Shown here in pieces: positions 1-64,000 of a DNA stretch of 64,000 nt. Under the pieces are notes generated by a model, which made no database searches, was not told the origin of the DNA, and saw only the letters and a program-made list of their open reading frames with translations. The stretch lies in contig NZ_ML214297.1 of the NCBI RefSeq assembly GCF_004698125.1, forward strand, positions 248,001 to 312,000, read 5' to 3'. The translations under genes were made by a program, and so were the position numbers. Origin of the DNA: Halosimplex halophilum. Its GTDB lineage: Archaea > Halobacteriota > Halobacteria > Halobacteriales > Haloarculaceae. Position 1 is the first letter of the stretch. Every line of letters begins with the position of its first letter.

Positions 1-122
1 ACCGACCCGGCGGGTACCGGCGCGTCCGCTACGGCGTCCACACGGCCCGGCGGGGCTGGGCCGAACAGACCGACGTACTCAATACGCGAGGCGTCGAAGG
101 CCTGCGCGAGTTCCTCGAATGA
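1..122 (+). CDS. C-terminal end of an unrecognised protein (partial)
   Basis: Only the last 39 codons and a TGA stop are in the window; the start lies outside. The visible tail is basic and then acidic (YRRVRYGVHTARRGW near its middle, GLREFLE at the end). Codon use matches the neighbours and the stop overlaps the next start as ATGA, which supports a real gene translationally coupled to the Mut7-C protein. I do not recognise the family from this fragment. Confidence 0.6.
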   Translation, partial: RPGGYRRVRYGVHTARRGWAEQTDVLNTRGVEGLREFLE

Positions 123-727
123 CCGGCGACGAGCCCGACACCGACGAGCGCGCGAGCGAGCGACGAGCCAGCACCGTGGCCGCCGACCCGGTCGAGGACG
201 GAGGCGGTCGCGGCGACGGCGCCGACCGGGGCGACGGCGACGAACACGACAGCGACGACCTCCCCCAGGAGCCGGCGGGGGAGACGGCGCTGTTGCTCGA
301 CACCATGCTCGGGAAGCTGGCGACGTACCTGCGGATGTGCGGGTACGACGCCGCCTACGCGGGCGAGCGCGGCGTCGAGGCCGACGACGACGTGCTGGCG
401 CTGGCCCACACCGAGGGCCGGGTGCTGGTGACCCGCGACCGCGAGCTGGCCGCCCGCGCCGAGCGGTCGCAGTTGCTCTCGACCCGGGAGGTCACCGAGC
501 AGCTGCGCGAACTCCGGCGGTCGGGGTTCGACCTCGAACTGTCCGACGAGCCCGCGCGTTGCTCGGCCTGCAACGGCCCGCTCGAACGCGTCGACCGGAC
601 GGAGCCGACGCCCGACTACGCGCCCGAGACCCACGAGGAGACCGTCTGGCGCTGCCGGAACTGCGGCCAGCACTTCTGGAAGGGGAGCCACTGGGCGGAC
701 GTGGCCGGCACGCTCGAAGACCTCTGA
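119..727 (+). CDS. Mut7-C RNase domain-containing protein
   Basis: 202 aa. After an acidic low-complexity leader of about 55 residues comes a Mut7-C domain. It opens with LLLDTMLGKLATYLRMCGYD and VTRDREL, giving the spaced acidic residues typical of this PIN-like nuclease fold. A zinc ribbon with two CxxC pairs (CSAC, CRNC) and GQHFWKGSHW closes the protein. Family members are presumed metal-dependent RNases; the exact substrate in archaea is unknown to me. The ATG overlaps the stop of the preceding gene by four bases, so the two are probably cotranscribed. An internal ATG near residue 62 is unlikely to be the start because it lies inside the domain. Confidence 0.85.
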   Translation: MTGDEPDTDERASERRASTVAADPVEDGGGRGDGADRGDGDEHDSDDLPQEPAGETALLLDTMLGKLATYLRMCGYDAAYAGERGVEADDDVLALAHTEGRVLVTRDRELAARAERSQLLSTREVTEQLRELRRSGFDLELSDEPARCSACNGPLERVDRTEPTPDYAPETHEETVWRCRNCGQHFWKGSHWADVAGTLEDL

Positions 728-794
728 GCGGGAGCGCCGGCGGCGTCCGGCAAGCAACACGGATTAATAACCCGGTGAACCTACCCCCGGACGA

Positions 795-1289
795 ATGACG
801 CTATCGGACGAGGCCCGCGAGCGACTCGCGGACGTGGTGGCGCTCCAGCCGACGAAAAACGCCGAGCTGCAGGCCCAGTGGGACATGGACAGCGGGAGCG
901 ACGTCCACCAGTACCTCGAATCCGAACTGAAGGACTACTACTACCGCGACGAGGACAGCCTCATCTGCGCGACGCCGGAGGCCAACCGCCTCGTCGGCGA
1001 CGACGTCGAGGGGGAGATCGACGAGCAGGTCGTCACCGTCCCCGCGCTGCAGGCGGCGACCATCGATGTCCTCCCCGACCACGACGCCGAGCCCCAGAGC
1101 GTCGTCGCGACGCTGCACGACCTCCGGGCGGCCGGCCGCGACCCCGAGGTCGACGAGGTGCGCTCGGCGCTGCGCTCGCTCGCCGAGAAGGGCGTCGTCG
1201 AGCGCGTCCAGAAGACCGTCCCGACCTACCGGCTGGCCGTCGAGCGCGACGCGCTGGAGGTCCAGCGCCTGGACGACGGCGACGACTGA
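795..1289 (+). CDS. DUF5797 family protein (winged-helix-like)
   Basis: 164 aa, cytosolic, acidic. The sequence matches the haloarchaeal DUF5797 family as I remember it: ERLADVVALQPTKNAELQ at the N-terminus, then a segment reading YYYRDEDSLICATPEA, then a C-terminal helical part (VRSALRSLAEKGVVERV) that looks like a winged helix. A DNA- or RNA-binding role is a guess from that shape only. A TATA-like ATTAATA lies at about 763-769, 28 bases before the ATG, so the transcript is probably leaderless. Confidence 0.8.
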   Translation: MTLSDEARERLADVVALQPTKNAELQAQWDMDSGSDVHQYLESELKDYYYRDEDSLICATPEANRLVGDDVEGEIDEQVVTVPALQAATIDVLPDHDAEPQSVVATLHDLRAAGRDPEVDEVRSALRSLAEKGVVERVQKTVPTYRLAVERDALEVQRLDDGDD

Positions 1290-1350
1290 GAGACCCCGTT
1301 TCCCCCGTCGAACGGAGTCGTTTACGGGCCGGCGGTCGTAGGAGTCTGCA

Positions 1351-1674
1351 ATGACGGCCTTCGACCCGGAGAAGTTCGAGGACAAGTACGTCCACTACAT
1401 GGACGAGCTACAGACCGCCTACAGGAACGCCTACCAGCAGCTCCACGGCCGGTACGACTCGACGCTCCTCAAGGCGATCGACCGCCGGGTCCTCGACGGG
1501 AGCGAGCCGTTCTACGAAGGTGACGGCGAGTTCCGGGTCGAACTCCCGGCCAACCCGCGCGAACGGGCGGGAGACGTGCCCGTCGACGACGAGACGTTCG
1601 ACGCCGTTCTCGACGAGTTCGTCGACCGCATCGAGTTCGAGCTACGGCGGATCTTCGGGTTCGAGGACGACTGA
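1351..1674 (+). CDS. DUF5783 family protein
   Basis: 107 aa, soluble, acidic. FDPEKFEDKYVHYMDELQ at the N-terminus and ADVYDS-like RYDSTLLKAIDRRVLDGSEP in the middle fit haloarchaeal DUF5783. The function is unknown. GTTTAC at about 1319-1324 sits 29 bases ahead of the ATG and can serve as the TATA element. The protein ends in an acidic helix (DEFVDRIEFELRRIFGFEDD). It is probably a separate transcription unit from the preceding gene, 61 bases away. Confidence 0.8.
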   Translation: MTAFDPEKFEDKYVHYMDELQTAYRNAYQQLHGRYDSTLLKAIDRRVLDGSEPFYEGDGEFRVELPANPRERAGDVPVDDETFDAVLDEFVDRIEFELRRIFGFEDD

Positions 1675-1728
1675 GCGTGCGGAGACGGCGAGCGGCTGGA
1701 GCCACAGACCGGCGCGGCCGCCGCGACG

Positions 1729-2820
1729 CTACGGTTCCTCGTCCAGCCCCGGTCGCTGGCGCCGCCGCTGTCGTTCCAGCAGCCGCTTGATCCCCTTGCC
1801 GGGGCCGCCCGAGACGGGCCAGCCGTTCGAGCGCCACGCCGGCGGTTCCGGTTCGAACTCGGGGCAAGATCCCGAGCACTCGCCGGCGGTCGGGTGACAC
1901 TCCTTCGCGGCACAGCGGGGCAGGAAGCCCGCCCCGGCGTCGGTCAGCCGGAAGTGCCGGCAGTCGGGGCGCATCGTGTCGGCGTAGGCGCGCCAGCCGC
2001 GGCCGTATGCCCGCTCGGCGAGTTCGAGCCGCTTGTCGGCCTTCCACTCGGGGTCGGCGTACTCGAAGCGGGCGGCCGAGGCGTCGCGGTCGCCACCCGG
2101 CGGTCGTTCGAGAATTCTGGTGCCGGGGTCGTCGACGGCCAGCGTCCGGGGGTGCCAGGACACCGCGGCCTCGCCCGCCGCGTCGACCGTGAGGACGCCG
2201 GCCTCGACGGGCACGTCCTCGACCAGCGCCGGCTCGACGGTCTCGCCCGTCTCGGTCGTGGCGACCCACACCTCGTCGGCGAGCGCGAGCGCCACGTCGC
2301 GTTCGAGTTGCGGCCCGAGTTCGCGGGCGGCGCTGGCGTCGAGGTCCGGCTTGTTCTCGATCGCGACGACTCGCTCGACCCAGTCGGGGTAAGTCCACTT
2401 GCGGCGGATCTCGATCCGGCTGTTCGACCGGCGGCGACGCTCGACCAGCCCCCGGTCGGCCGCCTCGTGGACCGCCTCCCGGACGTACCGCCACGGATAC
2501 CCGGGATCCGGCAGGGCGTCGCGGTACCAGGCCCACTCCGCGGGGGCGTTACGCACGACGTGCAACAGATCCGAGTCGAGTTCGTCGAGCCCGAAGTTCG
2601 CCCGCCGGGCCAGCCCCTCCGGGTCGCACTCGACGACGACGGTGTCCCAGCGGCGCCGTTTCGTTCCGATCTGCCGGGCGACGATCGTCGGTCGGCCGTC
2701 GCCGTCCCCGGCCCCGGTTGCGCTCCCGGCGGGCGGCCACTCCCGCTCGGCCCACTGACAGACCGCCAGCTCGAAGACGAACTCGGACTGGCCGGTCACA
2801 CCGTCGTCGGCCCCACTCAC
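1729..2820 (-). CDS. DUF5787 family protein with nuclease-like ExK motif and Cys cluster
   Basis: 363 aa from a GTG start. I recognise it as haloarchaeal DUF5787 with moderate certainty. Residues about 110-147 look like a winged helix (AVHEAADRGLVERRRR). It is followed by a hydrophobic strand carrying VVAIENKPDL, that is an E-x-K at about residues 155-157, then a helix and a strand LADEVWVAT. That layout resembles the core of PD-(D/E)XK nucleases. Five cysteines cluster at about 287, 303, 308, 315 and 319. The GTG at 2820 is preferred over the GTG at 2829 because the TATA box at 2844-2850 is then 26 bases away. The nuclease idea is inference, not an established function. Confidence 0.75.
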   Translation of the reverse strand: MSGADDGVTGQSEFVFELAVCQWAEREWPPAGSATGAGDGDGRPTIVARQIGTKRRRWDTVVVECDPEGLARRANFGLDELDSDLLHVVRNAPAEWAWYRDALPDPGYPWRYVREAVHEAADRGLVERRRRSNSRIEIRRKWTYPDWVERVVAIENKPDLDASAARELGPQLERDVALALADEVWVATTETGETVEPALVEDVPVEAGVLTVDAAGEAAVSWHPRTLAVDDPGTRILERPPGGDRDASAARFEYADPEWKADKRLELAERAYGRGWRAYADTMRPDCRHFRLTDAGAGFLPRCAAKECHPTAGECSGSCPEFEPEPPAWRSNGWPVSGGPGKGIKRLLERQRRRQRPGLDEEP

Positions 2821-2843
2821 AGTTGCCACAGACGGATCGGGCG

Positions 2844-2917
2844 TATAAATGCCCCGCGAACGGATGCAGCGCTATCGGGCGCCGACGAGATCGTGTCTCC
2901 CCAAAGTAATTTATACG
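2844..2917. promoter_or_regulatory. Divergent promoters for the DUF5787 and DUF4234 genes
   Basis: Two copies of TTTATACG face away from each other. The minus-strand copy (TTTATAC, 2844-2850) serves the DUF5787 gene and the plus-strand copy (2910-2917) lies 27 bases from the ATG at 2940. Both spacings imply leaderless or nearly leaderless mRNAs. Confidence 0.7.
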
Positions 2918-2939
2918 CTGTCATTCTGTAACGGCCTGT

Positions 2940-3260
2940 ATGTCGACACAGATCGTAGACAGGTCCGAATTCGAGAAGGGGTCGCTCGGCAAGCAAGTGG
3001 CACTGGCGGTCGTCACGCTGGGGCTGTACATGGTCTACTGGATGTACAGCACGGCCAGACAGCTAGACCGGGGGACGGACGCGAGCCTCTCGCCGATCCT
3101 CGCGATCGTCCCCTTCTACGGCCAGTGGAAGGTCGCCGACGCGGCCGAGGCGGTGACAGACCAGAGCGGCGTCCTGCTGTTCGTCCTGTTCCTGTTTCTC
3201 GGTCCGGCGGCCTGGTACCTGATCCAGACGGGTATCAACGACGCCGCGGCGGGCGCCTGA
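2940..3260 (+). CDS. DUF4234 domain-containing membrane protein
   Basis: 106 aa. The pattern GSLGKQVALAVVTLGLYMVYWMY is typical of DUF4234, followed by RQLDRGTDASLSPILAI and two further hydrophobic segments, so about three membrane helices are predicted. The family's function is not known. The start is fixed by a TATA box at 2910-2915, 27 bases upstream, which also indicates a leaderless transcript. Confidence 0.85.
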   Translation: MSTQIVDRSEFEKGSLGKQVALAVVTLGLYMVYWMYSTARQLDRGTDASLSPILAIVPFYGQWKVADAAEAVTDQSGVLLFVLFLFLGPAAWYLIQTGINDAAAGA

Positions 3261-3434
3261 CCGGTCGCGGCGAGCCGCTCGATACCGGGACGACGCCCCG
3301 GCGACCGAGCGGGCGGTGGCACGCGGGAGCGCGACGCCGTGGGTCGGCCGACGCGGCGTCCGCTGGCGGGGCGGACCGGCCGCCGCTCGGTGCGACGGCC
3401 CACCGGGCCGCGACCGGACGGAGTGGCCCGGTCG

Positions 3435-3878
3435 CTACTCCTCGTCGTCCTCGTCCTCGTCGAGTTTCTCGTCGAGGAACTCGTGGGCCTCCTCTAAGAT
3501 CTCGCGGGGGCCGTCCTGGGTGACGGTGTTGATGGCCTGTTCGTAGTCGCGCCACTGCAGGTCGCGGTGCTCGTGGGACAGCTCCGCCGACGCCTCGAAC
3601 GACCGGGCGATGAACAGGTGTACGGTCTTGTGGATGGTGTTGCCGTTGGCTTCGAACACGTAGTCGTAGTCCTCTCGGAAGCCGTCCAAGAGCCGGAAGT
3701 CGCCGATCCCGGCCTCCTCTTTCACTTCGCGGATGGCGGTCTGCTGGAGCTCCTCGTCGCCCTCGACGCCCCCTTTCGGGAACTCCCAGTCGCCCGGGCG
3801 ACTCTTCAGGAGGAGGTACTCCCGCCGGCCACGCGTGTCGCGAAAGAGGATGGCTCCCGCGCTCGTGGCCTCTATCAT
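3435..3878 (-). CDS. Nudix hydrolase, bis(5'-nucleosyl)-tetraphosphatase type
   Basis: 147 aa. The Nudix box GGVEGDEELQQTAIREVKEE spans residues about 36-55 with all metal-binding glutamates present, preceded by SRPGDWEFPKG, which is typical of Ap4A hydrolases. It is expected to hydrolyse diadenosine polyphosphates or other nucleoside diphosphate derivatives in the cytosol. The tail is acidic (LDEDEDDEE). The start MIEATSAG is chosen over an upstream in-frame ATG seven codons earlier because the TATA-like ACTTAAGG at 3902-3909 is about 27 bases from it. Confidence 0.88.
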   Translation of the reverse strand: MIEATSAGAILFRDTRGRREYLLLKSRPGDWEFPKGGVEGDEELQQTAIREVKEEAGIGDFRLLDGFREDYDYVFEANGNTIHKTVHLFIARSFEASAELSHEHRDLQWRDYEQAINTVTQDGPREILEEAHEFLDEKLDEDEDDEE

Positions 3879-4003
3879 TGCCAGTAGGTACTCTATCACT
3901 CCTTAAGTGAATATCGGAGCATCGCCGCGGTGACCACTCGCCGACTCGACACGACGCGGCGGCAAGCGCATGGCTTATCCCGGTCCCTGGCGACCGGACG
4001 GAC

Positions 4004-4318
4004 ATGCCCTTCGTCACGAAGCTCACGTTCACGAGCGGGGACCGCCGGCTCCTCGACGACGTCGTCGACGGGGTCAAGGCCGCCGCCGAGCGCAAGGGCG
4101 TGGAGCTGAAAGGGCCCCATCCCCAGCCGCCGACCGACCACCGCGTCCCGCAGTCCAAGCGGCTGGCCGCCGACGGCGGCGAGTTCGAGCCCTGGCAGTA
4201 CACCGCCTACACCCGGACCGTCGAGATCCACGGCCACGACGAGTTCGCCCGCTCGGTCGCCGGCGACGACTACCCCGACCGCATCCACGTCGAAGCCGAG
4301 ATCGAACAGGTCCGATGA
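4004..4318 (+). CDS. uS10-like ribosomal protein paralogue
   Basis: 104 aa. It has the uS10 fold pattern: TFTSGDRRLLDDVVDGVKAAAERKGVELKGPHPQPP, then YTRTVEIHGHDEF. The GPHPQPP loop replaces the GPIPLPT of the canonical 30S S10. Haloarchaea carry the true S10 next to EF-1alpha, so this is the second, S10-like copy (uS10/mL48 family). Whether it enters the ribosome is unknown. GCTTATCC at about 3972-3979 lies 28 bases upstream of the ATG as a plausible TATA element. Confidence 0.85.
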   Translation: MPFVTKLTFTSGDRRLLDDVVDGVKAAAERKGVELKGPHPQPPTDHRVPQSKRLAADGGEFEPWQYTAYTRTVEIHGHDEFARSVAGDDYPDRIHVEAEIEQVR

Positions 4319-4670
4319 GTTCGAGACGTTCGGATCGATTCTGCGAGAGCCGCGATTACAGTGACTCTCACTGCCGCGGGCGTCACCATCGACCGTACTG
4401 GCGTCACAAATAGCGTGAAAGCCCCGGCCGTCTGCACTCCCGCGGCTCGCTGCGCGCTTCCCTCGCTCCGCTCGGTCCAGTGCCTGCGTCGCCGGGGTTC
4501 GTGCAGACGACCGCCCGTTCATTCCCACCCGCACAGACCGTCGAGCCGGCCGAAACGGGTCGGGACTTCCACGCTGTTCGCGGCGGCGGACTGAGTCGGG
4601 CCGGTACTGATCTCGGTTTTCACGCCCGATCGCCGAAACCCACACCTTCCCTGGGCGCCCACGGTCCCCC
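4319..4670. other. 352-base intergenic region without a recognised gene
   Basis: No coding frame in this stretch resembles a known family. It contains two complementary 9-mers, CGTCTGCAC (4429-4437) and GTGCAGACG (4501-4509), and another complementary pair, CCCCGGC (about 4422-4428) and GCCGGGG (4491-4497). The two stems are not nested, so only one can form at a time. The middle part is a C/T-rich string of short repeats (GCTCGCTGCG, CTCGCTCCGCTCGG). The last 60 bases should hold the promoter of the downstream amidohydrolase, but I see no clear TATA box. Confidence 0.4.
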
Positions 4671-5951
4671 ATGAGTCAGCCGAGCCGCGAGCGCCTGGTC
4701 GAGTTACGCAGGGAGTTCCACCGCAAACCCGAACCAGCCTGGCGGGAGTTCTGGACGACAGCTCGGGTCGTCGAAGAACTCGAATCGATGGACGTGGACG
4801 ACATCCTCGTCGGCCCCGAGGTCCTCGCGGAGGGCGAGCGCATCGCCGTCCCGGACGACGAGGAGCTGGAACGGTGGTACCGGCAGGCGGAGGAGGCGGG
4901 CGCGAACCCCGAGACGCTCGAAAAACTGCGCGGCGGGTACACGGGCGCCGCGGCGACGCTCGAACGCGGGGACGGCCCGACGGTCGCCCTGCGGGTCGAC
5001 ATCGACGGGCTCCCGCGGGAGGAGTCGACCGACGACGAGCACCGTCCCGCCCGCGAGGGCTTCCGCTCGGAGCACGAGGGCACGATGCACGCCTGCGGGC
5101 ACGACGCCCACGCGACCATCGGGCTCGGCGTGCTGGAGGCGGTCGCTGACAGCGACTTCGAGGGGACGCTGAAGGTCCTCTTCCAGCCCGCCGAAGAGAC
5201 CATCGGCGGCGGGAAGCCGATGGCCGAGAGCGGCCTGCTGGACGATGTCGACTACCTGCTCGCCGTCCACATCGGGCTCGACCACCCGACCGGCGAGGTG
5301 GTCGCGGGCGTCGGGGGGTTCCTGGCGGTCCACCAGTTCCGCGCCGACTTCTCGGGGGAGTCGGCCCACGCCGGCGCGCGGCCCGGGTCGGGGCGCAACG
5401 CCGTCCAGGCGATGGCCGCCGCGGTGCAAAATCTCTACGCGATCCCCCGCCACGGGGACGGCGCCACGCGGGTCAACGCCGGGAAGGTCGGCGGCGGGAC
5501 CGCGACGAACGTGGTCCCCGAGCAGGCTCACGTCGAGGGCGAGGTCCGCGGCGAGACGACGGAGCTCATGGAGTACATGCGCGAGCGGGCCCGCTCGGTG
5601 CTCGACGGCGCGGCGACGATGCACGGCTGCGAGGTCGACGTGACCCCGGAGGGGGAGGCACCGGGCGCCGAGAGCGACCCCGTCGTCGTCGACGTGGTCG
5701 AGACGATCGCGGGGCGGACCGGCGGCGTCGACTCGGTGGTCCGGAACGACGACCTCGGCGGGAGCGAGGACGCGACCGTCCTGATGAACCGCGTCCAGGA
5801 GCGGGGCGGCCGGGCCGCGTACGTCGGTGTCGGCACCGACCACCCCGGCGGCCACCACACCGCCACCTTCGACGTGGACGAGGACTCGCTGGCCGTCGGC
5901 GTCGACGTGCTGTCCGAGACGGTCCGGGCGCTGGCGCGCGACCGTCCCTGA
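4671..5951 (+). CDS. M20 family amidohydrolase, AbgA-like (aminobenzoyl-glutamate hydrolase type)
   Basis: 426 aa. A metal-dependent peptidase of family M20. The metal-site motif MHACGHDAHATIG is at about residue 140, FQPAEETIGGG follows with the catalytic Glu, and SAHAGARPGSGRNAV marks the lid domain. GGSEDATVLMNRVQ and TDHPGGHHTATFDVDE supply later ligands. The N-terminal RREFHRKPEPAWREFWT and the GYTGAAATL segment resemble E. coli AbgA more than the ArgE or HipO groups, so amide cleavage of an acyl or aminobenzoyl amino acid is likely. The exact substrate cannot be read from sequence. It is probably cytosolic, with no signal peptide, and a single-gene unit. Confidence 0.85.
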   Translation: MSQPSRERLVELRREFHRKPEPAWREFWTTARVVEELESMDVDDILVGPEVLAEGERIAVPDDEELERWYRQAEEAGANPETLEKLRGGYTGAAATLERGDGPTVALRVDIDGLPREESTDDEHRPAREGFRSEHEGTMHACGHDAHATIGLGVLEAVADSDFEGTLKVLFQPAEETIGGGKPMAESGLLDDVDYLLAVHIGLDHPTGEVVAGVGGFLAVHQFRADFSGESAHAGARPGSGRNAVQAMAAAVQNLYAIPRHGDGATRVNAGKVGGGTATNVVPEQAHVEGEVRGETTELMEYMRERARSVLDGAATMHGCEVDVTPEGEAPGAESDPVVVDVVETIAGRTGGVDSVVRNDDLGGSEDATVLMNRVQERGGRAAYVGVGTDHPGGHHTATFDVDEDSLAVGVDVLSETVRALARDRP

Positions 5952-6015
5952 GCGGCCGCCGGCTCCCCGAGCGGGTCCCGGTCCGTCGTTTCGACGTGGA
6001 CCGGCAGCGACCCGG

Positions 6016-6492
6016 TCAGGCCGCGGGCCCGCGCCAGCGGTAGAGGACGGTCCCGTCGCCGCCCGGATCGACCCACGAGACGGTCACCTCCGTCCGCGAG
6101 AGGTCGAGCCGGCTCGCGGCCGGCGGGCAGACCGTCCCGACGGTGACCTGCGCCTGCGAACCGGCGGCGACGGTCGACCCGGAGACGCCCAGCTCCGCCA
6201 GGTCGTAGCGGTCGGTGACCGACCCGACGCCGCGACAGCCCGCACTGGCGACGTGGATCGCCACGTTCTCCCGCGCCAGCACGTCGCCGCCGGTGAACTC
6301 GACGGCGAGCTCGTGGCCGCCGCTGTCGACGGCGAACTCCCCCTCGATCGCGACGGTCGGCGTCCCCGACAGCTCCCCTTCGAACCCCATGAAGAACGTC
6401 GCCGCCGTCGCCGCCAGCAACACGGTGATCGCGACCATCAGGATGACCCCGATGACCGGCGAAACAGCTCTCGACGAGTCGATCCCTGTCAT
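6016..6492 (-). CDS. Type IV pilin-like protein (DUF1628 / archaeal pilin N-terminal domain)
   Basis: 158 aa. It starts SRAVSPVIGVILMVAITV, the class III prepilin signal cut by PibD-type peptidase just before the hydrophobic helix, followed by an extracellular beta-rich domain with two cysteines that could form a disulfide. Such proteins build adhesion pili or are membrane-anchored pilin-like proteins. The start at MTGIDSSRAV is preferred to an ATG five codons upstream because it gives a typical length leader. The gene stands alone without pilB or pilC. Confidence 0.88.
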   Translation of the reverse strand: MTGIDSSRAVSPVIGVILMVAITVLLAATAATFFMGFEGELSGTPTVAIEGEFAVDSGGHELAVEFTGGDVLARENVAIHVASAGCRGVGSVTDRYDLAELGVSGSTVAAGSQAQVTVGTVCPPAASRLDLSRTEVTVSWVDPGGDGTVLYRWRGPAA

Positions 6493-6592
6493 GGTTTCCT
6501 TCCCCACGCGCGCCTGAACGCTGCCCGGACGCCCCTTCGGGACGACGCCCCAGCCGCCCCGTCTCCGTCCGGGCCGTTCCCCACCGCGCGTT

Positions 6593-6628
6593 ACTGATCA
6601 GTATATTGACGACTGCACATAAATATTC
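6593..6628 (-). promoter_or_regulatory. A/T-rich promoter region with palindrome, upstream of the pilin gene
   Basis: In a G+C-rich surround, this stretch carries two TATA-like elements on the minus strand (ATATTTATG near 6618-6626 and CAATATACTG near 6600-6608). It also carries a perfect 10-base palindrome ACTGATCAGT at 6593-6602. The pilin start is about 100 bases further on, so the mRNA would have an unusually long leader. Confidence 0.45.
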
Positions 6629-6743
6629 GTCATCATCGTTCGAGTAATCACCGCGTACGCCCCGACTCCGAACGTGTTGTGGACCGACGGCTGCGGTCGA
6701 CAGCGGGCGGCGACGCGCGGTGGGACTCCGGCGGCGTAGGCGG

Positions 6744-8114
6744 TCAGTACTTCGGATCGGCGCCGGTGGTCTCGTAGACGTCGTCGAGGATCTCGTCGCG
6801 GCGGATCTGCCAGTCTGCGAAGCCCTCGCGGCTGTCGGGGTAGTCCTCGTAGTGGTCGAGCACGCGCTCGGCCAGCTGTTTCGTCTCGTAGAGGTCGTAG
6901 ATGGTGCCCCAGTGGCCGACCGACTTGACCGCGGTCTTGAGCTTGAGCCAGAGGCCGATGTCGGTCTCGCCGGCGTAGAGCCCCTCGGCGATCTTCTCGG
7001 CGGGCAGCGCCGCCAGCATCCCCATCAGGTCGTCGATGTCGTAGGCCGTCACGAAGATGTTGTACACGTCCAGCGTGGCGAAGCGGGCGCCGAAGTGGTC
7101 CATCACCCGCTTGTTGTACTCCCAGAGGCGGTCCTCCCCCACGTCGCCGTCCTCGATGGCCGCGACCGCCTGCTCGCCGGCGTACTGCCCGGAGTAGGCG
7201 GCGCCGCCGATGCCGCCGCCGGTCGTCGGGTTCACGAGGCCCGCCGCGTCGCCGGCCGCGAGAAAGCCCGGCGCGACCGCCGAGTCGTAGGGCCGCCGCG
7301 TCGGCAAGGCGGCGCCGAGCTTGTCCTCGACGGTCGCGCCCTGGAACTCCTCGCGGTTCCTGAGATCGCGCTTGAGGTCCTCGACGAGGTGCATCGGCTC
7401 CTCGTTCATCTGGAAGCCCAGCCCGGCGTTGATCTCGGTGTCGGTCCGCGGGAAGTACCACAGGTAGCCCGCCGCCCGCTCGGTCGGCTTGAAGACGAGG
7501 GCGTCGTCCCACTCGACGGGCTCGTCGACCGTCACGATCTCCCGGTAGGCCGAGCAGAACTGGCTGTAGCTGACGTTCGTGTCGAAGGTCGTCCCGTCGA
7601 AGTCGACGTTGTCCTGGAGGATCGACAGCGCGCCCGCGCCGTCGATGACCATCTCCGCCTCGTAGTCGACGGGGTCACCCTTCCGCATCGCGCGGACGCC
7701 GGTGACCGTCCCGTCGTCGGCCTGACGCACGTCCTTGACGAGCGTGTCGAAGTGGATCTCGGCGCCGGCGTCGCGGGCCCCCTCGATGACGGCCTTGCCG
7801 TACTCCCAGCGGTCGATGACGGCGAGTTCCCCGGGGACGGGGATCTCCAGGACGGTGTCCTCCTGGGGGATCTCGAAGCGGCCGTGGTCGACGCCGGTGT
7901 TGGTCATCGCGGGTTCGATCTGCGACTTCGGGATCGCGTCGGGGAAGGAACTCGCGCCCTTGAGGGCGTCGCCGCAGGCGATGTGGCCCCCCTCCTCCTC
8001 GGGCTTGCGCTCCAGGAGCGCGACGTCGTAGCCCTCGCGGGCGACGGTCGCCGCGGCGTAACAGCCGGCGGTCCCCGCCCCGACGACGACGACATCGTAC
8101 TCGCGTGTAGTCAT
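6744..8114 (-). CDS. Geranylgeranyl reductase family flavoprotein
   Basis: 456 aa. An N-terminal FAD-binding motif (VVVGAGTAGCYAA, residues about 8-20) is followed by the GGR family signature YLWYFPRTDTEINAGLG and by FLAAGDAAGLVNPTTGGGIG, which closes the FAD site. The family saturates the geranylgeranyl chains of archaeal membrane lipids (digeranylgeranylglycerophospholipid reductase) or of other isoprenoids. The length and signature fit the lipid enzyme. The substrate is inferred. A hairpin-rich intergenic region lies directly upstream. Confidence 0.85.
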   Translation of the reverse strand: MTTREYDVVVVGAGTAGCYAAATVAREGYDVALLERKPEEEGGHIACGDALKGASSFPDAIPKSQIEPAMTNTGVDHGRFEIPQEDTVLEIPVPGELAVIDRWEYGKAVIEGARDAGAEIHFDTLVKDVRQADDGTVTGVRAMRKGDPVDYEAEMVIDGAGALSILQDNVDFDGTTFDTNVSYSQFCSAYREIVTVDEPVEWDDALVFKPTERAAGYLWYFPRTDTEINAGLGFQMNEEPMHLVEDLKRDLRNREEFQGATVEDKLGAALPTRRPYDSAVAPGFLAAGDAAGLVNPTTGGGIGGAAYSGQYAGEQAVAAIEDGDVGEDRLWEYNKRVMDHFGARFATLDVYNIFVTAYDIDDLMGMLAALPAEKIAEGLYAGETDIGLWLKLKTAVKSVGHWGTIYDLYETKQLAERVLDHYEDYPDSREGFADWQIRRDEILDDVYETTGADPKY

Positions 8115-8474
8115 GGTCCATCTTTCGCGGGGCGGGGGAGAAAACTCTTTACCAACCGTCTCTCTGCCACCCGGGTTTCCTCGGTCGCTGCGCTCCCTGC
8201 GGGGAGCCGGGTGGCGAAGACGTGCGTGGAAACACCGTCAGAGCAAGCTCCGGAGAGGGTCGTGACCCTCTGGGGGGCTGTTCGGGGCGATCGCGGTGCC
8301 GTGCTTTCCCGGTGTCCGCGCGAACGGCGTTCGCGCGGGCTCGGGAGAGATTGCTCTCCCGGTGGACTGGACGGGCGAGGCGCACTTGCTGTCTCCCGCG
8401 GTCGCTCTCGTTCGACTTCTCTCCCGGACAGACCCACCAGAGACAACTGCTCCACTCGCGGATCGAACCGGTCG
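8115..8474. other. 360-base intergenic region with a row of strong hairpins
   Basis: No convincing coding frame. Perfect inverted repeats in order: GCCACCCGG 8166-8174 with CCGGGTGGC 8208-8216; AGAGGGTC 8254-8261 with GACCCTCT 8264-8271; CCGCGCGAAC 8316-8325 with GTTCGCGCGG 8329-8338; CGGGAGAG 8342-8349 with CTCTCCCG 8354-8361. A probable promoter element for the geranylgeranyl reductase (GGTAAAG on the minus strand) is near 8146-8152. The hairpins would lie upstream of that promoter, or in the trailer of the preceding minus-strand gene. Confidence 0.55.
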
Positions 8475-8903
8475 TCAGAACACGCTGTCGGCGGTGGCGG
8501 CGCCGACGACGCTGAAGATGGCGCCGACGCTGACGGCGCGGACCGTGATCCCGGCGCGCTCGGTCGTCGTGAGGTCGGGGTCGGTGAGGAACGTGGTCGG
8601 CGCGGTCAGCGTGAGCGCGAGGACGGCGACCGAGCCGAAGGAGACGGCCATCAGGGAGACGAACCGGACGGGGACCCCGGCTACCTCGGCCTCGCGGTCG
8701 GGGTCGCGGTCGTCGTCGGCCTCGTAGAGGGCGCCGTAACCGATGGCGAAGACGATGGCCACCGTGACGGCGGTGTGGAACCAGCTCATCTGCTTCGCGA
8801 GCGTCCACACCTCCTCGGTGACGACGAACGGCCCCGCGAGCAGGAACCCGCCGACGACCTGCTGGGCGGTGTCCGCGAGCCTGTACCGCGGGTCCCGTGC
8901 CAT
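8475..8903 (-). CDS. DUF2391 family integral membrane protein
   Basis: 142 aa. Four hydrophobic segments: ADTAQQVVGGFLLAGPFVV, AVTVAIVFAIGYGALY, VSLMAVSFGSVAVLALTL and a C-terminal one ending VVGAATADSVF. Between the second and third lies an acidic loop (EADDDRDPDREAE). The arrangement fits DUF2391, whose function is unknown. The ATG at 8903 (MARDPRYRLADTA) is preferred over one seven codons upstream, which adds a basic stretch that does not look conserved. Confidence 0.75.
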   Translation of the reverse strand: MARDPRYRLADTAQQVVGGFLLAGPFVVTEEVWTLAKQMSWFHTAVTVAIVFAIGYGALYEADDDRDPDREAEVAGVPVRFVSLMAVSFGSVAVLALTLTAPTTFLTDPDLTTTERAGITVRAVSVGAIFSVVGAATADSVF

Positions 8904-9002
8904 GCACCGGGGTATTCCGGGCACCGGGAAAACGCTGGCGGACGCGGCGGTCGGCGGCGCCGACCGCGCTCGTCGGTCGATATCTCCCCACAGTTCGACC
9001 CG

Positions 9003-9470
9003 TCACCCGTCGCTCGACCCGTCACCCGTCGAGCGGGCGTCGCCGGCGACCGAACTCACCAGCCACGCGGCCGCGAACGACCCGACGAACAGCGGGGGGA
9101 AGTACAGTACCTGCGTGATCGGGTCCGGCGGCGAGACGACCGCTCCGACGACGAACCCGGCGACGACCGCCATCGCGTACGTGCCGGCGAGTCGCTCGCG
9201 CCGGGTGGGCGGCGAGTCGCGCGGCCCCGAATCGCCGCGGCCGAAGCGCACGTACCAGTAGTGGACGACCCCGACGGCCAGCTGCATGTAGAGGAAGATG
9301 TCGAGCGTCGACGACCCCTTGGCTCGCGCCTCGCTGCGCGCCCAGTAGGCGAGGACGAACGGCTGGGCGAGGAGGACGAGCGCAGTCAGGCCGACCGCGA
9401 CCGCCACCAGCGGCCGCTCGGCGAGCATCGGAGGGAGCTGCACGGCCGCCCGTACCCCGCCGTCGGACAT
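9003..9470 (-). CDS. Conserved haloarchaeal membrane protein, function unknown
   Basis: 155 aa with four predicted membrane helices (LVAVAVGLTALVLLAQPFVL, IFLYMQLAVGVVHYWYV, YAMAVVAGFVVGAVV, LFVGSFAAAWLVSSV). The start MSDGGVRAA is chosen because the frame upstream of it is proline/arginine-rich and reads like non-coding. I do not recognise a named family. It follows the DUF2391 gene's orientation with about 100 bases between them, so cotranscription is possible. Confidence 0.65.
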   Translation of the reverse strand: MSDGGVRAAVQLPPMLAERPLVAVAVGLTALVLLAQPFVLAYWARSEARAKGSSTLDIFLYMQLAVGVVHYWYVRFGRGDSGPRDSPPTRRERLAGTYAMAVVAGFVVGAVVSPPDPITQVLYFPPLFVGSFAAAWLVSSVAGDARSTGDGSSDG

Positions 9471-9567
9471 AGGTCTTGTCTCCCGTTCGACACCAGCGCG
9501 TCCCCGCGGCCGGCCCGGCGGTCGCCGACACAGAACCGTTTTCCTCGCGGGCGCCCACCCGTCTCCC

Positions 9568-10248
9568 ATGAGCGTCAGCGAGGAGTTCGACGAGTGGGCC
9601 CGCGACGGCCGCGACGAGGGCATGGAGGAACGCCACTGGCACACGGCCAAACACGCCCTGACGCGGATGCCCGTCGAGGACGGCGACACCGTGCTGGACC
9701 TGGGCAGCGGGAGCGGCTACGCCGGTCGGGCGCTGCGGGAGACCAAGGACGCGGCGCGCACCTACGGGATCGACGCCTCGCCCGAGATGGCCCGCAACGC
9801 CCGCGCGTACACCGACGACCGCCGCTCGGGGTTCCTCAACGGCGACTTCGAGCACTTGCCGTTCGCGGACGACAGCATCGACCACTGCTGGTCGATGGAG
9901 GCGTTCTTCTACGCCCGCGACCCCGACGCCGTACTGGCGGAACTGCGGCGGGTTCTCCGCCCGGGCGGCACGTTCTACTGCGCGGTCAACTACTGGGAGG
10001 AGAGCGTCCACACGCACAGGTGGGACGACCTGGTGGACGTGCCGATGGTCCGCTGGACGGAGGCCGAGTACCGCGACCACTTCCGCGAGGCGGGGCTGCA
10101 CGTCGCCGCACAGGACCGCATCCCCGACACCGAGACGGAGATCCCCCCGGCCGAGGCGTTCCCGACCGAGGACTTCGAGCGGCGGGAGGCGATGGTCGAG
10201 CGCTACCGCGAGCACGGCACCCTGCTGACCGTCGGCGTGGTGCCGTAG
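9568..10248 (+). CDS. Class I SAM-dependent methyltransferase
   Basis: 226 aa. Motif I VLDLGSGSGYAGRAL is at residues about 46-60, then GIDASPEMARNAR (motif II) and LPFADDSIDHCWSMEAFFY (motif IV). VLRPGGTFYCAVNYWEES follows. This is a Methyltransf_11-type fold acting on an unidentified small molecule. It is soluble, monocistronic, with TATA-like GTTTTCC about 28 bases ahead of the ATG. Confidence 0.85.
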   Translation: MSVSEEFDEWARDGRDEGMEERHWHTAKHALTRMPVEDGDTVLDLGSGSGYAGRALRETKDAARTYGIDASPEMARNARAYTDDRRSGFLNGDFEHLPFADDSIDHCWSMEAFFYARDPDAVLAELRRVLRPGGTFYCAVNYWEESVHTHRWDDLVDVPMVRWTEAEYRDHFREAGLHVAAQDRIPDTETEIPPAEAFPTEDFERREAMVERYREHGTLLTVGVVP

Positions 10249-10352
10249 CGGCCCGCCTCGCCCGGTCGGGCGGACGCTGCGTGGCACCCCCGCCGCGCGG
10301 CGTCACCCCGACGGTGCCAAACGTTTTGTAGGTCTCGCGTCCACGGGGCTGT

Positions 10353-11543
10353 ATGGCGCTGACACGGCGACAGCAGGTGCTCGGCGGGCTGTTCGTCGGG
10401 ACGGCGGCGCTGACGCTGGCGATCCTCTCGCGGGTGCTCGGGACGGTCTTCTTCGCCATCACCGTCGCGTACGTGCTCTATCCCGTCCGCCGCGAACTCG
10501 TCACACGGGGCGTCCACCGGCGCATCGCCGCCGCGGCGGCGACGGCGGTCGGCTTTCTGTTCGTCCTGGCGGTCCTCACGCCCATCGTCTACGCGCTCTA
10601 CAACCGCCAGCAGCTGCTGCTGGGGTTCCTGCGGGAGATCCCGAGCGAACTCACCGTCCCCGTCTTCGGGATGGAGTTCGTGATCGACGTCAGCGACGTG
10701 TTCGCGCAGGCGCGGGACGTCGTGAGCGACATCGCGATCGACTTCGCGAGCACGACCCCGGTCCTGGCGCTCAAGGGGTTCCTGTTCGCCTTCCTGGTCT
10801 ACGGACTGTTGCTCCGACCGGGGAGCGTCCGCCGGGCGTCGCTGCGGCTGGTCCCCGGCGAGTACCACGACGTGATACTGTCGCTGCACCGCTGCGTCCG
10901 GGACACGCTGTACGCGCTGTACGTGCTCCAGGCCGCGACGGCGCTGGGCACGTTCGTCGTCGCCTACGCCGTCTTCACGATCCTTGGCTACGACGCGGTG
11001 TTCTCGCTCGCGCTCTTCTCCGGGCTCCTGCAGTTCATCCCCGTCATCGGCCCGAGCCTGCTGATCGTCGCGCTCGCCCTGACGGAGGTGCTGGCCGGCG
11101 AGATCACCGCCGCACTGCTGGTGGCGAGCACGGGGCTGGTCCTGATCGGGTTCCTGCCGGACGCGCTCATCCGCCCGCGGCTGGCCTCGCTGACGACCGG
11201 GATGCCCGCCAGCCTCTACTTCGTCGGGTTCACCGGCGGCACCCTCAGCCTGGGCGTCGTCGGCGTCATCGCCGGCCCGCTGGTCGTCGCGCTGCTCGTC
11301 GAGGTGGTCGAACTCATCACCGACGAGCGCACGAGCGTCCAGCAGACCTTCGACGGGGCCGCGCTCGACCCCGACGCCGACCCGGACGACGACCGGTCCG
11401 GGCGACTGACCGGTTCCCTGGCCGACGGTGACTCCGCGGCGGACGCCGCGGACGAGCCCGCGACCGACGGCGCCGCGGGCGAGGACTCGCCCGGCGACGG
11501 CGCCGTCGGCGACGACCCGAGGGCCGACGGCGCCGACGACTGA
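10353..11543 (+). CDS. AI-2E family transporter (PerM/TqsA-type permease)
   Basis: 396 aa. It has about seven or eight membrane helices and the family core LQFIPVIGPSLLIVALALTEV, near residues 225-245, then GVVGVIAGPLVVALLVEVVEL. The family includes autoinducer-2 exporters, Na+/H+ antiporters and permeases of unknown cargo; the cargo here is unknown. The last 70 residues form an acidic low-complexity tail rich in Asp, Gly and Ala, common in haloarchaeal membrane proteins. Confidence 0.85.
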   Translation: MALTRRQQVLGGLFVGTAALTLAILSRVLGTVFFAITVAYVLYPVRRELVTRGVHRRIAAAAATAVGFLFVLAVLTPIVYALYNRQQLLLGFLREIPSELTVPVFGMEFVIDVSDVFAQARDVVSDIAIDFASTTPVLALKGFLFAFLVYGLLLRPGSVRRASLRLVPGEYHDVILSLHRCVRDTLYALYVLQAATALGTFVVAYAVFTILGYDAVFSLALFSGLLQFIPVIGPSLLIVALALTEVLAGEITAALLVASTGLVLIGFLPDALIRPRLASLTTGMPASLYFVGFTGGTLSLGVVGVIAGPLVVALLVEVVELITDERTSVQQTFDGAALDPDADPDDDRSGRLTGSLADGDSAADAADEPATDGAAGEDSPGDGAVGDDPRADGADD

Positions 11544-11575
11544 CCGGGGCGGGGACTACCGACGGTGCGTGGGCC

Positions 11576-12397
11576 CTACGCGCCGGTCTCCAGTTCGCGC
11601 CCGGCGGCCTCCCACTCGGTGAGGCTCCCCTCGTAGAACGCCAGGTCGGGGTAGCCCAGGTGACGGAGGACGGTGTAGGTGTGGCTGATCCGCCGGGCGG
11701 TGTTGCAGTACAGCAGGACCCGCCTGTCGGGGCCGATCCCCCGCTCGTCGAGGATCGACTCGATCTCCCCGCGGGGCCTGAGCCCGCGCGTCTCGTCGTC
11801 GACGAGTTCGCGCCAGTCCAGCCGGACCGCGCCGGGGATGTGGCCCTCCTCGAACTCCCAGTCCTCGCGGGTGTCGACGACGACGGTGTCGGGGTCGTCG
11901 GTGGCCGCCGCGACCTCGTCGATGTCCACGAGCGGCGTCTCCGCGGGCGGGTCGACGGCGTACTCGGAGCGTTCGAAGTCCGCGGCCTCGCTCGTCGTCT
12001 CGTGGGCGAGCCGCCAGGCGGAGAAGTCGCCGTCGAGCAGGTGGAGCCGCTCGGGGTCGTGGCCGTACAGCTCGGCGGTCACGAGGAACCGGGCGGCGAA
12101 GACGCCGTGGGTGTCGTCGTAGGCGACGACCCGGTCGCCCTTCTCGATCCCCGCCTCGGACATGAGTTCGGCGAAGGCGTCGGCGCCGGGGAGCATCCCC
12201 TGGTCGCCGCCCGAACTGTCCCCGGCGGCGTCGCCGTCGGCGGCGTGGTCGTCCGCGCGGAACGAGTCGAACGGGATGTTGACCGCCCCGGGGACGTGGC
12301 CGATGCCGTCGAACTCCCAGGCGTCGCGCACGTCGACGATCCGGACCTCGTCGAGTCGGTCGGCCACCCAGTCGGCCGGGACGACGATCTCGCTCAT
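11576..12397 (-). CDS. Tandem-rhodanese sulfurtransferase
   Basis: 273 aa with two rhodanese domains. The first (VRDAWEFDGIGHVPGAVNIP) ends without a loop cysteine (YDDTHGVFAARF) and is structural. The second (VVDTREDWEFEEGHIPGAV) carries the catalytic loop CNTARR with Cys about residue 231. A thiosulfate or 3-mercaptopyruvate sulfurtransferase activity is expected. Between domains is a haloarchaeal Asp/Gly-rich insert around residues 50-65. The start MSEIVVPADW fits family alignments. It is divergent from a second sulfurtransferase. Confidence 0.87.
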   Translation of the reverse strand: MSEIVVPADWVADRLDEVRIVDVRDAWEFDGIGHVPGAVNIPFDSFRADDHAADGDAAGDSSGGDQGMLPGADAFAELMSEAGIEKGDRVVAYDDTHGVFAARFLVTAELYGHDPERLHLLDGDFSAWRLAHETTSEAADFERSEYAVDPPAETPLVDIDEVAAATDDPDTVVVDTREDWEFEEGHIPGAVRLDWRELVDDETRGLRPRGEIESILDERGIGPDRRVLLYCNTARRISHTYTVLRHLGYPDLAFYEGSLTEWEAAGRELETGA

Positions 12398-12401
12398 GTC
12401 C

Positions 12402-12445
12402 CCGGGTCGGGAGAGCGGACGCTTGAAGATGTCCTTCCGACCCGG
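12402..12445 (-). promoter_or_regulatory. Inverted repeat flanking the promoter of the minus-strand sulfurtransferase
   Basis: CCGGGTCGG (12402-12410) and its exact reverse complement CCGACCCGG (12437-12445) bracket the TATA-like CTTCAAGC at about 12421-12427. That element is 27 bases from the start codon. The geometry suits a regulator binding on both sides of the promoter, but a chance repeat cannot be excluded in sequence this rich in G+C. Confidence 0.35.
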
Positions 12446-12588
12446 TCGGAGGTAGTGGCAATTTTGACCGGGACGACGGCGGCCGTCCCACGACATAAAG
12501 GCGGGGCCGGCCCGCGGGCTCGTGCGGCGGTCGCACCCGTCCCCCGGTCCGGACCGGCCGGCGAGAGCGCGAGACAGAGGCCGTGAGA

Positions 12589-12630
12589 ACTATAGACACG
12601 GCAACTTCAGGCAACAATTTCCGCTATAGT
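12589..12630. promoter_or_regulatory. Spaced palindrome ACTATAG / CTATAGT upstream of the plus-strand sulfurtransferase
   Basis: ACTATAG at 12589-12595 and CTATAGT at 12624-12630 are perfect reverse complements 28 bases apart, in locally A/T-rich sequence. The gene's own TATA element (TATATA, 12665-12670) lies about 35 bases further downstream, so the site is in an activator-like position. Confidence 0.35.
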
Positions 12631-12697
12631 CGTCAAGGGGCGGGACATGCCGAAGGTCCTAGCTGTATATAGTCGGTAGACCAATGGTTCGATGACC

Positions 12698-13552
12698 ATG
12701 AGCGAATACGCGAAAGACGTACTCGTCTCGGCGGACTGGGTCGAAGACCATCTGGAGGAGTTCCAGAGCGACGACGACGACTATCGGCTGGTCGAGGTCG
12801 ACGTGGACACGGAGCTGTACGACGAGAGCCACGCGCCGGGCGCGGTCGGCTGGAACTGGGAGACGGACCTCCAGGATCAGGTCGAGCGCGACATCCTCGA
12901 CAAGGAGGACTTCGAGGCGCTGCTCGGTTCGGCGGGCATCAGCGAGGACACGACGGTCGTCCTCTACGGTGACAACGCCAACTGGTTCGCGGCCTACACC
13001 TACTGGCAGTTCAAGTACTACGGCCACGACGACGTGAAGCTGCTCGACGGCGGCCGCGACTACTGGGTCGAGAACGACTACCCGCTCACCGACGAGGAGC
13101 CCGACTTCTCGGAGGTCGAGTACAACGCCTCCGGCCCGCGCGAGTCCATCCGCGCCTACCGCGACGACGTGGAGAACGCCGTCGAGAAGGGCCTGCCGCT
13201 GGTCGACGTGCGCTCGCCCGAGGAGTTCTCCGGCGAGGTCCTCGCGCCGCCGGGACTCCAGGAGACCGCCCAGCGCGGCGGCCACATCCCGGGCGCCGAG
13301 AACATCTCGTGGGCCGCCGTCACGAACGACGACGGCACCTTCAAGGACGCCGAGGAGATCGAGGAGCTCTACGCCGAGGAAGGCATCGACGGCGACGAGA
13401 CGACCGTCGCCTACTGCCGCATCGGCGAGCGTTCCTCCGTCGCGTGGTTCGCCCTGCACGAGCTGCTGGGCTACGACGACGCCATCAACTACGACGGCTC
13501 CTGGACGGAGTGGGGCAACCTCGTGGGCGCCCCCATCGAGAAGGGCGAGTAA
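12698..13552 (+). CDS. Tandem-rhodanese sulfurtransferase (thiosulfate sulfurtransferase type)
   Basis: 284 aa. Two rhodanese domains. The second domain has the active loop CRIGERS with Cys about residue 240, matching the CRxGxRS form of thiosulfate sulfurtransferases. LVDVRSPEEFSGEV and GGHIPGAENISW are standard CH2 motifs. It is rich in Tyr and Trp (YTYWQFKYYGHDD). Start: the second ATG of ATGACCATGAGC is chosen because the TATATA at 12665-12670 is about 30 bases away; the ATG at 12692 is the alternative. An oligo-T run follows the stop. Confidence 0.87.
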   Translation: MSEYAKDVLVSADWVEDHLEEFQSDDDDYRLVEVDVDTELYDESHAPGAVGWNWETDLQDQVERDILDKEDFEALLGSAGISEDTTVVLYGDNANWFAAYTYWQFKYYGHDDVKLLDGGRDYWVENDYPLTDEEPDFSEVEYNASGPRESIRAYRDDVENAVEKGLPLVDVRSPEEFSGEVLAPPGLQETAQRGGHIPGAENISWAAVTNDDGTFKDAEEIEELYAEEGIDGDETTVAYCRIGERSSVAWFALHELLGYDDAINYDGSWTEWGNLVGAPIEKGE

Positions 13553-13572
13553 GGTCGCTCACGCGAACTCGA

Positions 13573-13578
13573 TTTTTT
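13573..13578 (+). terminator. Oligo-T terminator after the sulfurtransferase gene
   Basis: TTTTTT twenty bases after the stop codon, without a clear hairpin. Archaeal RNA polymerase terminates at such runs. Confidence 0.5.
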
Positions 13579-13630
13579 CGACGCCGCGACCGATAGCGGC
13601 GGGACCGACGGCTGCCCGTCCGAGCGAACG

Positions 13631-13657
13631 TTTAACTGCGTTCCCACCGCAGTGGGA
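13631..13657 (+). promoter_or_regulatory. Promoter with overlapping palindromes for the AbrB-PIN operon
   Basis: TTTAA (13631-13635) serves as the TATA element, 28 bases ahead of the ATG at 13661. Directly after it lie two overlapping perfect inverted repeats: ACTGCG 13635-13640 with CGCAGT 13648-13653, and TCCCAC 13642-13647 with GTGGGA 13652-13657. They cover the expected transcription start, as an autoregulatory operator would. Confidence 0.55.
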
Positions 13658-13660
13658 TAC

Positions 13661-13927
13661 ATGGGGACGAGCGAGGACCGACGCGTCGACGAGAAGGGGC
13701 GAGTCACGATCCCGCAGTCCATCAGGGAGGCGTTGCAGATCGACCCGGGGGAGGAGGTCGCCGTGGAGCTGGAGGGCGACCGGATCGTCATCCGCAGTCG
13801 GATCTCGCGGGAGCGGTTGGTCGAGCGACTGGAGGGATGCGTCAACGGGGAAACGAGAGCCGAGGACGCCGACCGGATCGACCCCGAAGATCTGAAAGCC
13901 GAGTGGACGAGCGACCTGCCGAACTGA
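13661..13927 (+). CDS. AbrB/MazE/SpoVT-type antitoxin
   Basis: 88 aa. The swapped-hairpin DNA-binding domain is at residues about 6-48: RRVDEKGRVTIPQSIREALQ, then PGEEVAVELEGDRIVIRSR. The C-terminal 40 residues, rich in Asp and Glu, should wrap the toxin. The start ATG is preferred over a GTG nine bases upstream because the promoter spacing fits. Its TGA overlaps the next ATG by one base (TGATG), so toxin and antitoxin are translationally coupled. Autoregulation is likely through the palindromes ahead of it. Confidence 0.88.
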   Translation: MGTSEDRRVDEKGRVTIPQSIREALQIDPGEEVAVELEGDRIVIRSRISRERLVERLEGCVNGETRAEDADRIDPEDLKAEWTSDLPN

Positions 13928-14343
13928 TGTACTGTCTCGACGCGAACGTCTGGATCTACTTCCTCGACGCCGACCTCGACGAACACGAGGCCGTCCGCGA
14001 CGACGTGGCCGAGGTACTCCGCTCTCGGCCGCTGTTCACGACGACGGTCCTCCAGATGGAGGTCGTCCACTACTTGACGAACCAACTGGCCGACAGCGAG
14101 CGCCACGTCGAACGGGTGTTATCGATCGAGGACTCGACCGTCGCGGAGCTACGACCCGCCGACGTGAAGCGGGGGGCGGAGCTGCTCGCCGAGTACGACC
14201 AGTCCGGGATCGGCGGCCGGGACGCGCCGGTACTGGCCGCGATGGAGCGACACGGCGTCGAGCGACTCTGGACACACGACGAGGCGCTCGAGCGGATGGA
14301 CGACCGCCTCGACTGGCTGACGGTCACGGACCCCGTCGAGTAG
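13927..14343 (+). CDS. PIN domain ribonuclease toxin (VapC-like)
   Basis: 138 aa. It begins MYCLDANVWIYFLD, the first PIN aspartate, has a conserved Glu in LQMEVVHYLTN and late acidic residues in GGRDAPVLAAMERHG and LWTHDEAL. It is expected to cleave RNA in a Mg2+-dependent way when freed from the antitoxin encoded just upstream. A longer reading from an upstream start would run through the antitoxin in another frame and is not credible. Confidence 0.87.
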   Translation: MYCLDANVWIYFLDADLDEHEAVRDDVAEVLRSRPLFTTTVLQMEVVHYLTNQLADSERHVERVLSIEDSTVAELRPADVKRGAELLAEYDQSGIGGRDAPVLAAMERHGVERLWTHDEALERMDDRLDWLTVTDPVE

Positions 14344-14409
14344 CGACCACCGGGGTCTCGGCTCACGGCGGTCCCAAGCGTTTTCAGCCCGCCCGACGAA
14401 CCGCCGGCC

Positions 14410-14637
14410 ATGGAACTGTCGGCCTTCCGGGAGCCGCTGTCCCGCGAGGAGACCGCGGGACTGCTCGCCGTCGCTGCCGTCGTCGCCGTCCTGCTCGGTC
14501 CCGACGCTATCACGCTGGCCGAGGGGTCATCGGTCCTGCTGACGGCCGTCTCCGCGCTCGCGATGGGGACGCTCGCGTTCGTCGTCGGCGCCGTCGCGCT
14601 CGTCGCGACACGGGAACTGCGCGGCGACGGGGAGTGA
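14410..14637 (+). CDS. Small two-helix membrane protein, function unknown
   Basis: 75 aa with two hydrophobic segments (TAGLLAVAAVVAVLLG and ALAMGTLAFVVGAVALVA). GTTTTC about 28 bases ahead of the ATG serves as a possible TATA element. Codon use matches the neighbours. I do not recognise a family. It lies between the PIN toxin and the formate/nitrite channel. Confidence 0.6.
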   Translation: MELSAFREPLSREETAGLLAVAAVVAVLLGPDAITLAEGSSVLLTAVSALAMGTLAFVVGAVALVATRELRGDGE

Positions 14638-14674
14638 GCGGCGGACGAGGCGACGGGTCCGTCCGCGGGACGGA

Positions 14675-15520
14675 TCACTCCGCCTCGTCCTCGGCGTCGA
14701 ACTCGACGTCCTGGCGCTCGCCTGCCAGGGCGACGTGCCCGTAGTTCAACAGCCCGACGAACACGCTCCCGCCGACGACGTTCCCGAGCGTCGTCCAGAG
14801 CAGGAAGTGACCGAACTGGCCGGGCGCGACCCCCTGGCCGAGCGCCATCGCCGAGAGGAGCTCCGTCGTCCCCAGGATGCTGTGGTGGAACGGTCCGAAC
14901 CCGATGACGGCCGTTCCGATGATCACGAAGAGTATCCGCCCGACCGTGTCGCGACTCGCCGCGGAGAGCCAGGTCACGAGCCCCATCAGCCAGCCGGCGA
15001 CGACGCCGCTCAGGAAGATCACCCGGCCGGGGAACGGGAGCAACGCCGACGCCAGCGTCCCGAACGCGGCGGGCTCGACGATCCCCATCTGCGGCCCCAG
15101 CACGGCGACGAGTGCGGCGAACAGGCCGCACCCGAGGAGGTTCGAGACGTACGTCACCCCCCACACGCGACCGAGCCCCCGTACCGACGCTCGCCCGTCG
15201 ATGACCGGCAGGATCGCCATCGTCGAGTGAGCGGTGAACAGCTCGGTCTGCCCGACAACGACGAACAGGAAGGCGACAGAGGAGACCAAGCCCAGCGTCG
15301 CCTGCTGGACGAGTCTCGATCCGAACCCCCCGGAGTACGTCAGTACCATCGCCATCAGCAACGCGCCGAAACTCAGGTTGAGCCCGGCGGAGAGCCCCGA
15401 GAGGAAGACCCCCTTCGGCGGCCGGTGGATCTCCTTGAGCGCGTTCTCCATCTCCCGCTCCAGGATGTTCCGATAGGAGAGCGACGCGCCGGACGGTTCG
15501 GACTCGGAGGTAGAACTCAT
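14675..15520 (-). CDS. Formate/nitrite transporter (FNT) family protein
   Basis: 281 aa. A cytosolic N-terminus containing EREMENALKEIHRPPKG is followed by six predicted helices. FLSGLSAGLNLSFGALLM and GQTELFTAHSTM fit the FocA/NirC pattern, and FGPFHHSILGTTELL carries the late His-containing helix. These proteins are pentameric channels for formate, nitrite or hydrosulfide. No pyruvate formate lyase lies nearby; the facing HPP-family gene favours nitrite, but this is inference. Confidence 0.85.
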   Translation of the reverse strand: MSSTSESEPSGASLSYRNILEREMENALKEIHRPPKGVFLSGLSAGLNLSFGALLMAMVLTYSGGFGSRLVQQATLGLVSSVAFLFVVVGQTELFTAHSTMAILPVIDGRASVRGLGRVWGVTYVSNLLGCGLFAALVAVLGPQMGIVEPAAFGTLASALLPFPGRVIFLSGVVAGWLMGLVTWLSAASRDTVGRILFVIIGTAVIGFGPFHHSILGTTELLSAMALGQGVAPGQFGHFLLWTTLGNVVGGSVFVGLLNYGHVALAGERQDVEFDAEDEAE

Positions 15521-15626
15521 CCCGGGCGGGTGTTTCCCGAGGTGCCGTGTTGGGTGTTACGACGGTCGGCCCCGCAGTGGGCTCGCGAAACACCACGTTC
15601 TTGGACGCCGACGTGAACGGACAGAC

Positions 15627-16139
15627 GTGAACCGCCACGCCGTGCTGACGGGCGTCCACGCCGGGATCCTCCTCGGGGTGACGGGCGTCGTCGCGTGGTT
15701 GACGGGGACGCCGTTCGTCTTCCCCAGCCTCGGCCCGACGGCGTACGTCCTCGTCAGCCAGCGGCCGCTCGCCCCGGAGCGGCTCCGCCGGATCGTCGCC
15801 GGCCACGGTATCGGCGTCGTCGCCGGGCTCCTCGCGTACCACCTCCTCGCGAGCGGCGTCGTCGTCACGGCCGACCTCGCGCCCAGGTCGCCCGCGCTCG
15901 CGGCGGTCGTCGCCAGCGGCGTCCTCGCGCTGGTCCTGACGAGCACCGGCATGCTCGCGTTCGACGCCGTCCATCCGCCCGCCTGTGCGACCACGCTCAT
16001 CGTCGCGCTCGGGCTCCTCCCGACCGTCCGCGAGGGGTTTCTCATCGTCGCCGCCGTCCTCGTCCTCGTCGCCGGGCACGTCGTCGCCCTCCGACTCGTC
16101 CTGCCCGCTGCCGGGCGGTTCCGGCGTTCGGAGGCGTGA
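15627..16139 (+). CDS. HPP family membrane protein
   Basis: 170 aa. Four to five helices with the family motif FDAVHPPACATTLIVALG (the HPP of the name). FVFPSLGPTAYVL is the first conserved loop. HPP proteins include a nitrite transporter of cyanobacteria and plant chloroplasts. The start is GTG. It faces the FNT channel gene across a 106-base divergent promoter region, suggesting joint control of one anion's transport. Confidence 0.85.
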   Translation: MNRHAVLTGVHAGILLGVTGVVAWLTGTPFVFPSLGPTAYVLVSQRPLAPERLRRIVAGHGIGVVAGLLAYHLLASGVVVTADLAPRSPALAAVVASGVLALVLTSTGMLAFDAVHPPACATTLIVALGLLPTVREGFLIVAAVLVLVAGHVVALRLVLPAAGRFRRSEA

Positions 16140-16184
16140 CACCGCGAGAGCAAGATTGACAAAGGCGCGCTGACAGGTTCCCGC

Positions 16185-17117
16185 ATGGACGAGACCCTCC
16201 GCGAGCGGCTCGACGGCGACGAGGCGCTCGCCGACGCCGCGACCGCAGTCCTCAACCGCGCGGAATCGGGCGACGGCACCGTCTCCTGGGCGGACGTGAG
16301 CGACGCGGTCCCCGCCGAGCAGTGGGGCCGGCTGCTCGAATCCGAACTGCTGGTCGCGACCGACGCCGGGTTCGTCGTCGACGACCCCGACGCCGTCCGG
16401 ACGGCCCTCGAAGCGTCCGACGCCACCGGCGACTCCGACGCCAGGCCCGCCGACGGCGACGGCCCCGTCGACGACGCCGACTCCGGCGGCTGGTCGGCCG
16501 CCGACAAACTCGCCGGGGTCGCCGCCATCGGGCTGATGGCCAGCTACCAGGTGCCGGTGGCCCGGGATACGGTCGGCAGCACCGCCCACCTCCTGCTCGG
16601 GCCGGTCGAGGCCGTCCTGCCCTTCGGCGCGACGGTCGCGCTGCTGGCGGTCGCGACGACGGTCGTCTCGACGACGCTGCGGCGCCGGTTGCTCGACGAG
16701 AACCCCCAGGAAGTCGCGAAAGAGCGGCTGGAGACGGTCAGGGAGCGACTCGACGCGGCCCGCGAGCGCGGCGACGACGAGGCCGTCGAACGGCTGCAGT
16801 CGCGCCAGCAGGAACTCATGCTGGAGCAAGTCGGTGCGATGAAGCAGATGGTTCGACCGATGGTCTACGCGATGCTGGTCACGATCCCCGTGTTCCTGTG
16901 GATCTCGTGGCTGACCGTCAACCCCGCCGCCGCGGTCACGCCGGCCGCGCAGGTATTACCGATCGCCGGTCGGGTCGTCTGGACGGCCAAGCTGGTCGGC
17001 CCGCTGCAGGTCTGGACGGTCTGGTACATCGCCTGCTCGGTCGTCTCGGGGCTGGCGAGCAAGCGCGTCGCGAAGAGGGTCGGCCCCGCGGTCTCGAAGT
17101 ACCGGTCGGCGGTTTAG
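16185..17117 (+). CDS. DUF106 family membrane protein (Oxa1/EMC3 superfamily)
   Basis: 310 aa. The first 85 residues look like a soluble winged-helix-like domain (SWADVSDAVPAEQWGRLLESELL), then a short acidic linker. Four or five membrane segments follow, split by a basic coiled coil (AKERLETVRERLDAARERGDDEAVERL in outline). VGAMKQMVRPMVYAML follows. This hairpin between helices is the hallmark of DUF106, an archaeal relative of YidC/Oxa1/EMC3 insertases. Its TAG overlaps the TAA of the convergent gene. Confidence 0.82.
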   Translation: MDETLRERLDGDEALADAATAVLNRAESGDGTVSWADVSDAVPAEQWGRLLESELLVATDAGFVVDDPDAVRTALEASDATGDSDARPADGDGPVDDADSGGWSAADKLAGVAAIGLMASYQVPVARDTVGSTAHLLLGPVEAVLPFGATVALLAVATTVVSTTLRRRLLDENPQEVAKERLETVRERLDAARERGDDEAVERLQSRQQELMLEQVGAMKQMVRPMVYAMLVTIPVFLWISWLTVNPAAAVTPAAQVLPIAGRVVWTAKLVGPLQVWTVWYIACSVVSGLASKRVAKRVGPAVSKYRSAV

Positions 17118-19132
17118 TCCGACCCGTCGCCGCGGCGTTTTCTGCGGACGTAGGTTCCGAGCAACGTCAGCCCGGCGACCCCGCCGCCCAACGCGTAGGG
17201 GTCGCCCGACTGGACCGTCCCGAACCGCTCCGCGTCGCCGCTGCCCTCGTCGGCGGTCGGTTCGACCCGCACCGTGATCTCGCGGCTCTCGAACCCGGTC
17301 AGCAGCGTCGAGAGAGCGAGCGTCGTCCCGTCGCAGGGCTCGAGGTCGTCGTGGAACTCCCGGGCGATCTCGCCGCTCCGCCGGGCGACGACCGACCCGT
17401 CGGCTTCGAGCGTCGCCACGTAGCCGGGTTCGGACCCGGAGTTGGACACCTCGGCGGTCACGGTCACGCTCGTGCCGACCCCGAGGTTGGTGGTCGCCAT
17501 CGACGGACAGCGGATACTGAAATCGGGGGGTTCCTCGCGGTAGTCGTCGATGGCCACGCGCCGGGTGTCGACGACGGTGCCGTCAGTCCCCCTGAACCGC
17601 AGGGTCGCGCGGTCGAGCGATTCCGGGAGGTCCTCCCAGCCGTAGGCGAGATACGGCGTCGTCCCCTCCCCGGCGGCGACGTAGCCGCCGGCCGAGGCCA
17701 GGTACTCGCCGTCGACCACCAGGTCCACGGTCCCGACGACCGGACAGCCGTCGGCGGTCACCCCTCCGTCGACGCTCAACTCCTCGCCGTCCATCCCGCG
17801 TTCGTAGCTCACGCCCGCCGTGGAGACCTCGTAGGGGCCGCAGTCGCTCCCGGAGCGGTCGAGGCGATAGACGCCGAACCCGTCGAGGAAGTAGACGGCC
17901 GACGGCGTCGGGAGCGGGGTCGCCCTGAGCGGGTGGCCGAACCCCCAGCGCCGCCGCAGGTCGCCGCTCGCCGCGTCCAGCGCCACCGCGGTCCGGTCGC
18001 CGGCCGCCCAGACGCTCCCCTCGACGACCCGCGGCTGTAGCGTCGGTCCGTTCCGGACGCTGTGAACGTCGTCGCGGGGCGCGCTCGCGAACTCGTGGGT
18101 CCACGCCTCGCTCCCGTCGGCCAGCGAGAGCGCCGTCACGGCCGTCCGCTCGCGGTCCTCGGGCCCGAAGACGGCGGCGACGTAGCAGCGCTCGCCGTCG
18201 GCCGCGACGGGACCGACCGTCCCCGGTGGCCCGGTCGCGCCGCGCCCGTCGTCCGGGGCGGTCACGACGCCGTTCGGGATCGTCGACCACGCCTCCGACC
18301 CGTCCGTCCCGACGGCGTGGACGCCGCCCCACCCGTCGAGCGCCAGGAGGTGGTCGCCCGCGACCGTCGGCCCCCGGAGCCCGAGGTTCGTGAGCGGACT
18401 GGCCGTCCACCGGGGGTCGCCCGTCGCGGCGTCGAGCGCCGACAGCGCTCCCTCCTCGGTCGCCGCGTAGACCGTCCCGTCGGCCCCGGTGACGCCCGTC
18501 ACCGGCGAGTCGAACGGCGCCGTCCACGCGACGCTCCCGTCGCTCGCGGAGAGCGCGGCGACCGACGCGCCCGCCGGGACCAGCACGGTCTCGTCCGTCG
18601 CGGCCGGCGGTCCGGCCGGCACGCCGTCGACTCTCGTCGTCCACCCCCGCGGCTCGTCGGGAAGCGTCACGACGGTCGCGAACGTCCGCTCGGCCTCGTC
18701 CGCCAGTCCGGTGGTGACGAACCGACCGGCCGCCCGGACCGTTCCCGCGGGCATCCGCGACAGGATACCCATCTCGATCGTGTTGCCGTCCCTGTGCGAC
18801 CCGTCCGCCGTGTCGAGCCCGACCGCGAAGAACTCCGCGTCCTCGCCCTCGTACTCCGCGGCGCGCCCGGGGACGCCGGCGACTCTCGGGGTGAGAAACA
18901 GCCGGCCGTCGCCGACGACGGGCTGGACCTCGCTCGACGGTTCCGCGCTGCCGAACGTCGGCCACCGCGAGCGCCAGTCGACCGCCCAGTCCGGGTCGGT
19001 CCGGGCCGCGTCCCCCACGCTGGTGGCGCCCCGGCGGCTCTCGCCGCTGGCGCCGCCCGCCCGACCCAGCCCCGAGAGCGCCCCCAGCGCCGTCGTCGCT
19101 CCCACTCCCCCCAGGAACGCGCGTCGATCCAT
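17114..19132 (-). CDS. Tat-exported PQQ-like beta-propeller protein with C-terminal membrane anchor
   Basis: 672 aa. It starts with a twin-arginine signal (MDRRAFLGGVGATTALGALS). Residues about 60-450 contain repeated propeller blades of the type GTVYAATEEGALSALDAATG and GSVWAAGDRTAVALDAASG, without PQQ ligands obvious enough to call an enzyme. Next comes a CARDB-like beta domain (TNLGVGTSVTVTAEVSNSGS). A final hydrophobic segment ends in YVRRKRR. It is probably an outward-facing protein anchored at the surface. The start is the ATG directly before the RR motif; upstream reading lacks any signal. Confidence 0.83.
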   Translation of the reverse strand: MDRRAFLGGVGATTALGALSGLGRAGGASGESRRGATSVGDAARTDPDWAVDWRSRWPTFGSAEPSSEVQPVVGDGRLFLTPRVAGVPGRAAEYEGEDAEFFAVGLDTADGSHRDGNTIEMGILSRMPAGTVRAAGRFVTTGLADEAERTFATVVTLPDEPRGWTTRVDGVPAGPPAATDETVLVPAGASVAALSASDGSVAWTAPFDSPVTGVTGADGTVYAATEEGALSALDAATGDPRWTASPLTNLGLRGPTVAGDHLLALDGWGGVHAVGTDGSEAWSTIPNGVVTAPDDGRGATGPPGTVGPVAADGERCYVAAVFGPEDRERTAVTALSLADGSEAWTHEFASAPRDDVHSVRNGPTLQPRVVEGSVWAAGDRTAVALDAASGDLRRRWGFGHPLRATPLPTPSAVYFLDGFGVYRLDRSGSDCGPYEVSTAGVSYERGMDGEELSVDGGVTADGCPVVGTVDLVVDGEYLASAGGYVAAGEGTTPYLAYGWEDLPESLDRATLRFRGTDGTVVDTRRVAIDDYREEPPDFSIRCPSMATTNLGVGTSVTVTAEVSNSGSEPGYVATLEADGSVVARRSGEIAREFHDDLEPCDGTTLALSTLLTGFESREITVRVEPTADEGSGDAERFGTVQSGDPYALGGGVAGLTLLGTYVRRKRRGDGSD

Positions 19133-19218
19133 GGCGCCCCATCGCCCAGGCGACAGAAAGTAGTACCGGCCAGCCGACAGGTCGACCGCGGCCACCGGCG
19201 GGCCGAACTCGGCTCCGG

Positions 19219-20193
19219 CTACTCGTGGCCGATGACCGGCTGGGGCTCGTAGGGCTCTTCGAGGTACGCCACGTCCGAGGCCGAGAGGTCGATCTCCAGC
19301 GCCTCGACGGCCTGTTCGAGGTGTTCGACGCTCGTCGTGCCGACGATGGGCGCGTCGACGTAGTCGTTCTGGAACTGCCAGGCCAGGGCGATCTGGGCCA
19401 TCGTCACGCCGTGGTCGGCCGCCAGCTCCTGGACCCGCTCGTTGATCTCCTTGCCGCCGCCGCGTTCGTACTCCGGCGTCGGGTTGTGGAAGTTCTCGGG
19501 GTCGCCGCGGTTCGTCCGTTCGAGTTCGTCGAAGGGCCTGGCGAGGAAGCCCTGGCCGAGCGGGCCCCACGGGACGACGCCGATGTCCTCCTTGTCGCAG
19601 AGCGGCAGCATGTCGCGCTCCTCCTCGCGGTAGGCGACGTGGTAGTGGTTCTGCATCGTCTCGTAACTGATGAGGTCCTCGCGCTCGCTCGTCCGGAGCT
19701 GGTCGACCAGTTGATGGGTCCACATCGAGGAGGTGCCGGCGTGGCGGATCTTCCCGCGGCGGCGGGCGTCCGTCAGCGCCCGGAGCGTCGTCTCCGGGGG
19801 GGTGTCGGGGTCGACGCGGTGGGTCTGGTACAGGTCAATCGTGTCGAGGCCGAGGCGGTCGAGCGAGGCGTCGAGTTCCTGCTCGATGGTCTTGCGGGAC
19901 AGACCGGAGGCGTTGGGCGAATCCTCGCCGACGGGGAACCGGACCTTGGTGGCGACGACGAGCTCGTCGGTGTCGTAGCCGGAGATGGCGTCGCCGAGGA
20001 TCTCCTCGCTCTCGCCGTCGGAGTAGGCGTTGGCGGTGTCGAAGAAGTTGACGCCCAGGTCGATGGCGCGCTCGATGATCTCCCGGCCGTCGTCCTCGTC
20101 CAGCATCCACGGTTCCTCGCTGCCGAAGCTCATGCAGCCGAGACAGACCTGCGAGACCTCCATCCCGGTCGAGCCGAGTGTGGTGTACTCCAT
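19219..20193 (-). CDS. Aldo/keto reductase
   Basis: 324 aa. A TIM-barrel NADPH-dependent oxidoreductase. MEYTTLGSTGMEVSQVCLG starts the protein, NFFDTANAYSDGESEE has the catalytic Asp and Tyr, VATKVRF the Lys and DLYQTHRVDP the His. The C-terminal NADP loop VGTTSVEHLEQAVEALEI is intact. The length and sequence match the YghZ/YhdN type group. The start MEYTTLG is favoured over an ATG nine codons earlier, since family proteins begin there. The substrate is unknown. Confidence 0.87.
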   Translation of the reverse strand: MEYTTLGSTGMEVSQVCLGCMSFGSEEPWMLDEDDGREIIERAIDLGVNFFDTANAYSDGESEEILGDAISGYDTDELVVATKVRFPVGEDSPNASGLSRKTIEQELDASLDRLGLDTIDLYQTHRVDPDTPPETTLRALTDARRRGKIRHAGTSSMWTHQLVDQLRTSEREDLISYETMQNHYHVAYREEERDMLPLCDKEDIGVVPWGPLGQGFLARPFDELERTNRGDPENFHNPTPEYERGGGKEINERVQELAADHGVTMAQIALAWQFQNDYVDAPIVGTTSVEHLEQAVEALEIDLSASDVAYLEEPYEPQPVIGHE

Positions 20194-20304
20194 GCCTGGC
20201 CCTCGGGAGTAACCACGCAAAAGGCTGACCCTCGCGGCCCGGCGTTCCGGGAGCGGCCGCCCGGGCAGGCGATGCGCCGACGGGAGCGGACGGCCGGGTC
20301 CCGC

Positions 20305-21750
20305 TCAGTCGCCCGCGGCGGCGTCGGGGCGGTAGTCGCGGCTGACCACCTTCCAGGTCCCCGAGTGGTAGCGGTAGTAGGTGATGCAGGCGGGGACGGC
20401 CATCTCGGCGAGGATGGCGGCGTACAGCGCGGTCTGGCCGATCTCGGGGACGGCGACGCCGAGGTAGGCGACGGGGAGCGCGAACAGATAGAGGCCGGCC
20501 AGCTGGGCGTAGAACGGCCAGCGCGTGTCGCCGCTCGCTCTGAGGGGGCCGGTCGAGCCGCCGTAGACGCCGCTGAAGAGGACGCCGAAGCAGGCGACGC
20601 GGATGAACGTGACGACGGTCGGGAGGATCGCGGGGTCGTCGACGAACACGCGGCCGATGGGGCGGGCGAAGACGAACACGCCGACGGCGATGACGGCGTA
20701 GCAGGCCAGCGAGAAGCGGATGATGTCGTGGGCCCACGCGCCGGCGTCGTCCTCGTCGTCCTGGCCGAGCGCCTGCCCGACGAGGCTGGAGGAGGCCATG
20801 CTGAACCCCCAGTTGGGCGTGTCCATCAGCGCGCGGACCCGCATCGCGACGACGTAGGCGGCGACGACGTTCGACCCGAACAGGCCGACGATGAACAGCT
20901 TGGGGAACTGGCCGCCGCTGCGGGCGAGGTTGGTCCCGATCAGCGGCGTCGCCATCTCGACGAGGTCGCCGAACAGCGACCGGTCGAGGTGCGGGCCCGA
21001 GAGCGGTACCTGCACCGGGAATTCCCCAATGCCGGGGAGGCCGCCGCGGGCGAGCCCGACCGCGAACGCGACCGTGACGACGGCGTTCGAGAGGGCGGTC
21101 CCGACGGCGGCGCCGACGACGCCCCAGCCGAGGCCGAAGATGAGCACGGCGTTGACGAGGATGTTCAGGGCGGCGCCGCCCCCGCGGAGGATCATCGGGG
21201 TCCAGGCGTCGTCGGCGCCGACGAGCGTGCGGCTGCCGATGAGGTTCAGCGCCGCGAACGGGACGCCGAAGGCGACGACCCGGAGGTAGTCGGCGCCGAA
21301 GCCGACGGCCGCCTCGCCGGAGCCGATGAGCGCGATCAGCGGCGCCGAGAGGAACCAGTAGACCGCGACCAGCGGGAGGGTGATCGCGACCGTGAGCAGG
21401 GCGCTGACCTTCACCGAGAGGGCGAGTTCCCCGTGGGCGTCGGCGCCGAACCGCTGGGAGACGAGGCCGATGGTCCCGCCGGCGACGCCGCCGCCCAGCG
21501 CGAAGGCCAGCCCCCAGAAGGGGCTGGCGTAGCCGACGCCGGCGATGGCGCTCGACCCGAGCGCGATGCCGACCATCGCCACGTCGGCCGTCGAGCGGGA
21601 CATCCGCGCGAGACCGGTGACGATGCGCGGCCACGCCAGGTCGGTCGCCCGCTCGATCCGCTCGCGGTCGATGATGCCGGCGCGAGCGACGAGCGACCCG
21701 ACGGCGAGGAGGAGCGCGCGGACGGGGTTGTACCGGGACCAGGACACCAC
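20305..21750 (-). CDS. MATE family efflux transporter
   Basis: 481 aa with about twelve predicted helices. GLARMSRSTADVAMVGIALGSS and LGGGVAGGTIGLVSQRFGAD fit the N-terminal MATE half. The second half repeats the pattern with MRVRALMDTPNWGFSMASSSLVGQALG in outline. It probably exports drugs or cationic compounds using a Na+ or H+ gradient. The start ATG is preceded by T-rich sequence suited to a promoter (rc of GTGAAAACGGTTTAG). No adjacent regulator is seen. Confidence 0.85.
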   Translation of the reverse strand: MVSWSRYNPVRALLLAVGSLVARAGIIDRERIERATDLAWPRIVTGLARMSRSTADVAMVGIALGSSAIAGVGYASPFWGLAFALGGGVAGGTIGLVSQRFGADAHGELALSVKVSALLTVAITLPLVAVYWFLSAPLIALIGSGEAAVGFGADYLRVVAFGVPFAALNLIGSRTLVGADDAWTPMILRGGGAALNILVNAVLIFGLGWGVVGAAVGTALSNAVVTVAFAVGLARGGLPGIGEFPVQVPLSGPHLDRSLFGDLVEMATPLIGTNLARSGGQFPKLFIVGLFGSNVVAAYVVAMRVRALMDTPNWGFSMASSSLVGQALGQDDEDDAGAWAHDIIRFSLACYAVIAVGVFVFARPIGRVFVDDPAILPTVVTFIRVACFGVLFSGVYGGSTGPLRASGDTRWPFYAQLAGLYLFALPVAYLGVAVPEIGQTALYAAILAEMAVPACITYYRYHSGTWKVVSRDYRPDAAAGD

Positions 21751-21872
21751 GGGCCGGGTTTCGACTCGACGGTGAAAACGGTTTAGAAACGGGAGCGGCC
21801 CGCCGATACCGGCGCGGTCCGGCGACGAGTCGACAGCGTTATCGGCCGCGATACCGACGGGACGGCCAATCC

Positions 21873-22886
21873 GTGCAGGTACTCGACGCGCTCGGGTCGG
21901 TCCCCTCGGTGTTCCTCTCGTCGGTCGCGCCGCCGCTCGCCATCGCTCTCGCGGGATACCTCCTCGGGCGCGTCCGCGAGGTAGACACCGAGCCGCTGAG
22001 CACGGTCACCGTCTACGTCCTCCTGCCGGCGCTGGTCTTCGAGACGCTCGTCACCCTCGAAGTCGGCGTCGGCACCGTCACCGCCGCCGTCGGGGCGATG
22101 GTCGGGTTCACCGCCGTCATGGGCGCGCTCTCGTGGGCGGTCAGCCGGGCGCGCGGCCGGGAGGGGACCGTCGTCGTCGGCGCCGCGATGGCCGCCGCCT
22201 TCCCCAACACCGGCAACTTCGGCATCCCCGTCGCCACGTTCGCGTTCGGCGCCGCCGGCCGGTCGACGGCCGTCCTCTTCGTCCTCGTCCAGAACCTGCT
22301 CCTGTACACCGTCGGCGTCTACCTCCTCTCGCGGGGCGGGGAGGGGAGCGACCGGGCCGCGCTCGGCCGCGTCGCCCGCCAGCCCGTGGTCTACGCGCTC
22401 CTGGCGGCGGGCGCGGCGGTCGCGCTCGGCGTCGTCCCGCCCGCGGACGGCACGGCGATGGACACCCTCCGGCTGGTCGGCGACGCCTCGATCCCCGTGT
22501 TCCTCGTCGTGCTCGGCCTGCAGGTCGAGTCCATGGACCTGGCCGCCACCGTCCGGGAGACGCTGCCGACCGTCGGGCTGAAACTGCTCGTCGCACCCCT
22601 CGTCGCCGTCGCGGTCGCGCTGCTCGCCGACATCGGTGACCCCGCGGTGACCGCCGCGTTCGTCGTCCTCGCGGCCGGCCCCTCGGCGGTCATCCCGCTC
22701 GTCCTCTCCATCGAGTTCGGGGACGAGGCGAGCGAGGACGGGGCCGCGGCCGGGCCGACGGAGGGCGCGCCGGCAACCGTCACGACCGCCGACTACGTGG
22801 GGACGGTCGTCTTCCTCACGATCCTCGGGAGCCTCCCCGTGGTCACCGGACTGGTGCTGCTCGCCGAGCTGGGCGTGCTGGGCTGA
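21873..22886 (+). CDS. AEC family transporter (auxin efflux carrier type)
   Basis: 337 aa from a GTG start. Ten predicted helices in two halves with the family signatures NTGNFGIPVATFAFG and FVVLAAGPSAVIPLVLSIEFG. Bacterial and archaeal members move small organic acids such as malate or malonate. The cargo is not deducible. The loop around residues 285-300 is acidic. It is convergent with the beta-CASP nuclease gene, 17 bases between stops. Confidence 0.83.
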   Translation: MQVLDALGSVPSVFLSSVAPPLAIALAGYLLGRVREVDTEPLSTVTVYVLLPALVFETLVTLEVGVGTVTAAVGAMVGFTAVMGALSWAVSRARGREGTVVVGAAMAAAFPNTGNFGIPVATFAFGAAGRSTAVLFVLVQNLLLYTVGVYLLSRGGEGSDRAALGRVARQPVVYALLAAGAAVALGVVPPADGTAMDTLRLVGDASIPVFLVVLGLQVESMDLAATVRETLPTVGLKLLVAPLVAVAVALLADIGDPAVTAAFVVLAAGPSAVIPLVLSIEFGDEASEDGAAAGPTEGAPATVTTADYVGTVVFLTILGSLPVVTGLVLLAELGVLG

Positions 22887-22903
22887 CCAGCGACTGCGAT
22901 CGG

Positions 22904-24136
22904 TTACACGTCGACGGCGTCGCCCACTGCGGGGGCCGCCGCCGTGAAGCCGTCCTCGCGGAGTTCGGCGGCGAAGGCCTCGCAGCGGTCGCCGTGGTTG
23001 ACCAGCACCTCTGCGTCGCGGTAGTCGGCGAGGAAGGCGAGCAGCCCCTCGCGGTCGGCGTGGGCGGAGAAGTCGTACTGCTCGACCCCCGCGGCGACGG
23101 GCATCCGCCGCCCGTCGATCTCGGCGCTCCCGGTCTCCAGCAGCTCGCGACCGGGCGTCCCCTCGACCTGGTAGCCCGTCATCGCGACCTTGTTCGTCGG
23201 CGACCCGCGGATCGCGGGGACGTAGGTCATCGCCGGGCCCCCCGAGAGCATCCCGCTGGTGGTGACGATGACGGTGTTGTCGTCGGCGATGCGCCGGCGC
23301 TGCCCGTCGCGGCCGTCGACGAAGCGAGCGTTGGATTTGGCCCGCCGGAGCGCGTCGGCGTCGCGGACGAACCCGGGATACTGCCGCAGCATCTCCGTCA
23401 CGCGCTTGCCCATCCCGTCGACGTAGCAGTCGATGTCGTGAGCCTCGCATATCAGGAGGACTTCCTGGGTACGCCCGATGGCGAACGCGGGGACGACGAC
23501 GGTCCCGCCCTGCCAGACCGTGGTGCGGAGGCTCTCGGCGAACCGCTCCTCGACGGCCCCGCGGTCCTCGTGGGTCACGTCGGAGTACGTCGACTCGCAG
23601 ACCACGGCGTCCGCGTCGGGACGGGCCGTCGTCCCCGAAACGAGTCGCTGATCCCCCGTGTGGAAGTCGGAGGTGTACAGCAGTCGCGTCTCGCCGTCGT
23701 CGACGAGGACGTGGGCGCTGCCGGGGATGTGACCGGCGTCGTAGAACGTCACCTCGTAGCCGGCGGCCTCGAAGGGCTCCCGGTAGCCGTGGGTCTCGGA
23801 GACCTGGGTGACCCGCCGGAGTTCAGTCTCGGTGAACGGGCAGTCGTAGGTCCCGCCGTGCAGCTTCAGCGTGTCGCGGGCGAGCGTCAGCGCGAGTTCC
23901 CGCGTCGGCGGCGTCCAGTGGATCGGCGGCCGGCGGTCGCCCGAACACAGCGACGGGACGGCGCCGACGTGGTCGAGGTGGCCGTGGCTGACCACGACCG
24001 CCTCCGGATCGACCGAGTCGACCGGGAACCGCGGCGGGTTGCCGGTCAACAGCCCGTAGTCCAGCAGGAGGCGGTCGTCGACCAGTATCGCGCTGCGGCC
24101 GACCTCGCGGGCGCCGCCCAGGAACCGCACGTTCAT
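22904..24136 (-). CDS. MBL-fold beta-CASP nuclease (aCPSF-like)
   Basis: 410 aa. The metallo-beta-lactamase core has HGHLDH at residues 51-56 and GHIPGSAHV with the next ligand, then LLYTSDFHTGD. The beta-CASP cap follows with CESTYSD (motif A), SAHAD (motif B) and VNHGD (motif C). This set defines RNA-processing nucleases such as CPSF73 and archaeal aCPSF2. There is no N-terminal KH pair, so it is the short class, with exo- or endonuclease activity on RNA. TATA-like CCCAAGC is about 28 bases upstream. Confidence 0.87.
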   Translation of the reverse strand: MNVRFLGGAREVGRSAILVDDRLLLDYGLLTGNPPRFPVDSVDPEAVVVSHGHLDHVGAVPSLCSGDRRPPIHWTPPTRELALTLARDTLKLHGGTYDCPFTETELRRVTQVSETHGYREPFEAAGYEVTFYDAGHIPGSAHVLVDDGETRLLYTSDFHTGDQRLVSGTTARPDADAVVCESTYSDVTHEDRGAVEERFAESLRTTVWQGGTVVVPAFAIGRTQEVLLICEAHDIDCYVDGMGKRVTEMLRQYPGFVRDADALRRAKSNARFVDGRDGQRRRIADDNTVIVTTSGMLSGGPAMTYVPAIRGSPTNKVAMTGYQVEGTPGRELLETGSAEIDGRRMPVAAGVEQYDFSAHADREGLLAFLADYRDAEVLVNHGDRCEAFAAELREDGFTAAAPAVGDAVDV

Positions 24137-24399
24137 CGACCTTCCCTACCGCCCTCGACCGCTTGGGTCCGTCGGTTCGGGGCGGGGGCTGGTCACCGTC
24201 GGCTCCCCCCACCGCGGCCCGGAACCGCTGCCGCCTGGAAAGCCCTCGAAATCGATACCGGGTTTGAATTCGAGAAGGTTCTACTTCGACCCTTCAGACC
24301 GGTTACGACGTTGTTTTCCCGGTGCGGTCGTAGCCCGGATATCAGGTTTGATTCCATAGCGAGAATTCTTTAGGCAGTACGCGTATCAGGTAGGGTATC
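24137..24399. other. 263-base divergent intergenic region, A/T-richer than average
   Basis: Between the beta-CASP nuclease and the histidine kinase. It contains CTCGAA (24245-24250) facing TTCGAG (24269-24274). A 9-base imperfect stem, GGTTACGAC with GTCGTAGCC, lies around 24300-24335. The plus-strand promoter TCTTTA at 24367-24372 is 28-30 bases before the GTG start of the kinase. No gene is seen. Confidence 0.45.
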
Positions 24400-26286
24400 G
24401 TGGTCTCGGAGACTGTTTACGTCGGGCTGGTCGCGCTCTCGACGGCGATCGCGGTGGTCGCCGCGTGGTGGCTGTGGGACGAGGAGATGAGCCTGCAGGG
24501 GCGGCTGTTCGTGGGGATCGTCGCCGTCTACGCGGTGGCTGGGGTGCTGGTGGTCGGTGAACTGCTGGCGCCGACGCGACGGTGGATGATCGTGGCGTAC
24601 AACTTCGAGGCCGCCGTCACGGCCTTCCTCCCGCTGCTGTGGTTCCTGTTCATCCTGGAGTACACGGGCTATCTCCGCCGGGTCCCCAGGGCGGCCGTCT
24701 ACGCGCTGGTCGGCTGGAACGTCGTGGTCGCGGTCCTGGAGATCACGAACCCGACACACGACCTGGTCTGGAGCGAGTACACGGTTCTCGCGTCGCCGTT
24801 CCCCCACGTCCAGGCGGAAGGGACCGCACTCGCGGTCGCGCTCGTGCTCCCGGGGTCGATACTGTACTACGCGGCGATCGCGCTGCTGGGCGCGCACCTG
24901 CTCGTCGGGCCCAGCGTCGGGCGCAAGCAGACGGCCGCGCTGCTGGTCGGGTACCTCCCGACGTTCGCCATCTTCACGCTGTGGTTCGGCGGCGCCATCC
25001 CGGGGCCGCTGACCGGCGCGCTGGTCATCGGGTCGCCGCTGATACTCGCCGTCGTCGCCTGGGCCGTCTTCAGACACCAGCTGTTCGACCTGGCGCCGCT
25101 GGCCCGCGAGTCGGTCCTCGAAGTGCTCGACGACGCCGTCGTGGTCGTCGACCGCGACCGGCGGCTGCTCGACTACAACGCGGCGGCCGCCGAACGGTTC
25201 CCGACTGTCCTCGACCACGAGGCCGAGCCCGTCGAGCGAGCCATCCCGGAGCTCTGCCCGGCCGGCGAACGCGAGGGCGACGACGGGGACGGGCCCGGGG
25301 AACACGACGACGGGCTCCCCGGCGACGAGGGCGCCGACGGGACGCTCACGGACGCGGCCGCTGAGGGATCCGGTGCCGGAATGACCCCGAGCGAGCCGGC
25401 GTCGCGCGGCGAGCCGACGGACGTGCTCGCCTCGACCGGGACGGACGACTCGCCGTTCGTCTCGACGTTCACGCGGTTCGAGGACGGCGAGGTCCGGGAG
25501 TACGACGTGACCGTCTCGCCGCTGGAGGTGCGGGGGTCGGTCGCGGGGTATACGCTGGTGTTGCGCGACGTGACCGAGCGGCGCCAGCACGTCCGCGACC
25601 TCGAACAGCAGACGACACAGCTCGAGCAGTTCGCGAGCACGCTCAGCCACGACCTGCGCAACCCGCTGAACGTCGCCCACGGCCGGGTCGAACTCGCCCG
25701 CGAGCGCCACGACGACGAGCACCTCGACACCGCGAGCGACGCGCTCGAACGGATCGACCAGATCATCGGCGACACGCTCACGCTCGCCCGGGAGGGCCAG
25801 ACCATCGACGAACTGGACCGGGTCGACCTGGCGACCGTCGCCCGGGACGCCTGGGGCACCGTCGACACCGGCGACGCCGAACTCGACGTGCGTGCGGACG
25901 CGGGGGTCCGGATCTACGCGGACGCGACGCGCCTGCAGTCGGTCTTCGAGAACCTGTACCGCAACTGTATCGAGCACGGCGACGCGTCGGTGACGGTCAC
26001 CGTCGAGCGCACCGACGACGGGTTCGCCGTCGCCGACGACGGCCCCGGCGTCCCGCCGGACGAGCGCGACCGGGTCTTCGAGTACGCCTACACCACCGAC
26101 GACGACGGGACGGGCCTCGGCCTCGCCATCGTCGAGGCCATCGCCCGCGCCCACGGCTGGTCGGTCGAGATGACCGAGAGCGAAGCGGGCGGCGCGAGGG
26201 TCGTCTTCTCGGGCGTCGAGACGGTCGAGACGCCCATCGCCGGCGACGGCGGCCGCGTGGTCGCGGTCGGGTCCACCGACGACTGA
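24400..26286 (+). CDS. Sensor histidine kinase with 7TM N-terminal domain and PAS
   Basis: 628 aa from a GTG start. Seven hydrophobic segments in the first 230 residues form a histidine-kinase N-terminal 7TM domain. A PAS domain follows (LDDAVVVVDRDRRLLDYN, then VREYDVTVSPLEVRG) interrupted by an acidic loop of about 80 residues. HisKA has the phospho-acceptor His417 in SHDLRNPLN. The HATPase has N box NLYRNCIEHG and G boxes DDGPGVPP and GTGLGLAIV. It probably signals to an unlinked response regulator, as none is adjacent. The transcript looks leaderless. Confidence 0.88.
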   Translation: MVSETVYVGLVALSTAIAVVAAWWLWDEEMSLQGRLFVGIVAVYAVAGVLVVGELLAPTRRWMIVAYNFEAAVTAFLPLLWFLFILEYTGYLRRVPRAAVYALVGWNVVVAVLEITNPTHDLVWSEYTVLASPFPHVQAEGTALAVALVLPGSILYYAAIALLGAHLLVGPSVGRKQTAALLVGYLPTFAIFTLWFGGAIPGPLTGALVIGSPLILAVVAWAVFRHQLFDLAPLARESVLEVLDDAVVVVDRDRRLLDYNAAAAERFPTVLDHEAEPVERAIPELCPAGEREGDDGDGPGEHDDGLPGDEGADGTLTDAAAEGSGAGMTPSEPASRGEPTDVLASTGTDDSPFVSTFTRFEDGEVREYDVTVSPLEVRGSVAGYTLVLRDVTERRQHVRDLEQQTTQLEQFASTLSHDLRNPLNVAHGRVELARERHDDEHLDTASDALERIDQIIGDTLTLAREGQTIDELDRVDLATVARDAWGTVDTGDAELDVRADAGVRIYADATRLQSVFENLYRNCIEHGDASVTVTVERTDDGFAVADDGPGVPPDERDRVFEYAYTTDDDGTGLGLAIVEAIARAHGWSVEMTESEAGGARVVFSGVETVETPIAGDGGRVVAVGSTDD

Positions 26287-26344
26287 GCCGCCCGGGGCCG
26301 GGCGACTCGCCCGGGCCGGAACCGGGGACTTGCCGGACCCGGCC

Positions 26345-28273
26345 TCAGTCGTCGTCGAGGCTGGCGCGCTCGCGCTCGGCGGTGCGCTCGACGAACTCCT
26401 CGGGGAGCGCGTCGACCTCGCCGACCTGGACGCTCCAGAGGTTCGCGTACAGCCCGTCGGCCTCCAGCAGGTCCTCGTGGGACCCCTGCTCGACGACCTT
26501 CCCGTCGTCCATGACGAGGATCTGGTCGGCGTCCCGGACCGTCGACAGCCGGTGGGCGATGGCGAAGGTCGTCCGCTCGGCCGTCAACGACTCCAGCGAC
26601 TGCTGGATCAGCACCTCCGTCTCGTTGTCGACGTGGCTGGTCGCCTCGTCGAGGACGAGGATCTCCGGGTCTTCGAGGATCGCCCGCGCGATGGCGATGC
26701 GCTGGCGCTGACCGCCGGAGAGTTTCACCCCGCGCTCGCCGACGGTCGTCTCGATGCCGTCGGGGAGGTCGGAGACGAACTCCATCGCGCCGGCCATCCC
26801 CAGCGCTTCGATGATCTCGTCGTCGCTCGCCTCCAGCCCGTAGGCGACGTTCTCCTCGATGGTGCCGTGGAAGAGATAGGGCTCCTGGCTGACGTAGCCG
26901 ACGTGGCTCCGCAGGCTGGACAGCGACAGCTCCCGCACGTCCGTCCCGTCGATCCGGATGGTCCCCTCGTGGGGGTCGTACAGCCGCATCAGCAGCTTCA
27001 GGAGGGTGGTCTTGCCCGCGCCCGTGGGTCCGACCAGGCCGACGAAGTCGCCGGGCTCGGCCGTGAAGGTCACGTCCTCGACGGAGTTCTCGTCGGCCTC
27101 AGGGTAGCGGAAACGCACGTCCTCGTACTCGACCAGCCCGTCGACGCCGTCCAGGTCGATAGCGTCGTCGTCCTCGTGGATCGTCCCGGGGTCGTTCATC
27201 AGGCCGACGACGCGCTCGGCCGCGGCGAACGCGTAGCGGTAGTTGTTGACGACGTTGCCGAACTGCCGCATCGGCCAGAGGAACCGACGGGACCACAAAA
27301 GCATCGTCGTCAGGGTCCCGAGCTGGAGCGTCCCCGAGAACGGGCCGGGCGCGCCGAAGAGGAGCCAGTAGCCGCCGACGAGGAAGGTGACGACGTAGCC
27401 GAAGCCGGTGATGATCCGCAGCGAGGGGAAGAACTTGATCCGCGTCGAGATGGCGTCCCAGTTGGCGTCGAGGTAGTCCTCGGAGGCGGACTCGACGCGG
27501 TCCCGTTCGAAGCCCTCGCGGCCGTAGGACTTGACGACCTCGATGCCGCCGATGTTGTTCTCCAGCCGGGAGTTCAGCGCGCCCACCGAGCTACGGACGC
27601 GGCCGTACTTCGGGCCGATCCGCTGGACGAACACGTAACTCGCGACGGCGAGGACCGGGATGGAGAGGAGGGCGACGACGGCCAGCTGGGCGTTGAGCCA
27701 CACCATCAGCGCGCCGGTGCCGACGACGAGGACGCCGATGCGGATGCCGGCGTTGAGGTCGTTCGTGAGGAAACTTTCGAGCTGGTTCACGTCGTTGTTG
27801 AGGATGGACATGATCTCCCCGGTCTGCTTGGAGTCGAAGAAGCTCATGTCCAGCCGCTGGACCACGTCGTAGGTGTCGACGCGCACCTCGTGCTGGAGGT
27901 GCTGGGCGAAGCGGTTCCACGCCCAGGAGTTGACCCAGTTCAGCGTCGCCGTCAGCACGTAGATGCCCGCCACGAGCCCGACGGCGAACCAGAACTGCCC
28001 CTCCGTCCCCTCGGGGATGGCCGACTGGGGGACCAGCGGCAGCCGGAACGGCTGGGTGCCCGCGAACAGCGAGTCGATGGCGATCCCGAGTATCAGCGCC
28101 GGGATCAGCTCGAAGAACCGAGCGACGATACTCGCCACCGCCCCGAGCGCGAACTCGCCCTTGTAGCCGCGCCCGTACTCCGTGAATATCCGCCACATCG
28201 GCCGCTCGGCCGACTCACGGAGGTCCTCGAACGCGTCGGCGTCGTCGTTCCCGCCGGAGAAACCCCATGACAT
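26345..28273 (-). CDS. ABC exporter, fused permease and ATPase (multidrug/lipid type)
   Basis: 642 aa. A six-helix type IV exporter membrane domain covers residues about 60-370 (SFFDSKQTGEIMSILNNDVN is the coupling region). The ATPase has Walker A GPTGAGKTTL, Q loop YVSQEPYLFHG, signature LSGGQRQR, Walker B ILVLDEATS and switch His in AIAHRLS. It works as a homo- or heterodimer; no partner half-transporter is adjacent. The start MSWGFSGG is set by the TATA box (rc TTAAATAA near 28297-28304), 27 bases away. A TetR-like operator overlaps that promoter, so the divergent TetR gene probably represses it. Confidence 0.88.
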   Translation of the reverse strand: MSWGFSGGNDDADAFEDLRESAERPMWRIFTEYGRGYKGEFALGAVASIVARFFELIPALILGIAIDSLFAGTQPFRLPLVPQSAIPEGTEGQFWFAVGLVAGIYVLTATLNWVNSWAWNRFAQHLQHEVRVDTYDVVQRLDMSFFDSKQTGEIMSILNNDVNQLESFLTNDLNAGIRIGVLVVGTGALMVWLNAQLAVVALLSIPVLAVASYVFVQRIGPKYGRVRSSVGALNSRLENNIGGIEVVKSYGREGFERDRVESASEDYLDANWDAISTRIKFFPSLRIITGFGYVVTFLVGGYWLLFGAPGPFSGTLQLGTLTTMLLWSRRFLWPMRQFGNVVNNYRYAFAAAERVVGLMNDPGTIHEDDDAIDLDGVDGLVEYEDVRFRYPEADENSVEDVTFTAEPGDFVGLVGPTGAGKTTLLKLLMRLYDPHEGTIRIDGTDVRELSLSSLRSHVGYVSQEPYLFHGTIEENVAYGLEASDDEIIEALGMAGAMEFVSDLPDGIETTVGERGVKLSGGQRQRIAIARAILEDPEILVLDEATSHVDNETEVLIQQSLESLTAERTTFAIAHRLSTVRDADQILVMDDGKVVEQGSHEDLLEADGLYANLWSVQVGEVDALPEEFVERTAERERASLDDD

Positions 28274-28296
28274 AGCACCGCATAGCGACTGCCTCC

Positions 28297-28321
28297 TTAA
28301 ATAACTAACTCTCGTGTTAGT
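28297..28321 (-). promoter_or_regulatory. ABC exporter promoter with TetR-type operator
   Basis: The minus-strand TATA element TTATTTAA is at 28297-28304. Overlapping its upstream edge is an 18-base palindrome, ACTAAC (28304-28309), six-base spacer, GTTAGT (28316-28321). It covers the position of the BRE. This is the usual size for a TetR-family dimer site. It lies about 90 bases ahead of the TetR start codon. Confidence 0.55.
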
Positions 28322-28411
28322 CGCGAGGGTCGTCCGCTCCGTCCCGTCCCCTCGCGTTCGGACCTTCCAGCGGCGCGGAAGATTTTTGCCCGCGGCCGGT
28401 AACACGTGGGT

Positions 28412-29062
28412 ATGGCTTCGGAGGTGGACGTTCAGGGTGACACGCACGACGCGATCATGGGTGCGACCTACCACGCGCTGTGCAAGCACGGCTACGCCCA
28501 CCTCACGATGCAGGACATCGCCGACGAGTTCGACAAGAGCCGGTCGCTGCTGCACTACCACTACGACACCAAAGAGGAGCTAATGTTGGTCTTCCTCGAC
28601 CGCGTCATCGGCTGGATCGGCAACCGGCTGGCCGAGTCCGACACCGAGGAGCCGCTCGCGCGCCTCGAGGAGTTCATCGACAAGTTCGTCATCGAACCCG
28701 GCGAGGAGCAGCGGGAGACGTTCGCGCTCGCGATCCTCCAGTTGCGCGTCCAGGCCGCCCACAACGAGGAGTTCCGCGAGAAGCTCGACGCCCACTACCG
28801 CGAGAACGCGGCGGTCGTCGCCGGGATCATCGAGGACGGCGTCGAGGCGGACGTGTTCCGCGAGGCCGTCGACCCCGAGTGGGTCGGCCAGAGCATCTAC
28901 ACCTCGATGGCCGGCGCCCGGATGTTCCAGGTGACGATGGGCGACGAGACCGCCACGCTCCGGATGCGCGACGCGGTCGCCGAGTTCGCCGTCGACCAGC
29001 TGATCGCCGACGGCCGGAGCGTCTCGGCGTACGCCGGCGGCGACTTCAGCCGCCGCGACTGA
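28412..29062 (+). CDS. TetR/AcrR family transcriptional regulator
   Basis: 216 aa. The N-terminal helix-turn-helix reads ALCKHGYAHLTMQDIADEFDKSRSLLHYHYDTKEELM, shown here as the usual TetR pattern from about residue 18 to 55. The C-terminal ligand-binding domain is all-helical (FREAVDPEWVGQSIYTSMAGA). It is divergent from the ABC exporter and likely represses it until a ligand of the exporter binds. The ATG at 28412 is preferred over a GTG six bases before. TATA-like GATTTTT lies 27 bases upstream. Confidence 0.88.
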   Translation: MASEVDVQGDTHDAIMGATYHALCKHGYAHLTMQDIADEFDKSRSLLHYHYDTKEELMLVFLDRVIGWIGNRLAESDTEEPLARLEEFIDKFVIEPGEEQRETFALAILQLRVQAAHNEEFREKLDAHYRENAAVVAGIIEDGVEADVFREAVDPEWVGQSIYTSMAGARMFQVTMGDETATLRMRDAVAEFAVDQLIADGRSVSAYAGGDFSRRD

Positions 29063-29164
29063 TCCGCTACCGGACCGGCGACAGCTCCGTCCTCGGTCCC
29101 ACCGTCCACCGGCCCCCGACTCGCCGTCGAAACCGTCAGGACCCCGCGGGCCGAGTTCCCGACC

Positions 29165-29470
29165 ATGAGACGCGCCAGCCTCGACTTCGAGGGGTTCTTC
29201 GACGTGCGCGAGACCACCGAGGACGCCCAGGCCGCCCAGATGACGCTCTCGCCCGGCCAGTCGACCGGCGGCCCCGACAACCGCCACCCCGACAGCGACC
29301 AGTGGCTCTACGTCGTCTCGGGGTCCGGCCGCGCCACCGTCGACGGCGAAAACGTGCGCTTCGAGGCCGGTGACCTGCTCGTCATCGAGGCCGGCGAGAC
29401 CCACGAGATCGAGAACGACGGCGACGAGCCCCTGGAGACGCTGAACCTCTACGTGCCCCCGATCTACTGA
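29165..29470 (+). CDS. Cupin domain-containing protein
   Basis: 101 aa. A single small beta-barrel with cupin motif 1 (NRHPDSDQWLYVVSGSGRATVDG, in part) and motif 2 (AGDLLVIEAGETHEIEN). The His in the first motif and the His near HEIEN could bind a metal. Function unknown; such cupins are often dioxygenase-like or sugar isomerase-like. It is probably separate from the TetR gene, 102 bases upstream. Confidence 0.85.
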   Translation: MRRASLDFEGFFDVRETTEDAQAAQMTLSPGQSTGGPDNRHPDSDQWLYVVSGSGRATVDGENVRFEAGDLLVIEAGETHEIENDGDEPLETLNLYVPPIY

Positions 29471-29572
29471 GCCGGACGATCTCGGCGATCGCGCTGCGCC
29501 GACCGGCCTGCCGGTCGACTCCTGGGTTCCGCGACCGGCAGGGTCAAACGGCGACGGCCGCAAACCCGGACC

Positions 29573-30385
29573 ATGCCAGTCGACGACCTCCCCCGGCTCG
29601 GACTGGGAACCTACTCCGACGACGACCGCGAGCAGTGGCGCGAGAACGTCCGGACCGCCCTCGACGTGGGCTTTCGCCACGTCGACACCGCACAGGTCTA
29701 CGAGAACGAGGAGTACGTCGGCCAGGGACTCGCCGACAGCGACGTGGCCCGCGACGACGTGTGGCTCTCGACGAAGACGGTCCACCACGACGTGCCGCCC
29801 GAACCCGAACAGGTCCCCGAGGCGATCGACGGCTGCCTCGACCGGCTCGGCGTCGACTACGTCGACCTGCTGTACGTCCACTGGCCGTCGGGCGTCTACG
29901 ACCACGAGGAAGTCCTGCCGGCGTTCGACGCCGCCTACGAGGCCGGGAAGGCGCGGAACGTCGGGCTGTCGAACTTCACGCCCGAGCTCCTGGACGAGGC
30001 CCGCGCGGTGCTGGACGCCCCACTCTTCGCCCACCAGGTCGAGATGCACCCGCTGCTCCCCCAGCGGGAACTCGTCGAGCACGCCCAGGAGCACGACTAC
30101 TGGCTGGTGGCGTACTCGCCGCTGGGGAAGGGCGCGGCGCTGGACGTGCCGGAGATAGAGCAGGTCGCCGAGAAACACGACGCGACGCCGGCGCAGGTCA
30201 GCCTCGCGTGGGTGCTCTCCCACGACAACGTCGCCGCCATCCCGAAGGCCAGCAGCCGCGAGCACATGGCACAGAACCTCGCCGCAGGGGACCTCGAACT
30301 GGACGAGGAAGATATCGATCTGATCGACTCGATCGACGAGCGCCACCGGGAGATCGACCCCGACCACGGGCCCTGGAACTGGTGA
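29573..30385 (+). CDS. Aldo/keto reductase (AKR5 / DkgA-like)
   Basis: 270 aa. The catalytic tetrad is visible: FRHVDTAQVYENE (Asp, Tyr), LSTKTV (Lys), LLYVHWPSG (His). The C-terminal cofactor loop IPKASSREHMAQN binds NADPH. It is a close relative of the aldo/keto reductase at 37165-38004 (shared DTAQVY, VDLLYVHWPS, HPLLPQ). It may reduce keto-sugars or aldehydes. It ends in HGPWNW, close to the usual family terminus. Confidence 0.87.
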   Translation: MPVDDLPRLGLGTYSDDDREQWRENVRTALDVGFRHVDTAQVYENEEYVGQGLADSDVARDDVWLSTKTVHHDVPPEPEQVPEAIDGCLDRLGVDYVDLLYVHWPSGVYDHEEVLPAFDAAYEAGKARNVGLSNFTPELLDEARAVLDAPLFAHQVEMHPLLPQRELVEHAQEHDYWLVAYSPLGKGAALDVPEIEQVAEKHDATPAQVSLAWVLSHDNVAAIPKASSREHMAQNLAAGDLELDEEDIDLIDSIDERHREIDPDHGPWNW

Positions 30386-30521
30386 GCGCGGGTCGTCCAT
30401 TCCTCGGCGGCCGCGTCGACGACCGGCCGTGGCAGTTGCGGCTCCGCCCCTCTCGGGCGGTCGTGCGCGACACGGCCAGACGGCCCGAACCACTACGTCG
30501 GGGCGGCCCCATCTCGGAGCC

Positions 30522-31985
30522 ATGACAGCCGAGCCGTTCGTCGTGGTCGGCGGCGACGCCGCCGGACTGAGCGCCGCGAGCAAGTGCAAACGGGAGGATC
30601 CCGACCGCGAGGTGGTCGTCTTCGAGCGGGGGCCGTGGGTCTCCTACGCCCACTGCGGGACGCCCTACTACGTGAAAGGCGAGGTCGAAGACCTGACCGA
30701 CCTGCTGTCGCTGTCGCCCGAGGACATCGACGAGCGGGGGATCGACCTCCACCGCGAGCACGAGGTGACTGGGATCGACACCGACGAGCGGACCGTGACC
30801 GTCCGCGGTCCTGACGGGGGCCGCCGGGAACAGCCCTACGGCGACCTGCTGGTCGCCACCGGCGCCAGCGCGCTGACCGACCCGGTCGACGGCACCGGCC
30901 TGGCCGGCGTCTGCTCGCTGCACGGCATGGACGACGCGGCGGCGATCCGCGCTGCGCTCGAACCCGCGGGCGAGGCGACCGTCGAGTCGCTGGGCGGCGG
31001 CGACTTCCTCGACCCGTCGGTGATCGCGCCGTACGCCGACTGGGAGCCGCCGGAGACCGTCGCCGTCGTCGGCGGCGGCTACGTCGGCGTCGAGATGGCC
31101 GAGGCGTTCGCCGCCCGCGACCTCGACGTACACGTCTTCCAGCGGAGCGAGCACCTCCTCGACCCCTTCGGCGAGGCCGTCGCCGAGCGCGTCGAGGCCG
31201 AACTGCGCGACCGCGGCGTCACGCTCCACCTCGGCGAGACCGTCGAACGGCTGGCGGGCGACGGGCGCGTCGAGCGCCTCGAGTGCGCCGGCGGCACCGC
31301 CCTCGATATCGACCTGGCACTCGTGGGCGTGGGGATCCGGCCGAACGTCGGCCTCGTCGCCGACACGGCGGTCGAACTCGGCGACTCGGGCGCGATCGCC
31401 GTCGACGATTACGGGCGCACGGCCGTCGAGGGCGTCTACGCCGCCGGCGACTGCGCGGAGGCGCGCCACGCCGTCACCGGGGAGTTCGACTGGGTGCCGC
31501 TCGGGCTGACGGCCAACCGCGCGGGTCGCGCGATCGGGGGGACCGTCGCCGGCGACCCGAAGCCGGCCGGCGACCCGAAACCGACCGGCGACGTCGCCGG
31601 GACGGCCGTCGTCAAGGCCTTCGACCAGGAGTGCGGCCGGACGGGGATCGTCGACCACGAGCGGGCCGAGGAGGCCGGCTTCGACCCCGTCAGCGAGACG
31701 ATCACCGACCTGTCGCGGTCGAGTTACTACCCCGGCGCGGCCGAGACGGTCGTGACGCTGACGGCCGACCGCGAGACGGGGCGGCTGCTCGGCGGTACCA
31801 TCGTTGGCACCGACCGCGCGGCCGTCCGGATCGACACCATCGCGACCGCGCTAGAGGCCGACCTCACGGTCCCGGAGGTCGAGACCCTCGACCTGGGCTA
31901 CGCGCCCCCGTTCTCCCCCGTCTGGGACCCCGTGCTGACGGCGGCGAAGGTACTGAACGGGTCGCTCGACGAGGGCGACGACTGA
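30522..31985 (+). CDS. CoA-disulfide reductase / NADH oxidase-like flavoprotein
   Basis: 487 aa. FAD site VVVGGDAAGLSAASK at the N-terminus, then VSYAHCGTPYYV with Cys45 in the position of the active cysteine of CoA-disulfide reductases. The NAD(P)H motif VAVVGGGYVGVEMAEAF follows, then VYAAGDCAEARH. About 25 extra residues precede the NAD motif, and a short repeat GDPKPAGDPKPTGD sits near residue 347. The family reduces CoA disulfide, polysulfide or O2. The start follows the closely spaced promoter; an upstream reading is non-coding. Confidence 0.83.
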   Translation: MTAEPFVVVGGDAAGLSAASKCKREDPDREVVVFERGPWVSYAHCGTPYYVKGEVEDLTDLLSLSPEDIDERGIDLHREHEVTGIDTDERTVTVRGPDGGRREQPYGDLLVATGASALTDPVDGTGLAGVCSLHGMDDAAAIRAALEPAGEATVESLGGGDFLDPSVIAPYADWEPPETVAVVGGGYVGVEMAEAFAARDLDVHVFQRSEHLLDPFGEAVAERVEAELRDRGVTLHLGETVERLAGDGRVERLECAGGTALDIDLALVGVGIRPNVGLVADTAVELGDSGAIAVDDYGRTAVEGVYAAGDCAEARHAVTGEFDWVPLGLTANRAGRAIGGTVAGDPKPAGDPKPTGDVAGTAVVKAFDQECGRTGIVDHERAEEAGFDPVSETITDLSRSSYYPGAAETVVTLTADRETGRLLGGTIVGTDRAAVRIDTIATALEADLTVPEVETLDLGYAPPFSPVWDPVLTAAKVLNGSLDEGDD

Positions 31986-32008
31986 GGGGAGGAAACCCGT
32001 TCCTCCCG

Positions 32009-33028
32009 TCAGTCCGCGCCGCTCGCGGCCTCGTCGCTCGCGTCGCCCGGGGCGGCGTCCGCACCCGGTTTTGCCGCCTCGGCGATCGCGTCGAAGTCGT
32101 AGGTGACGCCGGTCATCTCCTCGGAGAGGGCCCAGAGCCGTTCGGCGCGGTCGGTGTCGTACGAGCGGTCGCTGGAGCGCTGGGGCTCGGGGTGGCCGCG
32201 CATGTCGAACAGCCCGCCGGGGCCGACGTAGGCCCCGCCGTCGACGCCCGGTTCCGTCGCGGCGAAGATTAGCGGGAGCGCCCCCATCTCGGCGGACTGG
32301 CCGAGAACCGCGTTCATCGCCCGCATCGCGTACAGCTTCACCGTCGACCCCTCCTCCTTCGGGCCGCGCGCCTGCAGCGAGGTGTCGGCGTAGCCGGGGT
32401 GGCAGGCCGCCGAGATCGTGTCCTCGACGCCCGCGGCGGAGAGGCGGCGCTGGAGTTCGTAGGCGAACAGGAGGTTCGCCAGCTTCGACTGGCCGTAGGC
32501 CTCCCACTTGCCGTACGACTCCTCGTGGTTGATGTCCGCGAAGTCGATCTCCCCGCCCTGGTGGGCACCGCTGGAGTGGGTGACGACCCGCGTCTCGCCC
32601 GGCGTGGCGACGACCCTGTCGAGGAGGCGGCCCGTCAGCGCGAAGTGGCCGAGGTGGTTGACGCCGAACTGTGTCTCGAAGCCGTCGGCCGTCTCCGAGC
32701 GCGGGATCGCCATCACGCCGGCGTTGTTGCAGAGGACGTGCAACGCGTCGTAATCGGCCAGGAAGCCCTCGGCGAACGACGCCACCGAGTCGAGGTCGGC
32801 CAGGTCGCACTCGCGCACGTCGAGGGGGTCGCCGTCGAGCCGTTCCGCCTCGCGGATCTCGGCGGCCGCCCGCTCGCCGCGGTCGACGCTGCGGCAGGCC
32901 ATCACCACGGTCGCGCCCTTCCGGGCGAAGACGCGCGTCGCCTCGTAGCCCAGGCCGCTGTTGGCCCCGGTGACGACGAACGTCTGTCCCGACAGGTCCG
33001 GCACGTCGGCGGCGGTCCAGTTGCTCAT
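32009..33028 (-). CDS. Short-chain dehydrogenase/reductase (retinol dehydrogenase / protochlorophyllide reductase-like)
   Basis: 339 aa. The NADP-binding TGANSGLG is at residues about 20-27, NNAGV follows, and the catalytic YGQSK is at about 174-178 with the preceding Ser in THSSGAH. The length and the PGYADTSLQ segment fit the long SDR group of retinol-dehydrogenase type. Its substrate is unknown. The tail is acidic and Ala-rich. It has a long inverted repeat upstream (33074-33159). Confidence 0.85.
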   Translation of the reverse strand: MSNWTAADVPDLSGQTFVVTGANSGLGYEATRVFARKGATVVMACRSVDRGERAAAEIREAERLDGDPLDVRECDLADLDSVASFAEGFLADYDALHVLCNNAGVMAIPRSETADGFETQFGVNHLGHFALTGRLLDRVVATPGETRVVTHSSGAHQGGEIDFADINHEESYGKWEAYGQSKLANLLFAYELQRRLSAAGVEDTISAACHPGYADTSLQARGPKEEGSTVKLYAMRAMNAVLGQSAEMGALPLIFAATEPGVDGGAYVGPGGLFDMRGHPEPQRSSDRSYDTDRAERLWALSEEMTGVTYDFDAIAEAAKPGADAAPGDASDEAASGAD

Positions 33029-33073
33029 ACTCGACGTTCGGGCGCCGCCTACTCAAGCCCGGCGCCAAACGAG

Positions 33074-33159
33074 TCGTACGTTCGGTTGTAACTGTTTGCC
33101 GGTGGTTCGCCGAGCGGTCCGGCGAACCCCGGAAATAATTTACAACCGACCGTATCAGG
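33074..33159. repeat. Long imperfect inverted repeat (hairpin element B)
   Basis: The arms are 33076-33111 and 33121-33157. Outer perfect part: CGGTTGTAA 33083-33091 with TTACAACCG 33140-33148. Inner perfect part: GGTTCGCC 33104-33111 with GGCGAACC 33121-33128. The segments between align with four mismatches and one gap. The loop is nine bases. The right end is CCGTATCAGG, the same ten bases that end the inverted repeat at 52916-53004. The AAATAATTTA inside the right arm can also serve as a TATA box. Confidence 0.65.
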
Positions 33160-33206
33160 TGGGCCGAAGCAGGCGGCGGCGACGCCACCCGTTCGGCAGT
33201 CCGTCG

Positions 33207-34559
33207 TCAGTCGGTGCGCTCGGCGGGCGTCTCGGCCGGGTCACCGACGACCCGGACGGTCGTCAGCAGGGCGACGATGCCGACCGTGAGGGCCGCGCCG
33301 AAGACGAACGGCGACCAGTAGACGACGAGGGCGTACAGCGCCGTCATGACCGGCGGGCCGACCGTCCGCCCGAGGCTGCCCGCCCCCTGCGTGACGCCGA
33401 AGGCCCCGCCCTGCCGGTCGGCGCTCGTCGCCAGCGACACCAGCGTCGTCAGCGAGACGTTCAGCAGGCTGTTGCCGAGCGACAGCAGCGTCAGCGCGCC
33501 CAGCAGCGCGACCACCCGCGGCCCGAATCCGAATATCGCCCGCTGGCCGAGCAGCGCCCGGCCGATCTCGGGGGAGAAAGGGAACGCGGCGAGCGCGACG
33601 ACCAGCAGCGCGGCGCCGGCGACGGCGAGCCGTCGGGCGGGGACGACCCGGGAGAGCCGGCCGACGACGACGCCCTGGTTGACCACCGCGAGCGCGCCGA
33701 CGTAGGTCAGCAGCAGTCCCGCCTGGGAGGCGTCGTAGCCGTACACGTCCGCGACGTAGGGGATGAACGCCACCTGGATCCCGGAGAAGGCGACCGAGGC
33801 GACGAGGAAGGCGCCGACGAGCGGCCGGAGCGTGGCGTCGCGGGCGGCCTCGACGAACTGGCCGACGATCCGCGGCGGACCGGCCGTCCGTGCCTGGCGC
33901 TCGGGTTCGGGCAGGAACGCCCACGTCCCGAGGAAGGCGAGGAAGCTCAGGACGGCCGCGCCGAAGCTCGGCAGCGAGAACCGCGTCGCCGGGACGAACG
34001 CCGGGAACACGCTCGCCGCACCGGCGACGACGCCGTCGCTCGCCAGCACCGATCCGAGCGCGGGCCCGAAGACGAACCCCAGGCCGAAGGCGGCGCCGAC
34101 CAGCCCGAGCGCGCCCGCCCGACGGTCGGCCGGGGTCACGTCCGTGATGTACGCCTGGGCGGTGGCGATGTTGCCGCCCATCGCGCCGGCGAGCATCCGC
34201 GCGAGAAAGAGCGTCGCCAGCGCCGCGGTCGTGCCCGCGACCACTTCGACCTCGCCGCCCAGGCCGAAGACGGTCCAGGCGACGGTGTTGGCCAGCAGCG
34301 AGAGCATGAGTATCGGCCGCCGGCCGCGGGCGTCCGAGAGCTGTCCCAGCAGCGGCGCGGAGACGAACTGCATCAGCGAGTAGGAGGCCGCGAGCAGGCC
34401 GTACACCACGTCCGTCCCGCCCAGGTCGCGCACGTAGAAGGGGAGGATCGGGACGACGATCCCGAACCCGAGCAGGTCGACGAAGACGACGGCGAGGACG
34501 GCGACCAGCGCCCGCCGCCGCCCGGCGACCGACGCCCCGACCGCGCGAGGGTCCTGCAC
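33207..34559 (-). CDS. MFS transporter, TetA/multidrug exporter-like
   Basis: 450 aa, twelve predicted helices. The N-terminus has VVFVDLLGFGIVVPILPFYV, a pattern of the DHA1 drug/H+ antiporters including TetA. Motif A GQLSDARGRRPILM lies between helices 2 and 3. It is probably a proton-coupled exporter; substrate not known. The gene is separated from the SDR gene by a hairpin element, so cotranscription is uncertain. Confidence 0.85.
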   Translation of the reverse strand: MQDPRAVGASVAGRRRALVAVLAVVFVDLLGFGIVVPILPFYVRDLGGTDVVYGLLAASYSLMQFVSAPLLGQLSDARGRRPILMLSLLANTVAWTVFGLGGEVEVVAGTTAALATLFLARMLAGAMGGNIATAQAYITDVTPADRRAGALGLVGAAFGLGFVFGPALGSVLASDGVVAGAASVFPAFVPATRFSLPSFGAAVLSFLAFLGTWAFLPEPERQARTAGPPRIVGQFVEAARDATLRPLVGAFLVASVAFSGIQVAFIPYVADVYGYDASQAGLLLTYVGALAVVNQGVVVGRLSRVVPARRLAVAGAALLVVALAAFPFSPEIGRALLGQRAIFGFGPRVVALLGALTLLSLGNSLLNVSLTTLVSLATSADRQGGAFGVTQGAGSLGRTVGPPVMTALYALVVYWSPFVFGAALTVGIVALLTTVRVVGDPAETPAERTD

Positions 34560-34658
34560 GCCGGCCCGTTCGGCCCGCGAGCGGGAATAGCTAGGGTCGC
34601 CCCCGACAGGTTCCGTCGGTCCCCGGCACCCGACGCCGTCAGTTCCCGACCCGGCCCG

Positions 34659-35300
34659 TCAGTCCTCGCGGGCGTCGGCGACTGTCTCGGCCAGATCGCG
34701 GGTCGCGGCCTCGGGGTCGTCGGCGCGGGTGATCGCCGTGATGACCGCGACACCGTCGGCGCCCGCCTCGACGACCGGCGCGGCGTTGTCCGACGTGATC
34801 CCGCCGATCCCGACCACCGGGATGTCGACGGCGGCGGCGATCTCGCCGACGCGCTCGGGGCCGATCTCGTGCTCGTCGTCGTCGATGTCGTCCTTCGAGC
34901 CGGTGGCGTAGACGGCGCCGACGCCGAGGTAGTCCGCGCCGGCCTTCTCGGCGCGGCGGGCGTCCTCGACGAACGACACCGACCGACCGATCAGGGCGTC
35001 GTCCCCCAGTCGCTCGCGGGCCACCTCGACGGGCAGGTCGTCGTCGCCGAGGTGGACCCCGTCGGCGTCGACCGCCGCGGCGAGGTCCACCCGGTCGTTG
35101 ACGACGAACGTCACCCCGGCCTCGCGGGTGAGCTCCCGGAGCTTGCGGCCCTCGTGGTAGCGCTCGCGGGCGCTCCGGTCCTTCTCGCGCAGTTGCACCA
35201 CGTCGACGCCGCCGGCGATAGCCGCCTCGACGACCGCGCGCGTCGTTCGGTTCCCCGAGAGACTCTCCTGCGTGACGAGATACACGCCCCAGTCGGTCAT
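34659..35300 (-). CDS. thiE: Thiamine-phosphate synthase ThiE
   Basis: 213 aa. The enzyme joins HMP-pyrophosphate and the thiazole phosphate to thiamine phosphate. Visible signatures: VQLREKDRSARERY (pyrophosphate-binding Lys and Arg), DGVHLGDDDLPVEVAR, IGRSVSFVEDA, YLGVGAVYATGSKDD and VVGIGGI with glycines for phosphate. Length is normal for the family. The start MTDWGVYLV is chosen because the preceding seven residues are not conserved in the family. No other thi gene is adjacent, which is common in haloarchaea. Confidence 0.92.
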   Translation of the reverse strand: MTDWGVYLVTQESLSGNRTTRAVVEAAIAGGVDVVQLREKDRSARERYHEGRKLRELTREAGVTFVVNDRVDLAAAVDADGVHLGDDDLPVEVARERLGDDALIGRSVSFVEDARRAEKAGADYLGVGAVYATGSKDDIDDDEHEIGPERVGEIAAAVDIPVVGIGGITSDNAAPVVEAGADGVAVITAITRADDPEAATRDLAETVADARED

Positions 35301-35433
35301 TGCCCGAGCGTTCGTGTCCACGAACCTGTTGCTTTCGGATCAGATATCCGACCGGGGCCCCACACCGAAGACGTTCGTCCCCATCGTCGGCCGGTGTCGG
35401 ACTCCTTTTGCCGGTTCCGGCCGAAGCGCCGCC

Positions 35434-36156
35434 ATGGACGTGATCGGGGACCTGGTCGCGCGCGACCGGCGGAGCGACGACCTCGCGGTCCGGACCGACA
35501 GCCGCGCCGGCTCGTACAGCTACGAGAAGTGCTGCACGAACGCCTGGAAGACGGGCAACATCCTGCGCCACTACGGGGTCCGCGGCGGCGCGACCGTCGC
35601 CGTCGACCCCGGCGACTCGCTCACGCCGCCCCCGCTGCTGGCCCTCCTCGGTGCGGGCCTCCTCGGCGCGACGACCCGCTTCGACCCCGGCGAGTCGCCC
35701 TCGGCGAAGGCGCTGGTCGTCCCCGCCGCTCGCGCCGACGCCTACGACCCCGACCCCGGCACCAAGACGTTCGTCTACGGCGACGTACCGGACGACCCCG
35801 AGTTCGCCCACTTCGAGGCGGAGATGTGGAGCGAGAACCCGACCGCGCCCCCGGACCGCGTCGACCCGGCCGACACGGCCCTCGCCGCCGGCGACCGCGA
35901 GTTCACCCACGAGCGGCTCCTGTCGGCTTCGGAGGGGATCGTCGACGAGTACGGCCTCGCCGCCGACGACGAGGTCGCGGTCCGGGCGCCGCTGGCCGAC
36001 CCCGGAACCGTCGTCGCGGGCGTGCTCGCGCCGGTCGCCGCGGGCGCGACGGTGCTCGTCGACCGCGAGTCGACCGGGACCGTCGCCGTCGCGAGCGGCG
36101 ACGCAGCGGAGAACGCCCCGGAACCCGCCGTCGTCGACCCCGCCGACGTGCTGTAG
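35434..36156 (+). CDS. Short acyl-CoA synthetase-like protein lacking the adenylation core
   Basis: 240 aa. The first 90 residues resemble the N-terminus of AMP-forming acyl-CoA synthetases (SYSYEKCCTNAWKTGNILRHYGV, VRGGATVAVDPGD). The next part has FTHERLLSASEGIVDEYGLAADDEV, like the second lobe. The phosphate-binding P-loop and the C-terminal catalytic lysine domain are absent. There is no frameshift visible, and coding quality stays uniform to the stop, so it is a stable short protein and not fresh decay. Enzymatic activity is doubtful. Confidence 0.72.
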   Translation: MDVIGDLVARDRRSDDLAVRTDSRAGSYSYEKCCTNAWKTGNILRHYGVRGGATVAVDPGDSLTPPPLLALLGAGLLGATTRFDPGESPSAKALVVPAARADAYDPDPGTKTFVYGDVPDDPEFAHFEAEMWSENPTAPPDRVDPADTALAAGDREFTHERLLSASEGIVDEYGLAADDEVAVRAPLADPGTVVAGVLAPVAAGATVLVDRESTGTVAVASGDAAENAPEPAVVDPADVL

Positions 36157-36201
36157 ATACTCTCGGTGAAAAACACCGGAAAAACGCGGATATGAGGGTT
36201 C

Positions 36202-36948
36202 CTACTCTCCTTTCGGCCGGATGAAGTCGGCGAGCGCGACGGTCGTGCCGAGCAGCCACCCGAGCGGGACGGAGATGCCGATCCAGATGAGGACGTAGGC
36301 GAACTCGGTCATGTCGAACTTCTCGACGACGTAGTCGCGGAGGCCGACCGGTTCGAGGACCGACTGGCGGACGAACTCGGCGATCTGGTCGGCGTAGACG
36401 ATGCTGAACTGGGCCACGTCCTCGGAGACGAGCGCGGCGACGACCGGCGGCAGGAAGATGGCCGTCATCCCGAACGGGTACGCGAAGACGACCGTGGTGA
36501 CCCGGCCGCCGACCGCCCGGAAGAACACGGCCAGCGCCGCCGAGACGACGGCGACGACGCTGGCGGCGATGATGGCGTTGGCCGCCTGGTTCGAGTAGTC
36601 CAGCCGGAACTCCACCAGCGCCGAGAGCCCGCCCCACACGAGGACCGCGAGGAGAATGACGCCGACCGCGCCGAGTTTCTCCACGGACACGTCGACCTTC
36701 CGGGCGTGGAAGCGGACGACGACGCCGAACAGGGCCAGCGGGTACAGCACCGCGACGACGAGCGCCCCCAGCGCCGCCCACGCGTTGTAGGTCACTTTCT
36801 CCCGGGTGGTCTCCGGTTGCCACTTCCCCAGCACGGTGTCGCCCGCACCGCGCTGGCGTGGGTAGAGCAACTCCATCCAGGTCTCGTGGAACTTGTTCAG
36901 GTCGAAGCGGACCGCTTCGACGACCCCCTGCCGGTTCCCGACTGACAT
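36202..36948 (-). CDS. Conserved haloarchaeal membrane protein, function unknown
   Basis: 248 aa. A soluble N-terminus (RFDLNKFHETWMELLYPRQR) is followed by about six hydrophobic segments (LGALVVAVLYPLALFGVVV, ILLAVLVWGGLSAL, AIIAASVVAVVSAALAVFF and others). It ends in ALADFIRPKGE. The start MSVGNRQG is chosen because the upstream frame is basic and ends at the likely promoter. No named family is recognised. Confidence 0.7.
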   Translation of the reverse strand: MSVGNRQGVVEAVRFDLNKFHETWMELLYPRQRGAGDTVLGKWQPETTREKVTYNAWAALGALVVAVLYPLALFGVVVRFHARKVDVSVEKLGAVGVILLAVLVWGGLSALVEFRLDYSNQAANAIIAASVVAVVSAALAVFFRAVGGRVTTVVFAYPFGMTAIFLPPVVAALVSEDVAQFSIVYADQIAEFVRQSVLEPVGLRDYVVEKFDMTEFAYVLIWIGISVPLGWLLGTTVALADFIRPKGE

Positions 36949-37164
36949 GTTCCCGACTTTGGCAGCGCCCTGTATACCTCTTCTGTTGCCCGCCGACGGC
37001 CGTCGCTGTTTCACCGTCGACAGGTCCTCTCGACGACAGGATCGGCGGTTCCGAGGACCGGGTGCAGCCCGGCACCAGCCCGGGACAGCGGGGGCCCTCA
37101 GCGGGCCGAAACGGCGGGCCGGTCGGTTGCCCGGGCGACGGAACGGGCCCGAAAGACCTCCCGC

Positions 37165-38004
37165 TCAGTCCCAGGCGTCGGGGGCGAAGCTGGTGTGGAC
37201 CTGCCGGTCGGTCCGGTCGATGGCGTCGATGGTCGCCACGTCCTCCTCGTCCAGTTCGAGGCCGAGGCTCTCCCAGTTGTCGCGGATGTGGGCCTCGCTG
37301 GTGGCCTTCGGGATGGCCGTCACGCCCTTCTCGCGGAGCCAGGCGAGCGACACCTGCGCCTCGCTGACGCCGTGTTTCTCCGCGACCTCCGACAGTTCGG
37401 GCACGTCGAAGACGGCGCCGCGGGCCAGCGGCGAGTACCCGACGAGTTCGATGTCCGTCCCCGCCACGTACTCGCGGAGCTCTTCCTGGGGGAGCAGCGG
37501 GTGACACTCCACCTGGTTGGCGAACGGCGGCTCGTCGAGCACCTCGCGGGCCTCGTCGAGGTGGTGGGGCTCGAAGTTCGAGACGCCGATGCGGTCGACC
37601 AGCCCGCGCGATTTCAGCTCCTCGAAGGCGGGCAGGGTCTCCCCGGCGTCGTAGGTGCGCGAGGGCCAGTGGACGTACAGCAGGTCGACGCTGTCGACGC
37701 CGAGTTTGTCGAGGCTCTCCTCCGTGGTCTCGACCACGCCGTCGCGGTCGAGGTGGTCGATCCACACCTTCGTCGCGAGGAAGACCTCCTCGCGGGGCAC
37801 GTCCGCCGCGGCGATGCCGTCGCCGACGGCCGACTCGTTACCGTAGACCTGGGCGGTGTCGACGTGACGATACCCCATCTCCAGCGCCGTGCGGACGCTC
37901 TCGGCGCACTGCTCGGGGTTCTCGTTTTGCCACGTCCCGAGCCCGAAGGTCGGCATCCCGTCGACGCGCGAGACGCTCGCCGGAGACTGGTTTCCCTGAG
38001 ACAT
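37165..38004 (-). CDS. Aldo/keto reductase (AKR5 / DkgA-like)
   Basis: 279 aa. Tetrad residues in YRHVDTAQVYGNE, LATKVWID and LLYVHWPSR. The cofactor loop AIPKATSEAHIRDNW is intact. It is a paralogue of the gene at 29573-30385. Its N-terminus is longer by about ten residues (MSQGNQSPASVSRVDGMPTF). The substrate is unknown; the pair suggests related but distinct carbonyl substrates. Confidence 0.87.
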   Translation of the reverse strand: MSQGNQSPASVSRVDGMPTFGLGTWQNENPEQCAESVRTALEMGYRHVDTAQVYGNESAVGDGIAAADVPREEVFLATKVWIDHLDRDGVVETTEESLDKLGVDSVDLLYVHWPSRTYDAGETLPAFEELKSRGLVDRIGVSNFEPHHLDEAREVLDEPPFANQVECHPLLPQEELREYVAGTDIELVGYSPLARGAVFDVPELSEVAEKHGVSEAQVSLAWLREKGVTAIPKATSEAHIRDNWESLGLELDEEDVATIDAIDRTDRQVHTSFAPDAWD

Positions 38005-38058
38005 ACCCGATCCTCGGGACGAACGACCAATAGGGGTTGCGACTCCGGAACGCGCGCT

Positions 38059-40125
38059 CTACTCCTCGTCGTCGGTCGCGTCGCCGTCCGCGTCGTCCGC
38101 CCCGGACTCCTCGGTCGCGTCGGCACCATCGGACTCCTCGGTCGCGTCGGCACCATCGGACTCCTCGGTCGCGTCGCTACCCCCGGACTGCTCGGTCGCG
38201 TCGGCACCATCGGACTCCTCGGTCGCGTCGCTACCCCCGGACTCGCCGGTCGCTTCGGCGGCAGTCCCACCGCCGGTCTCGGATTCGGCTGCTCCGGATT
38301 CGGCGGTTTCGTCGGCCTCCGATCCGTCGTCCGTCGTCTCGCCGGCCCCGGTGTCGTCGGTCCCGGTGTCCGCCGCGTCGTCGGCGACTTCCGTCGGCTC
38401 GCCGCCGGGGCTCTCGACGACGGTCTGGGCGGTCTGGACCTCCTCGGTCCCTTCGGTGTCGGGCTCGGTCGTTTCGACGCCGCTCCCGCCGCCGTCCCCG
38501 TCGTCGCCGTCACCGCCGCTGTCGTGGGACGAAGCGTCCGCGTCGCCGCCGGCGCCCTCGTCGTCGCCGGCGAGGAACCGGTTGTAGAGCACGCCGGCGC
38601 TCCCGATCGCGAGGATGGCCGCGCCGACGCCGATGACCGCCGGCGAGAGCCCGCCGCCACCGCCGTCGCCGGCCGTCGTCGCGGTCCCGCCGTCGCCGTC
38701 GTCTCCGGTCGCCGTACCCGGGTCTCCCGACGGCGTCGCCGTCGGTGTGGCGGTCGCCGTGGCGCCGCCCCCCGCGTCGGTACCGGGTTCGTCGGTCGGC
38801 GTCGGGGTGAACGTCGGCGTCGAGTCGTCGGTCGGGGTCGGCGTCGGCGAGGGCGTCGGGCTGGGCGTCGGCGAGGGCGTCGCCGTGGCGACCGCCGCGC
38901 CGCCGACCTTCACGCCCCAGCCGGCGGCGGGTCCGCCGGCCGAGTCGGCCGTGCTCCCGACGCAGACCATCCCCTCGTCGTCGGTGAGGTGGAACGCGGA
39001 GAACTCGCTGGAGCCCGACCCGTAGGTGCTGGTCCACCTGGTCTCGCCGTCGATGCCGAGGTTGGCGGCGAAGCCCCGGGCGTCGACGCCGTCGCCGTTC
39101 GTGGCCGTCTCGCCGGCGACGTAGTACTCCAGGTAGCCGCCGGTGACGCTCCGCAACACGGTGTAGGCGTCGGACTCGATGCGGGTCCCCCACCGCTTGC
39201 CGCCGTCGGCGTTGACCTCCAGCGCCCAGCCCTGCCGGTCGTTGGTCTGCGGGTCGAAGGCGTTGGCGCCGACGGCGACGAACCCGTTGCGCGTCTCCGC
39301 CACGTCGTAGAGGACGTTGTAGTCGTCGTAGGAGTTGATCGCGTCGTCGGACTGCTTCTTGAACCGCTGGGAGAACACCTGGCTCCCCCCGTCGTTGAGC
39401 TTGACGATCCACCCCGCGGTGTCGTCCGCCGTGTCGTCGGTCTCGCCGACCGCGACGTAGCCGCCCTCCTCGGCGGCGACGACCCCGTGGAGCTGGTTGC
39501 GGCTGCCGGGCCCGATGGTCTCGGACCAGTCGATCGACTGGTCGGGGTTCATCCGGACGACCCACGCGTCGTCGAACCGGTCGGTCCACCCCGCGAAGAC
39601 GAACCGACCCTGTTCGTCGACCGTGACGCCTCGCACCGTGTCGGTCCGCTCCGACCTGACGTTGAACACCCGTCGCCACTGCTCGGTCCCCTCGCCGTCG
39701 ACGCCGACGGCGAATGCACCCTGCTGGCTCGACCCCTCCTCGTGGGTGTGGCCGGCGACGACGTACCCGTCGCCGACGGGCGCCACGTCGAACCCCCTCG
39801 TGACGGCGCGTTCGGCGACGGTCGTCTCCCAGTCGATCCGGCCGCCGGCGGTCAGCCTGGCGAGCCAGATCGCCTCGGCGGCCTCGCCCTCAGAAGGCTC
39901 GGTCGTCCCCGCGACGACGAACCCGCCGTCGCCCGCCGGCACGACGGCGTTCGCCTCCGCGGGCGCCCCCCTGTCGTAGGTCCGGTCCCAGCGGGTCGGC
40001 GGCACTTCCTGCCGACGGTTCGACTCCGCGGCCGCGCCGCCGGCCGAGCCGCTCGCGGCCAGCGCCCCCGCGCCGACGAGACAGCACCCCTTGACGAATC
40101 GTCGCCTGCTCGGTTCCCGTTCCAT
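38059..40125 (-). CDS. Tat-exported propeller-like surface protein with membrane anchor and acidic repeat tail
   Basis: 688 aa. Twin-arginine signal RRRFVKGCCLVGAGALAAS, which also contains Cys residues that could act as a lipobox (not certain). Residues about 45-400 carry repeats of the type GGFVVAGTTEPSEGEAAEAIWLARL and GYVAVGETDDTADDTAGWIVKL, as in WD/PQQ-like surface propellers. A Thr/Pro linker (TPSPTPSPTPTPT) is followed by one helix (AVIGVGAAILAIGSAGVLYN). The final 150 residues are acidic with 9-residue repeats (ATEESDGAD). The C-terminal tail would be cytosolic. Confidence 0.8.
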   Translation of the reverse strand: MEREPSRRRFVKGCCLVGAGALAASGSAGGAAAESNRRQEVPPTRWDRTYDRGAPAEANAVVPAGDGGFVVAGTTEPSEGEAAEAIWLARLTAGGRIDWETTVAERAVTRGFDVAPVGDGYVVAGHTHEEGSSQQGAFAVGVDGEGTEQWRRVFNVRSERTDTVRGVTVDEQGRFVFAGWTDRFDDAWVVRMNPDQSIDWSETIGPGSRNQLHGVVAAEEGGYVAVGETDDTADDTAGWIVKLNDGGSQVFSQRFKKQSDDAINSYDDYNVLYDVAETRNGFVAVGANAFDPQTNDRQGWALEVNADGGKRWGTRIESDAYTVLRSVTGGYLEYYVAGETATNGDGVDARGFAANLGIDGETRWTSTYGSGSSEFSAFHLTDDEGMVCVGSTADSAGGPAAGWGVKVGGAAVATATPSPTPSPTPSPTPTPTDDSTPTFTPTPTDEPGTDAGGGATATATPTATPSGDPGTATGDDGDGGTATTAGDGGGGGLSPAVIGVGAAILAIGSAGVLYNRFLAGDDEGAGGDADASSHDSGGDGDDGDGGGSGVETTEPDTEGTEEVQTAQTVVESPGGEPTEVADDAADTGTDDTGAGETTDDGSEADETAESGAAESETGGGTAAEATGESGGSDATEESDGADATEQSGGSDATEESDGADATEESDGADATEESGADDADGDATDDEE
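38114..38248 (-). repeat. 27-base tandem repeats encoding the acidic 9-residue repeats
   Basis: Five exact-length 27-base units start at 38114, 38141, 38168, 38195 and 38222, with a partial unit after. Units one, two and four are nearly identical (TCGGCACCATCGGACTCC inside) and units three and five share a variant (TCGCTACCCCCGGACT). They are in frame and encode ATEESDGAD or ATEQSGGSD. The alternation of variants points to recent unequal duplication. Confidence 0.85.
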
Positions 40126-40246
40126 GCCCGACGACGCGACCGGGAGCGGTAAAATCCTGTCGGCTTTTCGAGGGACTCTCGTGAACCACGGGCGGGCGCC
40201 GCCGTCACCTCGCCGCGACCGCCGCCGTCACGGGACCGGGGTCGGG

Positions 40247-41476
40247 TCAGCTCCCCAGCCGCTCGCGGGCGAACCGCGCGAGCAGCGGGATGTCGTCGAG
40301 GTGGATCAGGTTCCGCATCGCCAGGCGGTTCCCGCTGTTGACCTTCGCGAGCGTGTCCCCGTCGGCCTCCCGCAGGTCGGCCATCAGCCGGTCGTAGCGC
40401 TCGTTGGGCGCCAGATACAGCAGCTCGGTCATCAGCAGGCGCGTGTTCATCTTCGGCGCCACGTCGCTGTGCCAGAGCCTGTTGTAGATGGCCATCTCCT
40501 CGGCGGCGGTGTCGACCGTCCCGGTCAGCGCCCGGTCGGCCGTCGCCGCCGCCGCCCGCGCCGAGAGCATCCCCTTGTGGATGCCCTCGCCCCACAGCGG
40601 GTCGATGGTCGGGACGGTGTCGCCGATGGCGATGAAGCTGTCGGTGGTCATCTGCCCCGGCTTCTGGATGTGGGCCGACCCGCGGTGTTGCTTGCCCTCC
40701 AGCCGCGTCGCGTTCTCGAAGCGGGGGTCGCTCTCCAGCCAGTACTCCAGGTAGTCGTCGATGCCCATCCCCTCCTTGGCGTACTCGCGGTGGCTGTCGT
40801 TCTGGATGTAGCAGAGCCCGACCTTCGCCGTGTCCCCGCCGGTGTGGAACAGCCAGGAGTAGCCCCCCGGTGCCAGGTCGTGGTCCAGCCGGAGCATCAT
40901 CGCGTCGGTGCAGTCGGCGAACTCGGGGTGGTCGGCCTCGACGCCCTCGAACTCGTACTCGACGCCGATGGCCTGGCGGTCGCGCCGGAGGTCGGTGACG
41001 CCCAGCTCCTTCGCCAGCGGCGCCGCCGGCCCCGTCGCGTCGATCACGATGTCGGCGTAGACCTCCTTCTGCCCGTCGTAGCGGACGCCCACCGGCTCGC
41101 CGTCCTCGACGATGGGTTTCGAGACCCGCGAGTCGAAGCGGTACTCCGCGCCGTTCTCGCGGCCCTCGGCGACGAGCCAGCGCTTGAAGTCGGCGAACTC
41201 CAGGACGGCGCCGGGCTGGTCGCGGACGAAGTGGTCGTTCGGCGACTCCAGCACGACCGTCTCGGTGAAGTTCATCACCACCTCGTCGGGGACGTTGAAC
41301 GACGCCATCATCGAGGGGAACGTGCCGGCGGTCGACTTGTTGCTCTGACGCGGGAACTCGGCCTCGGGTTCCGTCTCCAGCACGAGCACCTCGTGGTCTC
41401 TCGCCGCCAGGTCGCGCGCGCACTGCGCTCCGGCGGGTCCGGCACCCGCGATCACCACGTCAAAGCGGTCGCCCAT
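40247..41476 (-). CDS. Geranylgeranyl reductase family flavoprotein (second copy)
   Basis: 409 aa. FAD motif VVIAGAGPAGAQCARDLA, then the family motif GGYSWLFHTGGDTAKVGLC and FIAIGDTVPTIDPLWGEGIHKGM. It is more divergent from the lipid-reductase type than the gene at 6744-8114: the YxWxFP signature reads YSWLFH. It may act on a different isoprenoid (for example a quinone or carotenoid side chain) or be a different flavoprotein of the same fold. Start MGDRFDVVIAG is chosen directly before the FAD motif. Confidence 0.83.
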   Translation of the reverse strand: MGDRFDVVIAGAGPAGAQCARDLAARDHEVLVLETEPEAEFPRQSNKSTAGTFPSMMASFNVPDEVVMNFTETVVLESPNDHFVRDQPGAVLEFADFKRWLVAEGRENGAEYRFDSRVSKPIVEDGEPVGVRYDGQKEVYADIVIDATGPAAPLAKELGVTDLRRDRQAIGVEYEFEGVEADHPEFADCTDAMMLRLDHDLAPGGYSWLFHTGGDTAKVGLCYIQNDSHREYAKEGMGIDDYLEYWLESDPRFENATRLEGKQHRGSAHIQKPGQMTTDSFIAIGDTVPTIDPLWGEGIHKGMLSARAAAATADRALTGTVDTAAEEMAIYNRLWHSDVAPKMNTRLLMTELLYLAPNERYDRLMADLREADGDTLAKVNSGNRLAMRNLIHLDDIPLLARFARERLGS

Positions 41477-41591
41477 AGACGTTGGTCCGGCGTCTGCGTA
41501 ATTAACGTTCCTGAACGGGACGACCCCGTGTGATGGGTTTTCGCCCGCCGCGAACCGGCTCGACGGCGGCCCTGTTGCCCCCGCGATCCAC

Positions 41592-42092
41592 CTACTCCCG
41601 CAGCAGCCAGGCCAGCACGACGCCGCCCAGCAGCAGCGCGACGACGCCGAGCGAGCCGCCGCGGGGGACCGTCTCGAAGAGGACGTAGCCGACGCCGCCC
41701 GTGAGGACCGCGACGACGACGCTCCCGACGGCGTGGAGCAGTTCGACCCGCGTCGTCGCCACCGCCGGGCCGGCGTCGCGGTCGATCCCGAGCCCGAAGG
41801 TCCCCAGGTCCGCCGCGACCACCGCGGCGAACCCGCCCAGCAGGACCGCTTCAGGAGAGGCGGGCCCGGTCGCCGCCAGCACCGTCGCGGCGAACAGCGC
41901 CGCGCCGCCGAAGACCACCGACGACTCCGACCGGCGCAGGAGTCCGGCGAGGACGGCGCCGGCGCCAGCGACGGCGACAAGCGTCGCCATCGTCGACCCG
42001 CGGACCGCGGCCAGGACCGCGACGGCGGCGAGGAGCGCCAGCGCGTGGCTCGCTCGCGGCCGCCGCCGGTCGGTCCCGCGGCTCACCGCCAC
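41592..42092 (-). CDS. DUF7519-type membrane protein
   Basis: 166 aa with five hydrophobic segments (SHALALLAAVAVLAAV, TLVAVAGAGAVLAGLL, VVFGGAALFAATVLAA, LLHAVGSVVVAVLTGGVGYVLF, LGVVALLLGGVVLAWLL). Position at the end of the DUF58/DUF4129 cluster and overlap with the DUF58 gene by ten bases indicate the DUF7519 family. Function unknown. Confidence 0.7.
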   Translation of the reverse strand: MAVSRGTDRRRPRASHALALLAAVAVLAAVRGSTMATLVAVAGAGAVLAGLLRRSESSVVFGGAALFAATVLAATGPASPEAVLLGGFAAVVAADLGTFGLGIDRDAGPAVATTRVELLHAVGSVVVAVLTGGVGYVLFETVPRGGSLGVVALLLGGVVLAWLLRE

Positions 42093-43453
42093 CGGCGGTC
42101 ACCCCCGTCGGTCGCGACCCGCGTTCCGGCGCCGGCATCGGGACCCGCGTCCGTCGCGCTCCGCGGCTGCGCCCCGCGGTCGCCGCCATCGGTCCACTCC
42201 ACGACCGCGATTCCGGCCCGGCGACACTCGTCGAGGCGCATCTGTCGTTCGGCCGCGGCGAGGCGGCGATACGCGGTGTCGTCGGCGGTCACGTCCGGGC
42301 TGGCGACGGTCACGTCGTGGCCCCGGGCGTCGAGCGCCCGCGCGACCTCGACGGGGCGGCCGTCGACCAGCGGCGAGCAGACGACGACCTGCGCGTCGCC
42401 CGGTAGCTGTGTCAGCAGGCGGTCGAAGCCGTCGGCGCCGTCCGCGCCGTCGTCACGCTCCGACGGCGGTCGCCACCCGAAGGCGTCGTGGGTGGTGAGC
42501 GCGTCGAGCAGCCGCTCGCGATGAGTCCGACCGGAGGCCGGCGGGAGCCAGCACTCGCGGGGCGACAGCGCCCCGAGCCCGAGGTGACAGTCCGCGTCGG
42601 CGAGGCCGCCGACGAGCGCGCCCGCGGCGCGGACGCAGGCGTCGACGGCCGGGCGGCCGTCGCCGGCGGTCACGTACGCCGCGGCCCGCGCGTCGACCAG
42701 CAGGACGACCTTGACCGTCCGGGGCTGGTCGAACCGTCGCGTGGCAAGTTCCCCCTCCTTGGCGAAGCGGTTCCAGTCGATGCTCCCGAGCGGGTCGCCC
42801 GTCCGGTACTCCCGCAGCGAGTGGAACGCCTGCCCCTCGCCGGTCGCCGAGACGGGCTGGCTGCCGGTCAGCCGCGTCGCCAGCTCGCCCAGTGGCGCCG
42901 TCCGGTCCTCGTAGGTCGGCCGACACACGACCGTCGAGCGGCCGGTCGCCTCGCGGGCCACCCGGCGGCTCGCGCCGCTCAAGTCGCGGGTCACGACGGT
43001 GAGGCTATCGAACTCGTGGCGCCCGCGGACGGCCTCGAACTCGTAGGCGATCGAGGCGCGCTTGCCCGGCCGGAGCGCGGTGGTGTGCCGGGCGGTCCCG
43101 TCGACGACCTCCAGGCCGGGGGGCACGTCGTCGGCGAACCGCAGGTCCGGCAGCGTCGCCCCGCTCTCGTTCTCGACGGTGAGCGTGACGCGGACCCGCT
43201 CGCCCGGCGCGGGGTCGGTGTCGCTGACGTGTCGTTCGACGGCGAGTTCGGGCTCCGGCGCCTCGGCGGCCCGGCTGTAGGCCGCGAAGCCGACGCCGGC
43301 CAGCCCGGCGAGGATGGCGACTGGCTTCCCGACGAGGATCGCGACCGCCGTCGCCGCCAGCGCGAGCCCGTGGATCCCCGCCCAGCGACCGGTCCGTTCG
43401 AGGCGCTGCTCGCCGCGGTCCAGCCCCGTGCCGACGGCCGCCCCCTCAGTCAT
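42083..43453 (-). CDS. DUF58 domain-containing protein
   Basis: 456 aa. Two N-terminal helices (WAGIHGLALAATAVAILVG, AILAGLAGVGFAAYS), a beta domain like CARDB (LTVENESGATLPDLRF), then the DUF58 signature YRTGDPLGSIDWNRFAKEG and a VWA-like fold (VVLLVDARAAAYV). DUF58 proteins usually work with MoxR AAA ATPases and are thought to assist assembly or export of other proteins. The start is the ATG after the overlap with the DUF7269 gene by eight bases; the longer reading is frame noise from that gene. Confidence 0.87.
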   Translation of the reverse strand: MTEGAAVGTGLDRGEQRLERTGRWAGIHGLALAATAVAILVGKPVAILAGLAGVGFAAYSRAAEAPEPELAVERHVSDTDPAPGERVRVTLTVENESGATLPDLRFADDVPPGLEVVDGTARHTTALRPGKRASIAYEFEAVRGRHEFDSLTVVTRDLSGASRRVAREATGRSTVVCRPTYEDRTAPLGELATRLTGSQPVSATGEGQAFHSLREYRTGDPLGSIDWNRFAKEGELATRRFDQPRTVKVVLLVDARAAAYVTAGDGRPAVDACVRAAGALVGGLADADCHLGLGALSPRECWLPPASGRTHRERLLDALTTHDAFGWRPPSERDDGADGADGFDRLLTQLPGDAQVVVCSPLVDGRPVEVARALDARGHDVTVASPDVTADDTAYRRLAAAERQMRLDECRRAGIAVVEWTDGGDRGAQPRSATDAGPDAGAGTRVATDGGDRRWR

Positions 43454-44060
43454 CGGCGATACCTCCGGGTCGACCGGCGTCTCCGGATCGACCGCGTCCG
43501 TCCGGGCCGCCGTCGCCGCGGTCGCCGTCACGCCGGTCGCGGAGCCGCGCGACCACGGCGGCGGCGCGCTCGGCCCGCCGGTCGAAGTCGCCCTCGACGC
43601 CCTCGTGGATCGAGCCGTCGTCGCCGGCGAACAGCGCGGCGGCCTCGGGGTCGTCGGTCCACGAGCCGTCGGCGACCCGGCGCTCGGCCACCTCCGGCGC
43701 GACGCCCGCGAACCGCTCCAGGGCGTCGACGGCGGCGCCGCGCAGGCGTTCGCGGATGCGGTCGCGCTCGGCCGCGTCGCGCTCGCTCGCACCCACCGCC
43801 GAGACGGCCGCCGCGAGGTCGTCGCCGGGCACGCCGTAGTCGGGGCGCTCGCCGACCCGGGGGAGGCCGCCCGCCGGCGCGTCGGCGCGCTCGAACCGCT
43901 CGACGGCCGCGAGGCCGACGCCGGCGAGCGCCCCGAACCAGACCCCGAGCGTCACCAGCGTCGCCCAGTCGAACGTGACGAGTCCGGGGCGGAGCGTCAG
44001 GACGACCCCCGCGGCGACGGCCGCGACCCCGACCGCCAGCAGGACTCGTCGGCGGCTCAC
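43446..44060 (-). CDS. DUF7269 family protein
   Basis: 204 aa. Two N-terminal helices (RVLLAVGVAAVAAGVVLTL, LVTLGVWFGALAGVGLAAV) and a cytosolic helical domain with RIRERLRGAAVDALERF and GVAPEVAERRVADGSWTDDPEAAALF. The sequence and genomic place fit DUF7269, a small partner of DUF58 in haloarchaea. It overlaps the upstream DUF4129 gene by ATGA. Confidence 0.8.
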   Translation of the reverse strand: MSRRRVLLAVGVAAVAAGVVLTLRPGLVTFDWATLVTLGVWFGALAGVGLAAVERFERADAPAGGLPRVGERPDYGVPGDDLAAAVSAVGASERDAAERDRIRERLRGAAVDALERFAGVAPEVAERRVADGSWTDDPEAAALFAGDDGSIHEGVEGDFDRRAERAAAVVARLRDRRDGDRGDGGPDGRGRSGDAGRPGGIADD

Positions 44061-44737
44061 GCGCCGTCACCCCCGGACCCGTCGCGGTCGTCGCCGGCGT
44101 CCAGCCGGTCGGCCAGCCGACTGGCGCGGCGCTCCTGTTCGTCGGTCGGCGGCCGGCGGCCGTAGCGGACCGCCTCGAAGCCGCGGGTCACGCGGTCGAC
44201 CGCCTCCGCCGGGTAGCCGCGGTCGACGGCGGCCGCGGCCGTCTCCCCGGGCGTGGTCGACTCGTCGGCGCCCGTCCGGTCGCGGAGCCGTCGCCAGGCG
44301 CGGACGACCGCGTTGTCGCCCGGCGCGTCGTAGGCGGGGTCGACCGTCGGCGTCGGCGGTCCCGTCGCCCCGTCGCCGTCGCCGCTCTCGTCGCGCGGCG
44401 GCGCGCGGGTGTCGTCGCCGGTCAGCACGACGGCGAGGACGAGGGCGACGAGCAGCCCGCCGACGAGCCCGGCGACTAGGAGCGTCGAGACGCCGCCGTC
44501 CTCGCCGCTTTCGTCGGGCGGAACCGGCGTCTCTTCCTCGACGACCCGTCGGGAGTCGGGCGCGTCCGTTCCGTTCGCGCCGCCGCCGACGCCGGGCGGG
44601 GTGCCCGTCGGCATCGGCTGGGTCGGCGTCGTCCCGGAGTACAGCGTCGGCTGGTCGGTCCCGCCGAGCGACCCGGCGGCCGTCACGAGGGCGACCAGCG
44701 CGAGGAGGGCGATCAGGGCGGTCGCGGATCGTCTCAC
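44057..44737 (-). CDS. DUF4129 domain-containing membrane protein (copy 2)
   Basis: 226 aa. A signal-like first helix (ALIALLALVALVTAAGSLG), an outward Pro/Gly-rich linker, a second helix (LLVAGLVGGLLVALVLAVVL), then the DUF4129 domain NAVVRAWRRLRDRTGADESTTPGE and VTRGFEAVRYGRRPP. DUF4129 often sits near transglutaminase-like and DUF58 genes. It is a tandem duplicate of the next gene upstream, with identical core and divergent linkers. Confidence 0.85.
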   Translation of the reverse strand: MRRSATALIALLALVALVTAAGSLGGTDQPTLYSGTTPTQPMPTGTPPGVGGGANGTDAPDSRRVVEEETPVPPDESGEDGGVSTLLVAGLVGGLLVALVLAVVLTGDDTRAPPRDESGDGDGATGPPTPTVDPAYDAPGDNAVVRAWRRLRDRTGADESTTPGETAAAAVDRGYPAEAVDRVTRGFEAVRYGRRPPTDEQERRASRLADRLDAGDDRDGSGGDGA

Positions 44738-44768
44738 GGTCGGGAGTGTTCGGCCCAGCTACAAGTTT

Positions 44769-45476
44769 TTACCGGCCACGGCCGGGGCCCGGCTCGCCGT
44801 CGGTGTCGCGGCCCTCGTTCGTGTCGGGATCGTCCTCCGCGCCGGAACTGTCGGCCGGTTCGAGCCGCTCGACGGCCGTAGCGGCGGGATCGGACCCGTC
44901 GGCGGACGGGGATCCCTCGCCGTAGCGGACCGCGCGGAACCGCTCGGTGACGGTCGCTACCGCCGACCCGGGGAGGCCGGCGTCGAGGGCTCGCGTCGCC
45001 ACGTCGCCCGGCGTCGTCGACTCGTCGGCGCCGGCGCGGTCGCGGAGCCGTCGCCAGGCTCTCGTCACCGCGTTCTCGTCCGGCGAGTCGTACGCCGGGT
45101 CGACGGCCGGTGTCGGGTCGCCTCCGCCCGGGCCGTCGTCGGGAACCTCGGGCGCCCGCTCGTCGTGGCCGGTCAGGAAGACAACGAGCAGCCCGGCCGC
45201 CAGCAGCGACCCGCCGACGGCGGGGACGACGAACGGGGAGACGCCGCCGGAGTCGCCGGCTGCGGCCGTCGTCGCCGTCGCGGCCCGGTGGACCTCGGAC
45301 TCGGACGCGCCGCCAGGCGCGCCGGTCGGAGGGGGAACCTCGGTCGGCGTCGCCGGACGCGTCGGCGTCCCGTCGCCGGTGACGACGGGGCCGTCGACCG
45401 CGCCGAACGTGCCGGCGGCTCCCGCCAGCGCGACCAGCGCGAGGAGGCCGACGAGCGCGGTTCCCGGACGCTGCAC
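44769..45476 (-). CDS. DUF4129 domain-containing membrane protein (copy 1)
   Basis: 235 aa, first gene of the cluster. Same plan as its neighbour: leading helix (LVGLLALVALAGAAGTFG), linker, second helix (FVVPAVGGSLLAAGLLVVFL), DUF4129 core NAVTRAWRRLRDRAGADESTTPGD and VTERFRAVRYG. The spacer to the second copy is 31 bases. TATA-like rc of CTCAAGTGATT lies about 27 bases before the start. Confidence 0.83.
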   Translation of the reverse strand: MQRPGTALVGLLALVALAGAAGTFGAVDGPVVTGDGTPTRPATPTEVPPPTGAPGGASESEVHRAATATTAAAGDSGGVSPFVVPAVGGSLLAAGLLVVFLTGHDERAPEVPDDGPGGGDPTPAVDPAYDSPDENAVTRAWRRLRDRAGADESTTPGDVATRALDAGLPGSAVATVTERFRAVRYGEGSPSADGSDPAATAVERLEPADSSGAEDDPDTNEGRDTDGEPGPGRGR

Positions 45477-45528
45477 GTCGGAGACCGAGGACGGGCTCGC
45501 TCAAGTGATTTCCGGCTGAAAAGACGGG

Positions 45529-45579
45529 GTGGCGGTGCGGTTGCTGTGGCGGTGCAGACGCTGTGGCGGTGCGGTTGCA
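45529..45579 (+). repeat. Three 17-base tandem repeats
   Basis: GTGGCGGTGC recurs at 45529, 45546 and 45563, each followed by a seven-base spacer (GGTTGCT, AGACGCT, GGTTGCA). The regular period suggests slippage or a tandem binding array. Confidence 0.75.
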
Positions 45580-45663
45580 GTGCAGTCAGCATCCGGCGCG
45601 GAGCGCCGGTACACCGGACGTGAGCGAACGGAGTGAGCGAGTCGTCCGGCCTTTTTCCCCAGG

Positions 45664-45726
45664 TTTTTGCGGCGGAGGATCCCCGCAGCGCGCCGCCGGC
45701 GCGCGAGGCGCTCTCCGCCGCAAAAA
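45664..45726 (-). terminator. Long nested hairpin downstream of korB
   Basis: Perfect 14-base arms TTTTTGCGGCGGAG (45664-45677) and CTCCGCCGCAAAAA (45713-45726) enclose a second perfect stem GCGCGCC/GGCGCGC (45688-45694, 45698-45704). It begins eight bases after the korB stop. It ends with A on the transcribed side and not U, so termination or mRNA-end protection is inferred. No T-run follows on the minus strand. Confidence 0.5.
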
Positions 45727-45733
45727 GTGGGTC

Positions 45734-46597
45734 CTAGTAGAACTCTCGCACGAGGTCCATCGCGCCCTCGGGCGCGCCGTCGGGGATGTCGGACATGTCC
45801 CCCTCGATGCCCTCTCGTTTCTCCCACGGGACCGAGTCGTCGTCCTGGTAGATGACGCCCATGTACTCCTTGTCGCCCTCGAGGATCTTCTCCTTGGCGG
45901 CCTCGCGGTCGGTCGGGTCGTGGTCCTCCTCGTCGAGGTCGACGATGGAGTCGCGGAAGTAGTCGTAGGTGTCGACGTCGTTGAACGTCACGCACGGCGA
46001 GTAGGTGTTGACGAACCCGAAGCCGTCGTGCTCGATGGCCTCCTGGATGATCTGGGCGTGGCGCTGGGAGTCCGAGGAGAACGACTGGGCGATGAACGTC
46101 GCGCCCGAGGCCAGCGCGAGCGCGAGCGGGTTGACCGGGGGCATCTGCGGGCCCTCGGGGGTGGTGCTCGTCTCGAAGTCCTGGCGCGAAGTGGGGGAGG
46201 CCTGGCCCTTGGTGAGGCCGTAGATGCGGTTGTCCATGACGACGTAGGTCATGTCGACGTTGCGGCGGACGGCGTGGACGAAGTGACCCGCGCCGATGGA
46301 GTAGCCGTCGCCGTCGCCGCCCGCGACCATCACTTCGAGGTCGGGGTTGGCGAGCTTGACGCCGATGCCGACGGGCAGGGCGCGGCCGTGGACGCCGTGC
46401 AGCGCGTAGCTGTGCATGTAGGTGCCGATCTTCCCCGAGCACCCGATGCCGGCGACCACGAACGTGTTGTCGGGGTCGTTGCCCGTCTCGGCGAGCGCTT
46501 TCATCATGCCGTTCATCGTCCCGAAGTCGCCGCAGCCGGGACACCACGTCGGTTGCTTGTCGGATTTGAAGTCTGTGAATCGAACGTCGGAGCTCAT
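45734..46597 (-). CDS. korB: 2-oxoacid:ferredoxin oxidoreductase, beta subunit
   Basis: 287 aa. Iron-sulfur ligands: C19 and C22 (PTWCPGCGDFG), C53 (GIGCSGKIG) and C202 (YSPCVTFN). The thiamine-pyrophosphate motif GGDGDGYSIGAGHF is at about residues 93-106. It forms an alpha-gamma-fused/beta complex with KorA and oxidatively decarboxylates 2-oxoglutarate or pyruvate with ferredoxin as acceptor. The Kor rather than Por assignment rests on my memory of the Halobacterium genes and is moderate. Start overlaps the korA stop by ATGA. Confidence 0.87.
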   Translation of the reverse strand: MSSDVRFTDFKSDKQPTWCPGCGDFGTMNGMMKALAETGNDPDNTFVVAGIGCSGKIGTYMHSYALHGVHGRALPVGIGVKLANPDLEVMVAGGDGDGYSIGAGHFVHAVRRNVDMTYVVMDNRIYGLTKGQASPTSRQDFETSTTPEGPQMPPVNPLALALASGATFIAQSFSSDSQRHAQIIQEAIEHDGFGFVNTYSPCVTFNDVDTYDYFRDSIVDLDEEDHDPTDREAAKEKILEGDKEYMGVIYQDDDSVPWEKREGIEGDMSDIPDGAPEGAMDLVREFY

Positions 46598-48372
46598 TCT
46601 GCCTCCACCTCCTGGGAGCTGGCGTCGGCCCCAGCGAGCGTGTTCTCGATCTCGGTCGCGAGTTCGTCCGCCTTGAAGCGGACGCCGTTGTACTTGTTGA
46701 CCCGCTGGACGCGTTCGAGCACGTCGTGCTCGATGACGTCCGCGAACTGGCCGGTGGCGTTACACTCGACGACGATCACGTCGTCGGCCGCCTCGATCTC
46801 CTCGGAGAGGTCGGGGCGCGGGAAGATGTAGGGCACCGAGATGAACCGCACGTCCGTCCCGCGCTCCTCGAGGAAGCCCAGCGCCTCGCGCATGGCGCCC
46901 TCGTTGGAGCCCCACGAGATGACGAGCGTGTCCGCGTCGGGGTCGCCGAACTCGCGGTAGTCCCAGTCCTCCTCTTCCTTGGCGGTCTGGACCTTCTGGG
47001 TGCGCTTCTCGACCTGCTCGATGCGGACCTCCTCCTCCTCGGTCCGACGACCGAGTTCGTCGTGTTCGAGGCCGGTGGTCATGTGCGCGCCGTCGGTCGT
47101 GCCCGGGAACGTGCGGGGGCTGACGCCGTCGGCGGTCGGGAAGTGGGGCTGGAACTGGCCCTTCTCGTTCTGCCAGGAGTCGATCTCGTCTTCCTCGACG
47201 ACCTTCCCGCGCTCGATCTCGACCTCGTCCATGTCGAACTCCTCCGGCGGGAACGTCTGTTCGGTGACCGCCAGCGCCAGGTCAGAGACCAGGAAGACCG
47301 GCGTCTGGTACTTCTCGGCGTAGTTGAACGCCTCGACGGTCTTCCAGAAACACTCCGAGACCGACGTGGGTGCGACGACGAACCGCGGGACCTCGCCGTG
47401 GCCGCCGTACAGCGCCATGTTGAGGTCGCCCTGTTCCTGCTTGGTCGGCATCCCGGTCGAGGGACCGGAGCGCTGGACGTCGCAGATGACCAGCGGCGTC
47501 TCGGTGGTGGCGACCAGGCCGAACGTCTCGGTCATTAGGTCGATGCCGGGGCCCGAGGTGGCAGTCATCGCGCGTGCGCCGGCGCGGGCGGCGCCAAGCG
47601 CCATGTTGATGGCGGAGAGTTCGTCCTCGGCCTGGACGACCTTGCCGCCGTACTGCTCGACGCGGCCGGTCATGTACTCCATCACGTCCGTCGCGGGCGT
47701 GATGGGATAGCCCGAGTAGAAGCGACAGCCGGCGGCGATGGCGCCCATGCCGATGGCCTCGTCGCCGTTGAGCAGGACGTAGTCGTTGTCGGTGGTCTCG
47801 ATGTCGTAGTCGAAGTCGTGGTCGTACTCCTCCTGGACGTGCTGCTGGCCCAGGCGGGCGGCCTCCTTGTTGTTCTCGACGATGGCCTCGCCCTTGTCGC
47901 CGAAGCGCTTCTCCAGCGACTCGTCTAAGTTCTCGATGGGGAAGTTCGCCACCTCGCAGGCCGCGCCCAGGGCGACGACGTTCGCCATGATGGCGCCGCC
48001 GGCGTCCTCGGCGAGCCGCTGGAGCGGGACCGACAGGCCGATCATCCCCTCGGGCACCTCCACGTCCTCCATCGTGGAGCGCTCGCCGTCGTAGATGATG
48101 ACGCTGCCCTCGTGCAGTTCGTCCATGTTCTCGTCGATCGTGCGCTCGGTGAGCGCGATCAGGATGTCGAGCCTGTCGACGACGCTCTCGACGCGGTCGA
48201 CGGATGTCCGGACCTTGTAGGCGGTGTACCCGCCCCGGATCCGTGACGCGAAGTCCTTCGAGGTGAAGACGTGACGGCCGGCACGCGAGAGTGCCTGAGC
48301 GAAGATCTTCCCGGTAGAGTCGATCCCGTCACCGGCTTCACCGCCGATGGCCCAGTTCAGGTCCTCGGGCAT
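46594..48372 (-). CDS. korA: 2-oxoacid:ferredoxin oxidoreductase, fused gamma-alpha subunit
   Basis: 592 aa. The N-terminal 190 residues are the gamma domain (LNWAIGGEAGDGIDSTGKIF, FASRIRGGYTAYKVR). Next come the alpha pyrimidine-binding domain (FYSGYPITPATDVMEYM, GARAMTATSGPGIDLMTE) and a C-terminal transketolase-like domain (LVISWGSNEGAMREAL). Single-chain gamma-alpha fusion is normal in haloarchaea. Together with KorB it replaces the NAD-dependent dehydrogenase complexes for central 2-oxoacids. The start MPEDLNWAIGG is chosen; the preceding frame is Arg/Pro-rich non-coding. Confidence 0.88.
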   Translation of the reverse strand: MPEDLNWAIGGEAGDGIDSTGKIFAQALSRAGRHVFTSKDFASRIRGGYTAYKVRTSVDRVESVVDRLDILIALTERTIDENMDELHEGSVIIYDGERSTMEDVEVPEGMIGLSVPLQRLAEDAGGAIMANVVALGAACEVANFPIENLDESLEKRFGDKGEAIVENNKEAARLGQQHVQEEYDHDFDYDIETTDNDYVLLNGDEAIGMGAIAAGCRFYSGYPITPATDVMEYMTGRVEQYGGKVVQAEDELSAINMALGAARAGARAMTATSGPGIDLMTETFGLVATTETPLVICDVQRSGPSTGMPTKQEQGDLNMALYGGHGEVPRFVVAPTSVSECFWKTVEAFNYAEKYQTPVFLVSDLALAVTEQTFPPEEFDMDEVEIERGKVVEEDEIDSWQNEKGQFQPHFPTADGVSPRTFPGTTDGAHMTTGLEHDELGRRTEEEEVRIEQVEKRTQKVQTAKEEEDWDYREFGDPDADTLVISWGSNEGAMREALGFLEERGTDVRFISVPYIFPRPDLSEEIEAADDVIVVECNATGQFADVIEHDVLERVQRVNKYNGVRFKADELATEIENTLAGADASSQEVEAE

Positions 48373-48623
48373 ACTGCATTGGAGTATCTTCCGCCCGGCA
48401 AAAAGACTTCTGTAATGGCCCCGGGTTTCGACCCACGCTTCCGTCGCAGAAGTGGACGCACGGGCGAAAATCGACGGTTTCGAACAGCCGGTAACACTGT
48501 CCTCCGATGGTGAACGTCGGTCCCCGATCGCGGCGGTCGAACGGGACCGGATCGACGAGTCGGAACGGGGGATCGACGGTTCGGAACGAAAGGACCATGC
48601 GCCGCGCGACGCGAGAGCGGGGT
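48373..48623. other. 251-base divergent promoter region between korA and the flavin reductase gene
   Basis: The korA promoter probably uses the T-rich rc of GCAAAAAGACT near 48397-48407, about 27 bases from the start. No gene or repeat of note is seen. Confidence 0.4.
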
Positions 48624-49253
48624 ATGGAGGACACGGAAGTCGCCGTGGTCGCGGTCGAGTCGGTCGGCGAGGACGCCGTCGCCATCGACTTCGAGACGCC
48701 TGACGGGTTCGACGCACAGCCCGGCCAGTTCGTGAAGGTCTCCCTCGACGGGGTCGAGGAGTCGCGGTTCTACACCGTCTCCTCGCCGGACGTGGCGGAG
48801 ACCTTCGAGATCACCGTCGGCATCGACCCCGAGGGCGAGGTCGGGCCGGAGCTGGCGGCCCTGACCGCCGGCGACACCGTCGAGATATCCGGGCCGTACG
48901 GCGACGCCTACTACGAGGGCGAACAGCGGGTGCTGATCCTCGCGGGCGGTCCCGGCGTCGGCCCGGCGATCGGGATCGCCGAGCGGGCGCTCGACGAGGG
49001 CGGCGAGGCCGCCATCGTCTACCGCGACGCCGCGCCGATCCACGACGACCGCCTGACCGAACTGAACGAGCGGGGCGCCTCGGTGGCCGTCCTCGCGCCG
49101 TCGTCGCCGCTGGCGTCGTCGGTCGACGACGCCCTGACCGACGATACCCAGGTGTTCGTCTACGGCTTCGCCGACTTCCTCGACGACGCCACGGCCGCCA
49201 TCTCGGCGGCCGGCGGGGACGCCGAGGCCGCGAAGGTCGAGAACTTCGGATAG
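48624..49253 (+). CDS. FAD/NAD(P)-binding reductase (ferredoxin-NADP reductase fold)
   Basis: 209 aa. The FAD domain has AQPGQFVKVSL and SRFYTVSSPDV (the RxYS/T motif binding FAD). The NAD(P) domain has LILAGGPGVGPAIGIAERAL and FVYGFADFLDD. It lacks a C-terminal 2Fe-2S cluster, so it resembles a minimal flavin reductase or electron-transfer subunit. It is divergent from korAB, and transfer of electrons between ferredoxin and NAD(P) would fit but is not shown. A near-copy of its last codons follows the stop. Confidence 0.82.
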   Translation: MEDTEVAVVAVESVGEDAVAIDFETPDGFDAQPGQFVKVSLDGVEESRFYTVSSPDVAETFEITVGIDPEGEVGPELAALTAGDTVEISGPYGDAYYEGEQRVLILAGGPGVGPAIGIAERALDEGGEAAIVYRDAAPIHDDRLTELNERGASVAVLAPSSPLASSVDDALTDDTQVFVYGFADFLDDATAAISAAGGDAEAAKVENFG

Positions 49254-49369
49254 GTCGAGAATTCGGGTAGCGCGTCGCGGGCGCGCGGTCGCGAGGGCCG
49301 ACCGCCGGCGGTGGCGCGGCGGCTCGACCGCGGTTCGGCGTCGCGCGTCGGTGGTCGACGCCTTTGACA

Positions 49370-49384
49370 ACGGTTAAAAACCGT
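49370..49384 (+). promoter_or_regulatory. Palindromic promoter of the zinc-finger/aEF-1beta operon
   Basis: ACGGTT (49370-49375), AAA, AACCGT (49379-49384): a perfect 15-base palindrome whose centre GGTTAAAAACC is the expected TATA position, 26 bases ahead of the ATG at 49403. Confidence 0.6.
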
Positions 49385-49402
49385 GAGAGGATACGGAGTG
49401 GT

Positions 49403-49582
49403 ATGAGCGAGAGCCAACAGAAACGCCAGCAAAAGTGCGTTTCGTGCGGCATCAACATCGCCGGCACGAACGCCGCCGCGTTCAAGTGTCCCGACTGCGG
49501 CCAGCAGATCTACCGCTGCGCGAAGTGTCGCAAGCAGAGCAACCTCTACGAGTGCCCGGACTGCGGGTTCATGGGGCCGTAA
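49403..49582 (+). CDS. HVO_2753 family zinc finger protein
   Basis: 59 aa with four CxxC pairs: CVSCG, CPDCG, CRxxC-type CAKC and CPDCG, which can form two zinc ribbons. The sequence matches the haloarchaeal HVO_2753 family, whose member in Haloferax has been reported to affect swarming and biofilm formation. It is followed after two bases by the gene for aEF-1beta, a conserved order. The start MSESQQKR is preferred over a GTG-type start 13 codons upstream because the promoter palindrome lies between them. Confidence 0.88.
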
Positions 49583-49584
49583 CG

Positions 49585-49851
49585 ATGGGGAAAGTCGCCG
49601 CGCAGATCAAGGTCATGCCGCAGAACCCCGAGGTCGACCTGGACGCGCTCCAGGAGCGCCTCGAAGCGTCGCTGCCCGAGGGCGCGAAGATCAACGGCTT
49701 CGAGCGCGACGACGTGGCCTTCGGCCTCGTCGCCCTGCTCCCGACCGTCGTCGTCCCGGACGAGGCCGGCGGCACCGAGGCCGTCGAGGAGGCCTTCGCC
49801 GGCGTCGAGGGCGTCGAGAGCGTCGAAGTCGGCGACGTCGGTCGCCTGTAA
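49585..49851 (+). CDS. ef1b: Translation elongation factor aEF-1beta
   Basis: 88 aa. Matches the archaeal guanine-nucleotide exchange factor for EF-1alpha: [20 protein letters not shown] and [26 protein letters not shown]. It reloads EF-1alpha with GTP in translation elongation. Cotranscribed with the zinc finger gene (two-base gap). A T-rich segment (GCTTTTCCC) follows the stop and may terminate the unit. Confidence 0.92.
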
Positions 49852-49992
49852 CGGTTCGCTCGCTTTTCCCGACCGCCGGCCGTCGAGCCGCGCCGCCGGC
49901 CTGGGGGACGGCGCCGACGCCGCGACCGTCCGCCGCGGCTGCCGGGGTCGCGGTACCCGCTCACACGGCGGCCACGACCGCGTAACGCACGT

Positions 49993-49999
49993 TTTATAA
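49993..49999 (+). promoter_or_regulatory. TATA box of the L21e operon
   Basis: TTTATAA, about 31 bases ahead of the rpl21e ATG at 50027, preceded by G/C-poor bases fitting a BRE (CGCACG). It leads a five-gene information-processing block. Confidence 0.75.
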
Positions 50000-50026
50000 G
50001 CGTGACCGGATAACGGAACCGCACGA

Positions 50027-50317
50027 ATGCCCAACTCCAACGGACCCCGGAAGAAGACGCGCAAGAAGCTCCGCAACGAGCCCCGAGACAGCGGCACGTC
50101 GCCGCCCCAGCGGTCGGTCACCGAGTTCGAGCACGGCGAGAAGGTCCACCTGAAGATCGACCCGAGCGTCCCGGACGGGCGGTTCCACCCGCGCTTCGAC
50201 GGGCGCACGGGCGAGGTCGTCGGCGAGCAGGGCGCCGCCTACAAGGTCGCCATCACCGACGGCGACGTCGACAAGACGCTCATCGTCAAGCCCGCCCACC
50301 TCCGCAGCCAGGCATGA
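50027..50317 (+). CDS. rpl21e: 50S ribosomal protein L21e
   Basis: 96 aa. [18 protein letters not shown] near the N-terminus, then [19 protein letters not shown] and [22 protein letters not shown]. It is a component of the large ribosomal subunit. Its stop overlaps the Rpo4 start (ATGA), a conserved archaeal pair. Confidence 0.95.
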
Positions 50318-50670
50318 CGATCTTCAAAGAGAAGGTCGACGAAGAGTACCTCACGGTCGCCGAGACGAAGGCGATCCTCGAGGAGCTCGAGCGCGAGCGC
50401 GCGGCCGACGAGGACCGCGAGATGCGCTACGAGCTCGCGCGGGCCATCGAGCACGTCAACCGCTTCGCCGTGCTCGACCCCGAGGAGTCCCGCGAGTTCG
50501 TCGCCGAGCTGCAGGAGCTGGACAAGGTCGACGAGCCGACCGCCTACAAGATCGCGAACCTGCGCCCCCGGGACCGCGACGAGCTGCGGGCGATCTACGC
50601 CCAGGAGCGGTTCACCCTCTCGGGCGACGAGCTCGACGCCATCCTCGAGGTCGTCGCGCAGTACGCCTGA
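50314..50670 (+). CDS. rpoF: DNA-directed RNA polymerase subunit Rpo4 (RpoF)
   Basis: 118 aa. Rpb4-like: [18 protein letters not shown], then [20 protein letters not shown] and [20 protein letters not shown]. It forms the stalk of archaeal RNA polymerase with Rpo7. Located between rpl21e and the DUF655 gene as in most archaea. Confidence 0.93.
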
Positions 50671-50739
50671 CCGGACGCCGTTCTCCCGCGAGCGCCCGAC
50701 GGCGGGGGTTTAAGTTCCGTCTCGCCCTACTCGCCTGTC

Positions 50740-51327
50740 ATGAGTGACTCCGAGCGCGGCGACGACGATCCGGGGGGACCCACGGCCGTCGTCCTCGACT
50801 TCCTGGCCCACGGCCGGACCGAGGACGACCGCCCGCAGTACCAGAAGCAGCCGCTCGCCTACGCGCTCGGGCGCGAGGACTTCCGCCTGTTCGAGGTGGT
50901 CCTCGGGCCCGACGCCGACGTGTCGATCGGCGACGACCTGGTGATCGACCGCGCGGCCGACGCCATCGAGCGCACGGGCGAGGTCGAGTACGAGGACCTG
51001 CCCGGCGGCGCCCAGTCGGAACTGGACTACGCCGTCGAGGACCTCGTCGACGAGGAGGAACGGCGGTTCGTCGACTTCTACAACGACGCCCAGCCCATCA
51101 CCCTGCGCCTGCACCAGCTGAACCTCCTGCCCGGGATCGGGAAGAAACTGCGCAACGCAATCCTCGACGAGCGCAAGCGGGGCCCGTTCGAGAGCTTCGA
51201 CGACCTGGAGGAGCGCGTCGAGGGGCTGCACAACCCTCGCGAGGTCGTCGTCGAACGCATCCTGGAGGAGATCCGCGAGGACGACCTGAAGTACCGCACC
51301 TTCGCCCGGCGGGACGACGAGGAATGA
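50740..51327 (+). CDS. DUF655 family protein (helix-hairpin-helix)
   Basis: 195 aa. AVVLDFLAHGRTEDDR and QPLAYALGREDFRLFEVV at the N-terminus, then a helix-hairpin-helix-like LNLLPGIGKKLRNAILDERKRGPF. The family is universal next to ksgA in archaea and is presumed nucleic-acid-binding. The TATA-like GTTTAAG at about 50708-50714 sits 27 bases ahead, so it may also have its own promoter. Stop overlaps the ksgA start by ATGA. Confidence 0.92.
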   Translation: MSDSERGDDDPGGPTAVVLDFLAHGRTEDDRPQYQKQPLAYALGREDFRLFEVVLGPDADVSIGDDLVIDRAADAIERTGEVEYEDLPGGAQSELDYAVEDLVDEEERRFVDFYNDAQPITLRLHQLNLLPGIGKKLRNAILDERKRGPFESFDDLEERVEGLHNPREVVVERILEEIREDDLKYRTFARRDDEE

Positions 51328-52277
51328 ACGACGAGCGCACGCGAGCGGACGAGGCCGACAGCGGCGCGCCCGCCGACAGCAGCGGCGCGACCTCCGACGA
51401 CGGGAGCGGTCCGTCCGCCGCCGACCCCGATCCCGGCACCCGCGACCCCGACGCCCTGCTCCGGCGGGCGGGGGTCCGGGGCGACCCCGACCGCGACCAG
51501 CACTTCCTGGTCGACGACCGCGTGCTCGACCGGCTGCCCGAACACGCCAGAGAGGCGAACGTCGACCTCTCGCACGTGCTGGAAATCGGCGCGGGGACCG
51601 GCGCGCTGACCGACCGGCTGCTCGCCGCGGCCGACCGGGTGACCGCCATCGAGCGCGACCCCGACCTGGCGGCGTTCCTCCGCGAGGAGTTCGCCGCCGA
51701 GATCGACGCGGGCCGGCTCACCGTCGTCGAGGGCGACGCGCTGGAGGTCGAGCTGCCCGAGTTCACCGCGTCGGTCTCGAACCTGCCGTACGGCCCGTCG
51801 AGCGAGCTGGCCTTCCGGCTGCTGCCCGAGAAGCGCCCGCTGGTGCTCATGTTCCAGCGGGAGTTCGCCGAGCGGATGGCCGCCGAGCCGGGGACCGACG
51901 ACTACGGCCGGCTGTCGGTGACGGCGGGTCACTACGCCGACGCCGAGGTGGTCGAGCCGGTCCCGAAAGAAGCGTTCTCGCCGCCGCCGGCCGTCCAGAG
52001 CGCGGTCGTGCGGACGACGCCCCGCGATCCGGACTACGAGGTCGACGACGAGGAGTTCTTCATGGACTTCCTGAAGGCCGTGTTCACCCAGCGCCGGAAG
52101 ACGATGCGCAACGCCGTCCGCAACACCGCCCACATCTCCGGGCTGGGCGACCCCGACGCGGTGGTCGAGGCCGCGGACGAGGACCTGATGAGCGCCCGCG
52201 CCGGGACCGTGACGCCCGCGGAGTTCGCGGACCTGGCGACGCTGGCCTACGAGGTGGGCGGGCCGGGCGAGCGATGA
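51324..52277 (+). CDS. rsmA: 16S rRNA dimethyladenosine transferase RsmA/KsgA
   Basis: 317 aa. A haloarchaeal acidic N-terminal extension of about 45 residues is followed by DQHFLVDDRVLDRL. Motif I is EIGAGTGALTDRLL, motif IV SNLPYGPSSELAF. The domain continues to LKAVFTQRRKTMRNAV, the C-terminal RNA-binding helix. It dimethylates two adjacent adenines near the 3' end of 16S rRNA, a late step of 30S maturation. Confidence 0.94.
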   Translation: MNDERTRADEADSGAPADSSGATSDDGSGPSAADPDPGTRDPDALLRRAGVRGDPDRDQHFLVDDRVLDRLPEHAREANVDLSHVLEIGAGTGALTDRLLAAADRVTAIERDPDLAAFLREEFAAEIDAGRLTVVEGDALEVELPEFTASVSNLPYGPSSELAFRLLPEKRPLVLMFQREFAERMAAEPGTDDYGRLSVTAGHYADAEVVEPVPKEAFSPPPAVQSAVVRTTPRDPDYEVDDEEFFMDFLKAVFTQRRKTMRNAVRNTAHISGLGDPDAVVEAADEDLMSARAGTVTPAEFADLATLAYEVGGPGER

Positions 52278-52915
52278 CCGAGGAGCGGTCCGGGGAAGGC
52301 GGCACTGCGGACGGTGACGACGCCGAGACCGCCGACGGGAAACCAGGGCTGGCCGCCCAGCGCGACGTGGAGCAGGTCTACCAGCCCGCGGAGGACTCGA
52401 AGCTGCTGGCCGACGCCGTGGTCGAACGCGTCGAGCGCGGCGACCGGGCGCTCGACGTGGGCACCGGGTCCGGCTACGTCGCCGCGCGGATGGCCGAGGC
52501 GGGCGCCGACGCGGTCGGCGCCGACCTCAACCCGCACGCCTGCCGGCAGGCCGCCGGGGTCGGGATCCCGGTCGTCCGGGCGGACCTGACGGGGCCGTTC
52601 CGCGACGGCGCCTTCGACGTGGTGGCGTTCAACCCGCCGTACCTGCCGACCGAGCCCGACCGGGAGTGGGACGACTGGATGGAGCGGGCGCTGTCGGGCG
52701 GCGAGGACGGCCGCGCGGCCATCGACCCGTTCCTCGACGACGTGGCGCGGGTGCTCGCCCCCGACGGTGCGGCGTACCTGCTCGTGAGTTCGCTCACCGA
52801 CCCCGACGCCGTCCGGGAGCGCGCGGCGGCGAACGGGCTGGCGAGCGAGGAGGTCGCCAGCGAATCGCACCCCTTCGAGACGTTACTGGTGGTGCGGTTC
52901 GCGCTCGACCGATAA
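52274..52915 (+). CDS. HemK2/MTQ2 family protein methyltransferase
   Basis: 213 aa. After an acidic leader, VYQPAEDSKLLADAVVERV starts the domain. Motif I LDVGTGSGYVAARM is near residue 57, and the catalytic FNPPYLPTEPD near 118. The family methylates the Gln of the GGQ motif in the archaeal release factor aRF1. It overlaps ksgA by ATGA, the usual archaeal order. Confidence 0.92.
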   Translation: MTEERSGEGGTADGDDAETADGKPGLAAQRDVEQVYQPAEDSKLLADAVVERVERGDRALDVGTGSGYVAARMAEAGADAVGADLNPHACRQAAGVGIPVVRADLTGPFRDGAFDVVAFNPPYLPTEPDREWDDWMERALSGGEDGRAAIDPFLDDVARVLAPDGAAYLLVSSLTDPDAVRERAAANGLASEEVASESHPFETLLVVRFALDR

Positions 52916-53004
52916 CTCATACGGATTATTGCAAGCGTTTACCGGGTCGACCGCGCGACTGCGTGCGGTCGATCCCTGAATGACTTGCGATAATCCGTAT
53001 CAGG
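52916..53004. repeat. Inverted-repeat element between convergent genes (hairpin element A)
   Basis: ATACGGATTATTGCAAG (52919-52935) is mirrored by CTTGCGATAATCCGTAT (52984-53000) with one mismatch. The arms extend to 20 bases with a second mismatch. Inside is GGGTCGACCGC / GCGGTCGATCCC. The full 89 bases fill the gap between the stop of the HemK2 gene and the stop of the convergent membrane-protein gene, and the right end overlaps that stop. The right end CCGTATCAGG recurs in the hairpin at 33074-33159. Confidence 0.75.
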
Positions 53005-53680
53005 TCGAGGCGGGGGCCGTGGTCTCGTCGTTCGCAGAGGCCGTCCCGTCGACGGGTGGCGCGGCCAGTTTCGCGCCGGCGGCGAACAGGACCGCGCCGA
53101 CGGGCACGGCGAACAGCGGGCCTACGACGAGCCCTTCGATGAGGGTCGCGGTGACAGCCCCGTGCGCACCGCCGTAACAGACGAGCGCGACGAAACTTCC
53201 GAGCAGCCAGCGACGCTGGCCGCGAGCCCACGCCACGCCGGCGACGAAGAAGAGGACGCAGCCGATCCACCAGAAGTCGGCGGTTTCGAACGTCCGAACC
53301 GCGAGTTCGACGGGACCGGACGGCGGCGTCCACTCGGTGATGTACTCGGGCGTCGGGACGACGTCGGTCCGGGGCCTGCGGAAGGTGTCGAGCGCCAGCG
53401 GCAGCGGTGCGAGCGGGACGGCGATGCACGCCAGCGGTGGAGTCAGCGACCGGAACCGTCCCCGAACTGCGGTCGCGACTCCCCACGCGGCCGCCGGCGC
53501 CCAGACGAACGCCAGTAACATCGCGAGGGCGGCGAACGCGTAGTAGCGGCCGGCCGCCGGCACGGCGTAGTGATATCGCATGTAGTAGGGGTACAGGAGC
53601 AGCACGGCCAGCGACCCGGCGGCGACCCCCGCGCCGACGGCCCGAGTTCCGGCGGGACCCAGTCGAGACAGCCGTGACAC
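53000..53680 (-). CDS. Membrane protein of unknown function
   Basis: 226 aa from a GTG start (VSRLSRLGPAG). Five to six hydrophobic segments: GVAAGSLAVLLLYPYYM, YAFAALAMLLAFVW, LACIAVPLAPLPLAL, FWWIGCVLFFVAGVAWA, LLGSFVALVCYGGA and LVVGPLFAVPVGAVLF. The start at 53680 is chosen because a TATA-like element (rc TTCATACG near 53705) lies 26 bases upstream. The alternative GTG at 53755 adds 25 basic residues. No family is recognised. Confidence 0.65.
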   Translation of the reverse strand: MSRLSRLGPAGTRAVGAGVAAGSLAVLLLYPYYMRYHYAVPAAGRYYAFAALAMLLAFVWAPAAAWGVATAVRGRFRSLTPPLACIAVPLAPLPLALDTFRRPRTDVVPTPEYITEWTPPSGPVELAVRTFETADFWWIGCVLFFVAGVAWARGQRRWLLGSFVALVCYGGAHGAVTATLIEGLVVGPLFAVPVGAVLFAAGAKLAAPPVDGTASANDETTAPAST

Positions 53681-53778
53681 GCTCTCGCGTTCCGCTGAAA
53701 GACGTATGAACTTTCTGACTCGATAGCCGCGACGATTCGCCGACTGAATTACCACAGTGCATCAAACGAGATGAGAAA

Positions 53779-53785
53779 TATTATA
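53779..53785 (+). promoter_or_regulatory. TATA box of the methionine synthase operon
   Basis: TATTATA in an A/T-rich patch, 26-32 bases before the ATG at 53811. The ATG at 53793 would lie at or upstream of the predicted transcription start. Confidence 0.7.
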
Positions 53786-53810
53786 GGGCGTCATGTCCTA
53801 CCTCGCTCCA

Positions 53811-54824
53811 ATGACGCAGGTACTCTCCACGACGCCCGGCCTGTACCCGCTACCGGACTGGGCGAAGGACGAACTCGCGAGTCTGAAGGGGCGACAGAAG
53901 GGCGGCCTGGTCTCCGGCGACGAGAGCGCCGCGGTCGGCGACGCCTACGGCCGAGCGCGCGAGGAGGTCGTCGGCCTCCAGACCGACGCCGGCCTCGACC
54001 TGGTTGTCGAGGGCCAGCTGCGGTGGGACGACATGCTCACCCACCCGCTGGCCGTCGCCGACGCGGTCGAGACCCGCGGGATCGTCCGCTACTTCGACAA
54101 CAACAACTTCTACCGCGAACCGGTCGTGACCGGCGACCTCTCCGCCACGGGCGACGTGGCCGCCGACCTCGAAGCGACCGCCGAGCTCACCGACGCGGAC
54201 CTCAGCGCAGTGCTCCCGGGACCGTACACGCTCAGCCAGCTCGCGACCGACGACCACTACGGCGACGAGGCCGCGTTCCTCTCGGCGCTGGCCGAGTTCC
54301 TCGCCGCCGAGGCCGAGCGGCTCCCCGAGGTCGAGACGCTGTTCCTGCTGGAGCCCTCGCTTTTGGAGTCGCCGCCCGGCGACGGCGCCGACGAGCGCGC
54401 CAGCGAGGCCATCGACACGGTCGCTGAGGCCGCCGACGCCGACGTGGTCGCCCACACCTACTGGGAGTCTCACGGCGGCGAGGGCGGCATCGACGAGAAG
54501 GTCTACGCCCACCTGATGGACGCCGAGGTCGACGCTATCGGCTTCGACTTCGTGGCCAACCACGAGGACAACGCCTACGTCATCTCCGAGTACGGCGCGA
54601 AGGACGACATCGCGCTGGGTATCGTCGACGGGCAGAACACGCTCGTCGAGGAGCCCGACGAAATCTCCGAGCGCGTCGAGTGGACGCTCGACAACGCTCA
54701 CGGCGTCGACTTCGAGACGGCCTACGCGACGGTCAACACCCCGACCTTCTACCTGCCCTCGGGCAAGTTCGAGGAGAAGCTGGCGGCCCTTGGCGCCGTC
54801 GAGCGCGCGGAGGTGAAAGCATGA
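53811..54824 (+). CDS. MetE-family protein without zinc ligands (methionine synthase partner)
   Basis: 337 aa. The sequence TTPGLYPLPDWAKDELASLKG and GQLRWDDMLTHPLAVADAV, then GPYTLSQLATDDHYGDEAAF, fits the MetE/UROD-like barrel fold. The zinc-binding H-x-C found in the neighbour is replaced by VVAHTYWESHGGEGG with no Cys, so it is unlikely to hold the catalytic zinc alone. It likely corresponds to the folate-side domain or forms a complex with the catalytic subunit. Start is set by the TATA box. Stop overlaps the next start (ATGA). Confidence 0.83.
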   Translation: MTQVLSTTPGLYPLPDWAKDELASLKGRQKGGLVSGDESAAVGDAYGRAREEVVGLQTDAGLDLVVEGQLRWDDMLTHPLAVADAVETRGIVRYFDNNNFYREPVVTGDLSATGDVAADLEATAELTDADLSAVLPGPYTLSQLATDDHYGDEAAFLSALAEFLAAEAERLPEVETLFLLEPSLLESPPGDGADERASEAIDTVAEAADADVVAHTYWESHGGEGGIDEKVYAHLMDAEVDAIGFDFVANHEDNAYVISEYGAKDDIALGIVDGQNTLVEEPDEISERVEWTLDNAHGVDFETAYATVNTPTFYLPSGKFEEKLAALGAVERAEVKA

Positions 54825-55903
54825 GCCGGCCCGCCGACAACCGCGAGCAGTTCCGCCCGGCCGACCACGACAACGACCACTTCCTGCTGACCAGCGTCGT
54901 CGGCAGCTACAAGAAGCCCAAGTGGCTCGACCACGCCCGCGAGCTCTACGAGGACGAGGACACCGAGTTCGGCGACGACGAGTGGGAGGAGGCCAAGGAC
55001 GACGCCGCCCGGCTCATCACGGAGGAGCACGAGCGGGCCGGCCTCGACACCGTCGTCGACGGCGAGATGCGCCGGACGGAGATGGTCGAGTACTTCGCCG
55101 AGCGCATCGAGGGCTACGAGTTCAACGGCCGCGTCAAGGTGTGGGGCCACAACTACTTCAACAAGCCGTCGGTCGTCGACGAGGTCGAGTACGGCGAGCA
55201 GTGGCTCGTCGACGAGTTCGAGTTCACCGACAGCGTCGCCGACCGCCCGGTCAAGGTGCCCATCACCGGTCCCTACACCCTCGCCAACTGGACGTTCAAC
55301 GAGGCCTACGACGACGACGAGGCGCTGGCCTACGACCTGGCGGAACTGGTCAACGAGGAGATCGAACAACTGGTCGACGCGGGCGCCCGCTACATCCAGA
55401 TCGACGAGCCCGCGCTGGCGACCACGCCCGACGACCACGCCATCGTCGGCGAGGCCCTGGAGCGGATCGTCGCCGACATCCCCGAGGAGGTCCGCATCGG
55501 CCTCCACGTCTGCTACGGCGACTACTCGCGGATCTACCCCGAGGTGCTCGACTACCCGATCGACGAACTCGACCTGGAACTCACCAACGGCGACTACGAG
55601 CAGATCGACGTGTTCACCGACCCCGAGTTCACGCTCGACCTGGCGCTGGGCGTCGTCGACAACCACACCGCCGAGGTCGAGTCCGTCGCGGAGATCAAGG
55701 CGAACATCGAGCAGGGACTCAAGGTCGTCCCGCCGGAACAGCTCACCATCTCGCCGGACTGCGGGCTGAAGCTGCTCCCCCGCGAGAAGGCCTACGAGAA
55801 GATGGAGAACATGGTCCAGGCCGCCCGCGAGGTCGAGGCGGAACTCGACGCCGGCGAGATCGACGTGCCCGCCGCGGGCGAACGGGCGTCGGCCGACGAC
55901 TGA
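54821..55903 (+). CDS. metE: Cobalamin-independent methionine synthase, catalytic MetE-type subunit
   Basis: 360 aa. Zinc ligands: H229 and C231 (GLHVCYGDYS) and C314 (SPDCGLKLL), the pattern of MetE. Homocysteine-binding region IQIDEPALATTPDDH. This is only the C-terminal half of a bacterial MetE (about 750 aa), as in most archaea. The methyl donor in haloarchaea is thought to be a folate. It forms an operon with the preceding zinc-less protein. Confidence 0.88.
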   Translation: MSRPADNREQFRPADHDNDHFLLTSVVGSYKKPKWLDHARELYEDEDTEFGDDEWEEAKDDAARLITEEHERAGLDTVVDGEMRRTEMVEYFAERIEGYEFNGRVKVWGHNYFNKPSVVDEVEYGEQWLVDEFEFTDSVADRPVKVPITGPYTLANWTFNEAYDDDEALAYDLAELVNEEIEQLVDAGARYIQIDEPALATTPDDHAIVGEALERIVADIPEEVRIGLHVCYGDYSRIYPEVLDYPIDELDLELTNGDYEQIDVFTDPEFTLDLALGVVDNHTAEVESVAEIKANIEQGLKVVPPEQLTISPDCGLKLLPREKAYEKMENMVQAAREVEAELDAGEIDVPAAGERASADD

Positions 55904-56108
55904 CCGCGACCGACGACCGACCGCGATCCCGATTTTCCCCCGGCCCGCTGTCGAAACTCGATCCGTTGCGGGCGAATCGTATGCACGTGTGGCGGAACGC
56001 GCAAGAACAGCGTCAACGCACCCCATACTAGGTCTCTAGAGTCCCTCGAAGGAATAGGGCGGAAAGCGTTTTGAGGGGCCCACCCGAGAGATAGGTTACG
56101 TGAAAGAC

Positions 56109-56618
56109 ATGAGCGCGACCACCGACCGGCGGATCGAACTCTACCTCCGGGGCGACACGTACGGCAGCTACGACCGCCAGCAGCGGGTCCTCGAACGGGT
56201 CGAGGACCTAGAGTCGGCGGGGGTCGTCGCCGACACCGAGGTCGACGCCTCCTGGCAGCGCATCCGGACGCCCGAGCAGGACAGCCGCGACGAGGCGCTG
56301 GCCACCTACGAGGAGTTCGGCGAGTGGGCCTCCGAGAACGGCTACCGGCTCGAACCGGCCTTCGAGCGCCGACAGCGCTCGTACATCGGGACCGACGCCG
56401 TCCACGACGTGGTCGTCTTCCCGATGGCGTCGCTGGCGGTCTACGAGGGGAGCGACCTGCAGGCCGTGTTCCCCTGCGCCGACGAGAGCGGCGAGATCCA
56501 CTTCACCGTGGGTGACTGCCTGGACGCCTTCGAGTCCGGCGAGACGGACTGGTTCGAGCGGTTCGCGCCGGTGTCGGTCGACCGCGCGAGCCCGCGGCTG
56601 ACGGTCGGCGCGGACTGA
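56109..56618 (+). CDS. Haloarchaeal HTH-type protein, function uncertain
   Basis: 169 aa. The N-terminal RIELYLRGDTYGSYDRQQRVLERVEDLESAG looks helical and may form a helix-turn-helix-like unit. The second half is beta-rich (DAVHDVVVFPMASLAVYEGSDLQAVFPCADESGEIHF). I recall similar haloarchaeal sequences under the label HTH domain-containing protein, with low certainty. The ATG is preferred over a GTG nine bases upstream. Confidence 0.65.
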   Translation: MSATTDRRIELYLRGDTYGSYDRQQRVLERVEDLESAGVVADTEVDASWQRIRTPEQDSRDEALATYEEFGEWASENGYRLEPAFERRQRSYIGTDAVHDVVVFPMASLAVYEGSDLQAVFPCADESGEIHFTVGDCLDAFESGETDWFERFAPVSVDRASPRLTVGAD

Positions 56619-56668
56619 CCGGCCGGAACGACGCGAGCGGACGGAAGACCGTCCTGGGCGACGATTTC

Positions 56669-57817
56669 TCAGCTCCGCAGCGCTTCGACGGGGCGCTCGT
56701 TGGCGGCCTTCCACGCCGGGTAGAGCCCGCTGACCAGGCTGGTGCCGACGCCGAAGGCGAAGGCGAGCCCGATGTAGAGGAAGTTGCCCGGGCGGAAGGC
56801 GAGGGTGGCGTCGCCGACGACGAAGTGGTTGAGGACCAGGCCGGCGACGATGGAGAAGCCGGCGCCGACGAGGCCGCCGACGATACCCAGCAGGACCGCC
56901 TCCGAGAGCATGATCTTCAGCACGTCGAGCTTCTGGAAGCCGACGGCGCGCAACACGCCGATCTCCTGGCGGCGCTCGACGGTGCTCATCAGCATGACGT
57001 TGAGGATGCTCACGCCGGCGACCAGCAGCGAGATGGAGCCGATGCCGATGAGGAAGAGGTTCAGCGCCTGGAACGACTGGCCGATCTGGTCGGCGACCCC
57101 GGAGTAGTCCTGGACGGTGACGCGCTCGCGGCGGTCGTTCAGCTGGGCGCGGATCGCCATCGCGGTGGCGTTGGCGGCCGTGCTGTCGGTCTCGGTGACG
57201 GTGATGGTGTCGTAGCCGCGCGTGTCGAAGCTCCGGGTCGGGAGCACGATCTGGTTGCTCGGGTCGGTGAAGCCGAAGCCCTGGCTCGGCGAGAGCACGG
57301 CGACGACCCGTTCGGTCGTCCCGTTGACCGCGATCGTGTCTCCGGGCCCGAGGTCGTACTGGTCCGCGAGGTCCGGCCCGACCAGGGCGCCGCTCCGGTA
57401 GGGTTCGGGGATCGACCCCTCCCGGGCCTCGAACAGCTTGCCCGGCTGGTCGATCCCCATGACCGACCTGACTTCGGATGTCTCCCTGTTGTAGGAAACC
57501 CTGGTGACTCGCTGCAGCGCGGGCGCGACGGTCGCGCCCGAGCTGGCGGCCGACTCGACCTGGCGCAGGTCCCGTTCGGTGAGCGCGTCGGGCGCTCCCG
57601 CTGAGTCCCCGGGCACGACCATCACCTGGTTGCCGATGTCGCCGAGGTTCTGGGTGAGCTGGTACCGCAGCGTCAGCCCGAACATCCCCAGCGACGCGAT
57701 GGCGATGACGCCGATGACGATCCCCAGCGCCGCGAGCACCGACCTGACCTTCGTCCGACCGATGTTGCGCCGGGCCATCAACAGCGCCGGGAACCGCCGG
57801 CGCAGCCAGTCCATCAC
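56669..57817 (-). CDS. ABC transporter permease (MacB/FtsX type)
   Basis: 382 aa. One N-terminal helix (KVRSVLAALGIVIGVIAIASLGM), a large extracytoplasmic domain from about 50 to 255, then three helices (LFLIGIGSISLLVAGVSILNVMLMS, a second near residue 310 and a third near 350). The signature VERRQEIGVLRAVGF marks the FtsX domain. MacB-like systems push substrates or signals from the outer face and do not import through a channel. ATG overlaps the ATPase stop. Confidence 0.87.
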   Translation of the reverse strand: MMDWLRRRFPALLMARRNIGRTKVRSVLAALGIVIGVIAIASLGMFGLTLRYQLTQNLGDIGNQVMVVPGDSAGAPDALTERDLRQVESAASSGATVAPALQRVTRVSYNRETSEVRSVMGIDQPGKLFEAREGSIPEPYRSGALVGPDLADQYDLGPGDTIAVNGTTERVVAVLSPSQGFGFTDPSNQIVLPTRSFDTRGYDTITVTETDSTAANATAMAIRAQLNDRRERVTVQDYSGVADQIGQSFQALNLFLIGIGSISLLVAGVSILNVMLMSTVERRQEIGVLRAVGFQKLDVLKIMLSEAVLLGIVGGLVGAGFSIVAGLVLNHFVVGDATLAFRPGNFLYIGLAFAFGVGTSLVSGLYPAWKAANERPVEALRS

Positions 57818-58608
57818 GGCCGGTCACCTCCGTCCGTCCCGTCGTCCGGCGAGCCGACCGCCCTGGACACACCGGCGTCCGGGTCGGGACCGGCGTCTCC
57901 ACTCGGTGCGGGACCGGGACCGCCGCGGCCGCCGTCGGTCGGCGCGTCCTCGCCCATGAGACCGTCGACGAGTTCCACCGTGCGGTCGACGTAGTCGTTG
58001 ACGAGTTCGTCGTGGGTGACGGCGATGACGGCCACGTCGCGCTCGGTGATGTCGACGAACTCCTCGAGGATCTGCCGGCCCGTGTCGCGGTCGAGGTTCC
58101 CGGTCGGCTCGTCGGCCAGCAACAGCCTGGGCTCGTTGATGAGCGACCGGGCGATGGCGACCCGCTGTTTCTGGCCGCCGGAGAGCTCGTCGGGCTTGTG
58201 GTCGAGCCGGTCGCCCAGCCCCATCCGCTCCAGGAGGTCCACGGAGCGCTCCTCGACGGACGGGTCGTGGTCGAACAGGGCGGGCACCTCGACGTTCTCC
58301 CTCGCCGTCAGCGTCGGGATGAGATAGAAGTTCTGGAAGACGAACCCGATGGTGCGCTTGCGGGCGGCGGTCTGCTCGCGGTCCGAGAGCCCGGTCACGT
58401 CCTCGCCGTCGAGCAGGACCTCGCCCTCGCTGGGGTCGTCCAGCAGGCCGAGCAGGTTGAGCAGCGTGGTCTTGCCGCTGCCGCTGGGGCCCATGATGGA
58501 GACGAACTCGCCGGGCTCGACGGCGAAGTCGATCCCCTTCAGCGCCTCCAGCGTCTCCCCGCCGGTCCGGTAGCGCTTGACGACGCTCCGGGTCTCAATC
58601 ACCGCCAC
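57814..58608 (-). CDS. ABC transporter ATP-binding protein (LolD/MacB type)
   Basis: 264 aa. Walker A GPSGSGKTTLLNLLG, Q loop FVFQNFYLIPTL, signature LSGGQKQRVAIARSL, Walker B LLLADEPTGNLD and switch His in AVTHDE. The last 45 residues are Gly/Pro/Asp-rich and unlike other family members. It works with the permease encoded next. Its start overlaps the end of the upstream COG1361 gene by 14 bases. Confidence 0.9.
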   Translation of the reverse strand: MAVIETRSVVKRYRTGGETLEALKGIDFAVEPGEFVSIMGPSGSGKTTLLNLLGLLDDPSEGEVLLDGEDVTGLSDREQTAARKRTIGFVFQNFYLIPTLTARENVEVPALFDHDPSVEERSVDLLERMGLGDRLDHKPDELSGGQKQRVAIARSLINEPRLLLADEPTGNLDRDTGRQILEEFVDITERDVAVIAVTHDELVNDYVDRTVELVDGLMGEDAPTDGGRGGPGPAPSGDAGPDPDAGVSRAVGSPDDGTDGGDRP

Positions 58609-60397
58609 GGCTCGCCCTCCAGGCGCGGACCATCACCGCGAGGACGACGACCACGACGACGGCGCCGACCGCCAGCGGGAGGAGGAAGCCGCCGCCACCG
58701 CCGGAGTTCCGGTCGACATCCGGGCCGGCCGCGAGCGCGCGGCTGGCGCTCGCGGCGTCGACCTCGACGGTCCGGGTGTGACGCTGCCCGTCGACGAGGT
58801 ACTCGACGTGCAGCGGGACCGTCGAGACGTTGCCCCGCGTGGTCGCGTACACGTCGAACGAGACGAAGTCGCTCGCGGGGACGGTGCCGACGAAGTACTC
58901 GCGGTTGGGCGCGGTGGGCGTCACCCGCTCGCTGTCGACGACGCTGACGAGGACGCTCTCGGCGTCGGTCGTCCCGAGGTTGCTCGCGCTCCCGGAGATG
59001 CGGAGCCGGTCCCCGTCCGGCACGACCTCCAGCCCGGTCAGGCCGATGGTGCCGGGCGTCTGTGTCAGCGCCGTCGACGCCGAGGTCTCGCCGCGCTGTT
59101 GGGCCACGTCGTAGGTGGCGACCACGTCGACCGCCGCGTAGTCACCCGACAGGCTCGCGTTCAGCCGGACCGTCCGGGACTCGCCGGCGGCGACGCGGTC
59201 GACCAGCGCCTGCCCGACCGAGGCGTTCGGCGACGTGGCGCGCACGCTGACGTTCGAGATCCGCGCGTTGCCCCGGTTGAGCACCGACACCGTCACGGCC
59301 TGGGAGTTACCCCCCTCGCGGGTGCTCAGGTCCAGCGCGACGCTGTCGCGCAGCGGGTCGGCCTGCAGGGACACCGTCTCGTTGACGGTGCGGGTCGCCC
59401 CGCCCGGCGTCGAATAGGAGAGCGTCGCGGTCACCTCGTGGTCGCCGGCCGACGACGGCCGGAAGTCGAAGGCCGCGGTCGCCGACTCGCCGTCGGCGAT
59501 CCGGGTGAACACCGAGCGGTCGTTGCGGACGGCGACGCCGTCGCCGGCGACCGTCAGCTCGGCGTTGGTCACCGCCGCGCCGAGGCCGTTGGCGACGGTG
59601 ACGGTGCCCTCGGACTCCAGACCGGCGATCGAGGTGTTGGTATCGATGTCGATCTGCGGCCGCTCGCGCTCGGTGCGGACCGTCACGGTGTCGGTGACCG
59701 TGTCGGTCACGCCGCCCGCGGTCGTGTAGGTCAGCGTCGCCGTCAGCCGGTGGCGACCGGGGTCGTCCGCGCGGTAGTCGAACTCGACGGTCCGGGAGTC
59801 GTTGCTCCCGACGGTCGCGAGCACCTCCCGGCGGTTGGTGACGGTCACCGCCTCGCCGCCGACGGTGAGCTCGACGCTCTCGATGGGGGCCGACAGGCTG
59901 TTGGCGACCGTGACCGACCCGTCCGTCCGGACGCCCGCGACGGAGTCGTTGGCGTCGACGTCGAGCTGCGGATAGCGCTGTTCCACCGTGATCGAGACAG
60001 GGTAGCTCAGCCGCGTCAGCCGGTCGTTCTCGGTATCACGGCCGGTGACGTTCACCTGCAGGTCGTACGTGCCCGGTTCGTCGAACGACACCGACAGCGG
60101 GACGGTCCGGTCGGAGCCGGCGGGGACCGTCCCGATGTTCTTCACGTCCGCGTACTGCTTCGGGTGGGGCCCGTCGTCGGCCTTGATGACCCGGACGCGG
60201 TCGACGAAGTACCCCGCCGAGCTACTCTCGAAGTTCTCGATGGTCGGCTCGATCGTGATCTCGTCGCCGGGGACCGGCTCGGACGGCGTCACGTCGACCG
60301 ACGAGACGGTCACGTTGACGCTGGTTGCGGCCGCGACGGCCGGGAGCGATGCGACTGCGATCAGGACCGCGAGTGCTACCGTCTTGCTGCGATTCAT
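58595..60397 (-). CDS. COG1361-type secreted adhesion-like protein with CARDB domains and membrane anchor
   Basis: 600 aa. Sec signal peptide (ALAVLIAVASLPAVAAATS). Five or so CARDB/Ig-like beta domains follow (VTVANSLSAPIESVELTVGGE, VTVANGLGAAVTNAELTVAGD and others), then a C-terminal Gly-rich linker and a helix (LLPLAVGAVVVVVVLAVMV). Many Asn-X-Ser/Thr sites for glycosylation. It is thought to be the extracellular part of the adjacent MacB-like ABC system. Confidence 0.85.
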   Translation of the reverse strand: MNRSKTVALAVLIAVASLPAVAAATSVNVTVSSVDVTPSEPVPGDEITIEPTIENFESSSAGYFVDRVRVIKADDGPHPKQYADVKNIGTVPAGSDRTVPLSVSFDEPGTYDLQVNVTGRDTENDRLTRLSYPVSITVEQRYPQLDVDANDSVAGVRTDGSVTVANSLSAPIESVELTVGGEAVTVTNRREVLATVGSNDSRTVEFDYRADDPGRHRLTATLTYTTAGGVTDTVTDTVTVRTERERPQIDIDTNTSIAGLESEGTVTVANGLGAAVTNAELTVAGDGVAVRNDRSVFTRIADGESATAAFDFRPSSAGDHEVTATLSYSTPGGATRTVNETVSLQADPLRDSVALDLSTREGGNSQAVTVSVLNRGNARISNVSVRATSPNASVGQALVDRVAAGESRTVRLNASLSGDYAAVDVVATYDVAQQRGETSASTALTQTPGTIGLTGLEVVPDGDRLRISGSASNLGTTDAESVLVSVVDSERVTPTAPNREYFVGTVPASDFVSFDVYATTRGNVSTVPLHVEYLVDGQRHTRTVEVDAASASRALAAGPDVDRNSGGGGGFLLPLAVGAVVVVVVLAVMVRAWRASRGGD

Positions 60398-60482
60398 TGG
60401 TCGGGGGAGCTGTGGTTCGTGGCTGTCGACTCGGTGCGGGGACTCGGGGAGCGGAGGCGAGGGGAACGGGGGCGTCGGACCA

Positions 60483-61142
60483 TCAGAGGACCCCGATCGC
60501 GACCAGGAGCGTCCGCAGGGAGATCAGCACGGCGACCAGGACCGGACCGGCGACGGTCAGCGCCGCCTGCCGGACCGTCAGGTCGCGGGCGTGTTTCAGC
60601 GCGAACGTCCAGAGGAACGCGCTCCAGAGCGTGAAGACGATGGCGAACGCGGCCGACAGCGCCACCAGCGGCCCGGTCTGGAGCGCCCGGTTGAACTGCT
60701 GCATCGACTCCTGGGTGATCTCGGCCGGCACGTCGATACCGCGGACGTTGAACCGGTAGTAGTTGATCGCGGCTGAAGCGACCGAGCCCACGACGCTGGG
60801 GACGAACCCCCAGCCGACGAACGAGAGGGTCGTCGAGAACGCCCCGTCACCGCCGAAGACGACCGAGATTGCGTGGAACAGCCCGGCGTACAGCAGCCAG
60901 ACCACGAACGGCCCGGCGACGACGAAGACGTACGTGAACGCCTGGAGCGCGGTGACGAGGCCGCCGGCGGCCCCGGCCCCCTCGAACAGCTGGGACATGA
61001 ACCGGGACTGCAACACCGCGGCGACCACGTCGACCGCCACGACGGCGAGTATCACGACGAGCGGTCCCTTCAGCGACGCGTCCGACCCCTGCCGGCGGAA
61101 GAACCCGTCGGGATCGGTCAGCAGTGTCGATATGGAGGGCAT
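60483..61142 (-). CDS. YIP1 family membrane protein
   Basis: 219 aa. N-terminal DPDGFFRRQGSDASLKGPLVVILAVVAVDVVAAVL, quoted in outline, then VWLLYAGLFHAISVVFGGDGAFSTTL and VGWGFVPSVVGSVASA, the YIP1 pattern with five helices. Often placed upstream of COG1361 and MacB-like ABC genes in haloarchaea. TATA box rc TTTTTAAGTTA near 61167-61177, 30 bases from the start. Confidence 0.85.
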   Translation of the reverse strand: MPSISTLLTDPDGFFRRQGSDASLKGPLVVILAVVAVDVVAAVLQSRFMSQLFEGAGAAGGLVTALQAFTYVFVVAGPFVVWLLYAGLFHAISVVFGGDGAFSTTLSFVGWGFVPSVVGSVASAAINYYRFNVRGIDVPAEITQESMQQFNRALQTGPLVALSAAFAIVFTLWSAFLWTFALKHARDLTVRQAALTVAGPVLVAVLISLRTLLVAIGVL

Positions 61143-61255
61143 TCGCCGGTGTTTCCGTAGAGCGGTAACTTAAAAACTTCGTTACACGAAACAGGTTGGG
61201 CGGCGAACAGTTCCGACGCGGCGGTCGGTGAGCTCCCGGAGTCGCGGTTTCCGCC

Positions 61256-62269
61256 TCACCGCGGGAGTTTGTCCAGCAGGCGGTCGAACTGCTGGCGGTA
61301 CTGGAACTCGGCGCGGGCCCGGCCGAGGTCGTCCTCGGCGAAGGCGTCGTCGAAGCCGGTCATCCGCCACAGAAGCGTCGACAGCTGGTAGACCGGCTTG
61401 CACCGCTCGTAGGTCTCGCCGGGGTCGAACTCCGCGTGGGTCCGGTAGCCCTCGTAGAGCCGTTCGCGCAGGCGCTCGCAGACCTGGGGGTCGTCGAACG
61501 TCGAGTCGATGTAGAGGAACTCCGACTGGGCGAGCTGGTAGTCGCGGTGGGCCGCTAGCGTGTCCTGCCAGTCCAGTACCGCGGTGATCGGGTCCGGCTC
61601 GTCGAGGATACAGAGCAGGTTCGTCGGCTGCATGTCGTCGTGGACGAGCCGGGGCATCCCGTCCTCGGGCACCAGCGAGAGGGTGTCCTCGACGGCGTCA
61701 CGCGCCCGCGACTGCATCCCCTCGAACGGGGTCCCGGAGAGGCGGTCGATGTGCGACCGGGTGAGGTCGGCGAAGTACTCCCGCCAGTTGCCCCGCCAGT
61801 TGCGGATCGTGATCCGGTCGTCGTGGAGCATCAGCCGGCCGAACGCCTCGAAGGCGATCTCCGAGTGCAGGTCGCCCATGATCGTCCCGACCTGCTCGAT
61901 GACCCGCTCCCAGTGGCTCTGGTCCATCGCGCCGTACTGGTCGGCGAGGTTGTCCCCGCGGACCCGCTCGGTGACGAAGTACGGCGGGACCGACCGCTCC
62001 GGTTCCTGCTTGAACACGAGGATGCGGGGGATCGGAATCGAAGTCCGGTCGGCGACGTACTCGTGGAGCTTCGGCTCGACCGCGAACCGGTCGTCGTTGG
62101 GCGGCTGGAACTTGACGACGACCTCGTACTCGTTGCCGTCGTAGACGAGCGTGACCATGTACACGTCCGCCCGCGTCCCGCCCGTGGCCGCTTCGTAGCT
62201 GAACTCCTCGTAGTCCGGGCCGGACTCGTCGAGGACGGCCTCGATGTCGGCGGCCGATGTCGTCTGCAC
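61256..62269 (-). CDS. Phosphotransferase family protein (aminoglycoside-phosphotransferase/choline-kinase fold)
   Basis: 337 aa. ATP-binding N-lobe (YEVVVKFQPPNDDRFAVEPKLH), catalytic LVHDDMQPTNLLC (about residue 213) and metal-binding AVLDWQDTLAAHRDYQLA. The catalytic HxDxxxxN is present as HDDMQPTN. Such kinases act on antibiotics, choline, homoserine or fructosamines. The substrate is not readable. Confidence 0.85.
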   Translation of the reverse strand: MQTTSAADIEAVLDESGPDYEEFSYEAATGGTRADVYMVTLVYDGNEYEVVVKFQPPNDDRFAVEPKLHEYVADRTSIPIPRILVFKQEPERSVPPYFVTERVRGDNLADQYGAMDQSHWERVIEQVGTIMGDLHSEIAFEAFGRLMLHDDRITIRNWRGNWREYFADLTRSHIDRLSGTPFEGMQSRARDAVEDTLSLVPEDGMPRLVHDDMQPTNLLCILDEPDPITAVLDWQDTLAAHRDYQLAQSEFLYIDSTFDDPQVCERLRERLYEGYRTHAEFDPGETYERCKPVYQLSTLLWRMTGFDDAFAEDDLGRARAEFQYRQQFDRLLDKLPR

Positions 62270-62384
62270 GCCACCCTATTGATCAGGGGGGTGCAAAAAT
62301 GTATCACCCGCGGCGACGCTGCCCGCCCGCGTTCTGTCGGCCGGGCCACTCCTCCGGCCGCCGTACGCGCCCGACCGTCGCCGG

Positions 62385-62609
62385 TCACCCCTCGGCCGAC
62401 TCGTCTAGGTACGTCCGGAGACACGCGCGGTGGACCCACCGCTCGGTCATCACGCCGGGCCGCTCCGGATCCGCCGCTCGCAGGACCGCGTACTCCTCGC
62501 CCTCGGGCGGGACCACGCCCTCCTCGATCGGGATCGACTCGCCGCAGACCGAACACTCCTCGTCGGCGTCCGGCGGCGTCGCGAGCGCGTCCTCGACGAT
62601 ATCGTCCAC
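62385..62609 (-). CDS. Small zinc-binding protein, function unknown
   Basis: 74 aa. ECSVCGESIP and RWVHRACLRTYL form a CxxC...HxxC site for zinc. Acidic elsewhere. The family is not recognised. Its TATA element (GCTTTTTCC on the minus strand, about 62633-62641) overlaps the T-run of the terminator of the ndk operon. Confidence 0.7.
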   Translation of the reverse strand: MDDIVEDALATPPDADEECSVCGESIPIEEGVVPPEGEEYAVLRAADPERPGVMTERWVHRACLRTYLDESAEG

Positions 62610-62634
62610 GTCGGAACGATACGGTCGACCCGGG

Positions 62635-62664
62635 AAAAAGCTACGGCGGGGAGTCGCTCCGCCG
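62635..62664 (-). terminator. Hairpin and T-run after the ndk operon, also the promoter of the next gene
   Basis: CGGCGG (62644-62649) pairs with CCGCCG (62659-62664), followed on the minus strand by TTTTT (62639-62635). The same T-run lies 28 bases ahead of the small zinc-protein gene and can serve as its TATA box. A further 9-base stem GTCGACCGG/CCGGTCGAC is at 62711-62731. Confidence 0.5.
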
Positions 62665-62779
62665 AAAAGCGACGCCGGGCGATCGCGACTCGCGGGCGAA
62701 AGCGTGCGAAGTCGACCGGAGCCCGGTCGACGTGCGCAGCGACGGCCGAAAAGCGGGGCGCCGGTTCAGGGGTGCCGGC

Positions 62780-63259
62780 TCAGTGGTCGGCGTCTTCGTA
62801 GACCCAGGGCTCGTCGGCGCGGTCGTACTCGACGAGCTCGTCCTCGTCGAAGAACAGCTCGATCTCGCGTTCGTTGGCGCCCTCGTCCTCGTGGTCCGAG
62901 CCGTGGATGACGTTCTGGCTCAGGTCGAGGCCGTAGTCGCCCCGGATGGTGCCGGGGGCGGCCTCGGCGGGGTCGGTCGCGCCCATCATCCGGCGGACCT
63001 GCCGGGTCGCGTCGGCGCCCTCCCAGACCATCGCCATCACCGGACCGCTGGTGATAAAGTCGACGAGGTCCTCGAAGAACGGCTTGTCCTCGTGCTCGCC
63101 GTAGTGCTGCTCGGCGAGCTCGCGGTCGATCCGCATGAACTTCGCGCCGACGAGCTTCAGCCCGCGCTCCTCGAGGCGGGTGATGATCTCGCCGGTGAGC
63201 CCGCGCTGGACGGCGTCGGGCTTGGCCATCACGAACGTCCGCTCGTCGTGGTGGCTCAT
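62780..63259 (-). CDS. ndk: Nucleoside-diphosphate kinase
   Basis: 159 aa. [19 protein letters not shown] at the N-terminus and active-site [17 protein letters not shown] with His119 as phosphate carrier. It balances NTP pools and is hexameric in haloarchaea. Last gene of the L7Ae-S28e-L24e-ndk operon; it overlaps the L24e stop by ATGA. Confidence 0.95.
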
Positions 63260-63702
63260 CGTGCCTCGGCCTCCTCCTCGTCGGTGTCGCCCTCGTCGGA
63301 CTCCTCGTCCGCGTCCGCGTCGCCCTCGTCGGACTCGGCGTCCTCGTCGGTCCCCTCGGCTTCGACTTCCTCGGGGTCGGCGGCGCCGGCCTCGACGGCC
63401 TCGTCGGCCTCGACGTCTTCGAGGTCCTCGTCGGTGTCACCGGGCGCGTCGACGTCCTGGCCCTGGTCCTCGATGTCGGTCGGGCGCTCGTCGGCGGCCG
63501 GCTCGGACTCCTCGTCCTCGCTCTCGGCTTCTTCCTCCTCGCCGGCCCACTCGAGATCGCGGGACTCGCGGCCGAGGTTGGCGTTCTTCTCGCACTTCGA
63601 GGAGCAGTAGTGGATGGTCGAGCCGTTGGTGCGGACGAACATGGTGCCCGTCCCGGGCTCGATGTCGGTGCCGCAGTAGTCGCATTCGCGCGTTCGTGGC
63701 AT
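63256..63702 (-). CDS. rpl24e: 50S ribosomal protein L24e with long acidic tail
   Basis: 148 aa. The zinc ribbon C7, C10 (ECDYCG) and C33, C37 (YCSSKC) with [25 protein letters not shown] in outline covers the usual 60-65 residues. It is followed by about 90 residues, two thirds Asp, Glu and Ala. The tail is a single reading frame without decay. The start MPRTREC is chosen since the upstream frame lies over S28e. The ATG overlaps the S28e stop by one base (TAATG). Confidence 0.9.
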
Positions 63703-63932
63703 TATTGGCCCCCGATCTGGTCGGCCTCGCGCGCGGTCTCGCGGAGCTGGAGCACGTCGCCCTCCCGGACCGGCCCGAGGACGTTTCGCGTGATGATGCG
63801 GCCCTGGTTCTCGCCGCCGCGGATCCGGCACTTGACCTGCATGGCCTCGCCGTGCATCCCCGTGCGGCCCACGACTTCGATGACTTCGGCGGCCGTGGAA
63901 CCGCCGTCTCCGTCGGATTCTTCAGCAGACAT
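63702..63932 (-). CDS. rps28e: 30S ribosomal protein S28e
   Basis: 76 aa. [20 protein letters not shown] and [20 protein letters not shown] are diagnostic of S28e, ending [14 protein letters not shown]. It lies between rpl7ae and rpl24e as in other archaea. It has a short acidic leader of about 12 residues. Confidence 0.94.
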
Positions 63933-63942
63933 ACCGGGTCAC

Positions 63943-64000
63943 CTACCGGAGTTCCTCGACCTTGCCGGCGATGTCGTCGACGTCGCCCTGGGCGTCGCCC
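63943..64000 (-). CDS. rpl7ae: 50S ribosomal protein L7Ae, C-terminal end (partial)
   Basis: Only the last codons are in the window (AQGDVDDIAGKVEELR, then TAG). The sequence and the order L7Ae-S28e-L24e-ndk identify it. L7Ae binds kink-turn RNAs in the ribosome, box C/D RNPs and RNase P. The start lies beyond the window end. Confidence 0.8.
   Translation of the reverse strand, partial: GDAQGDVDDIAGKVEELR

What the first reader, a model, noticed from the sequence alone, without database searches (positions are those of the whole stretch)
52916..53004. 89-base inverted-repeat element sits exactly between two convergent stop codons
20-base arms with two mismatches and an inner second stem fill the whole gap between the HemK2 and membrane-protein genes, overlapping one stop codon. 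It may be a small transposable element (MITE-like) or a bidirectional terminator. The match of arm ends to another element in the window favours a repeat family.
Basis: seen in the sequence. Interest (0 to 1): 0.55.

Follow-up and report, generated by a model that had tools for sequence, protein, structure and literature searches.

The report
Stop-codon-inserting mobile hairpin of haloarchaea
The palindrome is one copy of an 80-base mobile DNA hairpin, spread across salt-loving archaea, that inserts at TGA triplets, very often at the stop codons of genes, and leaves the gene's protein unchanged.

Summary
The palindrome is real: 82 bp at 52919-53000, fold z = -10.5. It is not unique. The same genome (genus Halosimplex) holds 11 related copies, one of them also in this window (33076-33155). 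A model of the hairpin matches 147 of 292 sampled genomes of the class. The mobile unit is 80 bp (52920-52999), flanked by a direct 3-bp repeat, TGA on one strand; here one copy of it is the membrane-protein gene's stop codon. A Halosimplex relative (G002) has the same spot without the element and with one TGA. In 95 of 174 orientable copies, and in 30 of 60 of a second sample, a called gene's stop codon ends exactly on the element's first base; 17% and 12% of the stop-or-noncoding TGA triplets in the same loci are stops. The bias is strong in Halosimplex and weak or absent in some genomes. The target resembles G-W-C-TGA-G-N-C. The repeat-family, MITE-like reading is supported. No mobilising enzyme was found, and terminator function is not shown. 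Unlike ordinary MITEs, length and core stay fixed while the arms change together. The ten paper searches made listed no description of it.

The parts
52920..52999 (.). mobile unit, 80 bp (TACGG...CCGTA)
   Evidence: Absent, with a single TCA, in relative G002, locus L223; 11 places in own genome
52919..53000 (.). whole 82-bp imperfect palindrome as recognised by models R1 and R2
   Evidence: 88.4 bits on the - strand, E 6.3e-19 in the window (E-values of the model are rough)
52919..52935 (+). outer arm 1
52984..53000 (-). outer arm 2 (one mismatch to arm 1)
52942..52978 (.). inner stem-loop: stem 52942-52957 / 52962-52978, loop 52958-52961 (helix 2 of the R2 structure, columns turned into window positions)
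52917..52919 (-). flanking triplet, distal copy (TGA on - strand, TCA on +)
53000..53002 (-). flanking triplet, gene copy = TGA stop codon of the membrane-protein gene
   Evidence: one relative found in genome contigs, Halosimplex pelagicum R2
52274..52915 (+). methyltransferase gene (HemK2-like), convergent neighbour, not disturbed
   Evidence: PF08241, PF05175
33076..33155 (.). second, diverged copy of the element, 80 bp, intergenic, not at a stop codon

Best explanation
A non-autonomous, MITE-like transposable element of haloarchaea. An 80-bp hairpin DNA is moved by an unidentified enzyme acting in trans, which makes a 3-bp staggered cut at the T-S-A centre of a weakly palindromic target G-W-C-TGA-G-N-C. 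Repair duplicates the TGA. When that TGA is a gene's stop codon, the stop stays in frame and the protein is unchanged, so the insertion is nearly harmless and is kept; insertions inside genes are lost. Shown: copy number, the direct triplet on both sides, an exact empty site with one triplet, the target consensus, an excess at stop codons, near absence inside genes. Inferred: the enzyme in trans, the staggered cut, purging by selection. Not explained by these: why, with odds of about 3 to 7.5, stop codons are favoured over other noncoding TGA or CTGA triplets in the pooled samples. A tethering factor at gene ends or a benefit there would each explain it.
For: Own genome: 16 arm matches making 8 pairs; 11 places with model R2, of which 10 have a stop codon ending on base 1 (8 by codon model; 2 by open frame only). 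Other genomes: 25 of 59 searched, own included; 147 of 292 class genomes, 46 of 77 genera. Triplets TGA/TGA in 137 of 174 orientable copies. Empty sites: G002 for the window copy, one TCA; G003 for the copy at 542623, one TGA and one base fewer beside it; G100 for a G031 copy, where the empty stop is TAG, so this one shows insertion at the stop but not the TGA duplication. Stop codons: 95 of 174; TGA-centred targets 93 of 158 against 27% expected after weighting by the target motif, p 8e-17; second sample 30 of 60 against 85 stop and 636 noncoding TGA, Fisher p 1e-11, and p 4e-7 against CTGA only. Within convergent spacers, which hold no promoters: 46:16 against CTGA 48:71, p 1e-5, and in the second sample 15:3 against 13:22, p 0.0015; co-directional spacers 41:22 against 65:141 and 15:12 against 13:57. 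In 260 pooled copies 127 called stops end at offset 0; the next highest offset within 60 bases has 8. Inside a called gene: 2 of 174 and 0 of 60. Orthologous stop codons carry different subfamilies in G033 and G155, of two families. Core orientation relative to the TGA is mixed: 67 and 52, with 47 unclear.
Against: No longer element with the same ends was seen: in 30 of 32 PF01609 matches of four genomes the best (at most three printed) terminal repeats per locus show no TGA duplication and no such ends; PF13359 is absent from 292 of 292 genomes; no other transposase family was searched. Because the target is nearly always TGA, a constant TGA of the element is hard to tell from a duplication; only 2 of 174 copies are TAA/TAA, and only one empty site is letter-exact. 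The stop preference is uneven: after motif weighting it is not significant alone in G009 (5 of 5, p 0.08), G033 (13 of 20, p 0.06), G019 (12 of 21, p 0.12) and G029 (10 of 26, p 0.05), and weak in G010 (10 of 31, p 0.02). In co-directional spacers of G010/G029 it vanishes against CTGA (7:14 against 26:51, p 0.61), and in convergent spacers of Halosimplex it is not significant against CTGA (p 0.13). Genes were called by my own simple codon model; in annotated plasmids only 3 or 4 of 13 copies sit on an annotated stop.
Confidence: 0.82

Rival explanations
1. The hairpin is kept because it works in RNA: directly after the stop codon it ends or protects the transcript of one or both convergent genes, and the stop-codon bias reflects this benefit, whatever moved it there.
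For: Very stable fold on both strands; compensating changes in both helices, 18 of 33 pairs with changes on both sides, covariation 0.345 against 0.04-0.09 for slid versions; excess at stops also in convergent spacers, which hold no promoters.
Against: No T-run terminator (bacterial-type scan only); about half of the copies are not at a stop codon, some of them between divergent genes; one of the five covariation measures, further pair types, is not above shuffles (430 of 500 reach it); co-varying arms are also expected if an enzyme reads DNA ends or hairpins.
Confidence: 0.3
2. The element chooses its target by the motif alone; the stop-codon excess is only what is left after selection removed insertions from genes, promoters and leaders.
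For: The motif is seen also at sites that are not stops; near absence inside genes; bias weak or not significant in several genomes and absent in co-directional spacers of G010/G029 against CTGA.
Against: Pooled excess remains after weighting by the motif, 59% against 27%, and within convergent spacers of both samples against CTGA. The motif was learned from non-stop insertions of the same data.
Confidence: 0.4
3. It is a REP/REPIN-like element moved as single-stranded hairpin by an IS200-type (Y1) enzyme.
For: Whole element is one hairpin, extragenic, often at gene 3' ends, like REPs.
Against: A 3-bp target duplication is not expected of Y1 enzymes (general knowledge, no call); a partner gene was not looked for.
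Confidence: 0.1
4. Chance palindrome or a local structure of this gene pair only.
For: None found.
Against: Copies elsewhere in the genome and across the class; 0 of 200 shuffles reach the fold energy.
Confidence: 0.01

Closest known systems
[quoted passage not shown]
   Same: Short, noncoding, terminal inverted repeats, flanking direct repeat, many copies, empty sites in relatives
   Different: Nearly constant 80-82 bp length and a conserved core across families; arms change together between subfamilies; no parent transposon found; excess at stop codons
SMR (small mobile repeats) of Haloquadratum walsbyi (PMC3119063, passages seen)
   Same: Haloarchaeal, 80-110 bp, inverted repeats, mobiliser unknown; that paper's 'SwitchRepeats' (same repeat in opposite orientation at one place) resemble the flipped copies
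   Different: SMRs are reported to make no target duplication, and SMR-A to target IS605-type palindromes; their sequences were not compared
PATEs of Haloquadratum (PMC3119063, passages seen)
   Same: Haloarchaeal, transposase-free, palindromes
   Different: PATEs lack terminal inverted repeats and target duplications
REP/REPIN elements with RAYT transposases
   Same: Extragenic hairpins
   Different: REPs are 20-40 bp (start of abstract of PMC3733652, search listing); here about 80 bp with a direct triplet, often on the stop codon itself
Group II introns in stop codons (recalled, e.g. in Azotobacter groEL; no call)
   Same: A mobile element placed in a termination codon
   Different: Those are introns of kilobases

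Membership tests
MITE | Terminal inverted repeats in a short noncoding element | tested here: met
   17-bp arms, 82 bp in all; 175 of 220 pooled copies are exactly 82 bp by my edge calls
MITE | Multiple dispersed copies | tested here: met
   11 places in own genome; 39 to 85 matches, both strands counted, in G031, G029, G010; 155 arm matches in G033
MITE | Target-site duplication and empty sites | tested here: met
   TGA/TGA in 137 of 174; letter-exact empty site, further ones
MITE | Ends shared with an autonomous parent transposon | tested here: inconclusive
   None seen among 30 of 32 PF01609 matches of four genomes; PF13359 absent in 292 of 292; other families not searched
Haloquadratum SMR | Inverted repeats without target duplication | tested here: not met
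   Direct TGA repeat and one-triplet empty site; definition from PMC3119063
Haloquadratum PATE | No terminal inverted repeats | tested here: not met
REP/REPIN | Dedicated IS200-like (RAYT) enzyme | not tested
   No search for Y1 enzymes was made
Intrinsic terminator | G+C-rich stem followed by a T run | tested here: not met
   0 found in 52700-53200; the scan is for bacterial-type terminators
Known RNA family | Match in Rfam 15 | tested here: not met
   Only a hit far below its gathering score, at 52791-52821, outside the element

The most novel reading that the evidence does not exclude
A class-wide haloarchaeal transposable hairpin that is steered to translation stop codons by something at gene ends (for example the terminating polymerase or transcript), and duplicates the stop codon as it inserts, acting as a portable 3'-end module. 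Related hairpins with other ends (ATAGTAG arms) use a different target, CTAG with a TA duplication, so the conserved core would be the element and the ends would be exchanged between mobilising enzymes.
Probability: 0.2. Interest if true: 0.8.

Novelty: new variant of a known kind. Interest (0 to 1): 0.6.

Why it matters
It explains a common but, in the papers searched, undescribed feature of haloarchaeal genomes, and shows a way for selfish DNA to enter compact genomes without harm: use the stop codon as landing site and duplicate it. It changes the 3' ends of many genes, gives natural pairs of alleles for testing what hairpins after a stop codon do in archaea, and poses a clear open question: which enzyme recognises ends whose sequence varies while hairpin, length and core do not.

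Tried and rejected
Autonomous partner: a terminal-repeat scan of 30 of 32 PF01609 matches in G033, G019, G010 and G031 (at most three best printed per locus) showed, among others, elements with 8-10 bp duplications and unrelated ends, none with TGA. PF13359 (PIF-like) is absent in 292 of 292 genomes. Of the 5 arm hits without a partner in the two genomes whose hits were fully listed (G031, G000), 4 were fetched: two are further small copies, two look like chance. The hits of G033 and G019 were not fully listed, so a longer element there cannot be excluded.

A structure string of mine for the inner helix was misaligned; one search replaces it. The comparison by spacer type split co-directional spacers by the strand of the TGA, which favours stops; one search pools both strands and replaces it (the effect in G010/G029 co-directional spacers then disappears against CTGA).

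Of 200 copies 26 were dropped from the stop-codon count: most belong to the ATAGTAG subfamily, others have worn edges, 2 have ambiguous triplets. Five copies of that subfamily were still counted as 'other' because an edge read TAA. Spacer-type counts place 137 of 166 and 48 of 60 copies. Plasmid records as an outside check on gene calls: 13 of 17 hits were read; an annotated gene ends exactly on the element in 3 (L344, L348, L354) and in L350 once the trimmed edge is restored; L355 has an unclear edge; the other 8 are not at an annotated stop, though that gene table is incomplete. No match in phage records with one copy, or in plasmids with the window copy.

Full report
What was checked. The inverted repeat is the longest reported in the window. 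The palindrome spans 52919-53000, folds with z = -10.45 on the + strand and -6.26 on the - strand, and fills the gap between a methyltransferase gene ending at 52915 and a membrane-protein gene whose TGA stop codon lies at 53000-53002 on the - strand. Pfam finds a methyltransferase domain in the first and nothing in the second.

Copies in the genome. A covariance model from a wider set finds 11 places, including a diverged one at window 33076-33155. All 11 lie on contig C1 (2.25 Mb), none on the other six contigs. The genus is Halosimplex: the one relative of the membrane protein found in genome contigs is in Halosimplex pelagicum R2, whose contig length equals that of congener G003.

Anatomy. 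After turning the copies so that the flanking TGA reads forward, the layout is TGA-[80 bp]-TGA. In the eight first copies the asymmetric core lies in either direction relative to the TGA, four and four; in a larger set 67 and 52, with 47 unclear. So the triplets follow the target, not the element. The tip loop is also turned in half of the eight relative to the core. In seven of the eight the triplet that ends on base 1 is TGA, in one TAA.

Empty sites. In Halosimplex genome G002 the same gene pair is joined by a spacer with a single TCA where the window has TCA-80 bp-TCA; read from the sequence, the membrane protein ends at the same place in both. G003 has the empty site of the copy at 542623, with TGA once and one base fewer beside it. 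For a copy in G031, relative G100 has the empty site with a TAG stop codon, and relative G151 has a different hairpin, of the ATAGTAG subfamily, in that TAG. Orthologous genes in G033 (family f1) and G155 (family f7) carry hairpins of different subfamilies in the same stop codon. In G032 against G152 and G121 a hairpin of the same kind lies at the same place in opposite orientation. Other orthologous sites share the hairpin in the same orientation (G008/G126; two sites in G100/G151).

Spread. 25 of 59 genomes (own included) and 147 of 292 genomes drawn from the class, in 46 of 77 genera, have matches at E <= 0.001. At most 15 candidates per genome were scored, so its copy numbers are lower bounds; E-values of these models are rough. 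G033 holds 155 arm matches. Plasmids of Natrinema, Natronorubrum, Natronococcus, Natrialba, Halomontanus, Halapricum, Halococcus and Haloarcula carry copies.

Stop codons. I took 200 copies and called genes with a codon-usage model. 174 could be oriented; 26 were dropped. In 95 of 174 a called gene on the TGA strand ends exactly on element base 1; 77 are elsewhere between genes; 2 lie inside a called gene. Among the TGA triplets of the same loci that are stops or noncoding, 291 of 1726 (17%) are stops. The flanks show a weakly palindromic target G-W-C-TGA-G-N-C, at stop and non-stop sites alike. Weighting the background by a motif learned from the non-stop insertions raises the expectation to 27%; observed is 93 of 158 (59%). 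By group: Halosimplex 25 of 30 (28% expected); G031 10 of 15 (20%); G033 13 of 20 (45%, p 0.06); G019 12 of 21 (42%, p 0.12); G010 10 of 31 (16%, p 0.02); G029 10 of 26 (23%, p 0.05). A second sample of 60 further loci gave 30 of 60 at stops, 0 inside genes, against 85 stop and 636 noncoding TGA triplets. Within one spacer type the excess against CTGA triplets remains in convergent spacers (46:16 against 48:71; second sample 15:3 against 13:22) and in co-directional ones (41:22 against 65:141; 15:12 against 13:57), but not in co-directional spacers of G010/G029 (7:14 against 26:51) and not significantly in convergent spacers of Halosimplex (10:1 against 21:10, p 0.13). In the 260 copies together, 127 called stops end at offset 0; no other offset within 60 bases has more than 8. 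Outside annotation agrees in part: 3 or 4 of 13 plasmid copies sit on an annotated stop.

Why this is more than a usual MITE. Between subfamilies the outer arms differ (ATACGG, ATAGTG, ATAATG...) but change on both sides together, while the length and an inner motif (CCGG ... CCGGTAAA around the stem CGACCGCACG/CGTGCGGTCG) persist. Ordinary MITEs keep the ends that a parent's transposase reads and let the middle vary (established knowledge). Here the middle is the steadier part. In genomes of family f7 (probably Natrialbaceae, since such a copy matches plasmids of that family) the inner stem sequence differs too, leaving CCGG, TAAA and the length. A sibling subfamily with ATAGTAG arms shares the core but sits at CTAG with a TA duplication. 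Duplications of T-N-A type are known to me from the IS1031 group of IS5, and TA at CTAG from IS630; both are recalled, from no call.

How it most likely works. A trans-acting enzyme cuts at T-S-A with a 3-bp stagger and inserts the hairpin; repair duplicates the triplet; at a stop codon this is harmless, so such copies survive. Enzyme, stagger and survival are inference. The remaining preference for stop codons (odds about 3 to 7.5 in the pooled samples) is not fully explained by motif and selection.

Literature. I read passages of PMC3119063 and PMC10969869; neither describes a stop-codon-placed hairpin in the passages seen. The ten searches listed no such report; two of them returned nothing at all. 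Most subscription journals and ISfinder were not available, so an earlier description cannot be excluded.

The spacer-type comparison was redone (in place), the target consensus was weakened to G-N-C on the right, non-significant genomes are now listed, and the confidence of the motif-plus-selection rival was raised from 0.35 to 0.4 for these reasons.

Noticed in passing
window 33076-33155: A diverged 80-bp relative of the element between a 339-aa frame and a 450-aa transporter-like frame, both on the - strand; triplets read TGA and CGA on the - strand; not at a stop codon.
   Followed up: partly
G000 contig C1: All 11 copies of the own genome lie on the 2.25-Mb contig C1 and none on the other six contigs of the 4.47-Mb genome.
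   Followed up: no
L304 (G151), L084-L122 (G006, G002): Sibling hairpins with ATAGTAG arms share the core but lie at CTAG with a TA duplication; in G151, by eye, the frame of the upstream gene reads on into the hairpin.
   Followed up: partly
L046, L295, L297 near position 1501: The same kind of hairpin at an orthologous place in opposite orientation in different species, suggesting inversion in place or repeated insertion.
   Followed up: partly
alignment A2, columns 40-43 (window 52958-52961): The tip loop is inverted relative to the core in half of the eight Halosimplex copies, a nested flip.
   Followed up: no
G010, loci L249, L253, L257, L260, L262: Five transposase copies of 458 aa with the same score, four of them with 10-bp duplications seen in the scan: probably an active IS, unrelated to the hairpin.
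   Followed up: no
L348 (Natrinema thermotolerans plasmid): The hairpin sits in the stop codon of an archease gene just upstream of an intein-containing RtcB gene.
   Followed up: no
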